NCBI GenBank assembly: GCA_029932855.1
Contig: JAOZPG010000006.1
Location: forward strand, 62,001-126,000
Origin: Bacteroidales bacterium
GTDB taxonomy: Bacteria; Bacteroidota; Bacteroidia; Bacteroidales; VadinHA17
DNA length: 64,000 nt
Direction of reading: 5' to 3'
Shown: in pieces, positions 1 through 64,000 of the stretch
How the letters are laid out: every line of letters begins with the position of its first letter
Position numbering within the stretch: position 1 is the stretch's first letter
Notes under the pieces: generated by a model
Database searches by the model: none
What the model was told of the DNA's origin: nothing
What the model saw: the letters and a program-made list of their open reading frames with translations, nothing else
Position numbers and translations under genes: made by a program

Positions 1-380
1 AAGACGGGATTGTTGGACACGGACTTGGAAAAGCCAAAGAAGTAACAACTGCTATTTCAAAAGGCATTGAGGATGCAAAGAAAAACCTTATTAAGGTTCC
101 TGTATATAAAGGTACCATCCCACACGAACAGGCTGCTAAGTTTGGTGGAGCCAGGGTCTTTCTTAAGCCTGCCTCGGAAGGTACAGGTGTTAAGGCAGGA
201 GGAGCCATGAGGGCTGTACTGGAAAGTGTTGGTATTAATAATGTACTTGCAAAGTCAAAAGGCTCGTCAAATCCTCACAATCTTGTAAAGGCCACATTTG
301 CAGCTTTACTGGAACTGCGTGATGCAAGAGGGGTAGCTGCTGCCCGCCAGGTTTCGGTTGATAAAGTTTTTAACGGTTAG
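1..380 (+). CDS. rpsE: 30S ribosomal protein S5, 3' part (gene runs off the left edge)
   Basis: Partial gene; the first complete codon is at base 3 and the stop is TAG at 378-380, leaving the last 125 residues. S5 sits on the back of the 30S body and helps decoding accuracy. The visible part holds the C-terminal S5 domain, with [13 protein letters not shown], the [11 protein letters not shown] strand and the [15 protein letters not shown] segment, all typical of bacterial S5. It is followed after 11 bases by rpmD, which is the standard spc-operon order S5-L30-L15-SecY. Identification is firm; the start lies outside the window. Confidence 0.97.
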
Positions 381-391
381 ATTATTAAAAG

Positions 392-571
392 ATGGCTAAA
401 ATAAGAATTACACAGATAAAGAGTCGTATTGGAAGGCCCAAGCGTCAGAAAAAAACCCTGGATGCCCTGGGTTTGAGGAAAATTAACGGAAGCGTGGAAA
501 CAGAAGCTACTCCACAGATACTTGGAATGGTTACCAAGGTAAGACATTTGGTAAAGGTAGAGGAATTATAA
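392..571 (+). CDS. rpmD: 50S ribosomal protein L30
   Basis: A 59-residue protein beginning MAKIRITQIKSRIGRPKRQK and ending in VRHLVKVEEL, the size and pattern of short bacterial L30. The central GLRKINGSVE and the MVTKVRHLVKV strand are diagnostic. L30 binds 23S rRNA on the large subunit. It lies between rpsE (11-base gap) and rplO (20-base gap), as expected in the spc operon. The ATG at 392 is the only sensible start, and no strong Shine-Dalgarno sequence precedes it, which is normal in Bacteroidetes. Confidence 0.96.
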   Translation: MAKIRITQIKSRIGRPKRQKKTLDALGLRKINGSVETEATPQILGMVTKVRHLVKVEEL

Positions 572-591
572 CAGATCAATAAGAAGATAAA

Positions 592-1038
592 ATGGATTTA
601 AGCAATCTTAAACCTGCAAAAGGTTCTACACATAAGGAAAAGAGAATTGCCCGTGGCCAGGGTTCCGGAAGAGGTGGCACTTCAACAAGGGGGCATAAAG
701 GACAGAAGTCCAGAAGCGGATATTCACGTAAAATTGGTTTTGAGGGCGGACAAATGCCCCTGCAAAGACGTGTACCTAAATTTGGCTTCAAGAATATTAA
801 CAGGAAAGAATACAAGGGAGTGAATATATCAATCCTGCAGGAACTTGCTGAAAAACAAGGAATAACTGAGATTAATCCTGAAGTATTGAATAAGGCGGGT
901 CTTGTTTCAAAAAAGAGTCTTGTAAAGATACTTGGCAATGGTAAGCTAAAGGCAAAACTGGATGTTAAAGCTCATGCTTTTTCAAAAACTGCCAGGGAAG
1001 CAATTGAAGCTGTAAAAGGAACCGCGGAAAAAATATAA
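592..1038 (+). CDS. rplO: 50S ribosomal protein L15
   Basis: 148 residues, the normal length for L15. The N-terminal glycine/arginine-rich arm (RGQGSGRGGTSTRGHKGQKS) threads into 23S rRNA, and FEGGQMPLQRRVPKFGF is the family signature. The C-terminal part forms the globular L15e-like fold, with KAHAFSKTAREAIE near the end. It sits directly upstream of secY (14-base gap). Start ATG at 592 gives MDLSNLKPAKGS, the usual L15 opening. Nothing unusual. Confidence 0.97.
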   Translation: MDLSNLKPAKGSTHKEKRIARGQGSGRGGTSTRGHKGQKSRSGYSRKIGFEGGQMPLQRRVPKFGFKNINRKEYKGVNISILQELAEKQGITEINPEVLNKAGLVSKKSLVKILGNGKLKAKLDVKAHAFSKTAREAIEAVKGTAEKI

Positions 1039-1052
1039 ATAAATAGATACCT

Positions 1053-2384
1053 GTGAAAGCTCTGATAGATACCATAAAGAACATATTTAAGATTGAGGAC
1101 CTGAGAAGCAGGATCCTTTATACCCTTGGTATGCTTTTAATATATCGCCTGGGGAAATATATAAGTCTCCCGGGGATAGATCCCTCACAACTGGGACAGT
1201 TAAAAGCTCAAACATCTTCGGGAATAATGAATTTACTTGATATGTTCTCAGGAGGAGCTTTTTCAACGGCCTCGATATTTGCACTTGGTATTATGCCGTA
1301 TATTTCGGCATCTATTGTTGTTCAGCTGCTTGGAATAGCAGTTCCTTATTTTCAGAGATTGCAGCGTGAGGGAGAAAGCGGAAGAAGGAAGATTAATCAG
1401 ATAACCCGTTACCTTACAGTTGCCATTCTCTTGCTGCAGGCACCAAGTTACCTGGCTAACCTGCACGCCCAGCTGCCAGATACAGCTTTTGTGATGAAAG
1501 GTCTTTTCTTTTCAATATCATCGATAATAATACTAACCACAGGTACAATGTTTGTAATGTGGATGGGAGAAAGGATTACAGATAAAGGAATAGGTAATGG
1601 TATTTCCCTGCTTATTATGATAGGTATTATTGCCAGGCTGCCATTTGCAACAGTTGCCGAATTCGGAAGCAGGCTGAATGGTTCAGGAGGACTTGTGGCA
1701 TTCCTTGCGGAAATAGTATTTCTCTTTGTTGTTGTACTGGCAACAATACTTCTCGTGCAGGGCACGCGAAGGGTGCCCGTACAATACGCAAAACGTATTA
1801 TTGGTAATAAGCAATATGGAGGAGTGCGCCAGTATATACCATTAAAGGTAAATGCTGCAGGTGTAATGCCGATTATATTTGCCCAGGCAATAATGATGTT
1901 ACCCATAATGCTTATAGGATATACTTCCGATCAGTCATCGACACTGGCGGTGGCATTTTCGAATATGTACGGATTCTGGTATAATATTACTATGTCTGTA
2001 TTAATAATAGTATTTACTTATTTCTATACTGCAATTACTATTAATCCAAACCAGATGGCCGAGGATCTGAAAAAGAACGGAGGGTTTATTCCGGGAGTTA
2101 AACCGGGAAGGAAAACAGCAGAATTTCTTGATATGGTTATGTCAAGGATAACGCTTCCGGGTTCATTTTTCCTTGCCATGGTAGCTGCGCTGCCGACCCT
2201 TGCTGTTAACATCGGTATTTCGGGTCAGTTTGCAGGTTTCTATGGAGGCACAAGCCTGCTTATTATGGTTGGGGTTATACTTGATACATTACAACAGATT
2301 GAAAGTCATTTGCTGATGCGCCATTACGACGGACTTATGAAGAGTGGCAGGATTAAGGGAAGAGCCGGTGCGGCAGCAATGTAA
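1053..2384 (+). CDS. secY: Preprotein translocase subunit SecY
   Basis: 443 residues with about ten hydrophobic segments, forming the central channel of the Sec translocon in the inner membrane. Signature stretches are ALGIMPYISASIVVQL in the second transmembrane helix and GERITDKGIGNGISLLI. The cytoplasmic loop before the last helices holds the conserved NPNQMAEDLKKNGGFIPG and the protein ends near HYDGLMKSGRIKGR. The start is GTG at 1053, close behind rplO. All proteins of this window with signal peptides (carboxypeptidase, BamA, Skp pair, vWA protein) would pass through this channel. Confidence 0.97.
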   Translation: MKALIDTIKNIFKIEDLRSRILYTLGMLLIYRLGKYISLPGIDPSQLGQLKAQTSSGIMNLLDMFSGGAFSTASIFALGIMPYISASIVVQLLGIAVPYFQRLQREGESGRRKINQITRYLTVAILLLQAPSYLANLHAQLPDTAFVMKGLFFSISSIIILTTGTMFVMWMGERITDKGIGNGISLLIMIGIIARLPFATVAEFGSRLNGSGGLVAFLAEIVFLFVVVLATILLVQGTRRVPVQYAKRIIGNKQYGGVRQYIPLKVNAAGVMPIIFAQAIMMLPIMLIGYTSDQSSTLAVAFSNMYGFWYNITMSVLIIVFTYFYTAITINPNQMAEDLKKNGGFIPGVKPGRKTAEFLDMVMSRITLPGSFFLAMVAALPTLAVNIGISGQFAGFYGGTSLLIMVGVILDTLQQIESHLLMRHYDGLMKSGRIKGRAGAAAM

Positions 2385-2398
2385 AAATATTTTGTTCT

Positions 2399-3175
2399 TT
2401 GAATTTAAAAATAAAAACTGAAGAAGAGATTGAATTGCTGAGGCAGAATAATCTTTTGGTTTCCAGGACACTGGCAGAAGTTGGTGCTATGGTTAAACCG
2501 GGTGTTACAACTCTGGAGCTCGATAAGAGAGCCGAGGAGTTTATCCGTGATAACGGAGCCATACCCGGATTTAAAGGTTACCATGGTTTTCCAAATACAT
2601 TGTGTACTTCAATAAATGGTCAGGTGGTTCACGGGATACCATCATCAATAAGCTTGAAAGACGGAGATATTATCTCACTTGACTGTGGAGTAATAAAAGA
2701 TGGTTATTATGGTGACTCGGCTTTTACTTTCGAGGTGGGAGAAGTTGATGAGGAAATCAGAACCCTGCTGAGAGTAACAAGAGAGTCATTGTGGAAGGGA
2801 GTTAATGCAGCAGTTAGTGGTAACAGGCTTGGGGATATTGGATTTGCAGTTCAGGAGCATGCAGAGAAGCATGGTTTTTCAGTTGTACGGGAGATGGTCG
2901 GGCATGGATTAGGTTCTGATTTGCATGAAGCACCGGAGGTGCCTAATTACGGACGCAGGGGAAGAGGTATTAAGCTTCCGGCCAATCTTGTTATTTGCAT
3001 TGAACCAATGATTAACATGGGGGTTAAAGAGATTGTACAGGAGAATGACGGATGGACAATAAGAACCCGTGATAATAAACCATCGGCGCATTTTGAGTTT
3101 GCGCTTGTTATCAGGAAGGACAAGGCCGATGTTTTGACAACATTTGATTATATTGATAAAATTTTGAACAAATAG
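2399..3175 (+). CDS. map: Methionine aminopeptidase, type I
   Basis: 258 residues. Removes the initiator methionine from new proteins using two metal ions. Metal-ligand motifs are visible: LDCGVIKDGYYGDSAFTF (two Asp ligands), MVGHGLGSDLHEAPEVPNYG (His ligand plus substrate His), CIEPMINMG (Glu) and NDGWTIRTRD..SAHFEFAL (second Glu). The best start is TTG at 2399, only 14 bases after secY; no in-frame ATG lies near the expected N-terminus. It sits between secY and infA, its usual place. Confidence 0.96.
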   Translation: MNLKIKTEEEIELLRQNNLLVSRTLAEVGAMVKPGVTTLELDKRAEEFIRDNGAIPGFKGYHGFPNTLCTSINGQVVHGIPSSISLKDGDIISLDCGVIKDGYYGDSAFTFEVGEVDEEIRTLLRVTRESLWKGVNAAVSGNRLGDIGFAVQEHAEKHGFSVVREMVGHGLGSDLHEAPEVPNYGRRGRGIKLPANLVICIEPMINMGVKEIVQENDGWTIRTRDNKPSAHFEFALVIRKDKADVLTTFDYIDKILNK

Positions 3176-3183
3176 ATTAAATA

Positions 3184-3402
3184 ATGACAAAACAGCCTTC
3201 TATACAGCAGGATGGTACGATAATTGAAGCACTGTCGAACGCAATGTTCAGGGTGGAGCTTGAAAACGGTCATGTAATAACTGCCCATATATCAGGTAAG
3301 ATGAGAATGCATTATATAAAAATACTTCCCGGAGACAGGGTAAAGGTGGAAATGTCGCCTTATGACCTGAGCAAAGGGAGAATAACTTTTAGATATAAAT
3401 AA
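3184..3402 (+). CDS. infA: Translation initiation factor IF-1
   Basis: 72 residues, the standard IF-1 length, folding as one OB domain. The core [30 protein letters not shown](K)ILPGD pattern and [13 protein letters not shown] at the C-terminus are textbook IF-1. It binds the 30S A site during initiation. It starts with ATG at 3184, eight bases after the map stop, and is followed after 10 bases by rpmJ, as in the typical Bacteroidetes order. Confidence 0.97.
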
Positions 3403-3412
3403 TATTTGAGAC

Positions 3413-3529
3413 ATGAAGGTAAGAGCCTCTGTAAAGAAACGTTCAGAAGATTGTAAGATCGTAAGAAGAAAAGGACGTTTATATGTGATTAATAAGAAAA
3501 ACCCCAGGTTTAAACAACGTCAGGGTTGA
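3413..3529 (+). CDS. rpmJ: 50S ribosomal protein L36, zinc-free (C-minus) form
   Basis: A 38-codon gene running from ATG at 3413 to TGA at 3527-3529. The product starts [19 protein letters not shown] and ends PRFKQRQG. Zinc-binding L36 carries Cys-Cys-Cys-His ligands. Here the first Cys is Ser, the third is Asn (VIN) and the His is Phe (PRF), leaving a single Cys, so this copy should not bind zinc. Such C-minus L36 is common in Bacteroidetes. It lies between infA and rpsM as expected. Confidence 0.96.
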
Positions 3530-3560
3530 TAATTGTATTTAATACTAAATAATTGGATTT

Positions 3561-3938
3561 ATGGCTAGAATTGTTGGTGTTGACCTGCCAAAGAATAAAA
3601 GGGGAGTAGTAGGATTAACCTATATTTATGGTATTGGCAGTAGTGCTGCCGGACAAATACTTGCCGAGGCCGGGATAAATCCCGATACCAAGGTAAAGGA
3701 TTGGACAGACAATGATATTGCAGGTATTCGTAAGATACTGGGTGAGCAATATAAGCTTGAGGGTGAATTGCGCTCAGAGGTTCAGATGAACATTAAAAGG
3801 CTTATGGATATTGGTTCTTACAGGGGTATCCGTCACCGTATTGGTATGCCAACCAGGGGACAGAGTACCAAGAATAATGCAAGAACCCGTAAGGGAAGGA
3901 AAAAAACTGTTGCTAATAAGAAAAAAGCAACTAAATAA
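3561..3938 (+). CDS. rpsM: 30S ribosomal protein S13
   Basis: 125 residues. S13 in the 30S head contacts tRNA and 23S r[29 protein letters not shown] is the expected N-terminal helix-two-turn-helix start, and the C-terminal [22 protein letters not shown] is the conserved basic tail near the P site. Start ATG at 3561. First gene of the alpha-operon part, followed by rpsK after 12 bases. Normal length. Confidence 0.97.
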
Positions 3939-3950
3939 ATAAGATAGAAA

Positions 3951-4337
3951 ATGGCTAAGAAGACAGGATCAAAGAAAAGGGTAGTGAAGGTTGAACCAAT
4001 CGGTCAGGCTCATATACATGCTTCTTTTAATAACATTATTATCTCACTTACCAATAATGCCGGACAGGTGATAAGCTGGTCTTCATCAGGTAAAATGGGA
4101 TTCAGGGGTTCTAAGAAAAATACTCCTTATGCTGCCTCCCAGGCTGCTCAGGATTGTGCAAAGGTAGCTTATGACCTTGGACTGAGGAAAGTAAAAGCTT
4201 TTGTAAGAGGACCCGGTGCAGGCAGAGAGTCTGCAATAAGGACTTTACATTCAAATGGTATTGAAGTTACCGAAATAACAGATGTAACACCATTACCACA
4301 TAATGGCTGTCGTCCTCCCAAAAGAAGAAGGGTTTAA
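3951..4337 (+). CDS. rpsK: 30S ribosomal protein S11
   Basis: 128 residues. S11 lies on the 30S platform next to the E site. The segments [40 protein letters not shown] and [15 protein letters not shown] are diagnostic, as is the C-terminal [18 protein letters not shown]. The start ATG at 3951 follows rpsM by 12 bases, and rpsD begins 43 bases downstream. No oddities. Confidence 0.97.
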
Positions 4338-4380
4338 TAATTTTGTGCATAAGTAGAAAAAAGAAATCATTTAAATAGAT

Positions 4381-4989
4381 ATGGCTAGATATACAGGTCC
4401 AAAAACAAAAATTGCCAGAAAGTTTGGCGATCCTATTTACGGTCCGGACAAAGGGTTTGAGAAGAAGAATTATCCCCCCGGACAACATGGAAATAACAAA
4501 AGGAGAAGAAAAGAATCTGAATATGGTGTTCAGTTGAAAGAGAAGCAAAAAGCTAAATATACTTATGGTATTCTTGAAAGGCAGTTTTCTAATATATTTA
4601 AGAAAGCATCGGGGAGTAAGGGCGTTACAGGGGAGGTGCTGCTTCAGTTACTTGAATCCCGTTTAGACAATGTTGTTTACAGGCTTGGGGTGGGTTCAAC
4701 ACGCGATGCCGCAAGGCAGCTTGTTTCACACCGTCACATAACAGTAAACGGCAAAGTGGTAAATATTCCTTCTTACAGTCTGAAGTCGGGTGATATTGTG
4801 GGAGTAAGAGAGAAATCAAAATCTCTGGAAGCTATTACCGAATCGCTTGCTTCTTCCAGACATACAAGTTCATCATGGCTCGAGTGGGATGAAGAAAAAC
4901 TGGAAGGAAAATTCCTGAATCAACCCGAGAGGGATGAGATTCCTGAAAATATTCAGGAGCAACTTATAGTTGAATTATATTCTAAATAA
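4381..4989 (+). CDS. rpsD: 30S ribosomal protein S4
   Basis: 202 residues. S4 nucleates 30S assembly by binding the 5' domain of 16S rRNA. It starts [21 protein letters not shown] and lacks the N-terminal zinc-finger cysteines found in some bacteria; no cysteine is present at all. The S4 RNA-binding domain is in the middle, with [33 protein letters not shown]. The C-terminus [17 protein letters not shown] matches the family. Followed by rpoA after nine bases. Confidence 0.97.
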
Positions 4990-4998
4990 AATATTATT

Positions 4999-5991
4999 AT
5001 GGCAATCCTAGCATTTCAGAAGCCCGATAAGGTAATAATGGTTAATTCCGATGAAATAAGTGGTAAGTTCGAATTCAGGCCGCTTGAGCCGGGTTATGGT
5101 ATTACCATCGGAAATGCTCTCAGAAGAATTCTTTTATCCTCACTTGAAGGTTATGCGATTTCTTCGGCTCGCTTCGAGGGAGTTGATCATGAGTTTTCTT
5201 CAATTAAGGGAGTAATAGAGAATGTAACAGACATAGTTCTTAACCTTAAGCAGATCAGGTTTAAGAAACTTGCCGATGATGCTGAAAATGAAAAGATTAT
5301 TGTAAACTTAAACGGGCAGACTGAATTCAAAGCTGGCGAGTTGAACAAGTTTCTCAATAATTTTGAAGTTCTTAATCCCGAACATATAATATGCAGAATG
5401 GAGCCCGATGTTAAGCTGCAACTGGAGCTTAGCATTGTCAAAGGGAGGGGTTATGTGCCTGCAGAAGAGAACCAGGTTGAAGATGCTCCTTTTGGAACTA
5501 TAGCTGTAGATTCTATATTTACACCCATTAAGAATGTTAAATTCTCAGTTGAGAATTACAGGGTTGAACAAAAGACCGACTACGAAAAACTGGTATTTGA
5601 GATCGATACGGATGGTTCTATTCATCCTAAGGAGGCTTTAAAGGAAGCTGCCAAGATACTTATTCATCATTTCATGTTGTTCTCAGATGAGAAGATAACA
5701 CTTGATACGGTAGATAAGTATTCAAATGAGGAGTTTGATGAGGAAGTACTTCATATGCGACAACTCTTAAAGACCAAGCTTGTTGATCTCGATCTTTCAG
5801 TAAGGGCACTGAACTGCCTGAAAGCTGCAGAAGTTGATTCACTGGGCGATCTGGTAAAATTTAATAAGAACGATCTTTTAAAATTCAGGAATTTTGGTAA
5901 GAAATCACTTACTGAACTTGAAGATCTGCTCACTAATATGAGTCTGAACTTTGGGATGGACATAGTGAAATATAAACTTGATAAAGAATAA
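4999..5991 (+). CDS. rpoA: DNA-directed RNA polymerase subunit alpha
   Basis: 330 residues, the usual alpha length. The N-terminal assembly domain contains [17 protein letters not shown], which dimerises and docks beta/beta', and [19 protein letters not shown]. The C-terminal DNA- and activator-binding domain starts near residue 250 with [23 protein letters not shown] and [16 protein letters not shown]. Start ATG at 4999. In the order rpsD-rpoA-rplQ it shares transcription with ribosomal genes. Confidence 0.98.
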
Positions 5992-6041
5992 AGAGAATAA
6001 ATTAGTGTAAACCCGGAAACCCCGGAAAGAGAAACAGAACA

Positions 6042-6797
6042 ATGCGACACAGAAAAGGATTTAATCATTTAGGGAGGACAAGTTCACACAGAAAAGCCAT
6101 GCTTGCAAATATGGCATCATCCCTGATACTGAATAAAAAGATAAAGACTACAGAGGCAAAAGCGAAGGCGCTCAGGACATATGTAGAACCGTTGATTACT
6201 AAATCTAAAGAAGATTCTACACATTCCCGCAGGGTGGTATTCAGCTATCTGAAGGATAAATATGCGGTATCGGAATTATTTCGTGAAGTATCTCCAAAAG
6301 TTGCAGATCGTCCGGGTGGATATACCAGGATACTGAAGATAGGTAATCGTCTGGGGGATGCTGCCGAAATGTGTATTATTGAGTTGGTTGACTTTAATGA
6401 GAATCTGCTTGAGGCAAAAGAAACAAAGACCAGGTCTTCGAGGAGGAGAAGAGGCAAGAAGAAGTCGCCGGAAGCTGCAGCTCAGGCTGAAGAAACAGTA
6501 AGTACAACTGAAACGGCTAATGAGGTGAAAGAAGAGAAGCCGGCTGCAGAAGAGGCTGTGGTTAAGGAAGAAAAACCCGCAGGAGAAAAGGCTGAGGCCG
6601 AAAAAGAGCCGGAAGCAGAAACAAAGAAGGAAGATGTTAAGCCGGAAGCAGAAACAAAGAAGGAAGATGTTAAGGCAGAAGCAAAGGATAAAGAGCCTGA
6701 AGCAGAAGTGAAAGGAAAAGCTAAGGAAGCACCAAAAGCAGCGCCTGACAATAGCCAGGACAAGAAAGAAGATAAGGAAGAAGACAAAAAAGAATAA
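6042..6797 (+). CDS. rplQ: 50S ribosomal protein L17 with long charged C-terminal extension
   Basis: 251 residues. The first ~120 are a complete L17: [35 protein letters not shown], and [28 protein letters not shown]17 sits near the exit tunnel on the 50S subunit. The remaining ~125 residues are low-complexity Glu/Lys/Ala, starting with a basic [11 protein letters not shown] patch. They include a near-perfect repeated unit ([11 protein letters not shown] then [11 protein letters not shown]). Bacteroidetes L17 often has an acidic tail, but this one doubles the protein. Last gene of the operon; a terminator follows. Confidence 0.96.
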
Positions 6798-6822
6798 GCC
6801 TCTTTATATTTAAATAATTAAG

Positions 6823-6852
6823 AAAGGCTGTCCTCTGCGGGGCAGCCTTTTT
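6823..6852 (+). terminator. Rho-independent terminator after rplQ
   Basis: AAAGGCTG (6823-6830) pairs with CAGCCTTT (6843-6850), extended inside by G/C pairs, and is followed by a short T run to 6852. It lies 26 bases after the rplQ stop and closes the spc/alpha operon. Confidence 0.85.
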
Positions 6853-7010
6853 GCGTTTTCAAACTGCTGTATAACACATGAATGTCTTACTGAAAATGAT
6901 TCATTTTTCCGTAACTTTAATAGCTTATTACATTAAATATCAATAAAAATACGTAATAATCATATTACTAATCATTTAAAACATTATTAACATTTAAAAA
7001 CATTATTAAA

Positions 7011-8318
7011 ATGTCTGACCTTAAAAGTAAATTAAAAGAAAAGATTGAGGCATGGAGGCCTCGTACTGTAAAACTGCTTAAAGAGTATGGCGATGTAAAG
7101 ATAGGTGAGGTTACCATGGCTCAGGCAATTGGGGGCATGAGAGGCGTTAAATGCCTTGTCACTGATATCTCTTATCTTGATCCTCTGGAAGGGATCAGGT
7201 TCAGGGGATTTACAATTCCTGAAGTACTTGAGAAGCTTCCCAAGCCTAAGGACGGCGGAGAAGTGCCATTGGTTGAAGGTTTTGTTTACCTGCTGCTTAC
7301 AGGAGATCTTCCAACTGATGCCGATGTTGATGCTATTGCCAGCGAATTCAACGACAGGAAAGAAGTTCCCAAATATGTATTCGATGTAATCAATGCCATG
7401 CCCGGCGATACACATCCTATGGTAATGCTCTCAGCTGCTATAGTAGCAATGCAGAGGGAATCGGAATTTGTAAAGGCTTATAATGCAGGAATGAGTAAAA
7501 TGGATTACTGGGAGCCAACATATGAGGATGCTATGAATCTTCTTGCCAGGTTACCTGAGATAGGAGCTTATATTTATCGTCATAAGTATAAGAATGATGA
7601 TATAATTGCTTCGAATCCATCACTGGATATGGGAGCTAATTTTGCACATATGATGGGTATAGACAAGCCATATGATGATATGTCACGTCTTTATTTTATC
7701 CTTCATAGCGATCATGAAAGTGGTAACGTAAGTGCTCACACAGGACATCTTGTGTCCAGTGCTCTTTCCGATCCTTATTATGCTACTTCTGCAATGGTTA
7801 ACGGTCTTGCAGGACCTCTTCACGGATTGGCTAACCAGGAAGTGCTGAGATGGATACAGGGAGTGATGGATCAGATGGGAGGAAAGATTCCTACAGAAGA
7901 GGAAATGAAGAAATTTGTATGGGATACACTGAACTCAGGACAGGTAATACCCGGTTACGGCCATGCAGTACTTCGTAAGACAGATCCCCGCTATACCGCT
8001 CAGAGGGAATTCTGTCTGAAACACCTTTCTGACGACCTTATCTTTAAGTATGTTGATGTTCTTTATAAGGTAGTACCTGACATTCTTGTAGAGCAGGGTA
8101 AAGCTAAAAACCCATGGCCAAATGTTGATGCCCAGTCGGGAGTTATACAGTGGTTCTATGGGCTTAAGGAATATGACTACTACACGGTATTGTTCTCTAT
8201 AGGACGTGCTATTGGGGTACTTTCCAATATTATCTGGGACCGTGCACTGGGTTATCCCATTGAAAGGCCTAAGTCTTTGACTACCGAAATGCTTGAGGAT
8301 ATTGTTGCCGGCAAGTAA
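7011..8318 (+). CDS. gltA: Citrate synthase, mitochondrial (eukaryotic) type
   Basis: 435 residues. Condenses acetyl-CoA with oxaloacetate to citrate at the head of the oxidative TCA branch. The sequence follows animal mitochondrial citrate synthase throughout: GGMRGVKCLVTDISYLDP, SDHESGNVSAHTGHLV, NGLAGPLHGLANQEV, PGYGHAVLRKTDPRYT and KAKNPWPNVDAQSG. Catalytic residues are His271, His318 and Asp373, equivalent to His274/His320/Asp375 of the pig enzyme. It lacks the pattern of typical GltA hexamers. Single transcription unit, between terminators at 6.8 and 8.3 kb. A mitochondrial-type enzyme is known in Bacteroides-like genomes. Confidence 0.95.
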   Translation: MSDLKSKLKEKIEAWRPRTVKLLKEYGDVKIGEVTMAQAIGGMRGVKCLVTDISYLDPLEGIRFRGFTIPEVLEKLPKPKDGGEVPLVEGFVYLLLTGDLPTDADVDAIASEFNDRKEVPKYVFDVINAMPGDTHPMVMLSAAIVAMQRESEFVKAYNAGMSKMDYWEPTYEDAMNLLARLPEIGAYIYRHKYKNDDIIASNPSLDMGANFAHMMGIDKPYDDMSRLYFILHSDHESGNVSAHTGHLVSSALSDPYYATSAMVNGLAGPLHGLANQEVLRWIQGVMDQMGGKIPTEEEMKKFVWDTLNSGQVIPGYGHAVLRKTDPRYTAQREFCLKHLSDDLIFKYVDVLYKVVPDILVEQGKAKNPWPNVDAQSGVIQWFYGLKEYDYYTVLFSIGRAIGVLSNIIWDRALGYPIERPKSLTTEMLEDIVAGK

Positions 8319-8330
8319 TTAAGTGATAAA

Positions 8331-8362
8331 AAAAAGAGGCTGCTTCGGCAGCCTTTTTTTTT
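8331..8362 (+). terminator. Rho-independent terminator after gltA
   Basis: GGCTGC (8338-8343), a TTCG tetraloop (8344-8347) and GCAGCC (8348-8353) form a perfect hairpin. It is preceded by an A run and followed by nine Ts. It starts 13 bases after the gltA stop. The A run upstream would let it act in both directions, but no gene faces it. Confidence 0.93.
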
Positions 8363-8583
8363 ATCAGAACTTTATCAGGACTCCCTGTTTCCTCTATTTT
8401 TTCCCGATCATTTTTTTATTGCTTTGTTGTTTAGCTTCTTTAAAAACAGAGCAGCTTGACTTAAGCATATATATTCGGCAATAGCCTGACTTAATGCATT
8501 GATAAGTTTAATGCAATAAAAATATTATTCAATATTTATACTTATTGAGTATCTTCGGGTATCAATAACAAAGGTGTTCAGGC

Positions 8584-10503
8584 ATGGCATATAAGAGTTT
8601 AAGGGAGTATATAAACAAATTGCGCGATAATGACGAGCTTGTTATTATTAAGGATTTTGTTGACCCTGTACTTGAGATTGCGGAGATAACAGACAGGATC
8701 TCTAAGGCACCTAATGGAGGCAAAGCCCTGCTTTTTGAGAATACAGCTACTGAATTCCCGGTACTGATCAATTCCATGGGTTCATACCGTAGGATGAATA
8801 TGGCATTGGGCCTTAATGATCTTGATGAACCGGGAGAAGAGATAAGGCAGTTGTTAAAAGATATTTCCTTTCCTGCTGCCGGTTTGAGGCAGAAGCTTTC
8901 CATTTTGCCAAAGCTTGGCCGCTTTTCTTCCTGGATGCCATCCCTTAGCAGGGCTAAGGGGAGTTGTCAGGAGGTGGTTCATAAGGATCCCGATCTTGGC
9001 ATATTACCGGTTTTACAATGCTGGCCGAAAGATGCAGGCAGGTTTTTTACTTTTCCCATGGTTCATACTAAAGACCTGCATACGGGAATAAGGAATGTTG
9101 GTATGTACAGGATGCAGGTCATTGACAGGCAGACGACAGGGATGCACTGGCACAGGCATAAAGTGGGGGCCCGTCATTACAGGGAATATAAGGAGGCAGG
9201 AATAAGAATGCCCGTTGCTGTTGCCCTGGGTGGAGATCCTGTGTTTACATATGCAGCCACAGCACCATTACCTGATAATATGGATGAATATATGCTGGCG
9301 GGTTTCCTCAGGAAGAAAAAGGTTGAACTGGTAAAATGTCTTAGCCAGGATATAGAAGTCCCTGCCGATGCAGATATTATAATTGAGGGTTATATAGATC
9401 CTTCGGAGGAGCTTTTCCTTGAAGGACCCTTTGGAGATCATACAGGTTTTTACTCACTGGCCGACTGGTATCCCAGGTTTCATGTAACATGTATTACCCA
9501 CAGAAAAGATGCTGTATATCCTGCCACAATTGTAGGAATACCTCCCCAGGAGGATGTATGGATAGCAAAAGCCACAGAGAGAATATTCCTTATACCCCTG
9601 CAACTGTCGGTAATACCCGAATTACTGGATATGGAGATCCCTCCCGAGGGAGTTGCCCATAATCTTACAATAGTAAAAATCAGGAAAGACTATCCCGGGC
9701 AGGCAAGAAAGGTGATGAATGCCTTATGGGGTGCCGGGCAGATGATGCTTAATAAAATGCTTATAGTTGTTGACGGGGATGTAGATATTCATGATTACCA
9801 TGCACTGGCAGTCCATATTAGCGCAAATTTTGATCCGGCCACAGATGTTTACTTCGACAGGGGTCCGCTGGATGTTCTTGATCATGCCTCTGTTGTTATG
9901 GGCTTTGGTGGTAAGATGGGAATAGATGCCACAGCTAAGCTGGAAGAGGAACTAATTACCGGTGTAGCAGGGCAAGCAGACAAGAGAGCAGACATACAAA
10001 GCGCTAAGATTCTTCCGCTAAAGATAAATGCAGGTGAGATTCCTCTTATCTCAGCTACGGGAGTCAGCCTTCTTAAAACGGGTATTTCCGTTCAGGTAGT
10101 GGCTATAAAAAAATGTAGTTCAGAGGAGCTGTGGGAAATTGCTTACAGCTTGCTTGATAAAACAGATGCCGGGGGACCGGCTGTATTGCTATTTGTTGAT
10201 GACAGGCTGGATATTGATGATATTTCTGTTATTACATGGCTCAGCACAAATAATATTGATCCGCAGAGAGACTGCCGGATACTTAAAAAGAGCCGTTCTA
10301 TGCTGTTTATTGATGCTAGCACCAAGTTTCCGGGGCTCGGGGAGCATACCCGTGACTGGCCGAATATTATTGTTTCGGATGATAGTACTATCAGGACTGT
10401 TGATGCTAAGTGGTCTGCTTTAGGATTGGGTGAGCTTATAGCTTCACCTTCACTTGAGTATAAAAAATATCTTAGAAAGGGAGGGGCTGAAGTTGAAGAA
10501 TGA
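8584..10503 (+). CDS. UbiD-family decarboxylase, probably MqnL of the futalosine menaquinone route
   Basis: 639 residues. UbiD enzymes decarboxylate aromatic or unsaturated acids using prenylated FMN made by a UbiX partner. The cofactor/catalytic region is clear: GMYRMQVIDRQTTGMHWHRHK around Arg176, and EGPFGDHTGFY with Glu280 and Asp285, together forming the R-E-D/E triad. The protein is longer than E. coli UbiD (about 500), with an extra C-terminal part, as in the long UbiD proteins of futalosine-pathway organisms. Since a futalosine hydrolase lies at 59.6 kb, a role as the late menaquinone decarboxylase (MqnL) is a reasonable inference. Its last 11 bases overlap the next gene. Confidence 0.85.
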   Translation: MAYKSLREYINKLRDNDELVIIKDFVDPVLEIAEITDRISKAPNGGKALLFENTATEFPVLINSMGSYRRMNMALGLNDLDEPGEEIRQLLKDISFPAAGLRQKLSILPKLGRFSSWMPSLSRAKGSCQEVVHKDPDLGILPVLQCWPKDAGRFFTFPMVHTKDLHTGIRNVGMYRMQVIDRQTTGMHWHRHKVGARHYREYKEAGIRMPVAVALGGDPVFTYAATAPLPDNMDEYMLAGFLRKKKVELVKCLSQDIEVPADADIIIEGYIDPSEELFLEGPFGDHTGFYSLADWYPRFHVTCITHRKDAVYPATIVGIPPQEDVWIAKATERIFLIPLQLSVIPELLDMEIPPEGVAHNLTIVKIRKDYPGQARKVMNALWGAGQMMLNKMLIVVDGDVDIHDYHALAVHISANFDPATDVYFDRGPLDVLDHASVVMGFGGKMGIDATAKLEEELITGVAGQADKRADIQSAKILPLKINAGEIPLISATGVSLLKTGISVQVVAIKKCSSEELWEIAYSLLDKTDAGGPAVLLFVDDRLDIDDISVITWLSTNNIDPQRDCRILKKSRSMLFIDASTKFPGLGEHTRDWPNIIVSDDSTIRTVDAKWSALGLGELIASPSLEYKKYLRKGGAEVEE

Positions 10504-11863
10504 TATTTTAAAATTATTCAGGCTGTGTGTCCTGGGCTTTTCCTTAAGCTTTGTTTTTCCGGGATCCTGTTATTCCGGAGAGACTGCAAGATTACAGACG
10601 ATAAGTTTCCTTACCTCCGACGGTATGGAAACGAGAGTGGTATCAAATGAGACTGAGTATATAAAGACTGCAAAAACAAACCTGATATCTTTTGAGTATG
10701 TATTGCCGCCAACAGAGCAGGTAAAGGTATATGAATATATGCTTGAGGGGGTTGATAAAGAATGGACATGGACCCTGGAGAGTGGAAATGTCATTTATTC
10801 AAATATACGAAAGGGGGATTATGTATTCAGACTCAGGGAGATAGCCCGGTCAGGAGATAGCCGTCCCGAACACATCCATCAGCAGTTAAGAGTTGTTCTC
10901 CCTTTGTGGAACAGTAACATAGCACTATTTTTTTACTTACTGTTCTTCTTTGGCGGCCTGGTCTTTTTTATTCATTACAGGACAAAAAGTCTTATCCTGG
11001 CCAACCAGATGTTGAGGGAAAAGGAACAGAAGTCAATTGAGGTGGCTGAGCAGAGAGAGGAGCTGGCGATCAAGAACAGGAATATTACTGACAGCATCAG
11101 GTATGCTCAGAAGATACAGGAGTCCCTTTTACCGGAAAACAGGTATTTCAAGACTTTATTACCTGAATCATTTGTGCTTTTCAGGCCCAAAGATATTGTT
11201 AGCGGTGATTTTTACTGGATATCGGAAGCATATGATAAAATATTCGTTGTATCGGCAGATTGTACCGGACATGGAGTCCCGGGAGCACTTATGTCTATGA
11301 TAGGTTTTGAGCTGCTTGCCAGGGTTATACAGGAGAAAGCAAAAGAACATCCATCAGAGATACTTGAGATAATAAGTAATGGTATTGAGTCAACATTCAG
11401 TCGTAATGTTCAGGACCCTTTGCTGAAAGACGGAATTGATATCGGGCTGGTAATGATTGACAAAAACAAAAGGGAGGCTGAGTTTTCCGGAGGATTCAAT
11501 ACCATGTACCTGATAAGGGATGACCGGCTTACTGAAATAAAAGGAGACAGGCTGACAGTAGGGACCAGGGAAAGTGGTCCCGATACAAACTTCAGGAACC
11601 ACTTTTTCAAGCTTGAGGAGAATGACAGGATATATCTTTTCTCAGATGGTTATCCCGATCAGTTTGGGGGCCCCAAGGGGAAGAAGTTCATGTACAGGAG
11701 ATTTAAGCATCTTTTGCTTACCATACATAAAAAGCCAATGGATGAGCAGCTAAGACTGCTTGATGAAACACTTGTATCCTGGATGGGGGGTATATCACAG
11801 ATAGATGATATACAGGTAATTGGTTTTCAGCCTTTAGCCTTGCTTAAAAAACTCAAAACTTAG
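10493..11863 (+). CDS. Membrane-anchored PP2C/SpoIIE-type serine phosphatase with a Y_Y_Y sensor domain
   Basis: 456 residues from TTG at 10493. This start is preferred over a TTG at 10454 because AAAGGGAGGGG lies just upstream and the protein then opens with a clear signal/anchor sequence. Domain order: signal segment (to ~30); a periplasmic Y_Y_Y immunoglobulin-like domain (~45-135; YMLEGVDKEWTW, IRKGDYVFRLRE); a transmembrane helix (~140-165); a coiled coil; and a SpoIIE-type phosphatase domain (~210-450) with metal Asp residues in SGDFYW, SADCTGHGVPGALMSM and the closing QIDDIQVIGF. No beta-propeller, which usually precedes Y_Y_Y, is present. Likely senses an envelope signal and dephosphorylates a cytoplasmic target. 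It overlaps the UbiD gene. Confidence 0.82.
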   Translation: MKNDILKLFRLCVLGFSLSFVFPGSCYSGETARLQTISFLTSDGMETRVVSNETEYIKTAKTNLISFEYVLPPTEQVKVYEYMLEGVDKEWTWTLESGNVIYSNIRKGDYVFRLREIARSGDSRPEHIHQQLRVVLPLWNSNIALFFYLLFFFGGLVFFIHYRTKSLILANQMLREKEQKSIEVAEQREELAIKNRNITDSIRYAQKIQESLLPENRYFKTLLPESFVLFRPKDIVSGDFYWISEAYDKIFVVSADCTGHGVPGALMSMIGFELLARVIQEKAKEHPSEILEIISNGIESTFSRNVQDPLLKDGIDIGLVMIDKNKREAEFSGGFNTMYLIRDDRLTEIKGDRLTVGTRESGPDTNFRNHFFKLEENDRIYLFSDGYPDQFGGPKGKKFMYRRFKHLLLTIHKKPMDEQLRLLDETLVSWMGGISQIDDIQVIGFQPLALLKKLKT

Positions 11864-11867
11864 AAAC

Positions 11868-13604
11868 TTATAGTAGTTTTTTGATCTTTACCATAAGATC
11901 CTCTATCTTAAATGGCTTACTAATGTAGTCATCCATTCCTGCAGAGATACATTTCTCCTTGTCACCTATCAGCGCATTGGCAGTAACTGCTATTATGGGA
12001 ACATGGGTATTACTGCTTTTCTCTATCTCCCTGATCTTTATTGTGGCCGATAAGCCATCCATTACCTCCATCTGTATGTCCATAAGTATAATGTCATACT
12101 TTGAATTCCCAAATTTATCAAGAGCTTCCTTTCCGTTTCCTGCTATATCAATATTTTTAAAGTAATCCTTAAGGCCCAGGCATAGGATTTTCTGGTTCAG
12201 TTCATTGTCTTCAACCAGAAGCAGACTTGATTCTTCAGGTTTCTTGTCGTTTTTCAGCTCGTCCTCTGCCGGTTCCCGGAATATTTTGTGAGGATAATGA
12301 TCGCTTTCAGCCAACTGCAGGGGGATTGAAAAAATAAACCATGTTGAGGATTTATTCATATCGGCTTTCAGTTCTCCTCCAATTGATTCTACCAGTTGTT
12401 TGCTCTGGGAGAGACTTATATAATGCAATTCTTCATCCAGTGTTTTTGCATTAAAGATATTATTGTCACCGGCCAGAGGCTTTTGCAGCTTATCATTTTT
12501 GTCAAAGATCAGCAGGCCGGCACTGATCTTGAAGAAGTATTTATAATTTCCATTTCCCAGTTCCAGTGAGGATATCTCCAGATCGATATTTATATCTTCT
12601 TCATTTTTTCTACTCCTTATGAATATCTCATATATAGTTAATAATATTTGCTTAAAGATAACAGGATCCCCAACTACCAGGTCTTTCCATACCTCTTTGT
12701 CATTTAAACTAAGGCTCAGGCCTTTTATGTTTTTATTACTGTAAAATTCAATTGTGCTGTTTATGGCGCTGCGGAGATTAAATACTGTTTTCTCAGGTTT
12801 ATGTGAACTTATACCCGAATCGGATATCTCAGATAATGTTTGTACAATATTTACCAGGTTATTGGTGGATGCTGTAAGTGTTTCAACAATATTCTTTTGT
12901 TCTGTATTAAGCACTTTCTCCGACAGTAGGGCATTCAATACCACAAGGTCGTTCAGCGGGGTGCGGATCTTGTGTGATAAGCTTGAGGTAAATTCTTTTT
13001 TAGACTGCAGGGAGTTTTCTGCCTTTATCTTTTCATTAAAAAGGATTTCGGCTATATGGTCTTTCTTTATTTCAATTGCGGCATAGAAAAAATAAACGGC
13101 AAGAAATATAATAAACAGTTCATAAAAGGAGGGAGTATCCACACTCATGTCAGGCATTAGGAATATGTATGGATTAAGCAGGATTGCAAGAACCAGGAAA
13201 CCGGCCGCACTTAAAATACTGCCCTTCCTTAAACCCAGGCTGTGTATTAAGAACACCGGCAGCAATCCCAGTATGCTGATATAGTTGGAATAAAAGCCAA
13301 AGTTTATGATCAGCTCCGTAAAAATAAGTATGCTTACCAGGCTTACTACGACCAGGAAATAATTCTCTATCTTATTACGATATTTATAATGAATAATTAT
13401 GTTTGCAATAAATGCAATGAAAATAAAAAGGAATATTGATGCCGTCAGGTAATCATTATTTGTAAGGTTTTCAATTCCACGTATCAGGGAAAGGGTCAGG
13501 CTTATCAAGAGGCTTAATTGTACAAGAGTGAAACGGGAATAAGTGTCGCCGGGCTTTAAAAAGCCAAATGACAATATTTTGTTTAAGTTTTGAACCAGCG
13601 ACAT
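11868..13604 (-). CDS. Membrane hybrid histidine kinase with degenerate ATP-binding domain and intact receiver
   Basis: 578 residues. About six hydrophobic segments (residues 25-178) form a membrane sensor. The dimerisation/phosphoacceptor helix keeps the H box (SLSHKIRTPLND, His211). The following domain aligns with a HATPase_c domain (GDPVIFKQILL... to ...STWFIFSIPL), but the N box (normally N.l.NAik) reads IYEIFIRSR, the DTGIG box reads ISAGLLIFDK and the GTGLGL box reads EELHYISL, so ATP binding is doubtful. The C-terminal receiver is complete: LLLVEDNELN, phosphoacceptor Asp509 in ILMDIQMEVMDG, AVTANAL and YISKPF. It converges with the PP2C gene, with only four bases between stops. Possibly a phosphotransfer or phosphatase protein rather than an autokinase. 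Confidence 0.85.
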   Translation of the reverse strand: MSLVQNLNKILSFGFLKPGDTYSRFTLVQLSLLISLTLSLIRGIENLTNNDYLTASIFLFIFIAFIANIIIHYKYRNKIENYFLVVVSLVSILIFTELIINFGFYSNYISILGLLPVFLIHSLGLRKGSILSAAGFLVLAILLNPYIFLMPDMSVDTPSFYELFIIFLAVYFFYAAIEIKKDHIAEILFNEKIKAENSLQSKKEFTSSLSHKIRTPLNDLVVLNALLSEKVLNTEQKNIVETLTASTNNLVNIVQTLSEISDSGISSHKPEKTVFNLRSAINSTIEFYSNKNIKGLSLSLNDKEVWKDLVVGDPVIFKQILLTIYEIFIRSRKNEEDINIDLEISSLELGNGNYKYFFKISAGLLIFDKNDKLQKPLAGDNNIFNAKTLDEELHYISLSQSKQLVESIGGELKADMNKSSTWFIFSIPLQLAESDHYPHKIFREPAEDELKNDKKPEESSLLLVEDNELNQKILCLGLKDYFKNIDIAGNGKEALDKFGNSKYDIILMDIQMEVMDGLSATIKIREIEKSSNTHVPIIAVTANALIGDKEKCISAGMDDYISKPFKIEDLMVKIKKLL

Positions 13605-13713
13605 GTAACAGACTTATATTAAATTTATCTTAAAAATAATAAAGATTAAAAGAATTGACTTAAGATTATGACTAATTATTTGCAGGGGCATGTTTTTTGT
13701 AGTCTAAAAGCTT

Positions 13714-13721
13714 TATTTTTG
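13714..13721 (+). promoter_or_regulatory. -7 promoter box (TATTTTTG)
   Basis: Exact match to the Bacteroidetes TAnnTTTG element, 46 bases upstream of the ATG at 13767 and in a gap between divergent genes. No well-spaced TTG at -33 was found, so support is moderate. Confidence 0.5.
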
Positions 13722-13766
13722 TTAATAGAACTATCCAGGCGAACAGATGTATAAAAAGACAGGATT

Positions 13767-14477
13767 ATGAAGCATATTATACTGGTTCTGCTATTATTGA
13801 ATAGCATTAGCTTGCAGTTTCTGGAAGCTCAGTCGCCTGAAGCTGAAAAGGTGAAATATACTCATGAGTTCAGGTTTAATGACGGCATATTCATTGATTT
13901 TGAGCAGGTTAAGAATAATGATCCTATAAGGAAGTATAAAATACTTACCAATGCAGGTTATCACGACCATAATTTCTTTGAAACTGTTCTGGAGAGTGAT
14001 GTAATATATTATTTCGATGAAAATGCGCAAAGGCAGGAGCTTAGCATTGAGAAGATATGGGGGTATTCCCATAATGGTTTATTGTATATAAATTTGAATA
14101 ATGATTTTATCAGGGTAACAATTGTTGGCGGCATATGTCATTTTGTTGGAACGGTTGTCACAACGGAATCGAGGTATTCCGATCCCTATTATAATCCCTA
14201 TTATAATAGTTATGGCAGTTACTATGGTTATTATAACAGCTATTATTCCCCTATGCGGTCAACAAGCTATAAACGAACGGAGATGAAGCAATTTATTCTT
14301 GATTTCGAGACAGGTAAGGTGATGGATTATAATGTTAAGAACCTTGAAATTGCCCTTATGAGAGATCCGGAACTATATGACGAATATATTGTACTGAGCT
14401 CAAAAAAGAAGAAGCAGTTAAAATTTCTTTATATTAGGAAGTTCAATGAAAGAAACCCTGTTTTTTTTAATAAATAA
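13767..14477 (+). CDS. Secreted protein of unknown function with a Tyr-rich loop
   Basis: 236 residues with an N-terminal signal peptide (hydrophobic to about residue 20, then EAQS). I do not recognise a family. The body looks beta-rich, with alternating hydrophobic residues (DGIFIDFEQVKNNDP, NDFIRVTIVGGICHF). Between residues ~135 and 160 lies a stretch dominated by Tyr, Ser, Asn and Pro. The C-terminus is lysine-rich (LSSKKKKQLKFLYIRKFNERNP). It is followed 15 bases later by another secreted unknown and then by a membrane protein; the three probably share a transcript from the box at 13714. Confidence 0.75.
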   Translation: MKHIILVLLLLNSISLQFLEAQSPEAEKVKYTHEFRFNDGIFIDFEQVKNNDPIRKYKILTNAGYHDHNFFETVLESDVIYYFDENAQRQELSIEKIWGYSHNGLLYINLNNDFIRVTIVGGICHFVGTVVTTESRYSDPYYNPYYNSYGSYYGYYNSYYSPMRSTSYKRTEMKQFILDFETGKVMDYNVKNLEIALMRDPELYDEYIVLSSKKKKQLKFLYIRKFNERNPVFFNK

Positions 14478-14492
14478 TAAAACCCTGTAATC

Positions 14493-15353
14493 ATGCCACA
14501 AAAGCAAATCAGTGTATATATTTTCTTTCTGTCTTTTTTTCTCCTTTCACAATTTAGTTATTCCCAATCGGTATTGCCCGATAAACATCAGATAGAGTCT
14601 TTCTTTAATTCAAAAACCATGGTTGTTCTTGAATCCGGCATGTTCTCAAACTTTAATATGGAGATTAAAGATGCTATGGAGAAATACTGGAAGATCACGC
14701 CCTATGATTTTATAGATGCAGATGAGTTCAGGGAAAAAATGCAGGACAGTACTTATTCATTTATTATGCTCACACAGTCTTCTTTTGAGAAGGATAAGAA
14801 ACAGATACATTACGATTTCATAAATTTTTTGCTGGGAGCAAAATACAAATCGCTTTCAGAACTACCGGAAGCAGCATCTGTACCGCTTGCATATGCGGGG
14901 GGAGACCAGGAATACTATGGTTTTAAGCTTGGTGTCATTATTAGGTTTGTTCAGAACAGGGCGATAGAAATGAAAGAAAAGGGAATAGAAAACTCCATGA
15001 AACATCTTAATTATTACAATAAGGCTTCAGGAGAGATAAAAACTAAAAAACTTGTAATTTGTGAGGGGGATCTTCAGCCGGGCCTGAGGGAGTCTGCTGC
15101 CATAAAGAAGTATTACGATCATGAGGTGGAGATTGTTAGTGCAGATGATATGGCTAAGCTTGTATCGGCAGGCACTGAAGATGTTTACTTTCTTCACGTT
15201 GTTGGTCCCGAAGAATCTCAGCGTTCGGGCATATCATTTAAAATGATCTTTAAGCTTAGTGATGCAAGCCTTATTTATTATAACAAACATAACATCTCTG
15301 AAAAAAAACCGGCAGGCTTCAGTCCACAGGATTTTAAACGAATTAACAAATAA
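14493..15353 (+). CDS. Secreted protein of unknown function
   Basis: 286 residues. A signal peptide (hydrophobic run to about residue 25, ending FSYSQS) predicts export. The rest is a soluble alpha/beta-looking domain without a motif I can name. Recognisable stretches are DFIDADEFREKMQDSTYSFI, VPLAYAGGDQEYYGFKL and LVICEGDLQPGLRESAAIKKYY. It lies 15 bases after the Tyr-rich secreted protein and only four bases before the DUF4870 membrane protein, so the three are likely co-expressed. Probably a lineage-specific envelope protein. Confidence 0.78.
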   Translation: MPQKQISVYIFFLSFFLLSQFSYSQSVLPDKHQIESFFNSKTMVVLESGMFSNFNMEIKDAMEKYWKITPYDFIDADEFREKMQDSTYSFIMLTQSSFEKDKKQIHYDFINFLLGAKYKSLSELPEAASVPLAYAGGDQEYYGFKLGVIIRFVQNRAIEMKEKGIENSMKHLNYYNKASGEIKTKKLVICEGDLQPGLRESAAIKKYYDHEVEIVSADDMAKLVSAGTEDVYFLHVVGPEESQRSGISFKMIFKLSDASLIYYNKHNISEKKPAGFSPQDFKRINK

Positions 15354-15357
15354 GAAT

Positions 15358-15711
15358 ATGGAGACTATTGGCAAATACAGTAATGAAGAAAAAAACTGGG
15401 CACTGGCTTGTCATCTTTCATCCCTTGCGTATTTTATTCCTTTCGGTCAGATCCTTGGGCCCCTTATTGTATGGCTGATAAAAAAGGACGAATATTCTTT
15501 TGTTGACGACCAGGGTAAGGAGTCACTGAATTTCCAGCTGTCGATGTTTATCTACCAGTTAATATGTATCCCCTTTGTATTTATTTTAATAGGCATACCG
15601 GCACTTATAGCCCTTGCCATTATTAATATTGTATTTGTAATAATTGCTACAGTACATTCAGGCAGGGGCGAGAAATACCGTTATCCCTTTGCTCTTAAAT
15701 TAATAAGGTAG
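15358..15711 (+). CDS. DUF4870-type small membrane protein
   Basis: 117 residues from ATG at 15358, chosen over in-frame upstream codons because it follows the previous stop by four bases and gives the usual family start (NEEKNWALACHLSSLAYFIPFG). Two to three hydrophobic segments follow. GPLIVWLIKKDEYSFVDDQGKESLNFQLS is the family hallmark of DUF4870, and the C-terminus is short and basic (GRGEKYRYPFALKLIR). Function is not established for the family. Last gene of a three-gene set. Confidence 0.85.
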   Translation: METIGKYSNEEKNWALACHLSSLAYFIPFGQILGPLIVWLIKKDEYSFVDDQGKESLNFQLSMFIYQLICIPFVFILIGIPALIALAIINIVFVIIATVHSGRGEKYRYPFALKLIR

Positions 15712-15717
15712 ATTTTA

Positions 15718-15725
15718 TATATTTG
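15718..15725 (+). promoter_or_regulatory. -7 promoter box (TATATTTG) just upstream of hisS
   Basis: Exact TAnnTTTG match ending eight bases before the hisS ATG (15734). If used, transcription would begin almost at the start codon, giving a leaderless or near-leaderless mRNA. The nearest TTTG (15688-15691) is too far upstream for a normal -33 element. Confidence 0.45.
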
Positions 15726-15733
15726 CAGCATAA

Positions 15734-17107
15734 ATGGCATCACCAAAGACATCAACTCCAAAGGGTACCAGGGATTTCGGACCTGATGAAATGGTAAGGA
15801 GAAACTATATCTTTTCATCCATAAAGAATATTTTCGCCAGATATGGATATCTTCCGCTTGAAACACCTGCCATGGAAAAGCTGTCCACCCTTCTGGGTAA
15901 ATATGGTGAAGAGGGTGATAAGCTTCTTTTCAAAGTACTTAACTCGGGAGATTTCCTTAGTAAAGCCGGGGGCAGTGATATATCCGCTATGGACCGCAGC
16001 CGGCTTGTCTCAATTATTTCTGAGAAAGGACTTAAGTATGATCTTACAGTTCCCTTTGCAAGATATGTCGTTCAGCACAGGAATGAAATCAATTTCCCCT
16101 TTAAAAGATATCAGATACAGCCTGTGTGGAGGGCAGACAGGCCGCAAAAAGGCAGGTATCGTGAGTTTTACCAGTGTGATGTGGATGTTATTGGCAGCAG
16201 ATCCCTTCTTTCTGAGCTCGAGCTGATACAGATAATAGACGAAGTTTTTGCAGGATTGAAGATTAAGGTGAAGATCAAGATCAATAATCGGAAAATACTG
16301 GCAGGCCTGAGTGAAATAATGGGGCAGGCTGATAAGATGATGGCCATTACCATGGCTATAGATAAGATAGAAAAGACAGGACTTGATGCCGTATGCAGAG
16401 AACTGGCAGAAAATGATATTCCCGCTGAGGCAATAGAAAAGCTTAAGCCGGTCTTGTCATTTAAAGGGGATAACAGGGAAAAACTATTATTGCTTAAAAA
16501 ACTGTTTAAGGAATCGGCAACGGGCCTTGAAGGATGTGACGAGATAAGCCGGCTGATGGAATATGTGGCTGGAGTTAATATAAATTCCGGGCTGGAGCTG
16601 GATCTTAGCCTGGCAAGGGGTCTTAATTATTATACCGGAGCAATAATAGAAGTTGTGGTTGTTGATTTTGAGATTGGCAGTGTATGCGGGGGAGGTCGTT
16701 ATGATGATCTTACAGGGATATTTGGCCTCAAGGATATCTCCGGAGTAGGTGTTTCTTTCGGGGCTGACAGGATATATGACGTAATGCTTAGTCTGGACCT
16801 GTTTCCTTCGGGACTTCTAAGTTCCACAAAACTCATGTTTGTAAATTTTGGCAAAGAAGAAAGTCTGTATTGTCTTAAGCTGCTCGAAGAGATAAGGGGG
16901 GCCGGAATAGCTGCAGAGATTTATCCTGATGTTGCCAAGATGAAAAAGCAAATGAGCTATGCCGACAGGAAACAGGTAAAGTATGTGGCACTGGTAGGGC
17001 TCGAAGAGATTGAGAAGGGCATAATAAGCCTTAAGGATATGGAGACCGGCGAACAGGAAAGCCTCTCAATGGCCCAGTTGCTTGCAAAGTTTTCAAATAT
17101 CCCCTGA
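15734..17107 (+). CDS. hisS: Histidyl-tRNA synthetase
   Basis: 457 residues, class II synthetase charging tRNA-His. It begins [20 protein letters not shown]. Motif 2 is visible ([32 protein letters not shown]). The histidine-specific sequences [15 protein letters not shown] and the motif-3 region [13 protein letters not shown]...[13 protein letters not shown] follow. The C-terminal anticodon-binding domain (residues ~365-455) starts at [12 protein letters not shown] -7 box sits immediately upstream. A normal, complete gene. Confidence 0.97.
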
Positions 17108-17220
17108 TATTTTCCCTGAATATTTTTTATTAAAAGGGCATAAAAATCCCTGCCGGCACAATCTTTTTGCCGGATTCAGAAATAATATATCATCATTTTG
17201 CTATAAAAAGATTTACTATA

Positions 17221-18744
17221 ATGGACTTAATTATTACAGGAAACGACCTGACAATTGAAGACCTTGTCAATGTTGCCAGGAATAAACAAAAAGTAAAACT
17301 GCACAAGGATGCAGTAAGCAGGATCAATGCCTGCAGGCTTATGCTTGAAAGAAAGATTGAGAAGAAGGAAATAATGTATGGTGTGAATACCGGTATTGGG
17401 GAATTCTCGGAAATGGTCCTTAATGATGACCAGGTAAAGGAATTTCAAAAGTATCTCATATATAATCATGCAGCCGGCATAGGAGACCCCATGCCGGAAG
17501 ATTATGTCAGGGGAGCCATGCTCGGTCGCATAAATGTTCATGCTCATGGCAATTCAGGCTGCAGGCTTGAGATCACACAGACATATGTTGATATGCTTAA
17601 CAAGGGGGTTACCCCCTATGTGTGTCAGAAAGGATCAGTGGGTGCTTCGGGCGATCTTGCACCCATGGCGCAGATAGCCCTTCTCCTTATGGGCGAAGGG
17701 AAGGCCTATTATAAAGGAAAACTGCTTGAGGGCGGGGAGGCAATGGAAAAGGCCGGTATCCCGGTGCCGGGACTTAAGGCAAGGGACGGGCTTGCTGCAA
17801 TAAATGGTTCGAATGCCCTTACGGCCATGAGTGCCCTCTTCCTGTATGATGCAAACAACTGGCTTAAACAAGCCGAAATAGCAGCTGCCATGTCACTGGA
17901 AGCACTGAAGGCGAATATGGGTCCTTATACTCCCAGGCTACATGAAGTAAGGGGTTTTTATGGAGCTATACGATCATCAAAAGCAATTGGCAGGCTGGTA
18001 AAAGGTGGCGACCTGCAGCAGGGCAAGGTAAAAGCCAAAGTACAGGATGCTTATTCCATGAGGTCCAGCCCACAGGTTATAGGTACTGCTCATGATGCAC
18101 TTGCATATGCCAGGTCACAGGTAGAGATAGAGCTTAACGGTGTGGGTGACAATCCTATATTTTTCCCTGAGGAAAACATACAGCTTTCAGGTGCCAATTT
18201 TCAGGGATCACCTGTTGCTTTGCCTATGGATATGGCAGGGGTGGCTATTACTATGGTCAGCGTGCTCTCGGAAAGAAGGCTTAACAGGTTAAATAATCCT
18301 GCACTGAGTGGCGGGCTGCCAGCTTTTCTTACTAAAGGAGCCGGTATGTTCTCAGGGATGATGCTAAGTCAGTATACAGCAGACATGCAAATAGTGGAGC
18401 AAAAACTACTTTCTGCACCTGCCTCTATTCAATCCATACCTGCTGCTGCCGACCAGGAAGACTTTGTTTCCATGGGCATGAATACTGCAATAAAGAACTT
18501 TCAGATACTGGATAATGCTTACGGAGTGCTGGGAATTGAGTTTATGGCTGCCGCACAGGCCCTGGATTTTAGGGACTTTACATTTGGCAGGGGAGTAGAG
18601 ATTGCCAGGCAGATGGTAAGAAAAAATGTTAAGTTTCTCGATATTGACAGGCCCCTGCATGCCGATCATACTAAGATGAAGGAAGTGGTAAAATCCTGCC
18701 AGATACTGGAAGAGGTGGAATTGCAGATGGGTAGCCTGGAGTAA
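17221..18744 (+). CDS. MIO-type aromatic amino acid ammonia-lyase, histidine ammonia-lyase family
   Basis: 507 residues from ATG at 17221; an upstream in-frame TTG at 17167 would only add an unconserved leader. The Ala-Ser-Gly triad that cyclises into the MIO cofactor is in GSVGASGDLAPMAQIAL. Other active-site positions known from HutH are present: Tyr in YGVNTGIG, His in YNHAAGIG, Asn in INGSNALTA, Tyr/Arg in QDAYSMRSSPQ, Phe in GANFQGSP and Glu in DQEDFVSMG. However, HutH normally reads QEDHVSM and SHA; here His is Phe and Ser is Asn. No other hut gene is nearby, so histidine is the likeliest but not a proven substrate. Converges with the vWA gene. Confidence 0.85.
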   Translation: MDLIITGNDLTIEDLVNVARNKQKVKLHKDAVSRINACRLMLERKIEKKEIMYGVNTGIGEFSEMVLNDDQVKEFQKYLIYNHAAGIGDPMPEDYVRGAMLGRINVHAHGNSGCRLEITQTYVDMLNKGVTPYVCQKGSVGASGDLAPMAQIALLLMGEGKAYYKGKLLEGGEAMEKAGIPVPGLKARDGLAAINGSNALTAMSALFLYDANNWLKQAEIAAAMSLEALKANMGPYTPRLHEVRGFYGAIRSSKAIGRLVKGGDLQQGKVKAKVQDAYSMRSSPQVIGTAHDALAYARSQVEIELNGVGDNPIFFPEENIQLSGANFQGSPVALPMDMAGVAITMVSVLSERRLNRLNNPALSGGLPAFLTKGAGMFSGMMLSQYTADMQIVEQKLLSAPASIQSIPAAADQEDFVSMGMNTAIKNFQILDNAYGVLGIEFMAAAQALDFRDFTFGRGVEIARQMVRKNVKFLDIDRPLHADHTKMKEVVKSCQILEEVELQMGSLE

Positions 18745-18746
18745 GC

Positions 18747-20144
18747 TTAAAAAAGTTTCACAGACTGGGAGCTTCCCGATTTTACAGTGATTTTCTTTAC
18801 AGTAGTGTAAAAACTGCGTTTAGCATACTTAGGACGAAAAATAATCTGATAACTCCCGGGCTGAAGTTCGATAGTCTCATGCTTCAGTCCGGGATTAATA
18901 TTATATATCCATTCCAGATCTTTTTCTCTCTGAACATAAATGCTTCCATAGCCGGGGTTTGACATCAACAATGTTACAACACCCGGATCGGGCAGGGTAA
19001 TATTAGTGTTTGTTGCCTGTTTGATATTAAGCTCGTTTACAAATATTCTGGGCAGTACAGGGATCTCAATATCATATTTCCCTTTCAGGTATTTCTCATC
19101 AATATTTACCTTTTGCATGTTAAGGGTGTTCATCTCACCGTGTTTCCTTACAATTACCTTCAGGTCGAGATACCTGCTGCTCCGTGTATTTATTCTTAAG
19201 CTGCCCTGTGGAGTGTCGGCAGCTATTATGGTATGCCTTCCGCTTGAAACACTGATATTGTCAACAATCACTTTTGGAAGGGTATGTATCACCAGCCTGT
19301 AGGTTATCAGTGGGTCAAGGTTTATTGTATCCGGCTTGCCACGGTTATTCATTGTGTGAACATAATGGTGAATCAGCTTTCCCGAGGCCATATCATAAAA
19401 TGTCATATTTACATTTGTTTCAGTAGGCATGCCTTTATCATCAAGAAGATTAACCTGTGCGGTTGTCGAGTTCAGAGCCTCGGTTATCACGACCCCGAGT
19501 ACTTCTTTGAAACTATCCTCATTGTGTGCATTATAGTAGTTGCCCACACATTCAAAGGTTTTCTTAAAGCTTGGGTCAAGGCCTATGCCTATAATAAAAG
19601 GCTTCAGGTAAATACCTTTTTGCTGCAGGTCTTTTGATACTTTACAGGGATCCCCGTCACAGGCTTCTATGCCATCGGTAATAAGTACAACAACATTTCT
19701 GCAGTTGTCGCATTTTGGGAAATCATTGCCGCATAGTGCCAGTGAATTAGCAATGGGAGTGGTACCTCTTGGCCTGAGATATCTTAGTTTCTGTCTTATA
19801 ACTGAGGCATTATTTTTAGAAAACGGAACTTCCAGCTTTGTATCGTTGCAATCCTGGGGGGGTACAACAGACTGATGCCCGTATGCCCTGAGGGCCATTT
19901 CAATATGGTCGAGTTTCTCAAGGCTGTCTATAGTGTGAATTAAGAATTTCTGAGCTATGTTTATTTTTCTGTCACTGTCCCAGTAGCCTGCCATGCTCTG
20001 TGAGCAGTCTAATAAAAACAGTATTCTTGTAGTGGGGGGTACAGGTTCTTTGTCTGATAAAGCAATCTGTGCATTTAAATTTCCGCTAATAAGTGTCAGC
20101 AAAATAATAAGTGATATCCCTGCTGTCCGGATCAAAAATTTCAT
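18747..20144 (-). CDS. Secreted von Willebrand factor A domain protein
   Basis: 465 residues. Signal peptide (to about residue 25, SGNLNAQ) followed by a vWA domain with a complete metal-ion adhesion site: DCSQS (Asp46, Ser48, Ser50), Thr in RPRGTTPIANSL and Asp in VVLITDGIEACDGDPC. Six or so cysteines in this domain (CNDTK, CGNDFPKCDNC, CDGDPC) suggest disulfides in the periplasm. The second half (~220-465) is beta-rich, with repeated segments resembling carboxypeptidase-regulatory-like folds. Ligand unknown. Its stop lies two bases from the ammonia-lyase stop. Confidence 0.88.
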   Translation of the reverse strand: MKFLIRTAGISLIILLTLISGNLNAQIALSDKEPVPPTTRILFLLDCSQSMAGYWDSDRKINIAQKFLIHTIDSLEKLDHIEMALRAYGHQSVVPPQDCNDTKLEVPFSKNNASVIRQKLRYLRPRGTTPIANSLALCGNDFPKCDNCRNVVVLITDGIEACDGDPCKVSKDLQQKGIYLKPFIIGIGLDPSFKKTFECVGNYYNAHNEDSFKEVLGVVITEALNSTTAQVNLLDDKGMPTETNVNMTFYDMASGKLIHHYVHTMNNRGKPDTINLDPLITYRLVIHTLPKVIVDNISVSSGRHTIIAADTPQGSLRINTRSSRYLDLKVIVRKHGEMNTLNMQKVNIDEKYLKGKYDIEIPVLPRIFVNELNIKQATNTNITLPDPGVVTLLMSNPGYGSIYVQREKDLEWIYNINPGLKHETIELQPGSYQIIFRPKYAKRSFYTTVKKITVKSGSSQSVKLF

Positions 20145-20233
20145 ACGGGTTCTGGTTTCTCACATAAAGGTAGAAAAAAACCTGAAATGTTAATGCTAAT
20201 CTTTTTTAGTTCAACGCGGGAGCATGGAAGGTC

Positions 20234-20264
20234 TTGGCATCTTGTGCAAATAAATGTACTTTTG
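20234..20264 (+). promoter_or_regulatory. Promoter for ychF (TTG, 20-base spacer, TACTTTTG)
   Basis: TTG at 20234-20236 and TACTTTTG at 20257-20264 are separated by 20 bases, which fits the Bacteroidetes -33/-7 consensus. The box ends 57 bases before the ychF ATG. Confidence 0.7.
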
Positions 20265-20321
20265 TGACAGATTACTTTCCTGCGGGACTTTTAGCTTTAC
20301 AGTCAATAATAAGATTATATT

Positions 20322-21419
20322 ATGGGATTAAAATGTGGAATTATCGGTCTGACAAATATTGGCAAGACCACTTTATATAATTGTATTTCAAATACAAGAG
20401 CAGAGATCACCGACTTTGCATATAGCTCGGGAAAATCGAATATGGGCATGGTAAATGTGCCTGATGCAAGGCTTGAAAAACTGGAGAGCATACAGGAAAC
20501 GCAGAAACTCATCCCGACAAGCATGGAAGTATTTGATATCCCGGGACTTGCAAAAGGTGCCAGCAAGGGGGAAGGAATGGGAAACAGTTTTCTTTCCGAT
20601 ATTAGAAATACCGATGCCCTGATACACGTATTGCGTTGCTTTGATGACAATAAGCTGCCTCATATAGAAGGCTCGGTTGATCCTGTACGTGATAAGGAGA
20701 TAGTTGACTTTGAACTTCAGCTGAGAGACCTGGAGTCTGTGGAGAAGAAAATGGAAAAGCTGGCAAAAATGGCCAGGGCGGGAGATAAAGAAGCAAAAAA
20801 GGCACACGAGGTATTAGCGAAATATAAAGCCCATCTTGAAGATTTTCAGCCGGTACGCACTGCTCCTGTAGATGCTGCTGACAAATATTATATTGAGGAT
20901 CTTGCCCTGTTGACTGCCAAGCCTGTAATGTATGTGTGTAACGTTGATGAGGCATCTGCCGTAAAAGGAAATAAATATGTTGAGGACGTCAAGCTTGCAA
21001 TTGAAGGAGAGGATGCGGAGATGCTTGTTATAGCAGGGGGACTGGAGGCAGAGATATCGGAGCTTGAAGAAGAAGCAGACAGGATAGAGTTCCTTGAGGA
21101 GGCAGGATTAAGTGAGCCTGGGATGCATAAGCTTATAAGAGCAGCATACAAGCTGTTAAGGCTCAATACTTTTTTTACTGTTGGGCCCAAAGAGATCAGG
21201 GCATGGACCATGAAAGAGGGAATGACCGCTCCTGAGGCTGCCGGGGTTATTCACAGCGATCTGGAAAGAGGCTTTATCCGGGCAGAGGTTATGCATTATG
21301 ATGATTTTATTGAGCTGGGAGGCGAACAGGCCTGCAAGGACAAGGGCAAATTACATATTGAGGGTAAAAATTATATAGTTAAAGATGGAGATATCCTACA
21401 TATCCGCTTCAATGTCTAG
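20322..21419 (+). CDS. ychF: Redox-responsive ATPase/GTPase YchF (OLA1 family)
   Basis: 365 residues. TRAFAC-class P-loop protein with OBG-like fold that binds ATP as well as GTP and associates with ribosomes. The P loop reads GLTNIGKTTLYN, the G3 motif is VFDIPGLAKGASKGEGMGNSFL, and the nucleotide-specificity loop is NVDE, the YchF-type replacement of NKxD. The C-terminal TGS domain is complete (FFTVGPKEIRAWTM, GFIRAEVMHYDDF, NYIVKDGDILHIRFNV). Its stop overlaps the start of the carboxypeptidase gene (ATGTCTAG), suggesting translational coupling. Confidence 0.96.
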   Translation: MGLKCGIIGLTNIGKTTLYNCISNTRAEITDFAYSSGKSNMGMVNVPDARLEKLESIQETQKLIPTSMEVFDIPGLAKGASKGEGMGNSFLSDIRNTDALIHVLRCFDDNKLPHIEGSVDPVRDKEIVDFELQLRDLESVEKKMEKLAKMARAGDKEAKKAHEVLAKYKAHLEDFQPVRTAPVDAADKYYIEDLALLTAKPVMYVCNVDEASAVKGNKYVEDVKLAIEGEDAEMLVIAGGLEAEISELEEEADRIEFLEEAGLSEPGMHKLIRAAYKLLRLNTFFTVGPKEIRAWTMKEGMTAPEAAGVIHSDLERGFIRAEVMHYDDFIELGGEQACKDKGKLHIEGKNYIVKDGDILHIRFNV

Positions 21420-23103
21420 AAAGTATTTGATTATATCTTTTTTTCTCTTGTTTCTGGCTGCTTTATCCCCTGCACAAGACAATATATCCCTCGCAGAGGC
21501 CTGCCTGGAGGAAAGGGGAGAGCTGATAATTGAATTCGCCAATCCCGGCAGGGAAATACTTGTAAAGGCAGGCAGCTTTATCTCCATCGATAATGTAAGT
21601 GCAGAAAAAGTGAGAGCCTACATAAATAAAGAAGGTTTTTATAGATTCCTGGAGCTGAATATAGATTTCTCAGTTCTTAAAGCTCCTTCGCTTGATGCTG
21701 CTGCAGATGTAAAGGGGGGCAGTTTTTTTGAGCAATATCCTTCATATGATCAGTACGATTCAATAATGAGGAAGTTTGCTGAGGATTACCCCCTGCTTTG
21801 CACTCTTGATACTATAGGATACAGTGTTCAGGACAGGCTTCTTCTGGTGTTAAAGCTGTCAGATAATGTTGGAGTGGATGAGTCAGAACCCGAGTTTTAT
21901 TATACATCCACCATGCATGGAGATGAGACCCTGGGCTTTATGCTTATGCTCAGGCTTATAGATCACCTGCTTTCGAATTATGCTAGCGATATTTATATTA
22001 CCAGCCTGCTTAACTCCATTGAACTTTATATCAATCCCCTGGCCAATCCCGATGGATTTTACAGGGACGGGGGACCTAGCCGTTTTAATGCCTCCAATGT
22101 GGACCTGAACCGTAATTTTCCTGATCCATGGAACGGGCCCCACCCCGACGGAAAAGATTACGCACCGGAGAATACCGCACAGATGGATTTTATGAGATCA
22201 AGGCATTTTGTGATGTCTGCCAATTTTCATTCGGGAGCTGAAGTGGTAAATTATCCATGGGATAACTGGACGTCCTACCAGAAGATTCACCCCGATGACA
22301 GCTGGCTGCAGTTTGTCTCTCATGAATATGCCGATACCGTACATCAATACAGCACAGGCTATATGACCGGTTTTGACAGTGGTGTGACAAATGGGGGAGA
22401 CTGGTATGTAATAGATGGGGGAAGGCAGGATTATGTTACATATTTCCTTTCCGGCAGGGAAGTGACGATTGAACTTGATAATACCAAGATCACCCCCGTG
22501 AGCCAGTTAAATGAGCACTGGGAATATAACTACCGCTCGCTGATTAACTATGCCTGTCAGGCAGGTTATGGTGTGCAGGGACAGGTAAGTGATTCTTCTA
22601 CAGGGATGCCGCTCAAAGCTATGATTAAGATTGCCGGTCATGACCATGACTCATCAATGGTGTTCAGTGAAGCAGGGAATGGCTTTTATGTGAGGCTCCT
22701 GGACGAGGGAATATATGATATTACATTTTCTGCTCCGGGATATTTTGATACTGTCATCACTGATATTTCTGTATTAAACTATCACAGCACTATTCTTAAT
22801 GTAAAAATGCTTCCTTTAGCTGCCGGTGTGGGACCGCTTCCGGAGATAGCGGGACTGAGAATTTTCCCCAATCCTGTTTCTTCCGGTCTTTCTGTTGATT
22901 TCAGTCTTGCAGCTCCCGGAGAGCTTGTGTTTACTGTTTATTCAATGAGTGGCAGGATGGTATTTGTCGAGACTAAATATTTCCGGGAAGGAGATAAGAG
23001 TCACAGCTTACATTTTTCCGGTCTTCCGGCTGGCATTTATTTTCTGCATATAGAAGGGCCCTCATCATGCAGTAGCAGAAAATTCATTAAAGACAGCAGG
23101 TAA
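21412..23103 (+). CDS. M14 zinc carboxypeptidase exported by the type IX secretion system
   Basis: 563 residues from ATG at 21412, which overlaps the ychF stop by eight bases and opens directly with a signal peptide (SRKYLIISFFLLFLAALSPAQ). The M14 domain (~105-375) has the zinc ligands His169 and Glu172 (STMHGDETLG) and His273 (SANFHSGAEV), substrate-site VDLNRNF and catalytic Glu354 (VTIELDNTK). A transthyretin-like beta domain (GVQGQVSDSSTGMPLKAMI) follows. The last ~80 residues are a type A T9SS sorting tail: RIFPNPVSS, YSMSGRMV, GLPAGIYFLHI. It would be exported across the outer membrane and trim C-terminal residues from peptides. Confidence 0.93.
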   Translation: MSRKYLIISFFLLFLAALSPAQDNISLAEACLEERGELIIEFANPGREILVKAGSFISIDNVSAEKVRAYINKEGFYRFLELNIDFSVLKAPSLDAAADVKGGSFFEQYPSYDQYDSIMRKFAEDYPLLCTLDTIGYSVQDRLLLVLKLSDNVGVDESEPEFYYTSTMHGDETLGFMLMLRLIDHLLSNYASDIYITSLLNSIELYINPLANPDGFYRDGGPSRFNASNVDLNRNFPDPWNGPHPDGKDYAPENTAQMDFMRSRHFVMSANFHSGAEVVNYPWDNWTSYQKIHPDDSWLQFVSHEYADTVHQYSTGYMTGFDSGVTNGGDWYVIDGGRQDYVTYFLSGREVTIELDNTKITPVSQLNEHWEYNYRSLINYACQAGYGVQGQVSDSSTGMPLKAMIKIAGHDHDSSMVFSEAGNGFYVRLLDEGIYDITFSAPGYFDTVITDISVLNYHSTILNVKMLPLAAGVGPLPEIAGLRIFPNPVSSGLSVDFSLAAPGELVFTVYSMSGRMVFVETKYFREGDKSHSLHFSGLPAGIYFLHIEGPSSCSSRKFIKDSR

Positions 23104-23132
23104 TTTTTTCTCTTTATCAGGAATTAAAAAAT

Positions 23133-23140
23133 TATATTTG
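23133..23140 (+). promoter_or_regulatory. -7 promoter box (TATATTTG)
   Basis: Exact TAnnTTTG match, 32 bases upstream of the ATG at 23173 of the PafA-like gene. No clear TTG at the right spacing. Confidence 0.5.
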
Positions 23141-23172
23141 CCATTCAGTAAAATGCACAAACATAAATATAC

Positions 23173-24810
23173 ATGCCTAATTTTTCATTTCTAAAGAAGA
23201 TATGTGCCGGGCTGCTGCCTGTTTCCTTATTTCTTGCCCCGACGTTTATTGCAACAGCTCAGCGTTCAGGCAGGATACCATCAGAGAAGCCCGCACTGAT
23301 CATAGGACTGGTGTTAGACCAGATGCGTCCCGACCAGATATACAGGTACTGGGATAAATTTGGGGATGATGGATTTCGCAAGCTCGTCGATAACGGAACA
23401 GTAATGAGACAGGCAGGCTTTCATTATAATAATACTCAGCCTGCACCGGGCTGTGCAACTATTGCCACCGGAGCACAACCTTCTGTTCATGGCATTGTGT
23501 CTGATTCGTGGTATGAGATGCTTAAGGATGGACTTATTCATTGCACGGATGATAAAAGTGTTAAGCCTGTTGGGGGAGCCTTTGAGCAGGGACAGTATTC
23601 ACCGCATAATATTCTTGTTTCAAGCCTGGGAGATGAGATTAAACTGGCCGGTAAGGATAATAAAGTTTTTTCCATTGGCTGGAGTAATGAATGTGCAATA
23701 ATTTCGGGCGGGCATTCTGCCAACGGAGCTTTCTGGATAGACAGCAGGTCGGGCAGATGGATGACAAGCTCATATTACTGTGAGATGCTGCCCGGCTGGC
23801 TAAATAAGTTTAATGAAAAAGGCTTTCCCGATATTTACCTTGAAAGAATATGGGAGCCACTTCTTCCCCTTGAAGAATATACTGGATATGCTGTTAATAA
23901 AAGTATTTCCCTGCCGGTAGATCTTGAGAGGGAGAGCAGGATAGACAGGAATACCAGGAACTACAGTATGCTCAGGGATACTCCTTACGGGAATACCATG
24001 GTATTGAATATGGCAATGAACCTTATTTACGAAGAGCAGATGGGTAAAGATGAACATGTCGATTATCTGATAATTAACCTGCCGGCCATAGGGGCGGTTG
24101 CAAAAAAATATGGCAGGGAATCTGTTGAGCTTGAAGATGCCTTCCTGAGGCTGGACCAGGATATAGCCCTGCTCTTAAGTTCACTGGATGAATGGGTGGG
24201 AAAAAACAGAATGCTGATCTATCTTACCGCAACACATGGTATGAACCAGGATATTAAATATCTTAAGAATGCCAAAATGCCTGCAGGTGAGTTCGACGGT
24301 AATCAGGCCCTTTCACTGCTGAGGGCATACCTCAATGCAAGGTTCGGTCGTGGGAACTGGGTTAAGTCATATTATGAGAATCAGGTATTTTTAAACCGTT
24401 CCCTTATTGAAGATTCCAGGCTTTCAATAGATGATATACGAAATGAAGTAGCGAATTTTATGATACAGTTTGAGGCTGTTGCCCATGCAATATCAGCCAC
24501 AACCATCACTTCCTCATATTTTCCCGGGGGGATTAATTCGCTCTTGCAAAACGGATATAATGCCAAGCGGTCAGGCGATGTTATGATTGTGCTGAGGAGC
24601 GGATGGAGCATGAAGGGTCAGCACAGGGAAGGAACAGGCTATAATTATGGCAGGAAGGTTCCTCTTATCTGGTATGGCTGGAAGGTGAGGCGTAAGACAA
24701 TTCACAGGGAGGTGGATATGTCTGATATTGCCCCCACAATTTCATATTTTTTAGATATTTCCGTACCCGATGCCAGTACGGGGAAACCAATATTGGATAT
24801 GCTGGAATAA
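23173..24810 (+). CDS. PafA-like alkaline phosphatase superfamily protein, probably catalytically dead
   Basis: 545 residues with a signal peptide (to ~30). The overall layout follows the PafA-type phosphatases of Bacteroidetes: IGLVLDQMRPDQIYRYWDKFGDDGFRKL, PSVHGIVSDSWYE, VFSIGWSNECAIISGGHSANGAFWID and VPLIWYGW. Most catalytic positions have changed. The nucleophile Thr is Pro90 (in NNTQPAPGCATIATG) and the following His is Cys94. The Lys/Arg pair is Ser171/Glu173. The Asp and His zinc ligands of the STDYVGH segment are Gly307 and Lys311. TADHG is TATHG, and the last His ligand is Lys495. Only Asp49 and His355 remain. Alignment is by eye. An exported pseudoenzyme is the best reading. Confidence 0.85.
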   Translation: MPNFSFLKKICAGLLPVSLFLAPTFIATAQRSGRIPSEKPALIIGLVLDQMRPDQIYRYWDKFGDDGFRKLVDNGTVMRQAGFHYNNTQPAPGCATIATGAQPSVHGIVSDSWYEMLKDGLIHCTDDKSVKPVGGAFEQGQYSPHNILVSSLGDEIKLAGKDNKVFSIGWSNECAIISGGHSANGAFWIDSRSGRWMTSSYYCEMLPGWLNKFNEKGFPDIYLERIWEPLLPLEEYTGYAVNKSISLPVDLERESRIDRNTRNYSMLRDTPYGNTMVLNMAMNLIYEEQMGKDEHVDYLIINLPAIGAVAKKYGRESVELEDAFLRLDQDIALLLSSLDEWVGKNRMLIYLTATHGMNQDIKYLKNAKMPAGEFDGNQALSLLRAYLNARFGRGNWVKSYYENQVFLNRSLIEDSRLSIDDIRNEVANFMIQFEAVAHAISATTITSSYFPGGINSLLQNGYNAKRSGDVMIVLRSGWSMKGQHREGTGYNYGRKVPLIWYGWKVRRKTIHREVDMSDIAPTISYFLDISVPDASTGKPILDMLE

Positions 24811-24816
24811 AATTTT

Positions 24817-24824
24817 TATATTTG
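24817..24824 (+). promoter_or_regulatory. -7 promoter box (TATATTTG)
   Basis: Exact TAnnTTTG match beginning seven bases after the preceding stop codon and 43 bases upstream of the TPR-protein ATG at 24868. Single transcription unit with a terminator behind it. Confidence 0.55.
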
Positions 24825-24867
24825 CTGGCTAATTAATTAATTTATGTTTTAATAAAGAGAAAGTATT

Positions 24868-25842
24868 ATGAGATTTTTGAAAATGAAAACCCTTATCGTT
24901 CTGGTCCTGTTAATTAGTACTGTAAGTGTTTTTGCACAGACAAAAAAGGAAGCGGTAGATGCCTATAATAAAGGAGCTGCTGCGATTGCTTCCGATCCTG
25001 CTGGTGCGGTAGCAGCATTTGAAGAATGTATTGCCATTAGCAAACAACTTGGTGAAGAAGGAGAAGAAACTTATAATAATGCAGCCAAACAAATTCCGGG
25101 ATTACATTATAAGATTGCCATGATAGCCTATAAGAAAAAGGATTTTCCTGTAGCAATTAAAGAATTTGAGAAAGCAATGGATACTGGTGATACCTATAAT
25201 AATGAGCAGATTGCCGGCAAAGCTAATAAGGTAATCCCCCAGGTTTATAATATTTCAGCTACAAACCATTATAAGAATAAAAGATACGAAGAAGCCCTGG
25301 TTTGTTTTGATAAGGCAATTGAGTATAAGCCGGATTATGCAAAGCCATACTTAGGGAAAGCAGGGGTTTATAAGAAGCAGGGAGATAGCGGAAAGATGAT
25401 TGAGATGTGTGACAAGGCAATTGAGCTTGGTAAAAAGACCAATGATAAGAAAACAGCAGGCAGTGCCATGAAGCTTGCTAAAAATTCCATGTTTAACCAG
25501 GCCGTTTCATTTATTGGTAAAGAGCAGTGGCCCGAGGCTGAAAGCTCACTTAACAAGTCTATAGCCTATGGAAATAAAACTCCTGATGCATACTATCAGC
25601 TGGGTAAAGTATTAAGTTCCCAGAAAAAATGGGATGAAGCAATTGCCAGTCTGAATAAAGCCATAGAGCTGGATGCTGAAAGCGACAATGTTGCCAAGGC
25701 CAAGTATTATTTTGAGCTGGGAGATGCTTATTTAGGCTCGGGTGACAGTAGTGCTGCCTGTGCTGCCTATAAGAATGCTGTTTATGGTGATTATGCGGCA
25801 AATGCCAAATATCAGGTAGAGCAGGTGCTTAAGTGCAAATAA
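24868..25842 (+). CDS. Exported tetratricopeptide-repeat protein
   Basis: 324 residues with a signal peptide (LIVLVLLISTVSVFAQ). At least five TPR-like helix pairs follow, recognisable by the Ala/Gly/Tyr pattern: AVDAYNKGAAAIASDPAGAVAAFEECI, HYKIAMIAYKKKDFPVAIKEFEKAM, HYKNKRYEEALVCFDKAIEYKPDYAKPYLGKAGVY, AYYQLGKVLSSQKKWDEAIASLNKAIEL and YYFELGDAYLGSGDSSAACAAYKNAV. Such periplasmic TPR proteins act as scaffolds; partner unknown. It stands alone, with a -7 box before and a terminator after. Confidence 0.88.
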   Translation: MRFLKMKTLIVLVLLISTVSVFAQTKKEAVDAYNKGAAAIASDPAGAVAAFEECIAISKQLGEEGEETYNNAAKQIPGLHYKIAMIAYKKKDFPVAIKEFEKAMDTGDTYNNEQIAGKANKVIPQVYNISATNHYKNKRYEEALVCFDKAIEYKPDYAKPYLGKAGVYKKQGDSGKMIEMCDKAIELGKKTNDKKTAGSAMKLAKNSMFNQAVSFIGKEQWPEAESSLNKSIAYGNKTPDAYYQLGKVLSSQKKWDEAIASLNKAIELDAESDNVAKAKYYFELGDAYLGSGDSSAACAAYKNAVYGDYAANAKYQVEQVLKCK

Positions 25843-25866
25843 AGAGAAAACAAAGGATTTTAGTTA

Positions 25867-25897
25867 AGAGCTCTGCAATGCAGGGCTCTTCTTTTTT
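25867..25897 (+). terminator. Rho-independent terminator after the TPR gene
   Basis: AGAGCTCTGC (25867-25876) pairs with GCAGGGCTCT (25880-25889) with one G-U pair and a three-base loop, followed by TCTTTTTT. It lies between two convergent genes. Confidence 0.9.
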
Positions 25898-25926
25898 ACA
25901 TGCTTTTTACATGCTTTGTTTTTTAC

Positions 25927-26655
25927 TTATTCTTTATCCCTTACTTTTGCCAGCTCTGCTATCAGATCAGGTCTTTTTTCAATAGCATTTCCCACAACAA
26001 TAATATCTGCTCCTGCCCGGTAAGCTTCTTCAGCCTTTTTTGCATTGTTTATTCCTCCGCCCACAATAAGAGGAATTGATATAGAGCCTTTTACATCCCT
26101 GATCATTTTTTCGGAAACAGCTTTTTCCGCTCCGCTTCCGCCTTCAAGATAGATCATCTTGTGGCCTATCATCTCGCCGGCCATTGCAGTGGCTACGGCT
26201 ATGTCGGTCTTATGTTCAGGTATGGCCATTGAGTTACTAAGGTAGCCTACGGATGTTTCATTGGCGTTACCGGTAAGAATATAGCCTGTTGACAGTACTT
26301 CAAGTCCGAATTTCTTTATTACAGGTGCAGCAGCAACATGATTGCCAATAAGGTTTTCAGGATTCCTGCCCGATATAAGAGATATAAGCAATATGCCGTC
26401 TGCTTTTTCAGATATCTGCATCAGGCTGCCAGGAAAGATGATAACAGGAATATCACACAGGTCTTTTATCCTGCATATAGTATCGTCCAGTCCCGCTGAT
26501 ACCAGGCTGCCGCCAACAAGTATCAGGTCCACCCTGTGTTTGTTTGCCAGGTCTGAAACATATTCCAGATCTTTCTTTGGAAAGTTTTCAGGGTCTATTA
26601 ATATAGCAAGGAGCTTATGCTCTTTTAGCTTTGCTTTGATTGATTTTAACAGCAT
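25927..26655 (-). CDS. Geranylgeranylglyceryl phosphate synthase family protein (bacterial PcrB/GGGPS-like)
   Basis: 242 residues, a TIM-barrel prenyltransferase that joins a polyprenyl diphosphate to sn-glycerol-1-phosphate to form the ether bond typical of archaeal lipids. Family motifs: ILIDPENFPKKDL, LILVGGSLV, IIFPGSLMQISEKADGILLISLISGRNPE, MIYLEGGSGAEKAVS, IPLIVGGGINNAKKAEEAYRAGADIIVVGNAIE. Bacteroidetes are known to carry a hexameric group of this enzyme; the product's role there is unclear. It is the last gene of the apparent ssb-gldE-gldD-PPTase operon, six bases after the PPTase stop. Confidence 0.92.
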   Translation of the reverse strand: MLLKSIKAKLKEHKLLAILIDPENFPKKDLEYVSDLANKHRVDLILVGGSLVSAGLDDTICRIKDLCDIPVIIFPGSLMQISEKADGILLISLISGRNPENLIGNHVAAAPVIKKFGLEVLSTGYILTGNANETSVGYLSNSMAIPEHKTDIAVATAMAGEMIGHKMIYLEGGSGAEKAVSEKMIRDVKGSISIPLIVGGGINNAKKAEEAYRAGADIIVVGNAIEKRPDLIAELAKVRDKE

Positions 26656-26661
26656 ATTATT

Positions 26662-27291
26662 TTATTTCCAACACATTACGCTTATATAATCGCCCGACCT
26701 GAAGTAGGACAGGTCAAATTGATTTTCCTGGTCATCTCTTATTACAGTTCCTTTCAAATAGCCCGACTCCTTTACTTCAAAAGGGGAAATGATAATACTT
26801 TCTTTAAAGTTAAGATTGCCTTTGTCACATATCTTATACAGGGCTTCCTTGGCACACCAGTGGATATACAAATGATATCGCTTCAGTTCGGGGTCTTTTG
26901 TAATTACCTCCTTATCATTTATGAACTTATGAGCTATAGACCTGATACGGTGCGACATAAATTCCAGGTCTATCCCCACCCGCCTGGTTTTGCTAAGCAA
27001 AACAGAAGTAAGATTTTTTGAATGTGATATGCTTATATTGTGGCTCTTGTCCCTGAGGGAAGGCTTATTGGTCTTGTTATATATTATTCTGGCATTTCTT
27101 CCCAGCATTTCTTTAAGCAGTATCCTTACACTTAAGTATTCCAGTTTTCTTTCATAAGACTTAAAGCCGTTTATTCTAGTAAGCTCATCAGCTTCAAGTG
27201 TAATTTGTGCAAGTAATTCCCCAAGATTTTCCTTTATCTCCCAACTGCCAAGAAGGCAATTCTCTATTTCTCTTTTTTCTATGAGTCCCAT
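26662..27291 (-). CDS. 4'-phosphopantetheinyl transferase superfamily protein
   Basis: 209 residues, close to Sfp-type size. It transfers 4'-phosphopantetheine from CoA to a carrier-protein serine. The two signature motifs are present: VGIDLEFMSHRI (Mg-binding Asp and Glu) and HWCAKEALYKI (W..KEA.yK). It lies between gldD (26-base gap) and the GGGPS gene. No carrier protein is encoded nearby, so its target (fatty acid ACP or an aryl polyene/flexirubin-type ACP) cannot be told from this window. Confidence 0.9.
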   Translation of the reverse strand: MGLIEKREIENCLLGSWEIKENLGELLAQITLEADELTRINGFKSYERKLEYLSVRILLKEMLGRNARIIYNKTNKPSLRDKSHNISISHSKNLTSVLLSKTRRVGIDLEFMSHRIRSIAHKFINDKEVITKDPELKRYHLYIHWCAKEALYKICDKGNLNFKESIIISPFEVKESGYLKGTVIRDDQENQFDLSYFRSGDYISVMCWK

Positions 27292-27317
27292 CAGAGGTTT
27301 AATTTACACAAAAGCTG

Positions 27318-27914
27318 TTAATTCCACTTAAAACTGTCTATAAAGTGGATAATATCTTCTTTAAAAAAGGCTATTACCGGAGTCAGCGAATCTTTATCAA
27401 TAGTGGTCCTGAAATATAGAGCGCCACGTAAAAAATGACGACTGCTGTCGGTAAGAAAGAACTGTACAGATGAAGCAACATCTCCTTCCAGGCTGTAAAG
27501 GATACCATATACATCATCATCATCTTTCCTTATCACTTGTTCCTGTATTTCTTCAGCCTTAACAGTATGTTTATATGCCAGGGTATAGCTGTCTTCAATA
27601 TATGCATTCAGGTTATTGTTCACCTTCTTATAACTGATATGTATTTTTCCGTTGTATGCAGGGAACACAATATTTATCCAGCAAGGCTCGGCATCAGGCT
27701 CGGCATCTTTTACGACATTACCATATACCGGATATTCAAATGAATAGGGGCAGGGGCCATTGTAAGTCCTGTATGCTTTTTCAGGAAAATTGATACGGTA
27801 ATAGCCCCTGGGCCTGGGAGTGTGAGCCTGCCTGCATGAAGCCATAAGCAGTAATAAGGCTAATGTTAAGAGAGAAAGCCGGGAAAGCTGTTTATTTATT
27901 TTTCTTCTTATCAA
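27318..27914 (-). CDS. gldD: Gliding motility lipoprotein GldD
   Basis: 198 residues. An N-terminal lipoprotein signal (LTLALLLLMASC) puts lipidation on Cys27. Family stretches are RPRGYYRINFPEKAYRTYNGPCPYSFEYP and CWINIVFPAYNGKIHISYK, and the C-terminus FFKEDIIHFIDSFKWN is typical. GldD is needed for gliding in Flavobacterium johnsoniae. Non-gliding Bacteroidetes also keep it. Its start overlaps the end of gldE by 23 bases, so the two are translationally linked. Confidence 0.94.
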   Translation of the reverse strand: MIRRKINKQLSRLSLLTLALLLLMASCRQAHTPRPRGYYRINFPEKAYRTYNGPCPYSFEYPVYGNVVKDAEPDAEPCWINIVFPAYNGKIHISYKKVNNNLNAYIEDSYTLAYKHTVKAEEIQEQVIRKDDDDVYGILYSLEGDVASSVQFFLTDSSRHFLRGALYFRTTIDKDSLTPVIAFFKEDIIHFIDSFKWN

Positions 27915-29229
27915 GCCTGGTAATTTTTATTTTTTTAATTCTTCTTTTATCAACAGAATATATCCTGAATTCAAGCCCCCCAATAATGAAAGTCTCATCT
28001 TTGCCGGGTATTTCTCCATTCACTTCCAGCACCAGGCCGGCAAGGGTGTCGGCATCACCTTTAATATCATCGAAAATATTTTCACTACTGTTAAGCAGCT
28101 TATAGAAATCCACTAAAAGGGTTTTTCCTTCAAATATCCAGCTGGAATCGTCTATGCGTGTATAATATTTTTCTTCATCATCAAACTCATCCCTAATCTC
28201 TCCCACAATTTCTTCCAGTATATCTTCCAGGGTAACTATCCCGCTTGTTCCTCCATATTCATCAATAACAATTGCCATATGTATTTTTTTCCTCTGAAAT
28301 TCTTCAAGCAGGTCGTTTATTTTTTTTGTTTCCGGAACGAAATAGGGAGATCGGATCAGCGATTGCCATTTAAAGCGTACGTTCTTTTTTAAGTGAGGGA
28401 AAAGGTCTTTTATATACAATATACCTTTGATCTGGTCAAAAGACTTGAGGTAAACAGGCACCCTTGAATAACCCGATTCAAGAACAGCTTTAAGCAAGTC
28501 ATCGAAACTTGTTGACATGTCAACAGCAAATACATCCAGTCTTGATCGCATTATCTCTTTGGCATCGGTATTTCCGAATTTTACTATTCCCTCCAGTATT
28601 TGTTTGTCTTCGGTAATTTTTGTCTCTGCAAGCGAAAGGGCATCTGAAAGCTCATCCATTGAAACATTTTGTTTCTTCAGAGTCAGGCGTTTGTTTACAA
28701 AATTGGTTGACGAAACAAGCACCATGGTCAGAGGCATAAAAATGGTTTGCAGGGCAGAAATACCCAAAGCCATGAAACATGAGAATTTTACATTATAGCT
28801 ATTGGCATATATTTTTGGTAATATCTCACCAAAGAGCAAAAGGAAAAATGTGATAAATACCACCTGTGCAAGAAAACCCAGCAGTCTTGCATCACCGAAG
28901 TCAACAAGAGAATTACTTAGATAGGAGGATATAATAACTATTGCAACATTAACAAAGTTATTGGCAACCAGTATGGTGCCAAGCAGATACTCAGGGCGTG
29001 ACAACAGATGCAAAATCTTTTTTGATGAAGCACTGTCCTTGTATTTCAGCCTGGAAAGCTGTGAAGGAGAGAGTGAAAAGAAAGCAATCTCCGATCCTGA
29101 TATCAGCGCCGAACATATCAATAGTAGCAGTACAAAAGCCATCCATGCAATTATGCCTGCTGAGGGGGCTAAAAAAACGATCTCGGTTTTAGCCAGTATA
29201 GTTAACGGAATAAAAGTTTCCGGTTCCAA
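27892..29229 (-). CDS. gldE: Gliding motility-associated protein GldE (CNNM/CorC-like membrane protein)
   Basis: 445 residues. Layout: DUF21/CNNM transmembrane domain (~20-190) with SALISGSEIAFFSLSPSQLSRLK and LLFGEILPKIYANSYN; a pair of CBS domains (~215-345) with VFAVDMSTSFDDLLKAVLESGYSRVPVY and HMAIVIDEYGGTSGIVTLEDILEEIVGEIRDE; and a CorC/HlyC C-terminal domain (~355-435). CNNM/CorC proteins are implicated in magnesium or cobalt export; GldE in Flavobacterium supports gliding together with GldD. The start appears to be TTG at 29229, 22 bases after the ssb stop. Confidence 0.93.
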   Translation of the reverse strand: MEPETFIPLTILAKTEIVFLAPSAGIIAWMAFVLLLLICSALISGSEIAFFSLSPSQLSRLKYKDSASSKKILHLLSRPEYLLGTILVANNFVNVAIVIISSYLSNSLVDFGDARLLGFLAQVVFITFFLLLFGEILPKIYANSYNVKFSCFMALGISALQTIFMPLTMVLVSSTNFVNKRLTLKKQNVSMDELSDALSLAETKITEDKQILEGIVKFGNTDAKEIMRSRLDVFAVDMSTSFDDLLKAVLESGYSRVPVYLKSFDQIKGILYIKDLFPHLKKNVRFKWQSLIRSPYFVPETKKINDLLEEFQRKKIHMAIVIDEYGGTSGIVTLEDILEEIVGEIRDEFDDEEKYYTRIDDSSWIFEGKTLLVDFYKLLNSSENIFDDIKGDADTLAGLVLEVNGEIPGKDETFIIGGLEFRIYSVDKRRIKKIKITRLDKKKNK

Positions 29230-29251
29230 AATAAGCTATTAATGATGAATA

Positions 29252-29719
29252 CTAAAAAGGCAGATCATCCTCATCATTTGATGTACTAAGGTCCTTTGTT
29301 TCTGCTGTATTTCCTTGTGTTGAGCCTTTATCTCCGCTATTGGGAGCATTTTCTACATGCGGAGAATCCGTATCCTGGGTTCTTTCAGAGTCAGACTTCT
29401 TACCCAGCATCTGCAGGTTGTCGATTACAATTTCAGTAATGTATCTCTTAATTCCCTCCTTGTCTTCGTAAGAGCGGTTGCTTATCTTCCCTTCGAGGTA
29501 TAACTGTTGTCCCTTTTTTACATATTTCTCAACTACCTCTGCCAGCTTTCTCCATACAACAATGTTATGCCACTCGGTATTGGTAACACGATCTCCGCTT
29601 TTATTGGTGTAGGTTTCGCTCGTAGCAAGTGGAAATTTGGCTACGGCCACACCGCTGTCCAGGTATCTTACTTCAGGATCGCGACCTACATTGCCTACCA
29701 GAATCACTTTGTTTATCAT
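29252..29719 (-). CDS. ssb: Single-stranded DNA-binding protein
   Basis: 155 residues. An OB-fold domain (1-110; INKVILVGNVGRDPEVRYLDSGVAVAKFPLATSE, TEWHNIVVWRKLAEVVEKYVKKGQQLYLEGKI) is followed by a disordered linker. The C-terminal acidic tail NDEDDLPF recruits replication and repair partners. First gene of the minus-strand operon leading into gldE and gldD, with a good promoter just upstream at 29746-29776. Confidence 0.96.
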   Translation of the reverse strand: MINKVILVGNVGRDPEVRYLDSGVAVAKFPLATSETYTNKSGDRVTNTEWHNIVVWRKLAEVVEKYVKKGQQLYLEGKISNRSYEDKEGIKRYITEIVIDNLQMLGKKSDSERTQDTDSPHVENAPNSGDKGSTQGNTAETKDLSTSNDEDDLPF

Positions 29720-29745
29720 CTCTTTATCTTAATGTGTTAGAGATA

Positions 29746-29776
29746 CAAAAGTAATGTTTTTATTAGCTTTTCACAA
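29746..29776 (-). promoter_or_regulatory. Promoter for the ssb-gldE-gldD operon
   Basis: On the minus strand TTG (29776-29774), a 20-base spacer and TACTTTTG (29753-29746) match the -33/-7 consensus. The box ends 26 bases before the ssb start codon. Confidence 0.72.
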
Positions 29777-29841
29777 AACAAGTATATTCATACTTTATCA
29801 GAAAAAATGAAGCATTTAATCGTTAAATTAAAAATCTTGTT

Positions 29842-29849
29842 TATATTTG
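29842..29849 (+). promoter_or_regulatory. -7 promoter box (TATATTTG) for the HU gene
   Basis: Exact TAnnTTTG match 53 bases upstream of the HU ATG at 29903, back to back with the ssb promoter. The -33 region is not convincing. Confidence 0.55.
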
Positions 29850-29902
29850 CAGTCCCAAAAGATATAATTGTAAATAATTGATAACTAAAGAATTTAATAA
29901 AA

Positions 29903-30190
29903 ATGACTAAAGCAGACATTGTAAATGAGATTTCAAAAAACACTGGGATTGAAAAGGTGACAGTCCAGAAGACAGTCGAAGCTTTTATGGCTACCATCAA
30001 GGACTCACTTGTAAAGGACAAGAATGTGTATTTAAGAGGATTTGGAAGTTTTGTTATAAAGAAAAGAGCAAAGAAAACAGCAAGAAATATTTCCAAGAAT
30101 ACTACTATTATTATACCTGAGCACTTTATTCCTTCATTTAAGCCTGCAAAGACCTTTGTTAGTAAGGTAAAAAACAATGTTAAAAGGTAA
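29903..30190 (+). CDS. HU/IHF-family DNA-binding protein
   Basis: 95 residues, small basic histone-like dimer that bends DNA. The start MTKADIVNEISKNTGIEK, central VYLRGFGSFVIKKRAKKTARNISKNT and IIPEHFIPSFKPAKTF arm region are standard for the HU family. The intercalating Pro of the arm is conserved in position. It is followed 22 bases later by a 30-codon basic gene and then by RNase G; all three may be one transcript. A -7 box precedes it. Confidence 0.94.
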   Translation: MTKADIVNEISKNTGIEKVTVQKTVEAFMATIKDSLVKDKNVYLRGFGSFVIKKRAKKTARNISKNTTIIIPEHFIPSFKPAKTFVSKVKNNVKR

Positions 30191-30212
30191 ATTGCTGAAA
30201 AAATTTTAAGAA

Positions 30213-30305
30213 ATGCCAAGCGGGAAAAAAAGAAAAAGACATAAGATGTCGACTCATAAGCGCAAAAAACGCCTGAGGAAAAACAGACATAAGAAAAGGA
30301 AATAA
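30213..30305 (+). CDS. 30-residue AURKAIP1/COX24-type basic protein (bS22/mS38-like)
   Basis: An open frame from ATG at 30213 to TAA at 30303-30305. It encodes MPSGKKRKRHKMSTHKRKKR and then ten more residues ending NRHKKRK. Twenty of 30 residues are Lys, Arg or His. The pattern KRKRHKM.THKRKKRLRKNRHKK is that of the AURKAIP1/COX24 domain, shared by mitochondrial ribosomal protein mS38 and the mycobacterial small-subunit protein bS22, and found as tiny proteins in Bacteroidetes. Probably ribosome-bound near 16S rRNA. It is too short for most gene finders. It lies between HU and rng. Confidence 0.85.
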   Translation: MPSGKKRKRHKMSTHKRKKRLRKNRHKKRK

Positions 30306-30336
30306 TCCTTTTTCAGACTTATTACGAAGTTTTTAC

Positions 30337-30370
30337 TAAACCTAAAGATCCGCCAGGGCCTTTAGGTTTA
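30337..30370 (+). terminator. Strong hairpin between the 30-codon gene and rng
   Basis: TAAACCTAAAG (30337-30347) pairs perfectly with CTTTAGGTTTA (30360-30370) around a 12-base GC-rich loop. The bases behind it (TTGTATTTCC) are only moderately T-rich, so it may be a weak terminator or an attenuating/processing hairpin 65 bases upstream of the rng start. Confidence 0.6.
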
Positions 30371-30435
30371 TTGTATTTCCTCAAGCTGCAATTGTTCTGC
30401 TTCATTTTTATCCAAATTAAAAACATTTTGGAATT

Positions 30436-31992
30436 GTGAACAACGAATTAGTGATAGATGTAACTTCCGATGATATAACAATTGCCCTTATACAAGACAA
30501 TAAACTGATAGAGCTTTCCAAAGAAAAAGCCGACATCAGGTTTTCAGTAGGGGATGTTTATCTTGGAAGGGTAAAGAAATTAATGCCGGGACTTAATGCT
30601 GCCTTTATAGATGTGGGATATGAGAAGGATGCATTCCTTCATTATCTCGATATGGGGGCCCAGTTTCAGTCCCTTAACAAGTATTTGAATCTTGCATTAT
30701 CAAGAAAAGGGAAGCTGGTTTCCATGCCTAAGTTCAGGCCTGAAACTGATATTCCCAAAGATGGTAAGATATCGGATGTACTTAAGCCGGGACAACAAAT
30801 ACTTGTACAGATAGCCAAGGAGCCCATCTCAATGAAAGGTCCCCGCCTGACGTCTGAGATATCTATTGCCGGCAGGAATATGGTATTGATGCCTTTTTCT
30901 GATAAGGTATCGGTATCCCAGAAATTAGAATCGGAGGATGAAAGGAACAGGCTCAAGAAGCTGTTGCAGAGTATCAAGCCAAAGAACTATGGGATTATTA
31001 TACGTACTGCCGCTGAAGGAAAGAAAGTGGCCCTGCTTGACTCAGAGCTCAGGTCGCTGGTGAAAAAATGGGAAGATGCTTTCACAGAGATAAGGAATGC
31101 CAGGCCGCCCCAGCTTGTGATAAGTGAGCTTAGCAGGACATCGGCCATACTGAGGGATTTGCTCAATGTATCTTTTAACAGCATATATGTTAACAGCAAG
31201 ACCGTACATAATGAAATAAAAGAGTACATAAACAGTATCGCCCCCGAGAAGAATAAGATTGTTAAGCTTTATACCGGCAAGGCTCACATATACGAGCATT
31301 TTGGGATCAATAAGCAGATAAAAGCACAGTTTGGAAAGACTGTCTCATTTAAGAAAGGCGCCTACCTTATTATAGAGCATACCGAAGCCCTTCATGTAAT
31401 TGATGTTAACAGCGGTAACCGGTCTAAAAAAGGAGACGACCAGGAACAAACTGCCTTGCAGGTAAACCTGGCAGCGGCAGTTGAGATATCACGGCAGTTA
31501 AGGCTGCGCGATATGGGAGGGATCATAGTTGTTGATTTTATAGATATGACCAGTCATGCCAACAGGCAGCTTCTTTATGACAAGATGAAGGAAAGCATGG
31601 CAGATGACAGGGCAAAACATAATATATTACAGCTTAGCAAGTTCGGGCTAATGCAGATAACCAGGCAGAGGGTAAGGCCCGAGATGCATGTGGAAACTAC
31701 CGAAGTATGTCCTGTATGCAAGGGCAGTGGAAAGATATCTTCCAGCATACTGCTGGTTGACGAAATAGAAAGTGTAATAAGAGAGGTGCAGGAAAGTTAT
31801 AACTTAAGCAAGATAAACCTGAAGCTGCATCCTTATGTGGGGGCATATCTCAGGCAGGGGATCTTCTCTGTACTTGGAAAGTGGAGCAGGAAGTTTAATT
31901 GTAAAATAAGCATGGAGACAAATACTTCATACGGCTTCCTTGAATACCATATTTATGACAAGTATGGCGATGAGATTGATCTTAAGGCTTAA
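30436..31992 (+). CDS. rng: Ribonuclease G (RNase E/G family)
   Basis: 518 residues from GTG at 30436. Single-strand endonuclease that matures 16S rRNA and decays mRNA. The S1-like domain is near the start (VGDVYLGRVKKLMPGLNAAFIDVGYEKDAFL). The catalytic DNase I-like region has the two metal Asp residues in LHVIDVNSGN and GGIIVVDFIDM. The zinc-link CPVCKGSG holds the dimer. The length matches RNase G, without the long degradosome tail of RNase E. It follows the HU gene, a conserved Bacteroidetes arrangement. Confidence 0.95.
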   Translation: MNNELVIDVTSDDITIALIQDNKLIELSKEKADIRFSVGDVYLGRVKKLMPGLNAAFIDVGYEKDAFLHYLDMGAQFQSLNKYLNLALSRKGKLVSMPKFRPETDIPKDGKISDVLKPGQQILVQIAKEPISMKGPRLTSEISIAGRNMVLMPFSDKVSVSQKLESEDERNRLKKLLQSIKPKNYGIIIRTAAEGKKVALLDSELRSLVKKWEDAFTEIRNARPPQLVISELSRTSAILRDLLNVSFNSIYVNSKTVHNEIKEYINSIAPEKNKIVKLYTGKAHIYEHFGINKQIKAQFGKTVSFKKGAYLIIEHTEALHVIDVNSGNRSKKGDDQEQTALQVNLAAAVEISRQLRLRDMGGIIVVDFIDMTSHANRQLLYDKMKESMADDRAKHNILQLSKFGLMQITRQRVRPEMHVETTEVCPVCKGSGKISSSILLVDEIESVIREVQESYNLSKINLKLHPYVGAYLRQGIFSVLGKWSRKFNCKISMETNTSYGFLEYHIYDKYGDEIDLKA

Positions 31993-32066
31993 GCACAGTA
32001 TTAATTGGCCGTTTATAAAGAATGTCTCTTTTAGGTCGGATAAGATATTATTAGCAGGAACTAAAT

Positions 32067-32074
32067 TATTTTTG
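32067..32074 (+). promoter_or_regulatory. -7 promoter box (TATTTTTG) for dsbD
   Basis: Exact TAnnTTTG match 21 bases upstream of the ATG at 32096. No TTG with proper spacing, so moderate support. Confidence 0.5.
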
Positions 32075-32095
32075 TAGAAAGAAAAACCAGGATCA

Positions 32096-34174
32096 ATGCA
32101 AAAACGATTTTTAACAATTATCATTCTAAGCATAATGGCTGCCGGGAGCTTGTTCTCACAGGTATTCAGTCCGGTAAGCTGGAATTTTTCTTTTGAGCAG
32201 ACAGCCACAGGGGAGAGCGAGCTGGTATTTGAAGCCCTGATTGACGATACATGGCATCTTTATTCCCAGCACCTTCCGGAGGGAGGTCCCATTCCCACGA
32301 GTTTCGTATTTGAAGGCTCAGACAATTATAAAAGGATAGGTGAAGTAGTGGAAGTTACCGAGGCCGATGTGGTTTATGATTCAAGCTTTGAGCTGGAGCT
32401 GAAGATGTTTTCTCACAAGGCTGAGTTCAGGCAGAAGATAGAGATCATTGGCCAGGAGGACTTTATCCTTAAGGGATATGTTGAGTTCATGTCTTGCGAT
32501 GATGAGCGTTGCCTGCCACCCACTGAAGAAGATTTCTCTTTTTCAATAAAAGCTGCAACACCGGCTGAGGCTGTTGCAGGAGAAAAGCAGTCAGCATCAA
32601 AGACCATTACAGCTTCTAATACGGATACAGCTGTCGAGACAAGCGATTCAGGCAGCACTAAAGAGGGATCGGGCTTGCTGGGCTTTTTTTTTCTGGCAAT
32701 GTTAACAGGCCTTGCAGGCATACTTACTCCCTGTGTTTTTCCTATGATCCCTATGACCGTAGCCTTCTTTTCACAGGGAACATCCCGGAAGGCAGCCTCT
32801 ATACTTAAAGCATTTATTTTTGGCCTGTCAATAACCTTTATTTATACGGCCATTGGTCTTGTCGTATCACTTACCAGTGCAGGTGCGGATTTTGCCAATA
32901 ATCTCAGCACGCACTGGATACCGAATACTATATTTTTCTTATTATTCATGGTTTTTGCAGCCTCATTCCTGGGACTGTTTGAGATGGTACTTCCAAGCAG
33001 CCTTGTAAACAGGGCCGACAGGCAGGCAGACAAAGGCGGATATGTGGCAGCTTTTTTTATGGGACTTACAACAGTGCTGGTATCTTTCTCATGTACGGGT
33101 CCCATTGTTGGTGCATTACTTGTTGAGGCAGCATCGGGTGATGTTATCAAGCCAACAATAGGAATGTTTGGATTCGGACTTGCATTTGCGCTTCCCTTCA
33201 CACTCTTTGCCATATTCCCTTCCTGGATGCAGAAGCTTCCAAAGTCGGGCGGATGGCTGAACTCTGTCAAGGTGGTATTGGGATTCATAGTTCTTGCTTT
33301 TGGGATGAAGTTCCTGCTTACCATAGACCTGAGTTATCATCTTAACATCTTTACCAGGGAGCTTTACCTTGCCATATGGATAGTGATATTTTCCATGATG
33401 GGATTCTACCTTCTTGGTAAGATAAAATTTGCTCTCGACAGTGATCTCCCCAAAATAGGTTTTTTCAGGGCCATGCTTGTGATAGCGATCTTTTCCTTTG
33501 TGTTGTACCTGGTTCCCGGCATGTTTGGTGCGCCGCTTAATGCCGTATCGGGACTGATACCTCCCATGGACAGGCAGAGCTTTGTGCCGGGTGGATCTGT
33601 GACAGCCACTGTGCCGGCGTCTTTAAGCGAGGGAGATAATCAGAAGAGTGCAAATTGTGATAATGCCAGATATTCGGATTTTCTGCACCTTCCATACGGA
33701 CTGGATGGTTATTTCGAATACAAACAGGGAATGGAATGTGCCAGGGAGCAGAATAAGCCTGTATTGCTTGATTTTAAAGGACATGCCTGCAGCAACTGTA
33801 AGGAGATGGAATCAAAGGTATGGTCAGATCCCGAAGTGCTTGAGCGCCTCAGGGAGGATTTTGTAATTATAGCCCTTTATGTTGATGACCGCAGCAAGCT
33901 GCCTGAAGAAGAATGGCTGAGATCGGAAATTGACGGGAAGATAAAAAAGACCATAGGCAAGGTTAATGCAGACCTGCAGATATCAATGTTCGAGATAAAT
34001 TCTCAGCCTTATTATATTATTGTTGATCATCAGGGCAGGCCACTGACTGAAGCCGTGACGCATAATCTTAAGATCAGTGCATTTGTTGATTTCCTTGATA
34101 AGGGAAAGCAAGCTTTTGATAAGGAATCAGTATCTCCGGTTTTTAAGCCTTCTTCTTCATTAAACCCGCTGTAA
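32096..34174 (+). CDS. dsbD: Thiol:disulfide interchange protein DsbD
   Basis: 692 residues. Carries electrons from cytoplasmic thioredoxin across the inner membrane to periplasmic thiol pathways. Three parts: signal peptide plus N-terminal domain (to ~170) with cysteine pair MSCDDERCLPP; eight-helix membrane domain (~200-490) with channel cysteines in GILTPCVFPMIPMT and VSFSCTGPIVGALL; and C-terminal thioredoxin domain with DFKGHACSNCKEME. All three redox pairs are intact. The end overlaps the convergent lnt gene by 32 bases. Confidence 0.94.
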   Translation: MQKRFLTIIILSIMAAGSLFSQVFSPVSWNFSFEQTATGESELVFEALIDDTWHLYSQHLPEGGPIPTSFVFEGSDNYKRIGEVVEVTEADVVYDSSFELELKMFSHKAEFRQKIEIIGQEDFILKGYVEFMSCDDERCLPPTEEDFSFSIKAATPAEAVAGEKQSASKTITASNTDTAVETSDSGSTKEGSGLLGFFFLAMLTGLAGILTPCVFPMIPMTVAFFSQGTSRKAASILKAFIFGLSITFIYTAIGLVVSLTSAGADFANNLSTHWIPNTIFFLLFMVFAASFLGLFEMVLPSSLVNRADRQADKGGYVAAFFMGLTTVLVSFSCTGPIVGALLVEAASGDVIKPTIGMFGFGLAFALPFTLFAIFPSWMQKLPKSGGWLNSVKVVLGFIVLAFGMKFLLTIDLSYHLNIFTRELYLAIWIVIFSMMGFYLLGKIKFALDSDLPKIGFFRAMLVIAIFSFVLYLVPGMFGAPLNAVSGLIPPMDRQSFVPGGSVTATVPASLSEGDNQKSANCDNARYSDFLHLPYGLDGYFEYKQGMECAREQNKPVLLDFKGHACSNCKEMESKVWSDPEVLERLREDFVIIALYVDDRSKLPEEEWLRSEIDGKIKKTIGKVNADLQISMFEINSQPYYIIVDHQGRPLTEAVTHNLKISAFVDFLDKGKQAFDKESVSPVFKPSSSLNPL

Positions 34175-35756
34175 GGGTAGAGAGCAGCATCAGTATGCCG
34201 AAGAATGAAAATATACGGCATATATAGTCGCCGTGTTTTACATAAAAGCTTATTTCCTCATTCTCTCTCAGCCTGCCTTTAATTACGGCAGGTACCCAGA
34301 AATGTGTGGCCTTCAGTATCTCTCCTTTCTGGTTAATAAAGCAGGAGATGCCGGTATTTGCCGAGCGTGCAATACTCCGGCGTGTCTCAATGGCCCTTAT
34401 GGAAGTAAAGCTAAGTAGCTGCTTATAGCCGGGACTGTCTCCCCACCAGGCATCATTGGTAACTATTGCCAGTATGTTTGCACCTTTCTTAACAAAACCG
34501 TTTACAAATTCCCCGTAAACCGATTCGTAACATATAGGTGTTCCCAGCTTTGTGCTGCCATATATATCGTTAAGGGTAGATCGTTCAGCCTGGGGGGTAT
34601 AGCCCCTTGTGGTACCGCCAAGCTGTATTATAAATTTCTCCATATGATGCAATAGCTTAGGAAAAGGTACTTTTTCAACCCCTACGACTAATTTCGATTT
34701 ATGATAAAACTGATAGTTATGACTGCTGTCCACCTGTATTGTTGAATTGTAAATACTGTAATAGTTGTCAGTGCCTTTTAGCTTCCTGGCCATGGGCGGG
34801 GGAGTCTCATTTTTTCCATATTCATAGAAGGAAGTGAGCCCGGTCACGAATTTTATGCCGGGGTAGTTACTTACAAACTTATTCAGTTGCTGTATGCTGT
34901 TGTTCCAGCTAATGCGGTTTTCCCAGATATTGTCATTCAGGGCAGTCTCGGGTGCCAGAATATAATCTGTCTCCTGGTCTGCCAGCGAATCTGCCAGATA
35001 GAGTAATTTTTTCAGTTGTTCATCCATGGGCATTCCAAAGAATTTTTCTTTATACGGATCCACATTAGGCTGTAAAACAACAAACTCCTTTTCCGGCCCT
35101 GTTTCCCGGTAGTTTCTGAACCTTACAAATGAATAAACAACAGGAATGAGTATTATTAAGAGCAGCAGCACCATCTCTTTTATCCTGCCCCTGACGCTTC
35201 CCTTTTGAATAAAGTCCCAGGCAAGAATAAAGATCAGGATGTTTATTATAAGCACCCAGGGGCTAGCTCCTGTGCTCCCGGTAAATTCATACCATTGTAT
35301 AAGCCTGATATCTTTTGCAAATCCGTTACCCAGTATGAGCCATGGAAAAGACAGTTCTCCGTTAAGGTATATGTGTTCATAGGCTGTCCAGTATGCCATA
35401 AGGCTGAAGTAGCCGGCACCGTGGCCCAGCTTTCTGTGGCTTATGTGAAACAACCAGAATGCCATGGCCATTAAGAATGAGCCTATGGCAATAGCGGCAA
35501 CCGCCCCGAAGAATGTTGAATATCTTATCCATGATGTAGTGGCTATATTCCATAAAACAAAAACTACAGTAGAAAAAAGCAGTATGGACACAGAACTGTT
35601 GTTCGCCCTGTTCTCATAATACAGCCTTTCGAGTATCAGCAATGGCACAAAGGCGACAAAAAGTATTATTCCCGAAAACTGGCGGAACCAGGGGAGGCTT
35701 AAAAGCAGGGAGCTTAATAATATCAGTATGACGATGTGTTTCTTGTTGAGCTTCAT
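34143..35756 (-). CDS. lnt: Apolipoprotein N-acyltransferase
   Basis: 537 residues. Adds the third acyl chain to the N-terminal cysteine of lipoproteins such as GldD. Six or more N-terminal transmembrane segments (~8-225) are followed by a periplasmic nitrilase-like domain with the Glu-Lys-Cys triad: YILAPETALND, YHKSKLVVGVEKVPF and GTPICYESVYGE. AIVTNDAWWGDSPGYKQ is a family hallmark. A last transmembrane helix is at the C-terminus. Start ATG at 35756. Its 3' end overlaps the dsbD 3' end on the other strand by 32 bases. Confidence 0.95.
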   Translation of the reverse strand: MKLNKKHIVILILLSSLLLSLPWFRQFSGIILFVAFVPLLILERLYYENRANNSSVSILLFSTVVFVLWNIATTSWIRYSTFFGAVAAIAIGSFLMAMAFWLFHISHRKLGHGAGYFSLMAYWTAYEHIYLNGELSFPWLILGNGFAKDIRLIQWYEFTGSTGASPWVLIINILIFILAWDFIQKGSVRGRIKEMVLLLLIILIPVVYSFVRFRNYRETGPEKEFVVLQPNVDPYKEKFFGMPMDEQLKKLLYLADSLADQETDYILAPETALNDNIWENRISWNNSIQQLNKFVSNYPGIKFVTGLTSFYEYGKNETPPPMARKLKGTDNYYSIYNSTIQVDSSHNYQFYHKSKLVVGVEKVPFPKLLHHMEKFIIQLGGTTRGYTPQAERSTLNDIYGSTKLGTPICYESVYGEFVNGFVKKGANILAIVTNDAWWGDSPGYKQLLSFTSIRAIETRRSIARSANTGISCFINQKGEILKATHFWVPAVIKGRLRENEEISFYVKHGDYICRIFSFFGILMLLSTLTAGLMKKKA

Positions 35757-35863
35757 TATCGTTTCTTGTTCTTTATATTGTTAATATGCGGTTTAATGTT
35801 GTTTGTTCCTTTTTGGAATTATTTAATAAGATATTTCTTTCCGGCTACTTGTTTATTATCATC

Positions 35864-35933
35864 TCAATCAGCTATTTATGTTAGCATTCTTATTATTTCA
35901 ATCAGCTATTTATGTTGCATTCTTATTATCTCA
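35864..35933. repeat. Tandem direct repeat, two copies of ~34 bases
   Basis: Copy 1 is 35864-35897 and copy 2 is 35898-35930. Both contain TCAATCAGCTATTTATGTT and GCATTCTTATTAT, differing by one extra A and the last base, and a third copy begins (TCA) at 35931. It sits in the 194-base gap between the 5' end of lnt and the 3' end of the EamA gene. No promoter or terminator is evident there. Confidence 0.9.
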
Positions 35934-35950
35934 GGCATTTTTAATAATTG

Positions 35951-36841
35951 TCAGATATTTATCAGTTTTTGCTTGTTCACCAGGTAAACTCCTATAATAA
36001 TAACAAATATCCACATAAGCTCGGTAGCCACAATCCCTTCCCCGTCGAAAAGGCCCCATAATACTGCAAACACAGGGATTATATAAGTAACCGATGCAGC
36101 AAATATAGCAGTTGTATATTTTATAAGCACATTAAAAAAGATAACAGCTATAAAAGAACTAAAGAAGGATAATAAAATAACATATAAGAGACTTTCCATT
36201 GCTGCCGGATTACTGAATGATGTATGCAGATCAGTAAAAAGCAGGTTTATTCCTGCAAAGGGACCTATAAGGAAGAAGGACAGGGAAGCAATGCTCAATG
36301 CATCCATCCCGGCAAGCTTGTATTTAATTTCATTAACGCTAATACCGTAACATAAGGTAGCAACTATGATAAATATGGAATAAGCCGATGCCTGAAACCC
36401 CGATCCTCCCGGTATCCCCTGAAATATCAGTCCCGCTGCCCCCAGGAAGCCCAGTATAAGTCCCAGTATATTTACCAGTTTAACATGGCTCTTATAAAAA
36501 AGGAGTCCCACGAAAAGAGTGAACAGCGGAGTAAGGGAGTTTAAGATGCCGGCCATGCTGCTGTCTATCTGTGTCTGGGCCTTTGTAAAGAGAAAGGCAG
36601 GAATACCATTCCCTATCAGTCCTACAATTATAAGAGAAACAATATTGCTCTTGTTTATCTTTTTCAGTCTTTTTATAACAAAAGGAGCATAGAAGATAAA
36701 TGTAAAGAATATGCGGAAGGAAGCCACCTGCACATCACTAAAAGCAACAAGGGCTTTCTTCATAAGTATAAATGAAGTGCCCCATATAAAGGCCAGGACT
36801 AAGAGGAGGGCCCATTGCCAGCTTTTCTTCTCCAGTATCAT
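35951..36841 (-). CDS. EamA/DMT-family permease
   Basis: 296 residues with ten hydrophobic segments arranged as two five-helix EamA repeats, the fold of drug/metabolite transporters. FIWGTSFILMKKAL at the start and SLTPLFTLFVGLLFY plus VTYIIPVFAVLWGLFDGEG in the two repeats are typical. Substrate cannot be told. A -7 box lies 17 bases upstream on the minus strand. Stands alone. Confidence 0.88.
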   Translation of the reverse strand: MILEKKSWQWALLLVLAFIWGTSFILMKKALVAFSDVQVASFRIFFTFIFYAPFVIKRLKKINKSNIVSLIIVGLIGNGIPAFLFTKAQTQIDSSMAGILNSLTPLFTLFVGLLFYKSHVKLVNILGLILGFLGAAGLIFQGIPGGSGFQASAYSIFIIVATLCYGISVNEIKYKLAGMDALSIASLSFFLIGPFAGINLLFTDLHTSFSNPAAMESLLYVILLSFFSSFIAVIFFNVLIKYTTAIFAASVTYIIPVFAVLWGLFDGEGIVATELMWIFVIIIGVYLVNKQKLINI

Positions 36842-36857
36842 GATAAGAAAATTTCAA

Positions 36858-36865
36858 CAAATATA
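36858..36865 (-). promoter_or_regulatory. -7 promoter box (TATATTTG) for the EamA gene
   Basis: Minus-strand exact TAnnTTTG match, 16 bases from the gene's start codon at 36841. No clear -33 partner. Confidence 0.5.
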
Positions 36866-37065
36866 CTTTTTTCTTCCCTCCCTGCCTGTTGCTTTCTTCA
36901 CAATCTCAGTAGCAAAAGTGGGGATATCCTGATCAATGTCTTAACATATGCATACATTTATCACTAATTCAGGCACATATACCATAATTGTTTTGTTTTA
37001 TCGGATACAAGGCTTAAGTTTGTCTTTAATTTTTTTGGCAGGTTTATTGCAATACTAAGGCTGGC

Positions 37066-37695
37066 ATGGATATACTGTTATTTTTTAAAGGCATAATTAT
37101 AGGGGCATTAATGTCCTTTCCTTTCGGTCCCACCGGATTATTGCTTATTCATCGTACCCTAAGTAATGGAAGGACCTCGGGATTTCTTTCCGGTATGGGT
37201 GTGGCAACAGGAGACACGATCTTTGCTATCATAGCCGGCTTTGGTATATCTTTTATTGTGCATTTCCTGGAGGCCGGGCAGTTTTATTTTCATCTGCTTG
37301 GTTCACTTATTATCATCCTGCTTGGCTTAAGGATATTTATCAGCAATCCGGTAAAAAAATTCAGATACAGAAAAGTTGAGGATAAGCGCAGGCTGTGGCA
37401 TTATTTCTCGGGTATGTTTCTGTCACTCTCAAATCCTTTTATGTTATTTGCCTTTCTTGCGGTGTTTACCACCCTGAACCTTCTGGATAAAGATTCCTTC
37501 ATGCCTGCACTTAATATTATATCAGGATTTTTTGTGGGAGCCACGACCTGGTGGTTTCTTATCAGTTCGGTTGTAAACCGTTTAAGCAGAAGGATAAAGC
37601 TCAGGAATATTTTCTGGCTTAACAGGATAGCAGGAGCTGCTATTTTCCTTTTTGGCTTTATTGCAATTATAGGATTTCTTATCTTGGGTCAGTAG
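37066..37695 (+). CDS. LysE-family amino acid exporter
   Basis: 209 residues, six predicted transmembrane helices. The N-terminal FKGIIIGALMSFPFGPTGLLLIHRTLSNGRTSGFLSGMGVATGDTIFAI matches the LysE/RhtB translocator signature (GPtg, G.g.a.gd). The second half has FSGMFLSLSNPFMLFAFLAVF, also typical. Probably exports an amino acid; the substrate is not visible. Start ATG at 37066. No operon partners. Confidence 0.88.
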   Translation: MDILLFFKGIIIGALMSFPFGPTGLLLIHRTLSNGRTSGFLSGMGVATGDTIFAIIAGFGISFIVHFLEAGQFYFHLLGSLIIILLGLRIFISNPVKKFRYRKVEDKRRLWHYFSGMFLSLSNPFMLFAFLAVFTTLNLLDKDSFMPALNIISGFFVGATTWWFLISSVVNRLSRRIKLRNIFWLNRIAGAAIFLFGFIAIIGFLILGQ

Positions 37696-37762
37696 CTTAT
37701 CTGCAGGTGAAGCAGAGAGGTAATAGGCGAAGTCTCTGATTTGCCGGATGATACAAATTAAA

Positions 37763-39118
37763 TTATTTAAATCTTTTTACAATCTCATCGGTATCCCTGA
37801 TTATCTCCCGGTGGAGATCCAGTATTTCTGTGAAGCCTGACTTTTCAGAACGGTTCAGCCTGCAAAGTTTCAGGCAGCCTTTAATTTCCTGCAACTTCTC
37901 ATACCAGTAATAAGCAGCCAGTGCAGCAGGCAGGAGGCTGACAAAATAAATACCTGCTATGGGCCAGGATACCAGTAATCCTACTATTACGGACTGTATA
38001 ATATGAAACAGGGGACTTAATATACGGCTCAGGCCAAATTTAAATGAACTTATGAACTGTGGGTCTTCAACATTATTGCCAATACTTACTGCTATCCTGA
38101 ATGGTATGTAATTGTTTATAAAGCCATATAGAAAAACAGGGAAAGTAATTATAAGAGCCAACAGGCTAAAGACTAAATTTACTATTGACGAACGGCCTTT
38201 TTCCACATACTTATTGCTTATGCCGATAGATTTGAGCTTATCAAGGTAAGTGGCAACTTTTTCCTTCAGTGGAAGGAGGAGAGACCTGTCTTCTTTTTCA
38301 CATTCCGACAGTATTCTTACGGTGGCCTGGTCGCTTATCAGCTCTTTCCCGTCACCGCTGTCAGGCAGCTGCTCCAGCATCCGGTATCTGTAAATATATC
38401 TTAACTCGTTAATAAGATCGTAGAACTCATCGCTCTCAATATGTACTATCAGGGGATGCAGTTTCTCCCACAGATGGGCTTTTAAGCTATTGATGGCCTT
38501 TACAGGTGATTCTTTATATTGATCGTAGAAGTCAGAAACAGGGATAGCTTTCCCGAAATTCAGTATCAGCCTGCTTCTGAATCTCTCATAATTATCATAA
38601 TCCAGTCCCACAGGAACAATTTTTATGTTGAGCTTAAACTCGTTTGCTTCTTCTGTCTGGAAGGCTATTCTTGCAAATCCTTTTTTCAGTTGTCTTAACC
38701 TGTGAATTCCTTCGTGGCTCCCTTCGGGAAGCAGGGCAAGTCCCCTTCCGTTTTTTATTACCTCTATAGTTTTCAGAAAGACTGCATCATTATTTTTCAG
38801 GCTGTCGAAGCCATCCCGTATCCTGTATATGGGTAGTATCTTAACGAAAAATAATAATCTGGCAATAAAATTTTTCTTAAAAATATCTGAGCGGGCAAGG
38901 AATACAGGCTGCTTCCATCTCAGGGCATAGAGCAGTGCCAGGGCATCCATTAATGAGTTCTGGTGGTTAATGGTAAAAATAAGATGTTTATCCCTGGGGA
39001 TGTTTTCCTTATTAAGTATGATTATTTTCCTGTAAAAGATATTATTGTGCCAGAACCCAACCCATGATTTGAGCAGGAAATATCTTAAAGACCATCTTTC
39101 TACTTTGCCTAATTTCAT
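37763..39118 (-). CDS. PlsC-type 1-acylglycerol-3-phosphate acyltransferase
   Basis: 451 residues. The acyltransferase domain is N-terminal: catalytic NHQNSLMD (H-x4-D), ARSDIFKKNFIARLLFFVKILPIYRIRDG, substrate motif LLPEGSHEG and IVPVGLDYD. About 200 further residues include two or three transmembrane helices (~315-345 and ~375-415) and are unlike plain PlsC (about 240 residues). This long form is common in Bacteroidetes. Likely acylates a lysophospholipid or similar lipid at the inner membrane. Confidence 0.88.
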   Translation of the reverse strand: MKLGKVERWSLRYFLLKSWVGFWHNNIFYRKIIILNKENIPRDKHLIFTINHQNSLMDALALLYALRWKQPVFLARSDIFKKNFIARLLFFVKILPIYRIRDGFDSLKNNDAVFLKTIEVIKNGRGLALLPEGSHEGIHRLRQLKKGFARIAFQTEEANEFKLNIKIVPVGLDYDNYERFRSRLILNFGKAIPVSDFYDQYKESPVKAINSLKAHLWEKLHPLIVHIESDEFYDLINELRYIYRYRMLEQLPDSGDGKELISDQATVRILSECEKEDRSLLLPLKEKVATYLDKLKSIGISNKYVEKGRSSIVNLVFSLLALIITFPVFLYGFINNYIPFRIAVSIGNNVEDPQFISSFKFGLSRILSPLFHIIQSVIVGLLVSWPIAGIYFVSLLPAALAAYYWYEKLQEIKGCLKLCRLNRSEKSGFTEILDLHREIIRDTDEIVKRFK

Positions 39119-39309
39119 CTGATCATATTTTCCGGGTTAGCCGGTGAAAGCTAACAGTTTTAAACAGGGAATAAAAATAGTTTAAATTTATTTTATAGCA
39201 TGCTTTATTTGATAAGTTGTTTTTGATAACTTTATATAGATATTGATGATAACACTTAGGGAGACTGCATGATAGTGGCTAAGCAGGAATAATCATGATT
39301 TGTTTATTT

Positions 39310-40329
39310 ATGAAAAAAAACAAGATTCTCATATTAAGGATACCGGCCATAATGCTTCTCTTTTGCGGATTGTTCCTTAATTCATTTTCCCAGCAGGAAT
39401 CCGATACCGCCAGGCTGCGCATGAATGATATCTCTACCTTAAGTATGGTTGATACGCTTGAGTATTACGATGAGGGATCAACAGACAGCATTATTATATT
39501 ATCCGGGGGAGTTGCCAGCATACTTGCCTCCGAGAGCATGTTTGCAAACTGGGTACAGGGAGGCCAGAATTCCCTGAATTCAATAGCTAAGATCAGGCTC
39601 TTTCATAATAAAAGAAAATACAGGAATTATTACGGTCATACATTCAATGCCGCCCTTGGCTATATATATGCAAACGGTGATTTCAGGAAGACGGAGGACA
39701 GGCTGGATTATTATTTCAAGTATTCAAGCTATATCAGGAACAAGTTTTATTTCAGCACTATGCTGAATGTAAAGACGCAGATACTTCCCGGATATAATTA
39801 TCCTGATGACAGTGTGAAGATATCTAACTTCCTTGCTCCTGCTTACGTTTTGCTAAAGATAGGCTTTGACTATATGCCGGGAAGGAATATAAAGATTTTC
39901 CTGGCCCCCTTGTCGTCAAAGGTAACCATCGTGGCCGATCAGAACCTTGCCAATAATGGCTATTTTGGTGTGATAAGTGGCAGTTTCGATATTATTACCG
40001 AGACATTTCTCAGCCTGGGCAATAATTTAAGGTATGAGTTCGGAGGCTTTGTTGTTATAGGCATAAAGGCTGATATTACCAGGAACTGGAGATTGGAAAC
40101 TGAGCTTGACCTGTTTAGTAACTACAAGAATGATCCGTGGAATGTTGATGTGGACTGGCAGCTGGAGTCCAGGCTTAAACTCTCGAAGCTGTTTTCAATC
40201 AATTTCGAATCACGAATGATCTACGATCATGATATAAAGATGAAGGTAGATGAAGGGGGAAAAACCCTTGAAGGGCCCAGGGTACAGTTTAAGCAGTTCC
40301 TGGGACTGGGAGCCAATTTTAAGTTTTAG
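39310..40329 (+). CDS. DUF3078 outer-membrane protein
   Basis: 339 residues from ATG at 39310, which gives a normal signal peptide (KKNKILILRIPAIMLLFCGLFLNSFSQQ); another ATG is 15 bases upstream. The body reads as a beta-barrel with alternating hydrophobics and a C-terminal aromatic residue (FLGLGANFKF). DUF3078 markers include ASESMFANWVQGGQNSLN, HTFNAALGYIYANGDFRKTEDRLD and FLAPLSSKVTIVADQNLANNG. Function of this Bacteroidetes family is unknown. Single gene. Confidence 0.87.
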   Translation: MKKNKILILRIPAIMLLFCGLFLNSFSQQESDTARLRMNDISTLSMVDTLEYYDEGSTDSIIILSGGVASILASESMFANWVQGGQNSLNSIAKIRLFHNKRKYRNYYGHTFNAALGYIYANGDFRKTEDRLDYYFKYSSYIRNKFYFSTMLNVKTQILPGYNYPDDSVKISNFLAPAYVLLKIGFDYMPGRNIKIFLAPLSSKVTIVADQNLANNGYFGVISGSFDIITETFLSLGNNLRYEFGGFVVIGIKADITRNWRLETELDLFSNYKNDPWNVDVDWQLESRLKLSKLFSINFESRMIYDHDIKMKVDEGGKTLEGPRVQFKQFLGLGANFKF

Positions 40330-40361
40330 GATTTTTTTTACCGGCAGCCGTGTCAGCAGGC

Positions 40362-40904
40362 CTATAATTCTATTTCCCCGTTCTCAATCTTCTTGTGCTG
40401 TCCGGCAAGATAAGCCAGCATGGCACTTATCTTTTTTATTGCCTCATCAGTCTCTTTTGATATTTCTTTTTTCTGTATCCTGAGCAGCAGGTATCCGTAT
40501 AGTCCGTTCAGGCAGGCTGAGATATCCGTCTCAGTTTCCTTCTTAAGCCTTACTTTCAGGTCGCGGATCCCGGGAAGGGCTTCCTGGTAATGTTTCAGGT
40601 ACTCCCTGTTTCCGGCTTTTTTCAGGAGATATATATGCAGCTCTTCCAGTTCGGCGATATGATTCTCAATATATACAAGATGTCCTTTCCGGTCTTTATG
40701 TTCCTCCTTCATCATTTGGATATGGTTAGCGTACCACTCGCTTATTTCAGGCATAAGCTTATTATCCGCCTGGTAGCCCGGCAAGACATCTCTTTCCAGC
40801 TTTTTCATGTCCAGCTCGCAGGCCCTTATCATATCTTCAACCTGGAACATGTATAAGAGGTACTCAATAATATTTTCTTTCTTTTTCTGTCTTGCTATTA
40901 TCAT
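40362..40904 (-). CDS. DUF4924-type protein
   Basis: 180 residues from ATG at 40904, giving MIIARQKKKENIIEYLLYMFQVEDMIRACELDM, the conserved start of this Bacteroidetes-specific family; an in-frame codon at 40931 would add nine residues. The protein looks all-helical, cytoplasmic and charged. HIAELEELHIYLLKKAG and LNGLYGYLLLRIQKKEIS are other recognisable parts. No enzyme motif. Function unknown. It is followed by rRNA/RNA-related minus-strand genes upstream (S4 protein, pth, rplY), suggesting a shared housekeeping cluster. Confidence 0.8.
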   Translation of the reverse strand: MIIARQKKKENIIEYLLYMFQVEDMIRACELDMKKLERDVLPGYQADNKLMPEISEWYANHIQMMKEEHKDRKGHLVYIENHIAELEELHIYLLKKAGNREYLKHYQEALPGIRDLKVRLKKETETDISACLNGLYGYLLLRIQKKEISKETDEAIKKISAMLAYLAGQHKKIENGEIEL

Positions 40905-40950
40905 AACATAATTCTTAATATTCTTCTGCAAGCTTTATTAAGGAGTTTTT

Positions 40951-41337
40951 TTAATAGTCGGCCTCCCCCTGGTATTTATCCATTATCCTTCTGTCCTTTT
41001 TTGTAGGTCTGCCTGTGCCTTTTTCCCTGTAAGCAGTACCGGGAAGATTTGGCCTCAGCAGTTTGCATTTTTCTTCCTCTGTGGTGAGGTCTTCCATATA
41101 ATCGGGAACCAGCTTTGCCGGCAGACGTTTGCCAGCGGGCTTTATTACCCTGAACATATATTGCACAGGTGCTTTATAAACGGCTATCTCATCACCCTCA
41201 TGAATTATTTTACCCGCTTTAACCTTAATATTGTTTATTACAACCCTTCCCCTTTTACAGGCATCGGCAGCCAGGGCCCTTGTTTTATAGACCCTCATGC
41301 TCCACAGGTATTTATCTGTTCTTATTTTATTGTCCAT
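40951..41337 (-). CDS. RNA-binding S4 domain protein (HslR/Hsp15-like)
   Basis: 128 residues. N-terminal S4 RNA-binding domain: IRTDKYLWSMRVYKTRALAADACKRGRVVINNIKVKAGKIIHEGDEIAV. A basic C-terminal tail follows (RPTKKDRRIMDKY). This matches Hsp15/HslR, which binds 50S subunits carrying stalled peptidyl-tRNA. The neighbour upstream is pth, which hydrolyses peptidyl-tRNA; that fits a shared role in rescuing stalled ribosomes. Confidence 0.9.
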   Translation of the reverse strand: MDNKIRTDKYLWSMRVYKTRALAADACKRGRVVINNIKVKAGKIIHEGDEIAVYKAPVQYMFRVIKPAGKRLPAKLVPDYMEDLTTEEEKCKLLRPNLPGTAYREKGTGRPTKKDRRIMDKYQGEADY

Positions 41338-41383
41338 TTTCTTTCCTGCAAACCTGTAATGGAGAATATCTTAATGGCCGGCT

Positions 41384-41941
41384 CTAATTATAACGGTTCA
41401 TGGCTCTTTCAATTCCTATAAACCCGAAAGCCTTTATTATCTCTATAGATCTTTCTATCTTTTCAGGCAGTTGTTTTTTTTCTTCTTCAGACCATTCACC
41501 CAACACATAGTTTACCTGGGCTCCTTTGGGAAACTCGTTGCCAATGCCGAACCTGAGCCTGGCATAATTTTGTGTTCCCAGTACCTGTATAATATTATCA
41601 AGCCCGTTATGACTTCCCGGGCCTCCTTTTTTCCTGAGTCTCAGGCTCCCGAATTCAAGGGCAAGATCATCCACAACAACGAGCAGATTCTCAACAGGTA
41701 TTTTTGATTTTTTCAACCAGTAGCGGACGGCATTACCGCTAAGGTTCATGAATGTAGAGGGTTTTAAAAGCTGGAATGTCCTGCCCCTGTGCGACAGCTC
41801 GGTCACAAAGCCATATCGTTTGTCTTTAAAAACAACATTGGACGCATCTGCAAGAGCGTCCAATATCGTAAAGCCAATGTTATGGCGTGTATCTGAGTAC
41901 TGGTCGCCTATGTTGCCCAGTCCTGCAATCAGGTATTTCAA
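41384..41941 (-). CDS. pth: Peptidyl-tRNA hydrolase
   Basis: 185 residues, standard Pth length. Cleaves peptidyl-tRNAs released early from ribosomes. Catalytic residues are visible in [22 protein letters not shown] (Asn and His), [12 protein letters not shown] (Asn) and [29 protein letters not shown] (Asp). It begins 12 bases after the rplY stop on the same strand, the widespread rplY-pth pairing. Confidence 0.96.
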
Positions 41942-41953
41942 ATCATAAAGATT

Positions 41954-42652
41954 TTATTCTTCTTTTTTCTCTCCTTCAGCTTTGGCGGCATCACTATCTC
42001 CTGCCTCACCTTTTGCTGCTTCCTCTGCAGCCTCTTCAGGTGAAGCTGCTTCACCTGCTTCCTCAGGAGCAGCTACTTCTTCAATTACAGCTTCTTCCAT
42101 ACCTTTGGCTATCCTTCCGGATGCAACTGCAACAACCATTGAGGCATGAGGATCCAGCATCTCCATTCCTTCGTATTCTATCTCGCCCACCTTAATTGTA
42201 TCTCCTATCTCCATGTTAGTAATATCTATCTCTATCACATCGGGGAATTTAGCGGGTAATCCTTTAATTTTCAGCTTTCTTCTTCTCAGCCTCAGCCTTC
42301 CTCCGTCGAGTACACCTTTGGCACTACCAACAAGTTTAACAGGCACGTTTATTATTTCATCAGTACCTGATACTATTTCTTTAAAGTCGAGATGAATAAC
42401 CCTGTCCGTTACCGGATGGAACTGGATATCCTGGAGTATGGCATCATATATTTTGCCTTCGACATCAAGTTTTACCAGGTAAACATCAGGAGTAAAAACA
42501 AGTTTTTTTATTCCCAGCTCCGGAGTATGGAAATGTATTATCTCTTTGCCACCGTATAGTACGCCGGGGACATTTCCTTCTTTTCTTAACTTTTTAGAAA
42601 ATTTCTTTCCGGTTTCTTTTCTTAAAGTTCCTTTAATTTCTACTGTTTTCAT
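41954..42652 (-). CDS. rplY: 50S ribosomal protein L25 (TL5/CTC type)
   Basis: 232 residues. L25 binds 5S rRNA. The N-terminal L25 domain (VEIKGTLRKETGKKFSKKLRKEGNVPGVLYGG) is joined to the longer CTC beta-domain (VIHLDFKEIVSGTDEIINVPVKLVG, GLPAKFPDVIEIDITNMEIGDTIKV). The last ~50 residues are Glu/Ala-rich low complexity, a common Bacteroidetes tail. A consensus promoter and a leader hairpin lie upstream. Cotranscribed with pth. Confidence 0.95.
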   Translation of the reverse strand: MKTVEIKGTLRKETGKKFSKKLRKEGNVPGVLYGGKEIIHFHTPELGIKKLVFTPDVYLVKLDVEGKIYDAILQDIQFHPVTDRVIHLDFKEIVSGTDEIINVPVKLVGSAKGVLDGGRLRLRRRKLKIKGLPAKFPDVIEIDITNMEIGDTIKVGEIEYEGMEMLDPHASMVVAVASGRIAKGMEEAVIEEVAAPEEAGEAASPEEAAEEAAKGEAGDSDAAKAEGEKKEE

Positions 42653-42678
42653 TTTTTAAGTTTTTGTGTTACTAAAGA

Positions 42679-42703
42679 CCGGTGTATATATTGCTGTCAC
42701 CGG
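42679..42703 (-). promoter_or_regulatory. Hairpin in the rplY 5' leader
   Basis: CCGGTG (42679-42684) and CACCGG (42698-42703) form a six-pair stem with a 13-base loop. It is inside the predicted 5' untranslated leader of rplY, about 27 bases before the ATG. No T run follows on the minus strand, so a control element seems likelier than a terminator. Confidence 0.5.
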
Positions 42704-42743
42704 CTCCCATGGCACATTCGAAATTATTTCGTTTTTGCGGCTG

Positions 42744-42774
42744 CAAAGATAGAGAATGTTTATAGTAAATGCAA
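42744..42774 (-). promoter_or_regulatory. Promoter for rplY-pth
   Basis: On the minus strand TTG (42774-42772), a 20-base spacer and TATCTTTG (42751-42744) match the -33/-7 consensus. Predicted leader is roughly 85 bases. Confidence 0.7.
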
Positions 42775-42823
42775 TACCGGTTTAATAAAAAACACAGAGT
42801 ATCTTCGGGCAAGGGATTGAGAT

Positions 42824-43762
42824 TTATTGTATAAAAGTGTTGCTTATGGAGCGATAATTATGCACTTTTTGAATTATGTCGGCAAAGAGGTTGGCAATTG
42901 TGAGGACCTTTATTTTATTGCTTTGCCTGGTCAGGGGGATGGAATCGGATACAACCAGCTCCACCAGTGAAGATTGTTCTATCCTTTCATAAGCAGGTCC
43001 CGATAATATAGGGTGTGTGGCACAGGCCCTTACGCTTTTAGCCCCCTGCTCGGTCATCATATCTGCCACAAGAGTCAGTGTTCCAGCAGTATCGACCATA
43101 TCATCAATGATAACAACATTTTTCCCTTTTACATCACCAATAACGGCAAGGTCTTCAATAACATTGGCTTTCTTTCTTTGCTTATAGCAGATAACCATCT
43201 CAGTACCGAGGAAGCGCGAGTAGGCATTTGCTCTTTTTGTACCTCCCATATCAGGAGCGGCAATAACCATATTCTCCATTTCCAGGCTTTTTATATAAGG
43301 CACAAAGATGGAGGATGCAAAAACATGATCAACAGGTACATTGAAAAAGCCCTGTATCTGGTCGGCGTGCAGGTCCATTGTCATAACCCTGTCAACCCCT
43401 GAAGCAGTAAGCAGGTCTGCAACAAGCTTTGCTCCAATAGATACCCTTGGCTTATCCTTCCTGTCCTGTCTTGCAAAACCAAAATAAGGAAGAACAGCAG
43501 TTATCTTATATGCCGATGCCCTGCGGGCAGCATCTATCATTAATAAAAGCTCAAACAAGTTCTCTGTTGGCGGGAAAGTAGATTGTATTATAAACACCAT
43601 GCATCCGCGGACCGATTCCTCGAATGAGGGCTGAAACTCCCCATCACTAAAATTTAATACAGCACTTTTTCCAAGTGTTGTGCCATAACTTCTTACTATC
43701 TTTTGAGAAAGGTATGAAGTTGCCCTGCCGGTAAAGATTTTTATTGGAGCTACTACTGACAT
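42824..43762 (-). CDS. prs: Ribose-phosphate pyrophosphokinase
   Basis: 312 residues. Makes PRPP from ribose-5-phosphate and ATP. Seen: FSDGEFQPSFEESVRG, VLPYFGFARQDRKDKPRVSIGAKLVADLL (ATP-binding loop), MDLHADQIQGFF and the PRPP loop NVVIIDDMVDTAGTLTL. The length is standard for class I enzymes. Single gene with rplY downstream on the same strand after 171 bases, which hold the rplY promoter. Confidence 0.97.
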   Translation of the reverse strand: MSVVAPIKIFTGRATSYLSQKIVRSYGTTLGKSAVLNFSDGEFQPSFEESVRGCMVFIIQSTFPPTENLFELLLMIDAARRASAYKITAVLPYFGFARQDRKDKPRVSIGAKLVADLLTASGVDRVMTMDLHADQIQGFFNVPVDHVFASSIFVPYIKSLEMENMVIAAPDMGGTKRANAYSRFLGTEMVICYKQRKKANVIEDLAVIGDVKGKNVVIIDDMVDTAGTLTLVADMMTEQGAKSVRACATHPILSGPAYERIEQSSLVELVVSDSIPLTRQSNKIKVLTIANLFADIIQKVHNYRSISNTFIQ

Positions 43763-43837
43763 GTCTGAGGGTTTTATGTGTGTTGGTTTATTATTGGTAA
43801 AGTTAATAGCTTAAAAGAAAATCGGTATTTTTTTTAA

Positions 43838-44440
43838 TTATTTTTTCCATAATTTATTACTACGATCAATATAATTAAGTATTTCTTCCCTTCCGGTATT
43901 TTTTGCAGCAGAGCTTATGATTATCTCAGGAAGTTCTTCCCATGTGCTTCTTAGCTGAGCTCTGTATTTTGAAATCTTTATTTTCAGCTGGTTTGCCGAT
44001 AATTTATCGGTCTTGGTAAATAATATTATAAAGGATATTGAATTTATTCCCAGGAAGTCGATAAAGTTAATGTCTATAGGCTGAGGGGAAAGGCGGGAGT
44101 CAATAAGCAGGAACACGCTCATCAGGTTTTCTCTTTTCAGGAGGTAGTTTTTTATCATCTCTTCCCATTCCTGTTTTTTCTTAAGTCCTGCCCTGGCATA
44201 TCCATAACCCGGAAGATCAACCAGGTACCATTCATCATTAATGATAAAGTGATTAATTAATTGAGTCTTTCCCGGTGTGGATGATATTTTTGCCAGCCTT
44301 TTACGCTCGCTTATCATATTCAGCAAGGATGATTTTCCCACATTAGACCTTCCTATAAATGCATACTCTGGAAAGTCGGGAGGGGGGCATTTATGCAGGC
44401 CGGGACTGCTTTTTATAAAATTTGTGCTAATAATTTTCAT
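43838..44440 (-). CDS. engB: Ribosome biogenesis GTPase EngB (YsxC/YihA)
   Basis: 200 residues. P-loop GTPase needed for 50S assembly. G1 is GRSNVGKSSLLN, G3 is LVDLPGYGYA, G4 is FTKTDKL and G5 is ISSAAKNTGREEIL. The N-terminal STNFIKSSPGLHKCPPPDFPEYAFIG is typical. It starts 12 bases after the DUF3108 stop on the same strand, so manA-DUF3108-engB may be one operon. Confidence 0.96.
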   Translation of the reverse strand: MKIISTNFIKSSPGLHKCPPPDFPEYAFIGRSNVGKSSLLNMISERKRLAKISSTPGKTQLINHFIINDEWYLVDLPGYGYARAGLKKKQEWEEMIKNYLLKRENLMSVFLLIDSRLSPQPIDINFIDFLGINSISFIILFTKTDKLSANQLKIKISKYRAQLRSTWEELPEIIISSAAKNTGREEILNYIDRSNKLWKK

Positions 44441-44452
44441 TGCTGCATGCTT

Positions 44453-45259
44453 TTAATTATCCTCCCAAAAATATGCATTTACCGATCCAACCGCAACTTC
44501 CGACTTTACCATGATGGGTATTTTCCTCTCGTCACAGCTTAACCAAACAAGCAGATCTTCTCCTCCCTTAAACAGGGTGCCTTTAACCAGTCTGACAGAG
44601 AAATGATAGCATGTATATTCTTTCTTTTTTCTGGTTCTTATTGTTTCAATGCCATGATAATTTATATGCAGATCATATATAATATTATCGATGATCATTC
44701 TTACCGGCTGCTTTTCTCCGGGACTCATATCTTTAAAATCCAGGCTCCTGCAATAATAGATAGCTGATAAAACGTCATAGCTTCCTGCTAAGAGGTCGAG
44801 AGTATCCCGTTTTTGTGACTGATCCTGGTTTTCAGTATCCGTAAATATCTTAGCAGCATCATAGTCGAAGCGGTAAATGTTATGAGAGAAATCCTTCCCT
44901 TCGTGGTTTCTCCTCTCAAAATACAGGGGTATCAGTTTATCCCTGTGGCTAATCGAGAGGAAGTTATCATCAACTTTATATATCCAGTTGTATTTATCCA
45001 GCGAATTACCCCTGGAGACAAGTTTTAGAGCGGGCTGCCTGTTATATATGGTATCTGAAACACTAAAGCTTACATTGCCGGCATAAACCCAGAGAAATCC
45101 CAGCTTATAGTATGCCCTGTATTTCAGGGTCTTACCCACCGTCATATCATAAAGGGCCGGATTATTTTGTGCCGGTTCCGGAAAAGAATCTGAAGAGCCC
45201 GGAAAAGAGATTATTATCAGTAAGAACAATAAAGAAACAATTCTTATTTTTAATCTCAT
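44453..45259 (-). CDS. DUF3108 exported protein
   Basis: 268 residues with a signal peptide (IVSLLFLLIIISFPGSSDS). The body is beta-rich: MTVGKTLKYRAYYKLGFLWVYAGNVSFSVSD at the start of the domain and LVKGTLFKGGEDLLVWLSCDERKIPIMVKSEVAVGSVNAYF near the end are DUF3108 hallmarks. The family is a periplasmic beta-barrel-like fold of unknown role. Its start overlaps the manA stop by four bases and engB follows by 12 bases. Confidence 0.88.
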   Translation of the reverse strand: MRLKIRIVSLLFLLIIISFPGSSDSFPEPAQNNPALYDMTVGKTLKYRAYYKLGFLWVYAGNVSFSVSDTIYNRQPALKLVSRGNSLDKYNWIYKVDDNFLSISHRDKLIPLYFERRNHEGKDFSHNIYRFDYDAAKIFTDTENQDQSQKRDTLDLLAGSYDVLSAIYYCRSLDFKDMSPGEKQPVRMIIDNIIYDLHINYHGIETIRTRKKKEYTCYHFSVRLVKGTLFKGGEDLLVWLSCDERKIPIMVKSEVAVGSVNAYFWEDN

Positions 45260-46239
45260 TCTCCTATAAAGATTTCAAGTATGCTTGTATTTCCTTCAGC
45301 TTGCAGGTTTAAGTTGTCGAGTGATGCCGGCAACAGTATGGTGTCTCCCCTGCTTAGTGTCTCACTTCCCGAATTATAATTCAGCTTAAAGCTTCCCTTC
45401 GTGCAAATATATATAACAAAAGAATCGAGCTCTGCATAGTTTTTATCAATTGACTTATCAAAATTGATAATATTTGTTGTAAAGTGAGGACAATCGACTA
45501 TCAGTGCCGATTCATTGGCAGCAGGACTGTAGTCTGTCTTTGCATTATCAACAGCAGAAAAATCAATGGCATCAAGCGCGAGTTCAGTATGAAGCTCCCG
45601 GCTGTTACCTTTATCATCCAGCCTGTCCCAGTCGTATATCCTGTAAGTAATATCAGATGTCTGTTGTATCTCTGTCAGCAGTATTCCCTTTCCTATGGCA
45701 TGAACCCTGCCGGCAGGTATAAAAAACACATCCCCTTCTTTAACGGTCTCATAGTGTAATATGTCTTTCAGGCTTTTCTGCTTTAGCTTTTCCAGGTAGA
45801 GATCCTTATTTACATCTCCATTAAAACCGCTTATCAGGTAAGCGTCTTTCTCTGCTTCAAGCACGTACCACATTTCTGTCTTTCCGTATGCCGAGTGTCT
45901 TTGTTTTGACAGCTCATCATTGGGGTGAACCTGTACCGATAAGGGCAGATGTGCATCTATGAATTTTATAAGCACAGGGAATTCAATACCGAATTTATCA
46001 TATATCCTGTCACCCACCAGCTCGCCCATATATATTTCTATAAGCTCCTGAAGCGTATTTCCTTTTAGTTTGCCATTGCTTACAACAGAGATATCCCCGC
46101 TAACACCGGATATTTCCCAGCTCTCAGCTGCAGTGGCATATTTGCCGGTGTCTTTCTTTAGGGAGTCTTTTAGTTTATTTCCACCCCAGATGTAGTTCTT
46201 GATGATGGGCTTGAATTTCAGAGGATATAAGTCATTCAT
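45256..46239 (-). CDS. manA: Mannose-6-phosphate isomerase, class I
   Basis: 327 residues. Interconverts fructose-6-phosphate and mannose-6-phosphate for GDP-sugar and glycan synthesis. Zinc ligands visible: Gln and His in SVQVHPNDE, Glu in GKTEMWYVLEA and His in FIPAGRVHAIGKG. The short form (about 320 residues) is the normal Bacteroidetes version. First gene of the apparent manA-DUF3108-engB operon; divergent from udk. Confidence 0.94.
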   Translation of the reverse strand: MNDLYPLKFKPIIKNYIWGGNKLKDSLKKDTGKYATAAESWEISGVSGDISVVSNGKLKGNTLQELIEIYMGELVGDRIYDKFGIEFPVLIKFIDAHLPLSVQVHPNDELSKQRHSAYGKTEMWYVLEAEKDAYLISGFNGDVNKDLYLEKLKQKSLKDILHYETVKEGDVFFIPAGRVHAIGKGILLTEIQQTSDITYRIYDWDRLDDKGNSRELHTELALDAIDFSAVDNAKTDYSPAANESALIVDCPHFTTNIINFDKSIDKNYAELDSFVIYICTKGSFKLNYNSGSETLSRGDTILLPASLDNLNLQAEGNTSILEIFIGE

Positions 46240-46301
46240 TAATCAGAGATTTTTGTATCTTGGGTTCAATATTTTATTGTCAGAGCTAAATTAGGAAAAA
46301 T

Positions 46302-46928
46302 ATGCTTATTGTTGGTATTGCCGGAGGAACAGGATCGGGAAAAACTACCGTAGTCAAGAAAATTATTGAACGATTACCCGTGGGAGAAGTTGCAGTGATC
46401 CCCCAGGATGCTTATTATAAGGATAACAGTCATCTCCCCATGGAGGAGAGGCAGGAGATAAATTTTGATCATCCTGATTCACTGGAGTTTGAACTTCTGG
46501 TGGGCCATCTTAAAGCCCTGAGGGAGGGAGCCTCGGTCGAACAGCCAATTTATTCATACCTTACATGTACCCGCTCAAAAGAAACAATACCTGTTGGTCC
46601 CAAGCATGTCGTACTGGTAGAAGGCATACTTATACTTACCAATGAGGCATTGCGCAACATGTTTGATATCAAGGTATTTGTTGATGCTGATGCTGACGAC
46701 AGGCTGAGCAGGGTCATAAACAGGGATATAATTGACAGGGGCAGGTCTGTGGGTAAGGTGCTTTCAAGGTACGAGTTAACGGTAAAGCCCATGCACCTGC
46801 AGTTTATTGAGCCATCCAAGAAATACGCAGATATCATTGTTCCCCAGGGAGGGGAGAATGAGGTTGCCATAAATATACTTTCCGATATTATTAAGCACAA
46901 CCTGATCAGGGCCGGAAAAAAGACTTAG
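46302..46928 (+). CDS. udk: Uridine kinase
   Basis: 208 residues. Phosphorylates uridine and cytidine in pyrimidine salvage. P loop GIAGGTGSGKTTVVKKI, substrate region VAVIPQDAYYKDNSHLPMEERQEINFDHPDSLEFELL, and lid arginines in RLSRVINRDIIDRGRSVGKVL are diagnostic. Its TAG stop shares bases with the TAA of the convergent hydrolase gene (TTAG at 46925-46928). Confidence 0.96.
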   Translation: MLIVGIAGGTGSGKTTVVKKIIERLPVGEVAVIPQDAYYKDNSHLPMEERQEINFDHPDSLEFELLVGHLKALREGASVEQPIYSYLTCTRSKETIPVGPKHVVLVEGILILTNEALRNMFDIKVFVDADADDRLSRVINRDIIDRGRSVGKVLSRYELTVKPMHLQFIEPSKKYADIIVPQGGENEVAINILSDIIKHNLIRAGKKT

Positions 46929-47767
46929 CCGAGAATATATTCCTTTACAGCTTTTATAAGCAATTGGGCTTGTTCAACATGCATCCAGTGTCCGGCATCC
47001 GGTATTAGCACTATGTCGGCATAAGGAAAGATGCTCTTAATTGTTTCCGTATCAGCATCCTGAATATAATTCGAACGTGCTCCTCTTAGAAAGAGAACAG
47101 GGAAGCCGCTTATCTCATCACCCAGCCCGGCGTCCTGTCTGCCGGCATGCCCGTTTCCTTTAAAGTCTCCGGCATTTATGCCGTTAAGTATAAGATCGAG
47201 GTTGGCATTAAGAACCTTGATGTTTAGCTTCCATCTGTAGCCTGTGCTGTCTGTCCTTTCAAGATTTTTCAAAAGAAAGCTTCTTACCCTTTCCGATTCA
47301 ATGTCTTTTGCAAGCAGCCTGTCTATCTCCTCCCTGGATGACATCTTTTCAGGCTGAATTTTATCTATGGTTTCAAGTATTTTTTTATGATCGGTAGTTC
47401 TTTTTGTGAGGTCGGCAGTTAATTTATATGATTTAGGAGCAATATCCACCACTACCAGTCCCGTAACCAGTTCCGGGAAGGTGGCAGCAAAGAACATAAC
47501 GGTTTTCCCTCCCATGGAGTGTCCGAGTAAAACTGTTTTCTTAATATTATGTTCTTTCATGAACCCGTAAAGATCGTCCCTCATGAGGGAGTAATTATGA
47601 TCATCACTATGTGGTGAGCGGCCATGGTTTCGCAGGTCAATAACATAAACTTCAAAATGTTTGCCCAGTGCTTTTGCTATAGTTGTCCAGTTATCACCCG
47701 AGCCATAAAGTCCGTGTACAATTATCATTGTGGGACCATTACCATATTTTCTGTAAAAAAGCTTCAT
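46925..47767 (-). CDS. Alpha/beta-hydrolase (YbfF-like esterase)
   Basis: 280 residues. The catalytic triad is readable: Ser in LLGHSMGGKTVM, Asp in the region after FLRGARSNYIQDAD, and His in IPDAGHWMHVEQ. MIIVHGLYGSGDNWTTIAKAL holds the oxyanion strand and VYVIDLRNHGRSPHS follows, both as in YbfF-type acyl-CoA/ester hydrolases. Substrate unknown. A 267-base low-complexity gap lies upstream, and the 3' end touches udk. Confidence 0.88.
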   Translation of the reverse strand: MKLFYRKYGNGPTMIIVHGLYGSGDNWTTIAKALGKHFEVYVIDLRNHGRSPHSDDHNYSLMRDDLYGFMKEHNIKKTVLLGHSMGGKTVMFFAATFPELVTGLVVVDIAPKSYKLTADLTKRTTDHKKILETIDKIQPEKMSSREEIDRLLAKDIESERVRSFLLKNLERTDSTGYRWKLNIKVLNANLDLILNGINAGDFKGNGHAGRQDAGLGDEISGFPVLFLRGARSNYIQDADTETIKSIFPYADIVLIPDAGHWMHVEQAQLLIKAVKEYILG

Positions 47768-47774
47768 TCTCTTC

Positions 47775-48030
47775 TTAACACTTAATATTTAACGTTCAAA
47801 AAATAAGTTCAATATTTTTAATTCAATACTTAAACAGAACAATCAAGTCTCTGAATTTACGACCTGAAATTTAACACTCAACACCCAGGCTCAGCACTTA
47901 ATACTCCAAACCTACAATTGAACACCTGGATTTAAACTCAACACTAAACACCCAACACTCAAACTCAACACTCTTAATTCAGGATTCAACATTTAAACCC
48001 AACACTCTTAACCCACAACTAAATATCCAA
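47775..48030. repeat. Degenerate AACACT-rich low-complexity tract
   Basis: This 267-base gap between two minus-strand genes is filled by imperfect copies of a roughly 10-12 base unit close to CTCAACACTNAA. Examples are ACTCAACACC, AACTCAACACT, CCCAACACTC and CAACACTCTTAA (present twice). The plus strand has very little G, so the minus-strand transcript would be G/T-rich. No open frame, no CRISPR-like regular spacing and no promoter box was seen. Confidence 0.8.
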
Positions 48031-48034
48031 AAAA

Positions 48035-48748
48035 TTATTTTAGTAGTTTCTTGTACATCTGTATGGTTTTTTCAAGGCCCAGATAGAGGGCATCTGCTAT
48101 CAGGGCATGTCCTATGGATACTTCTTTAAGTCCCGGCACCTGTTCATTGAAAAACTTCAGGTTTTCCAGGTTGAGATCATGTCCTGCATTTATTTCCAGT
48201 CCCAGATGTACAGCCAGCTCTGCAGCCTTCCTGAAAGGGGCCACTGCCCTGGCCCTGTCAATAATAAAGCCGGAAGCATAAGGTTCGGTATATAATTCCA
48301 CCCTGTCGGTTCCTGTATATACTGCATTTTTAATGTTCGCTTCCTTTGTATCCACAAATATGGATGTTCTTATCCCTTTGGCGCGGAATGCAGATATCAC
48401 CTCAGCCAGGAAGGCCTTATTTTTCCCGGTGTCCCATCCTGCACTCGATGTAAGGGCCTCCGGGGGATCGGGCACTAGGGTTACCTGCCCGGGGACCGTC
48501 TCCAGAACAAGTTCTATGAATCTGTCGGAAGGATATCCTTCTATGTTAAATTCTGTACTTATAGCTCTCTTCAGGTCGTGGACATCCTGGTAGCGAATAT
48601 GTCTTTCATCGGGCCGGGGATGGACGGTAATACCTTCGGCACCGAATCTCTCGCAATTCAAAGCCGCTTCAACAATATTGGGAATATCACCGCCACGCGC
48701 ATTTCGGAGAGTGGCTATTTTATTTATGTTAACACTCAGTCGGGTCAT
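48035..48748 (-). CDS. pdxJ: Pyridoxine 5'-phosphate synthase
   Basis: 237 residues. TIM-barrel enzyme that condenses 1-deoxyxylulose-5-phosphate with 3-amino-1-hydroxyacetone phosphate to PNP (vitamin B6). Seen: [82 protein letters not shown] and [18 protein letters not shown]. Normal length. Divergent from the CBS-nadK block. Confidence 0.97.
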
Positions 48749-48824
48749 TATGAAAATATTTTAAGTTTAGCTCATGCTTGTATAAAAGTATTGTAAAAGT
48801 ACTTATTAAGGCTTTTAAGCGTTT

Positions 48825-48832
48825 TATTTTTG
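48825..48832 (+). promoter_or_regulatory. -7 promoter box (TATTTTTG) before the CBS-nadK block
   Basis: Exact TAnnTTTG match 68 bases upstream of the ATG at 48901, in the divergent gap with pdxJ. No good -33 partner. Confidence 0.5.
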
Positions 48833-48900
48833 TGTCTTTTTTCAATAATAAAAGTTTTATAGAGGAAAATTAATAGTAATTTCGGATATTAAGAATTGAA

Positions 48901-49563
48901 ATGATAGCCAGGGAAATCATATCAGATATTGTGCCTGCCCTCAAAACTTCAGATACCGGCCTGAAAGCATTAAGCTGGATGGAGATATTCAGGGTATCTC
49001 ATCTGCCTATTGTAAATAATAAGGAGTTTTTGGGACTGATATCCGATACTGATATTTACGACCTGAATATGGCTGATGAGCCTATCGGGAACCATAATCT
49101 TTCTCTTTTTAGTCCCTATGTTACTGCAGACCAGCATATTTACGAGGTGATAGAGGTTGTGTCGCGACTTAACCTTACCCTAATCCCTGTACTTGAGAAT
49201 AAAAATTTCCTGGGATTGATAACCCTCACCGATCTTATTCATTCTTTTGCGGGGCTGTTGTCTGTAAACAATCCCGGGGCAATTGTAATACTTGAATTGC
49301 ACCATAATGATTATTCTCTTTCAGAGATATCGAGGATAATTGAATCCAATGATTCACGTATTTTAAGTGTTTACACCAGGTCTCCTGAAGAATCCATGAA
49401 GATGGAAGTGATAATCAAGGTAAACACAAATGATATTTCGTCTATTGTTAAGACCTTTGAGCGTTTCAATTATAATATTAAAGCTTCATATATGGATAAT
49501 GAGGTGCTGGACTCACTTTATGATAAGCGTTTTGAATCCTTTATGAGGTATTTAAACACCTGA
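48901..49563 (+). CDS. CBS-domain-pair protein
   Basis: 220 residues. Two CBS motifs (~1-60 and ~70-125) make one adenine-nucleotide-binding module: MEIFRVSHLPIVNNKEFLGLISDTDIY and LNLTLIPVLENKNFLGLITLTDLIHSF. A ferredoxin-like/ACT-type C-terminal half follows (GAIVILELHHNDYSLSEISRIIE, SIVKTFERFNYNIKASYMDNEV). It ends five bases before nadK, and the pair is conserved in Bacteroidetes, so it may tune NAD kinase or sense adenylates. That link is inference. Confidence 0.88.
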   Translation: MIAREIISDIVPALKTSDTGLKALSWMEIFRVSHLPIVNNKEFLGLISDTDIYDLNMADEPIGNHNLSLFSPYVTADQHIYEVIEVVSRLNLTLIPVLENKNFLGLITLTDLIHSFAGLLSVNNPGAIVILELHHNDYSLSEISRIIESNDSRILSVYTRSPEESMKMEVIIKVNTNDISSIVKTFERFNYNIKASYMDNEVLDSLYDKRFESFMRYLNT

Positions 49564-49568
49564 TCTTT

Positions 49569-50429
49569 ATGAAGATAGCAGTATTTGGCAAGAGTTATAG
49601 TGAGAGTTTTAACCCGGCGATGGAAGCTTTCTTCAAGAAGATTCGTGACTATGGGGCTGAGCTTATAGTGTATAAACCATTTATGGATTTTATTAAGAGC
49701 AGATTAAAGCAGCCTCTTGATAATGCAGACCTTTTTGAGTCTGAACTTCCCGGCGACCTTGATTTCATGTTCAGCATAGGCGGCGACGGTACTTTCCTTG
49801 AAGCGGCACGACTGGTAAGGGGTAAAGATATACTGCTTGCCGGTATAAACAGCGGAAGGCTTGGCTTCCTGGCATATATTGCACAGGAGGAGATATCAAG
49901 CTCTCTGGATGAGATATTCAGAGGGAAATATACTGTTGAGGAGCGCAGTATTATTGAGATGAGCACTCCCTCTTTTTCTGAATTTGCCCTTAACGAGATA
50001 GCTGTACAGAAGGCCGATTCAAGGATGCTGAGCATTCATGCTTACCTGAATGGTGAGCTTCTGAATTCTTACTGGGCCGACGGACTGATAATAGCAACGC
50101 CTACCGGCTCAACAGCCTATTCCCTGAGTGTCGGAGGACCTATCGTGGTTCCCGGATCAAGGAATTTCATAATATCACCCATCTCGCCACATAGCCTTGC
50201 CGTAAGGCCTGTTGTTGTACCGGACTACCACGAGATAAGGCTCAGGGTTGAAGCAAGAAGCAGTTATTTCCTGGTATCGGCAGATTTTAAATCGCAAAAT
50301 ATTGAGACTTCAGTTGAGATAGTGATTAAAAGGGCTAAGGAAGTTGTGAAGACCATTAAGCTTGAAAGTCATAGCTTCTACAGTATTATACGGTCAAAGC
50401 TGATGTGGGGCGTTGATCGCAGGAACTAA
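49569..50429 (+). CDS. nadK: NAD kinase
   Basis: 286 residues. Phosphorylates NAD to NADP. The GGDGT motif is in FSIGGDGTFLEAARLV, the NE/A motif is in SEFALNEIAVQK, and the glycine-rich ATPGSTAYSLSVGGP-like segment (ATPTGSTAYSLSVGGPIVVPGS) and SPHSLAVRPVVVPD follow. Start ATG at 49569, five bases after the CBS gene. Normal length and complete. Confidence 0.97.
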   Translation: MKIAVFGKSYSESFNPAMEAFFKKIRDYGAELIVYKPFMDFIKSRLKQPLDNADLFESELPGDLDFMFSIGGDGTFLEAARLVRGKDILLAGINSGRLGFLAYIAQEEISSSLDEIFRGKYTVEERSIIEMSTPSFSEFALNEIAVQKADSRMLSIHAYLNGELLNSYWADGLIIATPTGSTAYSLSVGGPIVVPGSRNFIISPISPHSLAVRPVVVPDYHEIRLRVEARSSYFLVSADFKSQNIETSVEIVIKRAKEVVKTIKLESHSFYSIIRSKLMWGVDRRN

Positions 50430-50517
50430 TATTTTGATGTTCATTAAAAAATCAGTAATTTGCTATGTTAAGTTTTGTTAAACTTAGATTACAAGCTGAA
50501 TGGAACTAAATATTTAC

Positions 50518-50525
50518 TATTTTTG
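50518..50525 (+). promoter_or_regulatory. -7 promoter box (TATTTTTG) before the DUF6089 gene
   Basis: Exact TAnnTTTG match, 20 bases upstream of the ATG at 50546, so transcription likely restarts after nadK. No properly spaced TTG was identified. Confidence 0.55.
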
Positions 50526-50545
50526 CATCTTAAAATAAACGCATA

Positions 50546-51295
50546 ATGAAAAGATCCTTTCTGATCATTTTTATAGTTCTTCTCATTACATCCCTGCCAG
50601 GGAATTCCCAGGTGTGGAAAATAACCCGTTATGAAGGGATCGTTGGCCTTGGTACGACTAATTACATGGGTGATATCGGGAGTATTACACCCGATGATAA
50701 TTTCCTTGGTGTCAAGGATTTTAAATTTGCTCACAGCAGGCCTGTGTTTTATTTTGGTGCCCGTTATAAGTTTTATGAAAGGATTTCAGTTAAGGCTAAT
50801 TTAAATCTTGCATGGCTTGGAGGAAATGATAAGCACGGATCATACCCTGACAGGGGTATTGTATTCAGTACTTTTATTATTGAACCATCACTGCAGGGTG
50901 AGATAGCAATTGTCAAGGACAAGAGCTCAAACAATTATCTTATGATGAAGAGCAGGGGAATGAATTCCTTTGTTTCGAGATGGAGTTTTTACGGTTTCTT
51001 TGGTCTTAGTCCGGTTTTTTACTGGCCCAATGTTATTGAGCCCGATCCTGCTGGACGTACAGACAAGGACATTAAGCATGTATCTATGGCTTTCCCGATG
51101 GGTCTGGGAGTTAAATATGGTATAAAGCCGAAATGGAAATTAGCTATAGAGTGGGGTCCCCGTTTAACACTTACCGATGATCTTGATTCTTTCTCTCCAC
51201 AATCTTCGCGGGCAAACGACGTTTATTATTTTACCCAGGTCAACCTGATATATGTATTCAGGACAAACAGGAATGGCCTGCCGGAGTTCTGGTAG
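50546..51295 (+). CDS. DUF6089-type outer-membrane beta-barrel protein
   Basis: 249 residues with signal peptide (SFLIIFIVLLITSLPGNSQ). The barrel-like body begins EGIVGLGTTNYMGDIGSI and has YFGARYKFYERISVKANLNLAWLGGNDKHG, a pattern of the DUF6089 family of Bacteroidetes. The C-terminal VNLIYVFRTNRNGLPEFW is short and basic. A second member follows immediately. The pair precedes uppS and bamA in many Bacteroidetes; an outer-membrane biogenesis role is inferred from context only. Confidence 0.85.
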   Translation: MKRSFLIIFIVLLITSLPGNSQVWKITRYEGIVGLGTTNYMGDIGSITPDDNFLGVKDFKFAHSRPVFYFGARYKFYERISVKANLNLAWLGGNDKHGSYPDRGIVFSTFIIEPSLQGEIAIVKDKSSNNYLMMKSRGMNSFVSRWSFYGFFGLSPVFYWPNVIEPDPAGRTDKDIKHVSMAFPMGLGVKYGIKPKWKLAIEWGPRLTLTDDLDSFSPQSSRANDVYYFTQVNLIYVFRTNRNGLPEFW

Positions 51296-51320
51296 ATTAT
51301 GTGAACTGAGATTTGTTGAG

Positions 51321-51983
51321 ATGCGAAAAGTACAGCTTGTATTATTTATGTTTCTTTTATATTCCTTTAGCTTAAGGGCTCAAAGCAATTTTGAGCTTGG
51401 GCTGTTTGCCGGTACATCCCAGTATCTTGGTGATATAAATAAAGAGAAGCTTTTTTATTCCCCCTCATTTTCCGGAGCTGCTTTTTACCGCTATGTATTT
51501 AATCCCCGTTATGCCCTGAAAACACAACTGACATGGACACCTGTTAAAGGGAATGACCTTGATTTTAACAATGCTTACCAGCAGGAGCGTGGCGAGGGTT
51601 TTCATACGAATATCACTGACATGAGCATACAGTTTGAGTTTAATTTCCTTGATTATTCCTACTCAGTCCAAAAAATGGCATTTAGCCCTTATGTGTCAGG
51701 AGGACTTGGGATAGCCATGATGAAAAATGAGAGAGGATTGTCCACCAGGTTTATAATACCTTTTGGACTTGGTGCAAAGCTAAAGCTTTCAAGGAGGTTA
51801 AGCATGGTGGGGCTGTGGGAATTCAGGAAGAGCTTTACAGACATGATAGACGGATATAGTTTTCCTGAGAGCTCAGAAATTTCATCAGGGCTTCATAATA
51901 ACGACTGGTATTATATTGTGGGTATAAGCCTGAGTTATAAAATTAATTACTATAAGTTGTTATGCCCTGCATATGATGATTAA
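51321..51983 (+). CDS. DUF6089-type outer-membrane protein, second copy
   Basis: 220 residues from ATG at 51321, chosen because it starts right at a signal peptide (VQLVLFMFLLYSFSLRAQ); in-frame codons further upstream lie inside the previous gene. NFELGLFAGTSQYLGDINKEKLF is the same motif as in the gene before it, and PFGLGAKLKLSRRLSMVGLWEFRKSFTD and YYIVGISLSYKINYYK resemble barrel strands. A tandem homologous pair, 25 bases apart. Function unknown. The uppS promoter overlaps its 3' end. Confidence 0.86.
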   Translation: MRKVQLVLFMFLLYSFSLRAQSNFELGLFAGTSQYLGDINKEKLFYSPSFSGAAFYRYVFNPRYALKTQLTWTPVKGNDLDFNNAYQQERGEGFHTNITDMSIQFEFNFLDYSYSVQKMAFSPYVSGGLGIAMMKNERGLSTRFIIPFGLGAKLKLSRRLSMVGLWEFRKSFTDMIDGYSFPESSEISSGLHNNDWYYIVGISLSYKINYYKLLCPAYDD

Positions 51984-51988
51984 ATTTG
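51957..51988 (+). promoter_or_regulatory. Promoter for uppS-bamA
   Basis: TTG at 51957-51959, a 21-base spacer and TAAATTTG at 51981-51988 match the -33/-7 consensus. The element overlaps the last codons of the DUF6089 gene and ends 83 bases before the uppS ATG. Confidence 0.65.
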
Positions 51989-52071
51989 CGAAATGAGCAG
52001 AACGGATGCTTGCATAAGTTCTTAGATTTTTAAATATTTTATTATTGAATAATTGAAGGATTTCAAACTGA

Positions 52072-52821
52072 ATGACACTGAAGGATCAAATAGACAGGAA
52101 TAATTTACCATCACATGTGGCTGTGATAATGGATGGTAATGGCAGGTGGGCCAGGCAAAAGGGCAAACACCGGATATTCGGACACAAAAGCGGAGTTACA
52201 TCTGTCAGGGAAGTTACAGAAGCAGCAGCCGAGCTTGGTCTCAGGTATCTTACCCTCTATGCCTTCTCAACAGAGAACTGGAACCGGCCAAAGGAAGAGA
52301 TTGAGGCTCTTATGTCGCTTCTGGTCACTTCATTGAGCGGAGAGACAAAAACCCTGATGGAGAACAATATCAGGCTTATGGCAATAGGTGATCTGCAAAA
52401 TCTTCCGGGCAAAGTGTATAAGAAATTACAGGCAAGCATTGATAAAACAGCGGATAATACAGGTACCAGGCTGGTACTGGCCATCAGTTACAGCTCGCGC
52501 TGGGAGATTGCTGATGCAGCAAAGAAGATTGCAGCTGCTGCAGTAAAAGGGGATATTAAGGTGGATGACATAAATACGGAGATGCTGTCAGAATATTTAA
52601 ACTCAGGAAAGATTCCCGATCCCGACTTTCTTATTCGTACGAGTGGAGAATACAGGGTAAGTAATTTCCTTTTGTGGCAGATAGCTTACTCTGAACTATA
52701 TTTTACCGATACGCTGTGGCCCGATTTCAGGAAGGATGATTTTTTTAAGGCAATACTGGATTATCAGCACAGGGAGCGCAGGTTTGGGAAAATAAGTGAA
52801 CAGCTTGGAAGTGAAAAATAA
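52072..52821 (+). CDS. uppS: Isoprenyl transferase (undecaprenyl diphosphate synthase)
   Basis: 249 residues. Cis-prenyltransferase making the C55 lipid carrier for peptidoglycan and other wall polymers. Conserved regions: AVIMDGNGRWARQKGK (catalytic Asp), GHKSGVTSVREV, LTLYAFSTENWNRP and PDFLIRTSGEYRVSNFLLWQIAYSELYFTDTLWPDF. Start ATG at 52072. Followed by bamA across a purine-rich gap. Confidence 0.97.
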   Translation: MTLKDQIDRNNLPSHVAVIMDGNGRWARQKGKHRIFGHKSGVTSVREVTEAAAELGLRYLTLYAFSTENWNRPKEEIEALMSLLVTSLSGETKTLMENNIRLMAIGDLQNLPGKVYKKLQASIDKTADNTGTRLVLAISYSSRWEIADAAKKIAAAAVKGDIKVDDINTEMLSEYLNSGKIPDPDFLIRTSGEYRVSNFLLWQIAYSELYFTDTLWPDFRKDDFFKAILDYQHRERRFGKISEQLGSEK

Positions 52822-52912
52822 GAAAAAGTACCCGGAAGGGAAGGATGATAAAAGAGACTTGGAAGGAAAGAATAAAAAAATGAAGAATTAATAAGTGAAG
52901 GATAATAAGAGA
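52822..52912 (+). other. Purine-rich leader upstream of bamA
   Basis: This gap of about 90 bases is nearly all A and G on the plus strand, broken only by short ACCC and CTT interruptions. It contains repeats of GGAAGG and AATAAG-like units and no hairpin. It would be an unstructured A/G-rich 5' region for bamA translation. Confidence 0.7.
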
Positions 52913-55426
52913 ATGAATAAGAGAACAATAAACAGTATAATAAAAACAGGCATTGCTTTTTTATTAGTGTTAATGCTACAGCCGGCAGCGGCACAGGAAG
53001 ACAGCCTGAACTTTAATATCCCGGTAATGGATTATTCCTATCCGCGGGAATACGAGGTGGCAAAGATCAGTATTTCGGGAATAAAGTACCTGGATAAGGG
53101 AATACTTGTCCAGCTTACAGGCATTAAAGCAGGAGAGAAGATACTTATCCCCGGAGAACGTATTACCCGTTCTATCGAGAAATTATGGAAGCAGGGATTG
53201 TTTTCCGATATTAAGATTACTTACACAAAGATTGAAGGAAACAGGATATACCTTAATTATTATCTCAGGGAAAGGCCAAGGTTGTCGAGGTTTACTTTTG
53301 ATGGCATCAACAGGAATGATACCCAGGATCTTCTTGAGAAGATAAATGTTATGAACGGGAGCCAGGTTACAGAGAACCTGATAAATGATATAGACAGGAT
53401 AATTAAGGAATTCTACATAGATAAGAGTTACCTGAATGTTACGGTAGATATAAGTCAGGAAGAAGATCCCAGGATGCCTAACAGTGTTCGCCTTCATGCC
53501 GATGTAAAGAAAAATGAAAAGGTGAGGATAGAAGAGATAATCTTTGAAGGGAATGAGACATATCCCGACAAGCGGCTGAGAAGGGTAATGAAGAATACCA
53601 AGAAGAGAAATCTGAACATTTTCAAGGCCTCCAAGTATATTGTTGCCGATTACAGGGAAGACAGGAAAAGCCTTGAGGAGTTTTATAATGAGAATGGTTA
53701 CAGGGATTTTAAGATACTTGATGATTCTCTTATAGTGCTAAGTGAGGAAAGAGTAAGCGTAGTAATGAAAATAAATGAGGGAGATAAGTATTATGTAAGG
53801 AATATCACATGGGTGGGAAATACAAAATTCCCTTCCCCTTACCTTGCAAATGTATTGGGCATTGCCAAGGGCGACCCATACAATAAGACGGCACTTGAAG
53901 AAAGGCTTTTTATTGATGAAGATGCTGTTAACTCGGTGTATATGGACCAGGGCTACCTTTTCTCCCAGATCAATCCTGTTGAGATCAGGGTGGAGGATGA
54001 CTCGATAGATATTGAGATGAGGGTGTTTGAAGGTCCTCCTGCCACTATCAGCAGGATCATTATTAACGGTAACACCAAGACCAACGAAAGGGTTGTGAGG
54101 CGTGAGCTCAGGACAAACCCCGGCAACCTGTTCAGCAAGACCCTTCTTGTAAGAGATGCCAGGGAGATAGCCCAGCTGGGTCACTTCGATCCTGAGAAAG
54201 TCTCTCCCAACCCCATACCTAATCCTGCCGACGGCACCGTGGACATAGAATACAACCTTGAGGAAAAGGCAAATGACCAGTTTGAGGTTTCAGGAGGCTG
54301 GGGTGCAGGCATGCTGGTAGGGACAGTGGGACTGAGATTTAATAATTTCTCCCTGCGCCGTATGCTGGAACCGAGAGCATGGAGGCCTGTTCCTTCAGGT
54401 GACGGGCAGACACTTAGTATCAGGGCACAATCAAACGGCAGGTACTATCAGTCGTATAACTTTACATTTGTAGAGCCCTGGTTTGGAGGTAAAAAACCAA
54501 ACTCATTCAGCTTCTCCGCATACAGATCGGTGCAGTCGAACGGAAGGAAGAAGACCGACCCTACCAAGCAGTCTATGTTTATAAACGGTATTACCCTTGG
54601 CCTTGGAAAAAGGCTGAAATGGCCTGATGATTATTTTAGCTGGTATAATTCCCTGAGTTTCCAGAGTTATGAGCTTCAGAACTGGAATCGTTATTTCCTT
54701 TTCTCAAACGGGGCATCAAACATACTTAGTTTTCAGACCGTACTCAGCAGAAACTCTGCCGGACCCAGTCCCATTTACCCCATAGGCGGATCCAACCTGT
54801 CGCTGTCCCTGCAGATGACACCTCCTTTTTCAGCTTTAGGCAACAAGGACTATTCCGACCCCGACATGATAGACAGTGAAAAGTATAAATGGGTGGAGTT
54901 TCATAAATGGGAATTCAAGACAGAGTGGTTTCTGAACCTTGTTGAAAAGCTTGTTTTTTACACCAGGGTTAACTTTGGTTATATAGGTTTCTATAATAAA
55001 GATATAGGTCCGTCTCCCTTCGAGGGATATGATCTTGGCGGAGACGGCATGTCGGGATTTAACCTGTATGGAGTAAATACCGTGGGACTAAGGGGATATG
55101 AGAATGGTTCATTAACCCCCTATGAGAATAATAAAAAGGCAGGAAATGTGTATGAGCGTCTTACCATGGAGCTCAGGTATCCCTTAACCCTCAGTCCCCA
55201 GGCAACGGTTTTCGGACTCATCTTCTTCGAAGGAGGCAATGCATGGTCGAAGATAGAGAATTATAATCCCTATGGCATAATGAAATCGGCCGGGGTCGGA
55301 CTGCGTGCCTTCCTGCCTATGTTCGGACTCCTGGGTATTGACTGGGCTTATGGCTTTAATTCGGTTGCAGGAAGACCGGATGCAAACGGTAGCCAGTTCC
55401 ATTTTGTTATAGGCCAGCAATTCTAA
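52913..55426 (+). CDS. bamA: Outer membrane protein assembly factor BamA
   Basis: 837 residues from ATG at 52913 (MNKRTINS, then a signal peptide ending PAAAQ); an in-frame GTG at 52895 would add six residues. Inserts beta-barrels into the outer membrane. About five POTRA modules fill residues ~35-420 (YEVAKISISGIKYLDKGILVQLTGI, VRIEEIIFEGNETYPDKRLRRVMKN, RNITWVGNTKFPSPYLANVLGI, ISRIIINGNTKTNERVVRRELRT). The Omp85 barrel follows, with the lid-loop-type motif GLRGYENGSL and a C-terminal Phe (FHFVIGQQF). It is followed by two Skp genes, its periplasmic chaperones. Confidence 0.95.
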   Translation: MNKRTINSIIKTGIAFLLVLMLQPAAAQEDSLNFNIPVMDYSYPREYEVAKISISGIKYLDKGILVQLTGIKAGEKILIPGERITRSIEKLWKQGLFSDIKITYTKIEGNRIYLNYYLRERPRLSRFTFDGINRNDTQDLLEKINVMNGSQVTENLINDIDRIIKEFYIDKSYLNVTVDISQEEDPRMPNSVRLHADVKKNEKVRIEEIIFEGNETYPDKRLRRVMKNTKKRNLNIFKASKYIVADYREDRKSLEEFYNENGYRDFKILDDSLIVLSEERVSVVMKINEGDKYYVRNITWVGNTKFPSPYLANVLGIAKGDPYNKTALEERLFIDEDAVNSVYMDQGYLFSQINPVEIRVEDDSIDIEMRVFEGPPATISRIIINGNTKTNERVVRRELRTNPGNLFSKTLLVRDAREIAQLGHFDPEKVSPNPIPNPADGTVDIEYNLEEKANDQFEVSGGWGAGMLVGTVGLRFNNFSLRRMLEPRAWRPVPSGDGQTLSIRAQSNGRYYQSYNFTFVEPWFGGKKPNSFSFSAYRSVQSNGRKKTDPTKQSMFINGITLGLGKRLKWPDDYFSWYNSLSFQSYELQNWNRYFLFSNGASNILSFQTVLSRNSAGPSPIYPIGGSNLSLSLQMTPPFSALGNKDYSDPDMIDSEKYKWVEFHKWEFKTEWFLNLVEKLVFYTRVNFGYIGFYNKDIGPSPFEGYDLGGDGMSGFNLYGVNTVGLRGYENGSLTPYENNKKAGNVYERLTMELRYPLTLSPQATVFGLIFFEGGNAWSKIENYNPYGIMKSAGVGLRAFLPMFGLLGIDWAYGFNSVAGRPDANGSQFHFVIGQQF

Positions 55427-55517
55427 GTTTTTTTTGGTATGGTTATTGAATAACTTATAGACATGCCGGACATAAATACGCGGCAGGACACAAAAAATTA
55501 ACAAAATAAACACAGTC

Positions 55518-56033
55518 ATGAAAAAGTTATTATCTGTAATATTATTGATGACAGTTATATCGGCATATGCTTATTCGCAGAAATATGCATTTGTTGATAC
55601 CGAGTATATACTTAACAATATTCCAGCATATAAGGCAGCCCAGGATCAGCTCGATCAGTCGTCGGCCGGGTGGGAAAAAGAGATAGCAGTCATCTATGCC
55701 GAGGTAGAACGTCTCTATAAGGCATATCAGAACGAGTCGGTACTGCTTACCCAGGATATGAAGAAGAAAAGAGAGAACGAGATAATTGAAAAGGAGAAAG
55801 AGGCCAAGGCGCTGCAGGAGAAATATTTTGGCAGGGACGGGGAAATGTTTGTAAAACGTCAGGAGCTTATTAAGCCTATACAGGATGAGATATACAATGC
55901 CGTTAAGGAGCTGGCCGTAGAAGGAAATTTTGCTGTAATATTTGATACTTCCGGAAGCCTGTCTATGTTATATACTAACCCCAGGTACGATATGAGCGAT
56001 GATGTACTTGAAAAGTTAGGTTATACAAATTAA
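55518..56033 (+). CDS. OmpH/Skp-family periplasmic chaperone, first copy
   Basis: 171 residues. Signal peptide (LSVILLMTVISAYAYSQ) then a short beta segment KYAFVDTEYILNNIPAYKAAQDQL and a long charged coiled coil (~45-115, EVERLYKAYQNESVLLTQDMKKKRENEIIEKEKEAKAL), ending ELAVEGNFAVIFDTSGSLSMLYTNP. This is the Skp fold: trimers hold unfolded outer-membrane proteins on their way to BamA, encoded just upstream. A second Skp-like gene follows after 58 bases. Confidence 0.92.
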   Translation: MKKLLSVILLMTVISAYAYSQKYAFVDTEYILNNIPAYKAAQDQLDQSSAGWEKEIAVIYAEVERLYKAYQNESVLLTQDMKKKRENEIIEKEKEAKALQEKYFGRDGEMFVKRQELIKPIQDEIYNAVKELAVEGNFAVIFDTSGSLSMLYTNPRYDMSDDVLEKLGYTN

Positions 56034-56038
56034 ATATT

Positions 56039-56046
56039 TATTTTTG
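56039..56046 (+). promoter_or_regulatory. -7 promoter box (TATTTTTG) before the second Skp gene
   Basis: Exact TAnnTTTG match 45 bases upstream of the ATG at 56092 and directly after the first Skp stop. It suggests the second copy can be expressed separately. No -33 partner found. Confidence 0.45.
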
Positions 56047-56091
56047 TGAAACCGAAAAACACTTTGTGAATAAAAACTAAATTAAAAACTA

Positions 56092-56610
56092 ATGAAAAAC
56101 GCTATTAAGATAATTGCCCTTGTTCTTTTTATTGGAGCATCAAGTTCAGTATTTGCACAGAAGAACTATAAATTCGGTCATATCAATAGTCAGGAACTTA
56201 TGGCTATGATGCCAGAAACAGACAGTGCTCAGGCAGCTCTTCAAGATTATGCCAAGAAGCTGGAAGACCAGCTTGACGTGATGAATGTAGAGTACAACAA
56301 GAAACTGCAGGAGTATCTGGCCGAAAGGGATAATCTTACCGAACTTATAAAGCAGGCTAAGGAGCAGGACCTGAATGATCTTCAGACAAGGATACAGAAC
56401 TTCCAGCAGTCAGCACAGCAGGATATGCAACAGAGGCAGTCCGAATTGATGCAGCCTATTGTTGAGAAGGCCCAGAATGCCATACAGACGGTAGCAAAGG
56501 AAAACGATTTCATTTATATATTTGATGTTGCAGCAGGAGGCCTGGTATATTTTTCTGATGATAGCGAAAATATTCTTGTACTGGTTAAGCAATATCTCGG
56601 AATACAATAA
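56092..56610 (+). CDS. OmpH/Skp-family periplasmic chaperone, second copy
   Basis: 172 residues. Signal peptide (IIALVLFIGASSSVFAQ), KFGHINSQELMAMMPETDSAQAALQDYAKKLEDQLDVM, a glutamine-rich coiled coil and C-terminal VAKENDFIYIFDVAAGGLVYFSDDSENI. Same layout as the gene before it but clearly diverged in sequence, with Gln replacing many Lys/Glu in the coil. Tandem Skp copies after bamA are common in Bacteroidetes. murI begins two bases after its stop. Confidence 0.93.
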   Translation: MKNAIKIIALVLFIGASSSVFAQKNYKFGHINSQELMAMMPETDSAQAALQDYAKKLEDQLDVMNVEYNKKLQEYLAERDNLTELIKQAKEQDLNDLQTRIQNFQQSAQQDMQQRQSELMQPIVEKAQNAIQTVAKENDFIYIFDVAAGGLVYFSDDSENILVLVKQYLGIQ

Positions 56611-56612
56611 AA

Positions 56613-57422
56613 TTGGATCTTAATCCTGAACAGGCAATTGGTATTTTTGACTCGGGCGTGGGTGGCCTTACGGTGGCTCATGCCATCAGGCAGATACTTC
56701 CCGACGAGAAGCTTATATATTTTGGAGACACGGCCCATCTTCCCTATGGTGATAAGTCGAAAGATACCATTATAAGGTACTCCAAAGAGATAAGTAATTT
56801 CCTCCTCGAAAAATCATGTAAGACAATTGTTATTGCCTGTAATTCTGCATCGGCTACGGCCTATGAAGACTTGAAGAAAGATTTCGAAGGAAGGCTGCTT
56901 ATCCTTAATGTTATAGATCCTGTTGTTAACTACCTGAAGAATAATTTCGAAGACACAAAGGTCGGCGTTATAGGCACCAAGGCCACGATAAATTCCGGTG
57001 CCTATGAGAAAGGCATACTCAGCGAATGTAGAAATATCACTCCGGTATCTATGGCCACGCCTCTTTTTGTGCCAATGATAGAGGAAGGTTTTATATTCGA
57101 TGATATCAGCAATGCCATTATACGCAGCTATCTGTCCAGTCCCATGCTTAAAGACATATCCTCGCTTATCCTCGCTTGTACGCATTATCCTATTATCAAG
57201 AATCAGATAAACAAGTTCTTTGCTTTTAATGTAGAGATCATCGACTCGGCAAAGATCGTTGCTGCAGAGCTTAAAGATATGTTGCAGTCCAGGGATCTCC
57301 TGAGCAGGTCGGGCAAGGGAGAGAGTGAGTTTTACCTGTCAGATTACACAGAGCATTTCGCTAAGATAGCAAAGACTTTTTTCGAGGAGAAGATCAGTCT
57401 CCGCAAGGTATCACTTAAATGA
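56613..57422 (+). CDS. murI: Glutamate racemase
   Basis: 269 residues from TTG at 56613, immediately after the Skp stop; the product opens LNPEQAIGIFDSGVGGLTVAHAIRQILP. Provides D-glutamate for peptidoglycan. Two catalytic cysteines are in VIACNSASATA and ILACTHYPIIKNQI. Other family parts are YFGDTAHLPYGDKSKD and VGVIGTKATINSGAYEKGI. The last gene of the envelope block. Confidence 0.96.
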   Translation: MDLNPEQAIGIFDSGVGGLTVAHAIRQILPDEKLIYFGDTAHLPYGDKSKDTIIRYSKEISNFLLEKSCKTIVIACNSASATAYEDLKKDFEGRLLILNVIDPVVNYLKNNFEDTKVGVIGTKATINSGAYEKGILSECRNITPVSMATPLFVPMIEEGFIFDDISNAIIRSYLSSPMLKDISSLILACTHYPIIKNQINKFFAFNVEIIDSAKIVAAELKDMLQSRDLLSRSGKGESEFYLSDYTEHFAKIAKTFFEEKISLRKVSLK

Positions 57423-57453
57423 CCAGGCATTAAAAATGCCATAATCACATCCA

Positions 57454-58341
57454 TTAATCTCCCGGTGTAAGGCTGTTTGTTTCCATTTCCCTGTCAATCT
57501 TTTTCACCAGTCCCTGCAGCACCTTGCCGGGGCCAAGCTCGGAAAATGATGTGGCACCATCAGCTATCATCCTTATAACTGACTGTGTCCATCTTACAGG
57601 AGAGGTAAGCTGTGCCACGAGATTGTCTTTTATCTTTCCGGGATCGGTGGTTGGCATGGCTGTAACATTCTGGTAAACGGGACAGAGAGGAACAGAAAAA
57701 TGAGTATTCTTAATAGCCTCACTCAATTCTTTGCGAGCAGGTTCCATAAGAGGAGAGTGAAAGGCTCCCCCGACAACCAGTTTTATAGCACGTTTAGCTC
57801 CTGCTGCCTGCAGTTTCTCAATGGCAAGGTCTATGCCCCTGATGGATCCGGAGATAACTACTTGTCCCGGGCTGTTATAGTTTGCAGGAACCACAAGCTC
57901 CCCTGTTTCAGAGCATATCTTTTCCACCAGCCCGTCATCCAGTCCCAGTATAGCAGCCATCGTAGAGGGTTCCAGCTCGCAGGCCTTCTGCATGGCCAGT
58001 GCCCTTTTCGATACCAGCCTCAGCCCGTCTTCAAATGAGAGTGCGCCATTAGCCACCAGTGCCGAAAATTCTCCAAGGGAATGACCTGCCACCATATCAG
58101 GACCTGAGTGCTCTTTCATAGCCATGGCAAGAATGGTTGAATGCAGGAATATTGCCGGCTGCGTGATCTTTGTCTGCTTCAGCTCATCAATGCTGCCCCC
58201 AAACATTACATCGGTAATATTAAAACCAAGTATGGTATTTGCCTTTTCAAACAGGGTCTTCCCCAATTTGCTCTTGTCATAAATATCTTTTCCCATACCC
58301 GGGAACTGTGCACCCTGTCCCGGAAATATATAAGCTTTCAT
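57454..58341 (-). CDS. fabD: Malonyl-CoA:ACP transacylase
   Basis: 295 residues. Loads malonyl groups onto ACP for fatty acid synthesis. It opens AYIFPGQGAQFPGMGKDIY. The nucleophile Ser is in VAGHSLGEFSALVANGALSFEDGLRLVSKRALAMQ and the catalytic His in VGGAFHSPLMEPARKEL. YQNVTAMPTTDPGKIKDNLVAQLTSPVRWTQSV is the expected C-terminal part. It stands alone between murI (convergent) and folE. Confidence 0.96.
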   Translation of the reverse strand: MKAYIFPGQGAQFPGMGKDIYDKSKLGKTLFEKANTILGFNITDVMFGGSIDELKQTKITQPAIFLHSTILAMAMKEHSGPDMVAGHSLGEFSALVANGALSFEDGLRLVSKRALAMQKACELEPSTMAAILGLDDGLVEKICSETGELVVPANYNSPGQVVISGSIRGIDLAIEKLQAAGAKRAIKLVVGGAFHSPLMEPARKELSEAIKNTHFSVPLCPVYQNVTAMPTTDPGKIKDNLVAQLTSPVRWTQSVIRMIADGATSFSELGPGKVLQGLVKKIDREMETNSLTPGD

Positions 58342-58437
58342 ATCATATGTTTTTTAATTGTTTACTGCTTAAGCGGGCAGTTTGCAGGCTGTATTTTGTA
58401 TCCTTTTCTTTTGAGCCCCGGCTTGCTGCCGGCTGTA

Positions 58438-59097
58438 TCAGTGCAGTTTGCTGCCAATAAGATGAATGAATTCTTCGCGGGTGGCACTTCTTTTCATGAA
58501 CTCGCCTGTAAAGGCCGAAGTGGTGGTTACCGAGTTTTGTTTCTGTACCCCCCTCATCATCATGCAAAGATGTTGAGCTTCAATCACTACAGCCACACCA
58601 AGGGGGTCGAGAGTGTTCTGTATGCAATCCCTTATTTGTGTAGTAAGCCTTTCCTGTACCTGCAGCCTTCTTGCATAAGCCTCCACAACCCTTGCTATCT
58701 TACTCAGTCCCGTTATATGTTTGTTAGGGATATAGGCAACATGGGCTTTCCCGATAAAAGGGATCATATGATGTTCACACATTGAGTATATCTCAATATC
58801 CTTAACAATAACCATCTGCTGGTAGTCTTCCCTGAACATGGCATCTTTAAGTATCTGTTCAGGGTTATGATTATAGCCCTGCAGGAGGAACTGTAATGAC
58901 TTGGCAACCCTTATAGGTGTTTTTACCAGTCCTTCCCTGGAAATATCTTCCCCTAACAATTTAATTATTTCCTCATAATGAGCGGTCAGCTTATTTGTTA
59001 TCTCAGGGTTCCACTGGTCCAGCCTTTCATAACCTATCTCATTTTCATCCAGCTTTGGGTTGATGCTGGTGTCTGTAATGCTATTTTTTTTATCCAT
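58438..59097 (-). CDS. folE: GTP cyclohydrolase I
   Basis: 219 residues from ATG at 59097 ([10 protein letters not shown]); an in-frame TTG three codons earlier is less likely. Opens GTP to dihydroneopterin triphosphate for folate or queuosine precursors. Zinc ligands are Cys and His in [20 protein letters not shown] and Cys in [21 protein letters not shown]. It overlaps the queD stop by eight bases, so the two steps GTP to H2NTP to carboxytetrahydropterin are genetically coupled. Confidence 0.96.
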
Positions 59098-59500
59098 AAT
59101 ATTCAACTGAATTATTTTCTGTTTCCACGATTCGTATCTTATGCAGTTCTGCTCCCATTTCTATTATAAGCGGTGATAGTTTCTCCCAGATAGCTATGGC
59201 CAGGTTTTCGGTTGAAGTGATACGACCCTTCATAAAGTCCACCTCGAGATTCATGTTTTTATGATCTATCTTATCAATTATATGTTTCCTGATAAGTTTG
59301 CTGAGGTCTTTCATGTTTATCACATAGCCTAGACTTTCCTTTATCTCACCCTTAATGCTTACATATAACTCGTAATTATGACCATGCCAGTTTGGATTTG
59401 AACATTTACCATATACGCGGTAGTTCTCCTCATCGCTCATATCCGGCCTGTAAAGGCGGTGAGCCGAGTTAAACCTTTCTCTCCTGGTTAAATATATCAT
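59090..59500 (-). CDS. queD: 6-carboxytetrahydropterin synthase (QueD family)
   Basis: 136 residues. Zinc ligands: His in [12 protein letters not shown] and the HxH of [15 protein letters not shown]; catalytic Cys in [35 protein letters not shown] is typical. QueD converts dihydroneopterin triphosphate (the FolE product) towards queuosine. The same fold also serves as pyruvoyl-tetrahydropterin synthase; the queuosine role is the more likely. First gene of a queD-folE pair with a -7 box 38 bases upstream. Confidence 0.92.
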
Positions 59501-59537
59501 GATTATAAGTTAAAAAAACTAAATTTACAATATGGGT

Positions 59538-59545
59538 CAAACCTA
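59538..59545 (-). promoter_or_regulatory. -7 promoter box (TAGGTTTG) for queD-folE
   Basis: Minus-strand TAnnTTTG match, 38 bases from the queD ATG (59500), in the divergent gap with mqnB. No well-placed -33 element was seen. Confidence 0.5.
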
Positions 59546-59639
59546 CATAATAAACTTTAGGCCGCTTAAAAAAATATGTCCAAAAATACAGAATTCGGAT
59601 GAGCGCACATAATTTTTACAAAATTCTATAATCTCAATC

Positions 59640-60305
59640 ATGAAAATTCTAATTGTTTCCGCAACGAAAAAGGAGATACAGCCATTTATAGATCAGGTAC
59701 AGGCTTTTTCCGGTGAATCACAGTCAGACCTTTCTTTTGATTATAAAGCTCATAATATTGAGATCCTTATTTCAGGCATTGGAGCTGCGGCCAGCTCTTA
59801 TTCACTTACTAAAAAGCTCTTAAGCACAAAGTTCGACCTTGTTATAAATGCCGGTATTGCCGGCAGTTACGATCATGATGTAGAACCGGGTCGTGTTTTT
59901 ATGGTAACAAGCGAGGTCTTCTCCGACCTGGGCGCAGAAACGGACGGGGTTTTTCAGTCGGTTTTTGATCTGGGTCTTGTTAAGCAGCATCAGTCGCCCT
60001 TTGAATGGGGGATACTTAATGCCAGGCCCTTTTACAATCTCCCCGGTGTACTTGATCATCTTCCCCGGGCCAAAGGATATACTGTAAATAAGCTGCCCGG
60101 CCGCAGGCAGGTGTCAGGACTTGAAAGTATGGAGGGAGCGGCAGTTTTTTATGTTTGCCTGCTTGAGGAGATAGCTTTTGTGCAGCTAAGGGCAGTCTCA
60201 AACAGGGTTGGGGAGGCAGACAGGTCGAAATGGGATATCCCCATGGCTCTTAAAAGTCTGGCAACTGAGCTTATCAGGCTCTTAGACGATCTTCAGGAAA
60301 CATAA
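59640..60305 (+). CDS. mqnB: Futalosine hydrolase
   Basis: 221 residues. Splits futalosine into dehypoxanthinyl futalosine and hypoxanthine in the futalosine menaquinone pathway. It is a nucleosidase-fold protein: ILISGIGAAASSYSLTKKLL, LVINAGIAGSYDHDVEPGRVFMV, and the specific C-terminal motif SGLESMEGAAVFYVCLLEEIAFVQLRAVSNRVGEADRSKWDIPMAL. The last part fits MqnB rather than MTA/SAH nucleosidase. It implies a futalosine route; the UbiD-family gene at 8.6 kb may act later in the same pathway. Confidence 0.92.
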   Translation: MKILIVSATKKEIQPFIDQVQAFSGESQSDLSFDYKAHNIEILISGIGAAASSYSLTKKLLSTKFDLVINAGIAGSYDHDVEPGRVFMVTSEVFSDLGAETDGVFQSVFDLGLVKQHQSPFEWGILNARPFYNLPGVLDHLPRAKGYTVNKLPGRRQVSGLESMEGAAVFYVCLLEEIAFVQLRAVSNRVGEADRSKWDIPMALKSLATELIRLLDDLQET

Positions 60306-60324
60306 GGATATTTGCATAATGGGG

Positions 60325-60352
60325 GTTTAAAGGCCCCGCCTTTTAAACTTTT
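60325..60352 (+). terminator. Hairpin after mqnB
   Basis: GTTTAAAGGC (60325-60334) pairs with GCCTTTTAAAC (60338-60348) with a one-base bulge and a three-base loop, followed by TTTT. Probable Rho-independent terminator 20 bases after the mqnB stop. Confidence 0.65.
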
Positions 60353-60412
60353 AATCTAATCTTTTGTCTTTTGTCTTTCATAGTCTAACTTTATAGCTCT
60401 TAGCTTTTTTAT
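60353..60412 (+). other. Pyrimidine-rich tract upstream of the receiver/PEP-synthase-like gene
   Basis: About 60 bases dominated by T and C, with CTTTTGT and TCTTTTGTCTTT repeats, directly between the mqnB terminator and the next ATG (60417). No promoter box matches TAnnTTTG. It is the third low-complexity, strand-biased leader in the window. Confidence 0.55.
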
Positions 60413-60416
60413 TATT

Positions 60417-63400
60417 ATGACTGATTTTTTCAGATCGGATAAGGATATTGCCAGCTTACTGGCCGAAAAGACTCAAAATCTCAGGGAGCTGGCATGTATC
60501 AACGGGATAAATGCCATAATAAGCCTGGGCAAGGGAATTGATGTCAGCCTTCAAAAGCTGGTTGAGAAGATACCCGAATCCATGGCCGAGCCGGAAAAAT
60601 TCGGAGCAAGCATAAAATACCTTCATAAAGAGTACAAGAGCGGAAATTTTGAAGCTTCGGAATATTCGATATCCAAAAGCTTCAGTACCATTGATGACAG
60701 CACCGGGCTTGTAAGCATATATAATTTGTCGGACCCTCTGAAGCAAAAGGCCTTCGGGCACGAAGAGAAGCGTTTCCTGTCAAGCCTGGCGAGTCTTATT
60801 ACCGAGTATCTGAACTCATACAGGGCAAGAGAGGTGTTCAGGCCCGATGAAGAGATAATAAAGGAAGGTGGCAGCAGGAAGCTTACTACCCAGCAGCTTC
60901 TGCAAAAATTCCTTGACAGGCATAACTCTGAAAGGAACCTCTTTCATGAGCTAATGCCCTTCAAGGTTAAGGAGGTGCTTCTTATTGCCAATCTTTATGA
61001 TGCATATATCATTGAAGGAGAGGGAAGGTTCTCGGATCATATTCTTGGAGAATATCACCAGATGAATCTTACCGTTATGCCCAGGGTTACAGGAGTATCT
61101 TCCGGGCAGGAAGCCCTAAAAAGGCTTTCAAGAAAGCATTTCGATATAATTATCATTATGGTGGGCGTAGATAAACAGACACCGGTTAATATCTCTGCGA
61201 GGATAAGCAAAGACTACCCATATATACCTACTTACCTGCTTACCAATAATAACAGTGATATTGCAGGGCTGAGGGAAACACAGAAGTCCGGGCAGCTGCC
61301 GCCCAACTTATTTGTGTGGAACGGGGACTCAAAAGTATTCTTTGCCATGCTGAAGCTCCTGGAAGACATGGTAAATGTAGGCAATGATACCAGGCTGGGG
61401 GTAACCAGAGTAATACTGCTGGTTGAGGACGATCCCATATATTATTCAAAATACCTGTCAATACTGTATTCCCTGGTACTGGAGCAAACCAGGGAGCTCA
61501 TAGAGGATGTGAGCAAAGATGATCTTTATAAGGTTTTGAAATTAAGGGCCAGGCCAAAGATCCTTCTTGCAAAGACCTACGAAGAGGCATTGGATATTAT
61601 TAAGAACCTGGGCGACTTCCTCTTATGTGTGATCTCTGATATAAGGTTTCCCCGCAATGGGAAGCCTTCAAAGACGGCCGGTTTCGAGCTTATTAAATAT
61701 GTAAGATCTATACACGACAACCTCCCGTTGGTCTTACAATCATCAGATTCTGCAAACGAGCAAAGGGCAAACGAGCTTGGCATACATTTTATCAATAAAA
61801 ATTCAGAGACCCTGTTGCAGGACCTGAGATCATACATTAAGATACACCTGGGCTTTGGTCATTTTATATACAGGAACAAGCAGGGCAAGAAGATAGCTGT
61901 TGCCAGGTCGATGGAAGAATTTGAAGAATACCTGAGTACCATTCCCGATGAATCATTTGGTTATCATGCTGTGAAGAACCAGTTCTCTATGTGGCTTATG
62001 GCACGGGGCGAGTCTGAGATAGCCAGGCTTTTGTATCCCCTGAATATAAAAGACTTTAAAAGCATATCCGAGTTAAGGGAAGTTATTATAGAGATACTCA
62101 GGCAGAGGTCACGCGAGGCCGACAAAGGGAAGGTGCTCAAGTTCAATGAGTCAGCCATACTTGATGAAAGTAATATTGTCAGTATGGCTTCAGGCTCACT
62201 GGGAGGCAAGGGCAGGGGCCTGGCCTTTGTGAATACACTGATCTATACTTTTAACTTCTCAAGGCTTATAGATAATATTCATATAAGAACGCCCAGGACA
62301 GTGATCATCGGTACGGATGAGTTTGATATATTCATGAATGATAATGATCTGTATGATTTGTTGCAGGAGGAAAAAGATTATTCTGTCATACAGAAGTATT
62401 TTTTAAGGGCAAAGCTCAGCAAGAGTCTGCTCGGGAAGCTCAGGATATTCCTTAAGCTGATAAAGCGGCCTGTTGCCGTTCGCTCTTCCAGCCTGCTGGA
62501 AGACTCCATCAACCAGCCTTTTTCAGGCATATTCAATACATTTCTCCTTCCCAATAACAGTCCCAGCTTCAATACCAGGCTAAGGCATGTATCAAATGCC
62601 ATTAAAATGGTATATGCCTCAATCTATTCCGATCATGCCCGGGGCTATTTCGAGGCAGTTAGTTTCAATGCCGAGGATGAAAAGATGGCCATAGTCCTCC
62701 AGGAAGTGGTAGGTCGGCAGCACGGAAGTTATTTTTATCCTCATATAAGCGGTACGGCGCAGTCGCACAATTACTATCCTTATGCCCACATGAAGCCCGA
62801 TGAAGGATTTGCACTTGCAGCACTGGGACTGGGACATTATGTTGTGGGAGGAGGAAAGGCCTACAGGTTTTCGCCCACCTATCCGCTTCTTGATATAAAT
62901 ACAGCTCAATACCTGCTTAAGAATTCGCAGACATGGTTCTATGCTATTGATATGGAAAATGAGAAGCTCAATTTCAGGAAGGGCGATATAGCAGGATTGA
63001 AAAAGCTGGAGCTGGCAGAAGCAGAGAAGCATGGTACGCTGAAGCACCTTGCCTCGGTTTATATTGCCAATGACGACCGTATTGAGCCTGGCACAGATAA
63101 GGCAGGTCCCCGGCTGCTTAACTTTGCAAATATTCTAAAGTATGATTATGCCCCACTTGCAAAGACCATTAACATACTTCTTGATGTTGTCAAGGAGGCC
63201 TTTGGCTCGCCTGTTGAGATAGAGTATGCAGTTGACCTTACAAGAGACAGTGAGGGAAAAGTATCCTTCTACCTATTGCAGGTTAAGCCTCTGATAGGTG
63301 CCGAGGCCAACTTTACGATCAATATGAAGAGCATAGATCATGACAAGGTGATCCTGTATGCCGAAAAGAGCATGGGTAACGGCAAGGTGAATGATGTAAG

Positions 63401-63854
63401 TGATGTTATTTATGTTAAACCCGGAAAGTTCGACAAGACCAGGACGGAGCAGATGGCTGCAGAGATAGAACAGCTGAATTCAGAAATGATAAGGGAGAAG
63501 AAAAAGTACGTGCTTATTGCACCGGGTAGGTGGGGTACCCGCGACAGGTTCATAGGCATCCCCGTAGCATGGCCCCAGATATGTAATGCCAGGGCTATTG
63601 TTGAGATGAGCCTTGAAGGATTTCCTCTCGACGCATCCCTCGGATCGCATTTCTTTCATAATGTAACCACCATGAATGTCGGTTATTTCTCGGTCGATCA
63701 TGCCTCGCCGGCAGATTATATTAAATGGGAAGTGCTTGAGAAACAGGAAGTGCTTGGAGAGACAAATTTTTTTAAGCATATCAGATTTAAAAAGGGATTA
63801 GAAATACTTATGGATGGTAAGAAAAGAACCTCACTGATAAGGATGAAGACATGA
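60417..63854 (+). CDS. Fusion protein: GAF-like region, two receiver modules and a PEP-synthase-type ATP-grasp domain
   Basis: 1145 residues. Order: N-terminal GAF-like segment (~15-140). A degenerate receiver (~183-320; KEVLLIANLYDAYIIEGEGR and FDIIIIMVGVDK, with Met248 where the phospho-Asp should be). A complete receiver (~330-480; ILLVEDDP acidic pocket, Asp408 in CVISDIRFP, Ser442/443 in VLQSSDS, Lys461 in FINKNS) with an insert after the first helix. An ATP-grasp domain like PPDK/PEP synthase (~590-1000; SGSLGGKGRGL, PVAVRSSSLLEDSINQPFSGIF with Arg689, and FYLLQVKPL). A C-terminal domain with VLIAPGRWGTRDRFIGIPVAWPQI and LDASLGSHFFHN. No swivelling phosphohistidine (TSH) domain is visible. 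Cytoplasmic. The next gene overlaps its stop and is related. Confidence 0.85.
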   Translation: MTDFFRSDKDIASLLAEKTQNLRELACINGINAIISLGKGIDVSLQKLVEKIPESMAEPEKFGASIKYLHKEYKSGNFEASEYSISKSFSTIDDSTGLVSIYNLSDPLKQKAFGHEEKRFLSSLASLITEYLNSYRAREVFRPDEEIIKEGGSRKLTTQQLLQKFLDRHNSERNLFHELMPFKVKEVLLIANLYDAYIIEGEGRFSDHILGEYHQMNLTVMPRVTGVSSGQEALKRLSRKHFDIIIIMVGVDKQTPVNISARISKDYPYIPTYLLTNNNSDIAGLRETQKSGQLPPNLFVWNGDSKVFFAMLKLLEDMVNVGNDTRLGVTRVILLVEDDPIYYSKYLSILYSLVLEQTRELIEDVSKDDLYKVLKLRARPKILLAKTYEEALDIIKNLGDFLLCVISDIRFPRNGKPSKTAGFELIKYVRSIHDNLPLVLQSSDSANEQRANELGIHFINKNSETLLQDLRSYIKIHLGFGHFIYRNKQGKKIAVARSMEEFEEYLSTIPDESFGYHAVKNQFSMWLMARGESEIARLLYPLNIKDFKSISELREVIIEILRQRSREADKGKVLKFNESAILDESNIVSMASGSLGGKGRGLAFVNTLIYTFNFSRLIDNIHIRTPRTVIIGTDEFDIFMNDNDLYDLLQEEKDYSVIQKYFLRAKLSKSLLGKLRIFLKLIKRPVAVRSSSLLEDSINQPFSGIFNTFLLPNNSPSFNTRLRHVSNAIKMVYASIYSDHARGYFEAVSFNAEDEKMAIVLQEVVGRQHGSYFYPHISGTAQSHNYYPYAHMKPDEGFALAALGLGHYVVGGGKAYRFSPTYPLLDINTAQYLLKNSQTWFYAIDMENEKLNFRKGDIAGLKKLELAEAEKHGTLKHLASVYIANDDRIEPGTDKAGPRLLNFANILKYDYAPLAKTINILLDVVKEAFGSPVEIEYAVDLTRDSEGKVSFYLLQVKPLIGAEANFTINMKSIDHDKVILYAEKSMGNGKVNDVSDVIYVKPGKFDKTRTEQMAAEIEQLNSEMIREKKKYVLIAPGRWGTRDRFIGIPVAWPQICNARAIVEMSLEGFPLDASLGSHFFHNVTTMNVGYFSVDHASPADYIKWEVLEKQEVLGETNFFKHIRFKKGLEILMDGKKRTSLIRMKT

Positions 63855-64000
63855 AAAATAATTTCTTTGAAGCCCAGAAATACGATTTTGGAGACACCTC
63901 CTTCAGTCTCCTTCTGCAAAACAGGATACATAAGGTGCTGCTTGTTTGCAGTAATTATGATGCATTTATGCTTGAAGAGGACGGAAGGATAGATGAACAG
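63851..64000 (+). CDS. Related receiver/PEP-synthase-like gene, 5' part (runs off the right edge)
   Basis: Partial: ATG at 63851 overlaps the TGA of the previous gene (ATGA), and 50 codons are visible to the window end. RIHKVLLVCSNYDAFMLEEDGRIDE aligns with KEVLLIANLYDAYIIEGEGRFSD of the preceding protein, where the degenerate receiver module starts. It lacks the preceding ~180 residues and so begins close to that module. This indicates a tandem pair, translationally coupled; the rest of its domains cannot be seen. Confidence 0.8.
   Translation, partial: MKNNFFEAQKYDFGDTSFSLLLQNRIHKVLLVCSNYDAFMLEEDGRIDEQ

Follow-up and report, generated by a model that had tools for sequence, protein, structure and literature searches.

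The pseudo-histidine kinases that we found in print, namely RetS, DivL, ChpT and PhyT, are single cases or small groups, whereas the proteins described here form a maintained family with 63 aligned members. The closest described case, RetS, is a hybrid kinase without G boxes that accepts phosphate from GacS on its own receiver, removes phosphate from the receiver of GacS and keeps GacS from autophosphorylating (PMC5992135). A pseudokinase form of ChrS arose in laboratory evolution and is discussed together with ChrS-HrrS heterodimers (PMC9491836). The residues on which the activities of HisKA proteins depend are described in parts of PMC3510030. The acidic residue following the phospho-acceptor His (H+1) is required for autokinase activity in CrdS, HK853, HK1190 and HK4262, and the Asn or Thr at H+4 is required for phosphatase activity. 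Replacement of the H+1 Glu of CrdS by Ala, Asp, Gly or Gln abolishes kinase activity and leaves phosphatase activity, and the His mutant of CrdS retains most of its phosphatase activity, with a substrate half-life of 2.6 min against 0.7 for the wild type and 53.5 with no protein. Our literature search, in which subscription papers are thinly covered so that absence is unproven, returned nothing on the family reported here.

The gene under study lies in a 64,000-nucleotide stretch of a Bacteroidales genome (contig JAOZPG010000006.1, positions 62,001 to 126,000), which as a whole is termed the window. An earlier note on this DNA had read it as a hybrid histidine kinase with intact H box and receiver and no ATP-binding boxes. 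Pfam recognizes a HisKA domain (residues 202-261, E 1e-9) and a Response_reg domain (residues 462-574, E 3e-24) in the 578-aa protein; the profile search proposed in that note finds nothing, in that no HATPase_c model of Pfam matches the ORF at E<=1. At the same threshold Pfam finds neither a 7TMR-DISM domain nor a second receiver, giving a receiver count of one, and no match bears the name of a ChpT- or Spo0B-type model, provided that the library contains such models. The parts of the gene, in positions of the window, are as follows:

11868..13604, minus strand: pseudokinase-type hybrid histidine kinase, 578 aa (ORF with ATG start, Pfam, family alignment)
13035..13604, minus strand: membrane part, residues 1-190, with six hydrophobic helices (hydropathy and AlphaFold helices)
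12819..13034, minus strand: DHp (HisKA) domain, residues 191-262 (Pfam PF00512)
12972..12974, minus strand: His211, the phospho-acceptor position (family alignment; His in 54/63 members)
12969..12971, minus strand: Lys212 at H+1, where autokinases have Glu or Asp (alignment; residue role from parts of PMC3510030)
12960..12962, minus strand: Thr215 at H+4, the HisKA phosphatase residue (Thr in 57/63; residue role from parts of PMC3510030)
12297..12818, minus strand: degenerate CA (ATPase) domain, residues 263-436, with a predicted fold and no boxes (Pfam, AlphaFold, structural comparison)
12615..12650, minus strand: place of the N box, residues 319-330, QILLTIYEIFIR (alignment)
12507..12521, minus strand: place of the G1 box, residues 362-366, AGLLI against DTGIG (alignment)
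12411..12428, minus strand: place of the G2 box, residues 393-398, LHYISL against GTGLGL (alignment)
11871..12230, minus strand: receiver domain, residues 459-578, with E465, D466, D509, T541 and K563 (Pfam PF00072 and alignment)
12078..12080, minus strand: Asp509, the receiver phospho-acceptor (Pfam and alignment)

We aligned the protein with its relatives and with normal hybrid kinases, including one from the query's own genome (L060). At the N, G1 and G2 columns the query reads TIYEI, AGLLI and LHYISL, where the normal kinases have the N-box Asn pair, DTGIG and GTGLGL. Neither G1 (D-x-G-x-G in the CA region) nor G2 (G-x-G-x-G at its place) occurs in any of the 63 aligned relatives (0/63 each), whereas both are present in 4/4 aligned normal kinases and at 29/29 loci, other than the query's own, taken from a search of the phylum using the same profile. 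The absence of the ATP boxes from this ORF, as the earlier note had it, is thus real and not due to chance. The note had allowed for orthologues with normal boxes at these positions: there are none among the 63, and its claim stands. A mis-alignment of the boxes was also considered and is rejected, since the same-genome and phylum-wide controls carry them in the same columns. The loss is older and broader than it first appeared, extending over the whole family, although the RetS type as such was already known. Asn is retained at N-box position 323 in 44/63 members and at the second N-box position, 327, in 24/63, so that the query's N box is more worn than that of part of the family. Between the G1 strand and the G2 helix, where the query has residues 363-395, the length of the aligned stretch varies across family members between 11 and 45 residues, with 11-16 in 11/63 of them, against 31-33 in 17 normal kinases. 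In one member (G008; L065:6030-6710), repeats of the Gly-Val-Gly-Asp-Ser-Lys type are inserted exactly where the N box would lie.

The DHp motif of the query reads HKIRT, within SLSHKIRTP, which holds His211; this residue and the receiver Asp509 are both present as had been noted. The description of the H box as intact is correct for His211 and fails at H+1, where Lys212 replaces the Glu or Asp. Across the 63 members the His site is occupied by His in 54, Tyr in six, Arg in two and Asn in one. At H+1 there is Gln in 51, an acidic residue in only four, Lys in four, Arg in three and Asn in one; all 4/4 aligned normal kinases are acidic here. The commonest state in the family thereby matches the Glu-to-Gln change in CrdS, and the query's Lys is not among the CrdS changes given in the relevant passages of PMC3510030. 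Position H+4 is Thr in 57/63, with the exceptions being Glu in four short members (L057, L063, L064 and L067), Gln in L053 and Leu in L059; hence, HisKA-type phosphatase activity cannot be general in the family. The receiver residues E465, D466, D509, T541 and K563 are each found in 63/63. Ahead of the DHp domain every one of the 63 members shows two or more hydrophobic windows, and the six short forms of 446-507 residues have two adjacent ones; these six short-membrane pseudokinases form one clade. With the glycine boxes gone in 63/63 and an acidic H+1 in only 4/63, the protein should indeed not easily autophosphorylate, as had been proposed, and the alignment shows that it lacks the residues that would be needed for ATP binding and for initiating His phosphorylation.

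Full-length relatives were recovered from a search of 60 related genomes, with identities to the query, over a 24-sequence alignment, of 49-50% within the genus and 26-38% outside it. A scan of genome contigs with the single protein gave nine loci, two of them close matches and the other seven weaker or partial. The boxes are missing from 28 of the first 30 loci, the remaining two (L026 and L029) being normal kinases. A CA-only profile hit 197/295 genomes at E<=1e-8, with the family mixed with apparent normal kinases lower down; we therefore used a DHp+CA profile instead. Its scores distinguish family members from normal kinases reasonably well: the 43 built-in members score 191-291 bits, later-added members from 220 down to 158 and normal kinases at most 160, and below about 180 bits membership was decided by the boxes themselves. 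The 63 aligned members are those fetched as DNA with flanks and, by their handles, span 22 families of one order. Outside this set lie, from the 28 above, a TAG-broken member (G018) and three short forms that lack the boxes (L022, L023 and L025); probable short forms in G010, G011, G020, G027, G031, G032 and G035; a member in G070, for which an antisense frame had been picked; and many matches from a search of 393 genomes of the order, in which 67 pass E<=1e-46 and 58 of these score at least 183 bits. In 395 genomes of the phylum, the window's own is the only one among the matches listed to exceed 160.1 bits; 29 of the highest-ranking other loci were fetched, and every one has normal boxes. 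The main body of the family thus looks restricted to one order in the sampled genomes, with low-scoring members elsewhere being possible.

An AlphaFold model of the whole protein (24 sequences; mean pLDDT 79, pTM 0.40) has helices at the expected membrane spans, a long DHp helix pair, a CA fold and a receiver. Comparison of this whole model with the PDB matched only receiver domains, and the DHp-CA part was consequently folded and searched separately (43 sequences; pLDDT 79, pTM 0.77). Based on these models, the CA fold is predicted to be intact despite the lost boxes. The best solved match of the DHp-CA model is the kinase region of RetS (6dk7; Z 18.9, 172 aligned residues, rmsd 2.9), with phytochrome A, ETR1 and GacS following 1.0-1.6 Z units below; in a profile comparison against the sequences of solved chains, GacS is best (136.8 bits) and RetS second (about 118 bits). 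Neither ChpT nor Spo0B is among the best 50 structural rows for this part, which excludes nothing.

We built a tree from the columns of the DHp and receiver domains, without positions 211, 212 and 215 or any part of the CA domain. One branch, with support of 100/99, divides it into the 63 members and 17 normal kinases, which is consistent with a single loss of kinase function that preceded the divergence of the families. Within the family the His was changed at least four times. The dN/dS of the CA domain is 0.02-0.39 in the 8/19 close pairs with computable dS, pairs that share some members and in three of which dS is high (1.8-2.6); this points to a domain maintained by purifying selection. 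The box-less state is, on the evidence of the tree and these substitution rates, both old and maintained. A recent loss was entertained as well and is rejected by the monophyly of the members and their spread over families. Mean pairwise identity among the 57 members longer than 540 residues is 17% for the membrane part, 42% for DHp, 24% for CA and 67% for the receiver. The matched control consisted of a normal hybrid kinase encoded in the query's genome, together with its orthologues from the same five genomes. The means over ten pairs, normal against pseudokinase, are 58 against 33% for CA, 72 against 60 for DHp, 43 against 29 for the membrane part and 54 against 76 for the receiver. Constraint has shifted away from the kinase core and onto the receiver, the opposite of the situation in a normal hybrid kinase.

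The pseudokinase gene faces a phosphatase gene, and two further neighbours are conserved on its other side:

10454..11863, plus strand: SiaA-type SpoIIE/PP2C phosphatase of 469 residues with a Y_Y_Y domain and one hydrophobic helix, convergent (Pfam PF07228 and PF07495; NCBIfam SiaA below cut-off)
13767..14477, plus strand: conserved divergent neighbour c2, within two genes of 38/63 members
14493..15353, plus strand: conserved neighbour c3, within three genes of 44/63 members

The two stops are separated by four bases, as previously remarked, the PP2C stop extending to 11863 and the kinase stop codon occupying positions from 11868 on. The RNA at the junction of the two genes has an ordinary fold (z -1.05); a scan for promoters and terminators gave five promoter-like sites against 8.2 in shuffles and two terminator-like ones against 1.3, and no match to phage DNA was found. 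The PP2C of the window has the GDF, DCTGHG, SDG and DD motifs, and scores 62.6 bits with PF07228 (cut-off 25). The NCBIfam SiaA model (NF038263) matches it at 191.9 bits over the phosphatase region only, under the 700-bit curated cut-off; a SiaA-like working of the protein would be compatible with this sub-cut-off match. It lacks the large propeller part of many of its orthologues, which have about 1,100 residues; the four long ones scanned (1,077-1,110 residues) each contain a Reg_prop propeller and three of the four a Y_Y_Y domain. In the five of the six short-membrane pseudokinases that have an adjacent PP2C, the PP2C frames are just 326-349 residues long. Neither c2 nor c3 matches a family over its cut-off in Pfam or NCBIfam; c3 is often retained where the PP2C is gone.

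A PP2C is the next downstream convergent gene at 38/63 loci, with gaps of -14 to 419 bases, and the two may be functionally linked; 25/63 loci have no adjacent convergent PP2C. Where it is missing, the next gene differs. In L213 and L214 it codes for a chemoreceptor signalling protein; in L205 and L206 (L205:7936-10881 and L206:3226-6174) it is convergent, and its product joins a receiver to the ATP-binding domain of pyruvate phosphate dikinase (PPDK_N); further loci have others still. The pseudokinases of L205 and L206 both have Arg in place of the His. The wider gene order around the pseudokinase is likewise kept in many genomes, so that its adjacency to the PP2C alone is weak evidence and may reflect inherited order. 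These wider neighbours are presumably rpoA, rplQ, eno, gltA and ubiD on one side, and hisS and hutH on the other. The ORF at 6042-6797, which we take for ribosomal protein bL17, has an acidic, lysine-rich tail of more than 100 residues.

The query genome (2.6 Mb) contains about ten SpoIIE phosphatases, eight of which, including the window's own, were tested and score similarly with the SiaA model (148-213 bits). It also has SiaC matches at seven places, one of them beside a SiaB-family kinase (L245:10717-11670), and, over family cut-offs, three STAS proteins, one RsbW-type ATPase and one Hpt protein; thus, the genome seems to hold several parallel Sia-type switches. At L245:5720-6079 and in L121, the gene for a stand-alone Hpt precedes, in the same orientation, one for a STAS-domain protein, a pair that possibly forms a contact between phosphorelay and partner switch. 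Across genomes, SiaC is present in 62/63 with the pseudokinase against 101/330 others and, by family, in 23/24 against 31/95, the 119 families being the highest code seen. These 63 genomes differ from the 63 aligned members: they comprise 58 with matches of at least 183 bits, in which not all boxes were inspected, and five with aligned members at 158-170 bits; four genomes passing E<=1e-46 with uninspected boxes (G075, G120, G135 and G793) are outside the test, two of which (G120 and G793) have SiaC. An Hpt control is enriched in the same manner (51/52 against 172/282), in a sample of pseudokinase genomes with handles up to G753 whose one miss, G261, is of unconfirmed membership. Hence, the SiaC association is not specific and partly reflects signalling-rich genomes, and the link between pseudokinase and Sia proteins is suggestive only.

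Since the kinase parts are lost while the receiver and the H+4 Thr are kept, and CrdS and RetS provide precedents, the best reading is an ATP-independent phosphate sink and phosphatase on the plan of RetS. This membrane-anchored pseudokinase would work without ATP: other kinases that are active would donate the phosphoryl group of their His~P to Asp509 of its receiver, and/or the DHp helix with Thr215 would speed the hydrolysis of phosphorylated receivers, either its own or those of a partner, with the ATP-free CA fold retained as a dimerization and docking part. A weaker step of the proposal is that its phosphorylation state may be tied to the adjoining SiaA-type PP2C, where two-component signals would meet the SiaA/SiaB/SiaC Ser/Thr switch. 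We regard this RetS-like scheme, with its possible feed into SiaA/B/C, as evenly poised between right and wrong. The stronger proposal, that the family as such couples two-component phosphorelays to these partner switches by sensing phosphate on its own receiver and using the ATP-free CA fold to switch the adjacent membrane PP2C between its active and inactive states, is doubtful. If true, it would be a direct pseudokinase-to-phosphatase link, undescribed in the literature found. Control of PP2C partner switches by hybrid kinases has likely precedents in RsbK-RsbY and HptB-HsbR, RsbY and HsbR being PP2C phosphatases.

Among the three roles suggested in the earlier note, those of a phosphatase and of a kinase partner fit best, given the H+4 Thr and the RetS precedent, while phosphotransfer fares less well. 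In the manner of ChpT, Spo0B or PhyT, a degenerate kinase would serve as a dimeric phosphotransferase with His211 relaying phosphate from receiver to receiver. The His retained in 54/63 and the use of degenerate kinases for this purpose, PhyT being a membrane protein with a degenerated ATPase domain (in the relevant part of PMC5898713), are consistent with such a relay; it is at odds with the Tyr, Arg or Asn found at the His position in 9/63 members, arising by at least four changes on the tree, all in proteins whose receiver site is complete. Neither ChpT nor Spo0B, moreover, is known to carry a receiver of its own. A PhyT-like relay is possible for the members with the His and not for the nine without, and as an account of the family it is distinctly unlikely. 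The module might instead bind a phosphorylated receiver and transmit its state through contact with a further protein, such as the PP2C or an active kinase. The receiver as the most conserved part (67% against 42% for DHp and 24% for CA in the 57 members), the members without His or Thr, and the reuse of the DivL kinase module as an input sensor of response regulator phosphorylation (PMC4211667) all suit such a contact; nevertheless, an H+4 Thr in 57/63 and His in 54/63 are hard to explain without remaining chemistry, and we judge it unlikely.

The two other rivals are much weaker. The predicted CA fold and the partial N box of many relatives (N323 in 44/63, N327 in 24/63) could be taken to mean that the protein still uses ATP through an unusual nucleotide pocket, which is very improbable considering that both glycine boxes are missing in 63/63, the H+1 acid is lost in 59/63, and the segment from G1 strand to G2 helix is down to 11-16 residues in 11/63, with 31-33 in the 17 controls. 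Finally, the lost boxes and an in-frame TAG in the relative G018 might suggest a remnant or decaying gene. The absence of internal stops from the 63 aligned members in 22 families, the CA dN/dS of 0.02-0.39 where computable and a receiver site complete in 63/63 make this scarcely credible. For the family, a pseudogene reading is contradicted by purifying selection and spread. The G018 orthologue itself (L048, G018:C1, about 8473-8540) has a single in-frame TAG shortly before the H box with both parts still conserved, which is either a recent break or an assembly error.

The RetS-like pseudokinase family offers a natural experiment on the function left to a histidine kinase when ATP can no longer be used: its residues sort into kept ones (the receiver site and the phosphatase Thr) and lost ones (the kinase parts), and its His-less members let phosphatase, sink and relay functions be told apart. 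Should the PP2C link be real, it would in addition show how two-component signals are wired to Sia-type switches.

As for the known systems, RetS has a 7TMR-DISM sensor, DivL has Tyr at the His site, and ChpT and Spo0B need their His and are not known to have a receiver or a membrane part. RetS of Pseudomonas aeruginosa, from a different phylum, shares with the query the membrane-bound hybrid architecture, a HisKA domain with His and H+4 Thr, a HATPase fold without G boxes and a receiver. It differs in keeping HExxT and in having a REC2, and hence more than one receiver (sections of PMC5992135), as against the single receiver and the H+1 Lys (mostly Gln in the relatives) of the query, whose neighbour is a SiaA-type PP2C. 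PhyT of the Sphingomonas PhyT/PhyP locus, which functions in stress signalling, has in common a membrane anchor and a degenerated ATPase domain, but is a phosphotransferase with HRxxN (passages of PMC5898713), in contrast to the H-K/Q-x-x-T and fused receiver of the query family. ChpT and Spo0B are likewise degenerated histidine kinases (same passages), from which the query is set apart by its fused receiver and membrane helices. DivL of Caulobacter is also a pseudokinase acting through a receiver and is found as a structural row (4q20; Z 15.4, rmsd 11.4, 200 aligned); it differs by its PAS sensors (PMC4211667), and the query family mostly keeps the His. With SiaABCD, the locus shares a facing PP2C that matches the SiaA phosphatase region, in a genome with SiaC at seven places and at least one SiaB-family kinase; the abstract of PMC7647112, on SiaABCD, names no pseudokinase partner.

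What the first reader, a model, noticed from the sequence alone, without database searches (positions are those of the whole stretch)
23173..24810. Exported PafA-like pseudo-phosphatase with most catalytic residues replaced
Hand alignment to the PafA phosphatase layout shows nucleophile Thr to Pro90, adjacent His to Cys94, Lys/Arg to Ser171/Glu173, STDYVGH Asp/His to Gly307/Lys311, TADHG Asp to Thr354 and the last zinc His to Lys495, while the scaffold motifs persist. A secreted protein that kept the fold but lost zinc and nucleophile may be a binding or regulatory protein.
Basis: partly seen in the sequence, partly recalled or inferred. Interest (0 to 1): 0.72.

Follow-up and report, generated by a model that had tools for sequence, protein, structure and literature searches.

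The report
Dead-enzyme PafA family across Bacteroidales
This gene makes an exported protein shaped like the PafA phosphatase but with nearly all of its working parts replaced, and it belongs to a large, ancient and still actively preserved family of such disabled phosphatases in Bacteroidales that has probably taken on a new, non-enzymatic job.

Summary
ORF 23173-24810 is a full-length PafA homologue (5tj3, E 1.7e-103). Its AF2 model (pLDDT 89) matches PafA at TM 0.88/0.92, yet 8 of 10 catalytic or zinc residues are replaced: T79P, N100D, K162S, R164E, D305G, H309K, D352T, H486E. Only D49 (D38) and H355 (H353) remain. One reader detail is off: K495 is not the last zinc His; that site is E486, in a poorly modelled loop.

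It is not an isolated dead gene. In 178 non-redundant homologues, scores out of 10 are bimodal: 135 keep 0-6, 43 keep 9-10. Degraded proteins were found only in the window's order; every PafA tested outside it scored 10/10. About 86 of 148 good genomes of the order carry a degraded copy. Selection is purifying (median dN/dS 0.08). Many copies sit between ychF-M14 peptidase and gldD/gldE; a second branch lies between lnb and secA.

Best reading: an exported pseudophosphatase family working as a binding or regulatory protein. Loss of activity is inferred from sequence; partner and function are unknown. New variant of a known kind.

The parts
23173..24810 (+). PafA-like pseudophosphatase, 545 aa, PF01663
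   Evidence: phmmer to PafA 5tj3 E 1.7e-103; Pfam 96.6 bits vs cut-off 23; NCBIfam alk_phos_PafA 492.9 bits, below its 650 cut-off; AF2/Foldseek
23173..23262 (+). predicted signal peptide (about residues 1-30)
   Evidence: hydrophobic helix 5-28 then ATA|Q; full-length orthologues have a similar leader, mostly ending AQ/SQ/GQ; by eye, no predictor run
23440..23442 (+). Pro90 in place of nucleophile Thr79
23683..23691 (+). Ser171-Asn172-Glu173 in place of Lys162/Asp163/Arg164 (phosphate binding)
24091..24105 (+). Gly307...Lys311 in place of zinc ligands Asp305/His309
24232..24237 (+). Thr354-His355 in place of Asp352-His353 (His kept)
24292..24477 (+). residues 374-435: block conserved in the degraded clade but variable in intact PafA (F374, L383, Y386, L387, G392, W396, Q404, L407, N408, L411, I412, E413, F429)
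   Evidence: entropy comparison; candidate new functional surface (inference)
21415..23103 (+). upstream M14 carboxypeptidase with T9SS sorting tail; recurrent same-strand neighbour
   Evidence: upstream in 29 of 59 testable loci
24868..25842 (+). TPR protein downstream, present in some relatives
25927..29229 (-). convergent GGGPS - PPTase-like - GldD - GldE block, conserved beside the gene in many relatives

Best explanation
The gene encodes an exported (periplasmic or secreted) protein of the PafA fold that can no longer work as a PafA-type two-zinc phosphatase: no nucleophile, no Lys/Arg/Asn phosphate clamp, at most two of six zinc ligands. It descends from an active PafA within Bacteroidales and belongs to a widespread clade in which the catalytic pocket has been dismantled while scaffold and gene are preserved by purifying selection. 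Most likely it acts by binding: the conserved segment of residues about 374-435 contacts a cell-envelope partner or ligand, and the old pocket is free to drift. Shown: homology, fold model, residue loss, clade-wide pattern, selection, synteny. Inferred: inactivity, export, and the binding role. Unknown: the partner.
For: Residue tables and alignments; bimodal 0-6 versus 9-10 of 10, and none of 135 degraded proteins keeps both Lys162 and Arg164, or both zinc sites with a Thr/Ser nucleophile. Charge at 100/162/164 flips from +2 in enzymes to -1 (query -2). The 10 catalytic columns plus neighbouring H83 have entropy 1.6-3.6 in the degraded set against about 0 in enzymes, while 41 other enzyme-invariant columns average only 0.65. 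dN/dS median 0.079 over 78 non-independent pairs. Fold retained: TM 0.88/0.92 to 5too for the query, 0.83/0.84 for the distant secA-linked branch. Present in about 86 of 148 genomes of the order. Six genomes carry a separate intact PafA as well.
Against: No activity, metal content, partner or phenotype was measured. AF2 can carry a fold over from homology. Some relatives, not the query, keep the Zn1 triad (15 of 135) and could hold one metal. Three intact-looking proteins (L096, L241, L244) fall inside or at the base of the clade, so one or several losses cannot be decided (AU p 0.22). Query lineage dS is saturated, so selection is shown for relatives rather than for this exact branch.
Confidence: 0.72

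Rival explanations
1. It is a re-purposed hydrolase: a different nucleophile and metal set in the same pocket catalyses another reaction.
For: D49 and H355 are kept and E486 is potentially a ligand; some relatives keep the Zn1 triad plus a Ser at position 79.
Against: Pocket residues differ widely between lineages and several are among the more variable columns; a new enzyme would be expected to fix a new consistent set.
Confidence: 0.12
2. It is an accessory part of the type IX secretion/gliding machinery, as its place beside gldD/gldE suggests.
For: Synteny with GldD/GldE, T9SS-tailed M14 peptidase upstream; the genome has SprA.
Against: 5 of 8 SprA-negative genomes still carry the gene, against about 85 of 140 SprA-positive ones: no association, though nearly all genomes are SprA-positive so power is low. 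The secA-linked branch has left the gldDE locus.
Confidence: 0.12
3. It is a decaying pseudogene or relic on the way to loss.
For: Active site scrambled; about 40% of genomes of the order lack the gene.
Against: Open frames, dN/dS about 0.08, conserved scaffold and a clade-specific conserved block across very deep divergence.
Confidence: 0.03

Closest known systems
PafA alkaline phosphatase (Elizabethkingia meningoseptica, PDB 5tj3/5too; NCBIfam NF042991)
   Same: Full-length homology (about 35% identity), same predicted fold, exported, Bacteroidota
   Different: 8 of 10 catalytic/zinc residues replaced; below the family's curated cut-off
SPAP/PhoK (3q3q, 5xwi)
   Same: Same fold, E 1.2e-27
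   Different: SPAP has all catalytic residues
PbgA/YejM/LapC of Enterobacteria
   Same: From my own knowledge, a precedent for an alkaline-phosphatase-superfamily protein whose main role is regulatory (LPS/LpxC control with LapB; see abstracts); note that PMC7576196 reports YejM to be a metalloenzyme
   Different: PbgA is an inner-membrane protein with a large membrane domain; this protein has only a leader helix and hits PF01663; no close relationship is claimed

Membership tests
PafA alkaline phosphatase (NF042991 equivalog) | score over curated cut-off 650 bits | tested here: not met
   492.9 bits
PafA alkaline phosphatase (NF042991 equivalog) | Thr79 nucleophile with Asn100, Lys162, Arg164 | tested here: not met
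   P90, D111, S171, E173
PafA alkaline phosphatase (NF042991 equivalog) | six zinc ligands D38, D305, H309, D352, H353, H486 (assignment from own knowledge plus invariance in intact homologues) | tested here: not met
   only D49 and H355 kept
PafA alkaline phosphatase (NF042991 equivalog) | PafA fold | tested here: met
   model pLDDT 89.2, TM 0.88/0.92, rmsd 2.3 to 5too
PafA alkaline phosphatase (NF042991 equivalog) | phosphomonoesterase activity | not testable with these tools
   needs an assay
PF01663 Phosphodiest domain family | Pfam score over 23 bits | tested here: met
   96.6 bits
PbgA/YejM-type regulator | multi-helix membrane domain and sulfatase-type (PF00884) periplasmic domain (definition from own knowledge) | tested here: not met
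   only a leader helix in the model and only PF01663 in Pfam
T9SS component | co-occurrence with core T9SS (SprA) | tested here: not met
   present in 5 of 8 SprA-negative genomes

The most novel reading that the evidence does not exclude
An order-wide pseudophosphatase family that serves as a conserved envelope-biogenesis factor of Bacteroidales, genetically tied to lipoprotein maturation and export (lnb-pseudoPafA-secA in one branch, gldD/gldE in another), with a new interaction face at residues 374-435.
Probability: 0.25. Interest if true: 0.8.

Novelty: new variant of a known kind. Interest (0 to 1): 0.6.

Why it matters
Most PafA-like genes of Bacteroidales sampled here lack the PafA catalytic set, so annotating them as alkaline phosphatases (including in phosphorus-cycle surveys) would be wrong for this order. 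A main PafA survey removed sequences lacking key residues (PMC8812569), so proteins like these would have been filtered out of view. The conserved-yet-dead scaffold next to envelope genes, including lnb and secA in Bacteroides-like genomes, offers a testable handle on an uncharacterised envelope protein.

Tried and rejected
Query-specific decay or sequencing error: rejected, because the pattern is clade-wide. T9SS dependence: no association with SprA, low power. Operon with gldD: rejected, the block is convergent. Dead genes elsewhere in the class: none found; all 14 out-of-order hits fetched (of 20) at 100-650 bits, and all 30 top-scoring hits, scored 10/10. Single versus multiple loss: the AU test on 105 rows did not finish; on 47 rows a single degraded clade is not rejected, p 0.22. 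Another alkaline phosphatase in the genome: no PhoA (PF00245) and no second PafA; PhoX and PhoD were not searched. Lnb was not detected in the window genome, so the lnb link does not extend to it. Literature searches found no description of this family; coverage is open-licence papers only. Mapping the conserved block on 3D coordinates could not be done with the tools at hand.

Full report
Observation. The ORF at 23173-24810 (545 aa) is a full-length PafA homologue (phmmer to 5tj3, E 1.7e-103; PF01663 96.6 bits) and scores 492.9 bits on the curated PafA equivalog model, well under its 650-bit cut-off. Residue by residue: T79 is P90, N100 is D111, K162 is S171, R164 is E173, D305 is G307, H309 is K311, D352 is T354, H486 is E486; D38 (D49) and H353 (H355) remain. 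That T79, N100, K162 and R164 are the catalytic set is also given by the title of 5too; the zinc-ligand assignment rests on my knowledge of PafA plus their invariance in intact homologues.

Fold. AF2 with a 24-member alignment gives pLDDT 89.2 and pTM 0.88. The best solved structures are PafA 5tj3 and 5too, TM 0.88/0.92 and rmsd 2.3 for the latter. A member of a distant branch (L200) models at pLDDT 87 and also finds PafA first.

Not an isolated case. Counting 10 catalytic/zinc positions over 178 non-redundant homologues gives 0:5, 1:41, 2:37, 3:23, 4:14, 5:14, 6:1, 9:1, 10:42: two groups with almost nothing between. All fetched PafA homologues from other orders of the class score 10/10. A profile search of 148 good genomes of the window's order found long matches in 90; among newly fetched proteins 59 of 64 are degraded and 5 intact; three genomes (G064, G314, G316) have only an intact or 9/10 protein and one (G301) was not classified, leaving about 86. 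G060, G065, G237, G315, G337 and G376 carry both an intact and a degraded protein (in G065 the intact one is in two fragments at contig ends).

Where the constraint went. In the degraded set the catalytic columns (and H83) have entropies 1.55-3.61, while 41 other columns invariant in enzymes average 0.65. Position 38 is least changed (mostly Asp or Glu). The phosphate clamp N100/K162/R164 changes from mean charge +2 to -1, and to -2 in the query; no degraded protein keeps both K162 and R164, none keeps both zinc sites with a Thr/Ser at 79, and 15 keep the Zn1 triad. Conversely, residues about 374-435 are conserved in the degraded set and variable in enzymes. Pairs of degraded genes with dS under 1.6 have median dN/dS 0.079 (range 0.036-0.185; pairs overlap, and some loci are the same genome fetched twice). 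Against its same-genus relative L008 the query has dN 0.22 with synonymous sites saturated.

History. With the catalytic columns removed, the Bacteroidales clade is well supported in a 47-row tree (SH-aLRT 100) and present in two larger trees (support 86 and 95). It contains three intact proteins (L096, L241, L244). One loss with imprecise placement of these, or several losses, both remain possible (AU p 0.22).

Surroundings. In 80 named loci the gene often follows ychF and an M14 peptidase (29 of 59 testable) and converges on GGGPS-PPTase-gldD-gldE (GldD in 28 of 42). In the window GldD, GldE, GGGPS and SSB were identified by profile. In the branch with Bacteroides-like members the order is lnb - pseudoPafA - secA; Lnb and SecA were confirmed by profile in L200, and in most other members only by ORF size, sequence start and position. 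L211 groups with that branch but lies at the gldDE locus, which links the two. SprA co-occurrence argues against T9SS dependence. Synteny here may largely reflect vertical inheritance and is weak evidence for function.

Interpretation. The best-supported statement is that this is an ancient exported pseudophosphatase family under purifying selection. That it binds a partner or ligand through the 374-435 region is inference. The acidic former phosphate site speaks against a simple phosphate sensor. It works like a pseudoenzyme; it is a member of the PafA homology family but not of the PafA enzyme family. A 2022 PafA survey retained only ORFs with the key residues (468 isolate ORFs, 423 kept; PMC8812569), so this kind of sequence was set aside there; whether those removed include this clade was not checked.

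Noticed in passing
L200:4757-10914 and similar loci L201-L203, L208, L212-L218: Degraded PafA homologue lies between lipoprotein N-acyltransferase lnb and secA in Bacteroides-like genomes.
   Followed up: partly
L096:9992-11635, L241, L244: Intact 10/10 PafA proteins that group with the degraded Bacteroidales clade; useful as active controls.
   Followed up: partly
window 21415-23103: M14 carboxypeptidase with T9SS sorting tail, recurrent neighbour; a subtilase (S8) plus a small protein follow the gene in other relatives (e.g. L096, L091, L221).
   Followed up: partly
G000:C16:52483-53118 and G000:C10:8-367 (L001, L002): Two pieces of strong PF01663 matches, one at the very end of a contig, possibly one gene split by assembly.
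   Followed up: no
window 17167-20144: Histidine ammonia-lyase-like gene convergent with a vWA-domain-like protein; both recur in the neighbourhood of relatives.
   Followed up: no

Follow-up and report, generated by a model that had tools for sequence, protein, structure and literature searches.

The window, by which we mean the whole 64,000-nucleotide stretch of DNA analysed, closes with two overlapping genes on the forward strand (Table 1). The first is an open reading frame for a protein of 1145 aa, P0001. The second begins in an ATGA overlap and encodes a 990-aa partner that has a receiver, a PPDK_N domain and the same C-terminal block, with no further Pfam family, and that does not have the GAF-like N-terminus of P0001. 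The pair adjoins korBA rather than a glutamate dehydrogenase (GDH) gene, and no dedicated histidine kinase for the pair was identified. The original prediction, made from the letters of the sequence, had read P0001 as a degenerate receiver (Met248), a complete receiver (Asp408), a PPDK-type ATP-grasp domain and a conserved C-terminal block with no recognisable swivelling phosphohistidine domain, followed by a related gene in the overlap. Profile and fold matches, together with an alignment of 40 relatives, bear out this description throughout.

Table 1. Features of the receiver/ATP-grasp gene pair, in positions of the window.
Feature	Position	Strand	Basis
P0001, receiver/receiver/DUF5752-like/PPDK_N ATP-grasp/C-terminal domain protein, 1145 aa	60417..63854	+	ORF, Pfam, AF2 model
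N-terminal region, residues 8-140	60438..60836	+	AF2 secondary structure, alignment
Receiver 1, degenerate, residues about 183-305; Met248 codon 61158-61160	60963..61331	+	Pfam, AF2, Foldseek, alignment columns
Receiver 2, complete phosphorylation site, residues about 330-478; Asp408 codon 61638-61640	61404..61850	+	alignment, AF2, Foldseek
DUF5752-like helical linker, residues about 480-585	61854..62171	+	PF19027, relatives' alignment columns
PPDK/PEP-synthase-type ATP-grasp, residues 590-962	62184..63302	+	PF01326, Foldseek, alignment columns
C-terminal domain without detectable relatives, residues 964-1145; His codon 63648-63650	63306..63851	+	alignment, AF2, Pfam/fold searches
Second gene start, 990 aa	63851..64000, ends outside window at G000:C15:128823 = L006:6824	+	ORF, Pfam

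Pfam families other than Response_reg, DUF5752 and PPDK_N were not found in P0001. The N-terminal region (residues 8-140) gave no Pfam match and is missing from shorter relatives; we call it GAF-like from the order of its elements in the AlphaFold2 (AF2) model alone (helix-helix-four strands-helix). In receiver 1 the phospho-Asp position is occupied by Met248. This position is Met in 31 and Thr in 3 of 40 diverse relatives and Asp in none, and hence the degenerate site is a conserved feature of the family. Receiver 2 has the residues that define a response regulator, namely an acidic pair (Glu337/Asp338), the phosphorylatable Asp408 (kept in 38/40 relatives), Ser442 at the Ser/Thr position and Lys461, whereas receiver 1 lacks the Asp. 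The Response_reg match in P0001 itself is weak (Pfam E 1.1e-6, slightly below the gathering score); the same family is matched in 38 of the 40 relatives, and the tandem receivers match PleD by fold (Foldseek).

The linker that follows matches DUF5752 (PF19027) above the Pfam cut-off at residues 513-579. This family is present in 34/40 relatives, among which H517, N521 and W526 are highly conserved. The ATP-grasp domain is the clearest match (PF01326, residues 594-961, E 2.4e-37), and its top Foldseek matches are rifampin phosphotransferase (5hv3, E 5e-12) and PPDK (1kbl, E 2e-6). Residues K598, R689, E936 and Q955 are invariant in all 40 sequences, which come from many phyla. Identity of 35-59% is maintained across phyla, so the family architecture is not a matter of chance. 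The linker, the GAF-like region, the paralogues and the genomic link described below had been overlooked in the first reading of this DNA.

The invariant positions of the C-terminal 182 aa are G1037-R-W-G, D1043, E1063, G1076-x-H1078-F-F and Y1090, with the GRWG and GxHFF blocks unchanged in 40/40 relatives. The invariance of these R, W, D, E and H residues, together with those of the ATP-grasp domain, argues at the level of sequence for catalysis. The AF2 model of the domain is confident (pLDDT 92.7, pTM 0.90), and it found no match in Pfam, in a PDB sequence profile search, in a PDB fold search or in BFVD. The domain was not found as a stand-alone protein: all 46 matches in 25 genomes lie in open frames of at least 576 aa, which is the size of the proteins of the receiver/ATP-grasp family. 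The phosphohistidine domain of PEP-utilising enzymes (PF00391) was matched in neither partner and, at E <= 0.5 and among the matches listed, in 0/40 members.

The family is widespread. We counted at least 578 loci, spread over many bacterial phyla and the Asgard archaea, a cross-phylum count that rests on a single scan of genome contigs and is drawn mostly from metagenome bins. At least three types of paralogue share one core: the receiver fusion, a 576-aa receiver-less form in which Pfam found no signalling domain, and a 1061-aa nucleotidyltransferase form with an NTP_transf_2 domain (L008:3566-6751) that is found in neither P0001 nor its 990-aa partner. The two partners fall in two separate deep clades. 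A literature search on the family, on DUF5752 and on receiver plus PEP-synthase-like proteins with GDH returned nothing specific, which is a weak sign of novelty given that subscription papers were mostly outside its scope.

It is the gene neighbourhood that suggests a function. A sample of 297 Bacteroidota genomes yielded 29 family loci, and at 23 of them a GDH gene is no more than 1.5 kb away. The corresponding figure for control loci of PF00391 genes is 0/30, although the flanks of these controls were shorter (median locus 3.2 kb, compared with 5.9 kb for the family). Of the 80 cross-phylum loci from the genome-wide scan, 34 include GDH; the majority show no GDH in the flank available, and some of the contigs are short. 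Direct neighbours less than 700 bp apart account for 26 of the 34 (12 tandem downstream, 6 divergent, 5 convergent and 3 tandem upstream). The hosts of family loci in the scan include Bacteroidota, Spirochaetota, Desulfobacterota, Planctomycetota, Gemmatimonadota, Cloacimonadota, Asgard archaea and Thermoplasmatota. Furthermore, both of two very distant GDH types are linked to family genes. The receiver-less and nucleotidyltransferase paralogues share operons with GDH of the 428-aa type, and at one locus (L160) a single strand carries the three paralogues together with both GDH types. A second enzyme of the same node, 2-oxoglutarate:ferredoxin oxidoreductase (Kor), is also linked: korB adjoins or lies near family genes in 14 of the 80 loci, in addition to the window pair. 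At three loci (L040, L042 and L045) the order is kor, two family genes, gdh, and L042 and L045, where kor and gdh occur together, hold relatives of the window pair.

Since family genes adjoin GDH across many phyla, their probable role is to control a step central to nitrogen and carbon metabolism. We are confident that the function of the pair concerns the GDH/2-oxoglutarate node. More specifically, we propose, with a probability of about 0.65, that the two proteins regulate the 2-oxoglutarate/glutamate node in response to a signal and at the expense of ATP, acting on GDH and, in this lineage, on KorAB. Adjacent genes point to a common function or common regulation but do not demonstrate direct modification; that the pair is catalytic, what it acts on, which way control runs and the existence of a partner kinase we infer. 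Asp408 in receiver 2 would be phosphorylated by a sensor kinase, and receiver 1, as a conserved pseudo-receiver, may provide a docking or dimer surface. The DUF5752-like linker would relay the change in the receiver to the ATP-grasp domain. This domain would bind ATP and cooperate with the GRWG/GSHFF domain in transferring a phosphoryl group, or some other group derived from ATP; the most probable acceptor would be the adjoining dehydrogenase. That these proteins modify GDH or Kor covalently is a serious possibility, at somewhat less than even odds. A little more tentative is the broadest form of the proposal: a previously unrecognised cross-phylum system in which GDH and 2-oxoglutarate oxidoreductase are under reversible covalent control by receiver-gated ATP-grasp modifiers with a new-fold GRWG/GSHFF catalytic domain, alongside the receiver-less and nucleotidyltransferase paralogues of the same operons. 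The interpretation offered in the original prediction stands as regards the domain make-up, and neither of the two outcomes named as refuting it, a phosphohistidine domain in either protein or a PEP synthase divided between the genes, was found; what it lacked was the biological target, to which the gene-order link with GDH and Kor now points.

An alternative explanation is that the proteins are enzymes of small-molecule metabolism. As far as is known, the characterised relatives of this ATP-grasp domain act on small molecules. P0001 could likewise use its ATP-grasp and C-terminal domains to phosphorylate or ligate a metabolite near glutamate, 2-oxoglutarate or ammonia, with GDH as a co-expressed pathway partner and the gene not its regulator. 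The fold matches to rifampin phosphotransferase and PPDK, the example of the phenolic dikinases HpeHI (PMC12167813) and the 576-aa paralogue devoid of signalling domains are consistent with such an enzyme. However, receivers, matched in 38/40 members, would not normally be expected in an ordinary metabolic enzyme, and Pfam matched no second-substrate domain (PEP/pyruvate barrel or rifampin-binding). To our knowledge, moreover, no step adjoining GDH needs an AMP-forming kinase. We consider this alternative unlikely.

Less likely again is a non-catalytic adenylate sensor, in which the ATP-grasp domain would bind ATP or AMP but catalyse nothing, with the protein serving as an allosteric subunit of GDH or Kor that is switched by receiver phosphorylation. 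Some GDH regulators of other bacteria (FHA proteins) do act by binding, and the standard dikinase route is missing, since no carrier histidine domain was found. Nonetheless, the invariance of all ATP-grasp catalytic positions and of R1038, D1043, E1063 and H1078 goes beyond what binding needs. We give equally low weight to a divergent dikinase, protein- or metabolite-directed, whose C-terminal block would be an unrecognisable phosphohistidine swivel domain with His1078 as carrier. This idea arose when the block was aligned by hand to PEP synthase (WPQICNARAIVE / WEPIMKKASAIIT, followed by G-x-H where a helix begins). The order of elements (strand, helix, strand AIV, His at helix start, strand) and the W..I...A.AIV spacing resemble PEP synthase near its catalytic His, and the invariant His1078 starts helix 1078-1085 in the model. 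However, hhalign gave comparisons of the block with 21 genuine swivel domains no higher scores than shuffled or reversed decoys received, and no swivel-domain protein was in the top 50 fold matches of the model in the PDB. With these results, those for unrelated decoys, the PF00391 result above and the PDB profile search, we dropped the swivel assignment as unproven. Finally, an ordinary PEP synthase split in two genes, or decayed, would account for the PPDK_N domain and for the annotation that genes of this kind presumably carry in public databases, but is highly improbable: neither gene is half an enzyme, since both hold the whole receiver-ATP-grasp-C-terminal core and neither a swivel nor a PEP barrel, the active-site residues are invariant, the partners belong to separate deep clades, and the genome has a separate intact PPDK.

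What is the significance of putative regulators at this node? In almost every cell, GDH connects the metabolism of carbon with that of nitrogen. Reversible in vivo inactivation of GDH was reportedly observed long ago in Bacteroides fragilis, with no enzyme assigned. A widespread GDH-linked family that combines a phosphorylation switch, a kinase-like ATP domain and an invariant domain not described before offers candidate genes for GDH switching in anaerobes, together with a simple assay. The family is also a caution for annotation: similar genes labelled as PEP synthase may have another function.

Rifampin phosphotransferase (RPH), PEP synthase and PPDK have in common with P0001 a PPDK_N ATP-grasp domain with conserved catalytic residues. 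P0001 differs from them in its tandem receivers in front, its different C-terminal domain, and the lack of a detectable swivel or PEP/pyruvate barrel. In the two-component phenolic dikinases HpeHI/CreHI/PpsAB, the ATP-grasp polypeptide likewise has no swivel of its own, and the His is on a dedicated second protein, HpeH (PMC12167813); P0001 has an extra, fused C-terminal domain. No separate His-swivel partner was found in the genome (96% complete), where PF00391 occurs once, inside PPDK, and we rejected an HpeHI-like partner in trans on this ground. A PEP-synthase-like gene with a response regulator has been described in Desulfovibrio nitrate resistance (DVU0246/0247; PMC4001038). We rejected this as a counterpart since its architecture is different, with an annotated mobile domain and the receiver on a separate protein. 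PleD-type regulators also have two receivers in a row, one of them degenerate, but the output of P0001 is an ATP-grasp enzyme and not a diguanylate cyclase or DNA-binding domain. GDH and nitrogen enzymes are regulated elsewhere by FHA proteins of the GarA/OdhI type and by the nucleotidyltransferases GlnE/GlnD. The architecture of P0001 is unrelated to these, with no FHA domain matched and no nucleotidyltransferase; nonetheless, the family would serve the same node, and its paralogue at L008 has an NTP_transf_2 domain.

The gene pair P0001, of 1145 residues, and its 990-aa partner belongs to a family that joins receivers and a PPDK_N ATP-grasp domain to a C-terminal domain unnamed in the libraries searched; all other parts are of known kinds. 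The original prediction asked whether the partner, too, carries receivers and an ATP-grasp domain; it has both, with the same C-terminal domain and without the GAF-like part. The full-length model of P0001 (pLDDT 83.8, pTM 0.67) matches rifampin phosphotransferase (RPH), PPDK and the tandem-receiver protein PleD. No NCBIfam model reaches its cut-off; the best-scoring ones, PigC and PEP synthase, match partially and within the ATP-grasp region.

Features of the gene pair and of its paralogues in the same genome
Feature	Position	Remark
P0001 ORF	60417-63854 (+)	1145 residues
GAF-like region, P0001	residues 8-140	secondary-structure order only
Receiver 1, P0001	residues about 183-305	
Met248 codon, pseudo-receiver of P0001	window 61158-61160	
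Receiver 2, P0001	residues about 330-478	
DUF5752-like helical linker, P0001	residues about 480-585	
PPDK_N ATP-grasp domain, P0001	residues 590-962	
C-terminal domain, P0001	residues 964-1145	
Partner gene of P0001	start 63851	ATGA overlap; 990 aa, extends past window
428-aa GDH + 576-aa paralogue	L007:5431-8465 (G000:C3)	576-aa gene 17 bp after GDH
1061-aa paralogue, core + C-terminal nucleotidyltransferase domain	L008:3566-6751 (G000:C2)	NTP_transf_2

The degenerate first receiver (Met248) and complete second receiver (Asp408) first read in this DNA are patterns conserved in a set of 40 relatives drawn from many phyla. At its phospho-site, receiver 1 has Met in 31/40, Thr in 3/40 and Asp in none, and the conserved Met suggests a fixed, non-phosphorylated role. 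Receiver 2 retains E/D, D408, S442 and K461. In the ATP-grasp domain K598, R689, E936 and Q955 are invariant; from motif context and established knowledge, we take these to be the PPDK catalytic set. Also invariant are G1037, R1038, W1039, G1040, D1043, E1063, G1076, H1078, F1079, F1080 and Y1090 of the C-terminal domain, and because this R/D/E/H set is invariant, the sequences suggest that the domain is catalytic. A non-catalytic adenylate-sensing subunit is one of three main rival readings.

Could the C-terminal domain be a swivelling phosphohistidine (swivel) domain? The surroundings of His1078 resembled the PEP synthase swivel motif; profile and fold tests went against it. PF00391 matched 0/40 family members at E up to 0.5, and the isolated domain had no Pfam match at E up to 10. 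When its alignment (101 sequences used) was compared by hhalign with 21 genuine swivel domains, both locally and globally, the scores stayed within those given by shuffled, reversed and unrelated decoys. Foldseek with the AlphaFold2 model of the domain (pLDDT 92.7, pTM 0.90) found nothing at E <= 0.001 in PDB or BFVD; the best PDB match had E 0.0097 and TM 0.26, and PPDK, PEP synthase and RPH were absent among the 50 best. The expectation that no phosphohistidine domain would be recognisable is thus borne out. Nor was the C-terminal domain seen alone: its 46 matches, in 25/148 genomes, are all parts of open frames 576-1077 aa long. An unrecognisable dikinase is another main rival.

Four genes in this genome carry the core (ATP-grasp plus C-terminal domain): the pair, a 576-aa form that has the core only, without receivers, and is the minimal family form, and a 1061-aa form whose nucleotidyltransferase (NTase) domain weakly matches MntA-antitoxin and ANT-like proteins. 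The family has at least three paralogue types: long, short and NTase. Other Bacteroidota have a gdh428-short-NTase operon (loci L161, L163, L164, L165); at L160 a single strand holds NTase, short, long, gdh444 and gdh428. The operons at L160-L165 usually adjoin a gene of ~280 aa (start CFFVSDLHG, metallophosphoesterase-like by eye), and several also lie beside genes for histidine biosynthesis; the NTase paralogue here is likewise followed by a small gene of similar kind (L008:6755-7615). In a quick tree with SH-aLRT support only, short and NTase forms each make one group, and the pair's partners fall in two deep long-form clades, both with GDH-linked members. The two partners thus probably reflect a division of labour of long standing rather than a recent tandem duplication.

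A protein search turned up relatives in 49/297 genomes of the phylum, and scanning one genome per species gave at least 578. The best 80 of these, mostly from metagenome bins, come from Bacteroidota, Spirochaetota, Acidobacteriota, Riflebacteria, Cloacimonadota, Desulfobacterota, Krumholzibacteriota, Gemmatimonadota, Neomarinimicrobiota, Planctomycetota, Myxococcota, Bdellovibrionota, Asgard archaea and Thermoplasmatota. At four loci (L052, L054, L055, L057) relatives of 1400-1571 aa have long N-terminal extensions, without a Pfam family at L054 and L055, and in the vicinity there is a small gene resembling a LuxR-type response regulator.

What might the acceptor be? Glutamate dehydrogenase (GDH) and 2-oxoglutarate:ferredoxin oxidoreductase (Kor) genes, which we identify by sequence recognition alone, recur beside the family. 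A GDH gene lies within 1.5 kb of a family gene in 23/29 loci of the phylum sample, and in 0/30 control loci of PF00391 genes, whose flanks were shorter. Among the best 80 of at least 578 relatives, GDH is present at 34 loci, at 26 of them as a direct neighbour at <700 bp (tandem downstream 12, divergent 6, convergent 5, tandem upstream 3), and KorB is beside or near the family gene at 14. Family genes are linked to each of two GDH types that lie a very long branch apart. The varied orientations, the two unrelated GDH types and the number of phyla point to an association repeatedly selected, rather than to one inherited gene order. KorB adjoins the window's pair convergently, 17 bp away, and three loci (L040, L042, L045) have the order kor-F-F-gdh, F being a family gene. 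2-Oxoglutarate is used by GDH and Kor alike.

By eye, the gene upstream of the pair (59640-60305) resembles a nucleosidase of the futalosine hydrolase type, and some 5 kb beyond the 990-aa gene there is an MqnD-like one (L006:11951-12793); menaquinone genes, so named, seem to flank the kor/receiver cluster. A large RHS/YD-repeat-like protein, also by eye, runs off the contig end (L006:15167-17761).

We propose that receiver 2, once phosphorylated by a presumed input kinase, would gate the ATP-grasp reaction, and that the acceptor would meet this reaction through the C-terminal domain. Judged by gene order, the acceptor or binding partner is most likely GDH or Kor. What the data show directly are the domains, their conservation and the gene linkage; catalysis, the acceptor, the sign of control and the input kinase are inferred. 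A small-molecule kinase or ligase is also among the main rivals. Neither the domain combination nor its GDH link was found in the literature searched, whose coverage leaves out most subscription journals.

The only PF00391 protein of this genome, which is 96% complete, is the true PPDK, and PTS enzyme I therefore appears to be missing. HpeI has a swivel partner in trans, HpeH (PMC12167813); in contrast, since the single PF00391 protein here is PPDK, no conventional in-trans partner is evident. The family is best placed among PPDK-type ATP-grasp enzymes, here with receivers as the proposed control.
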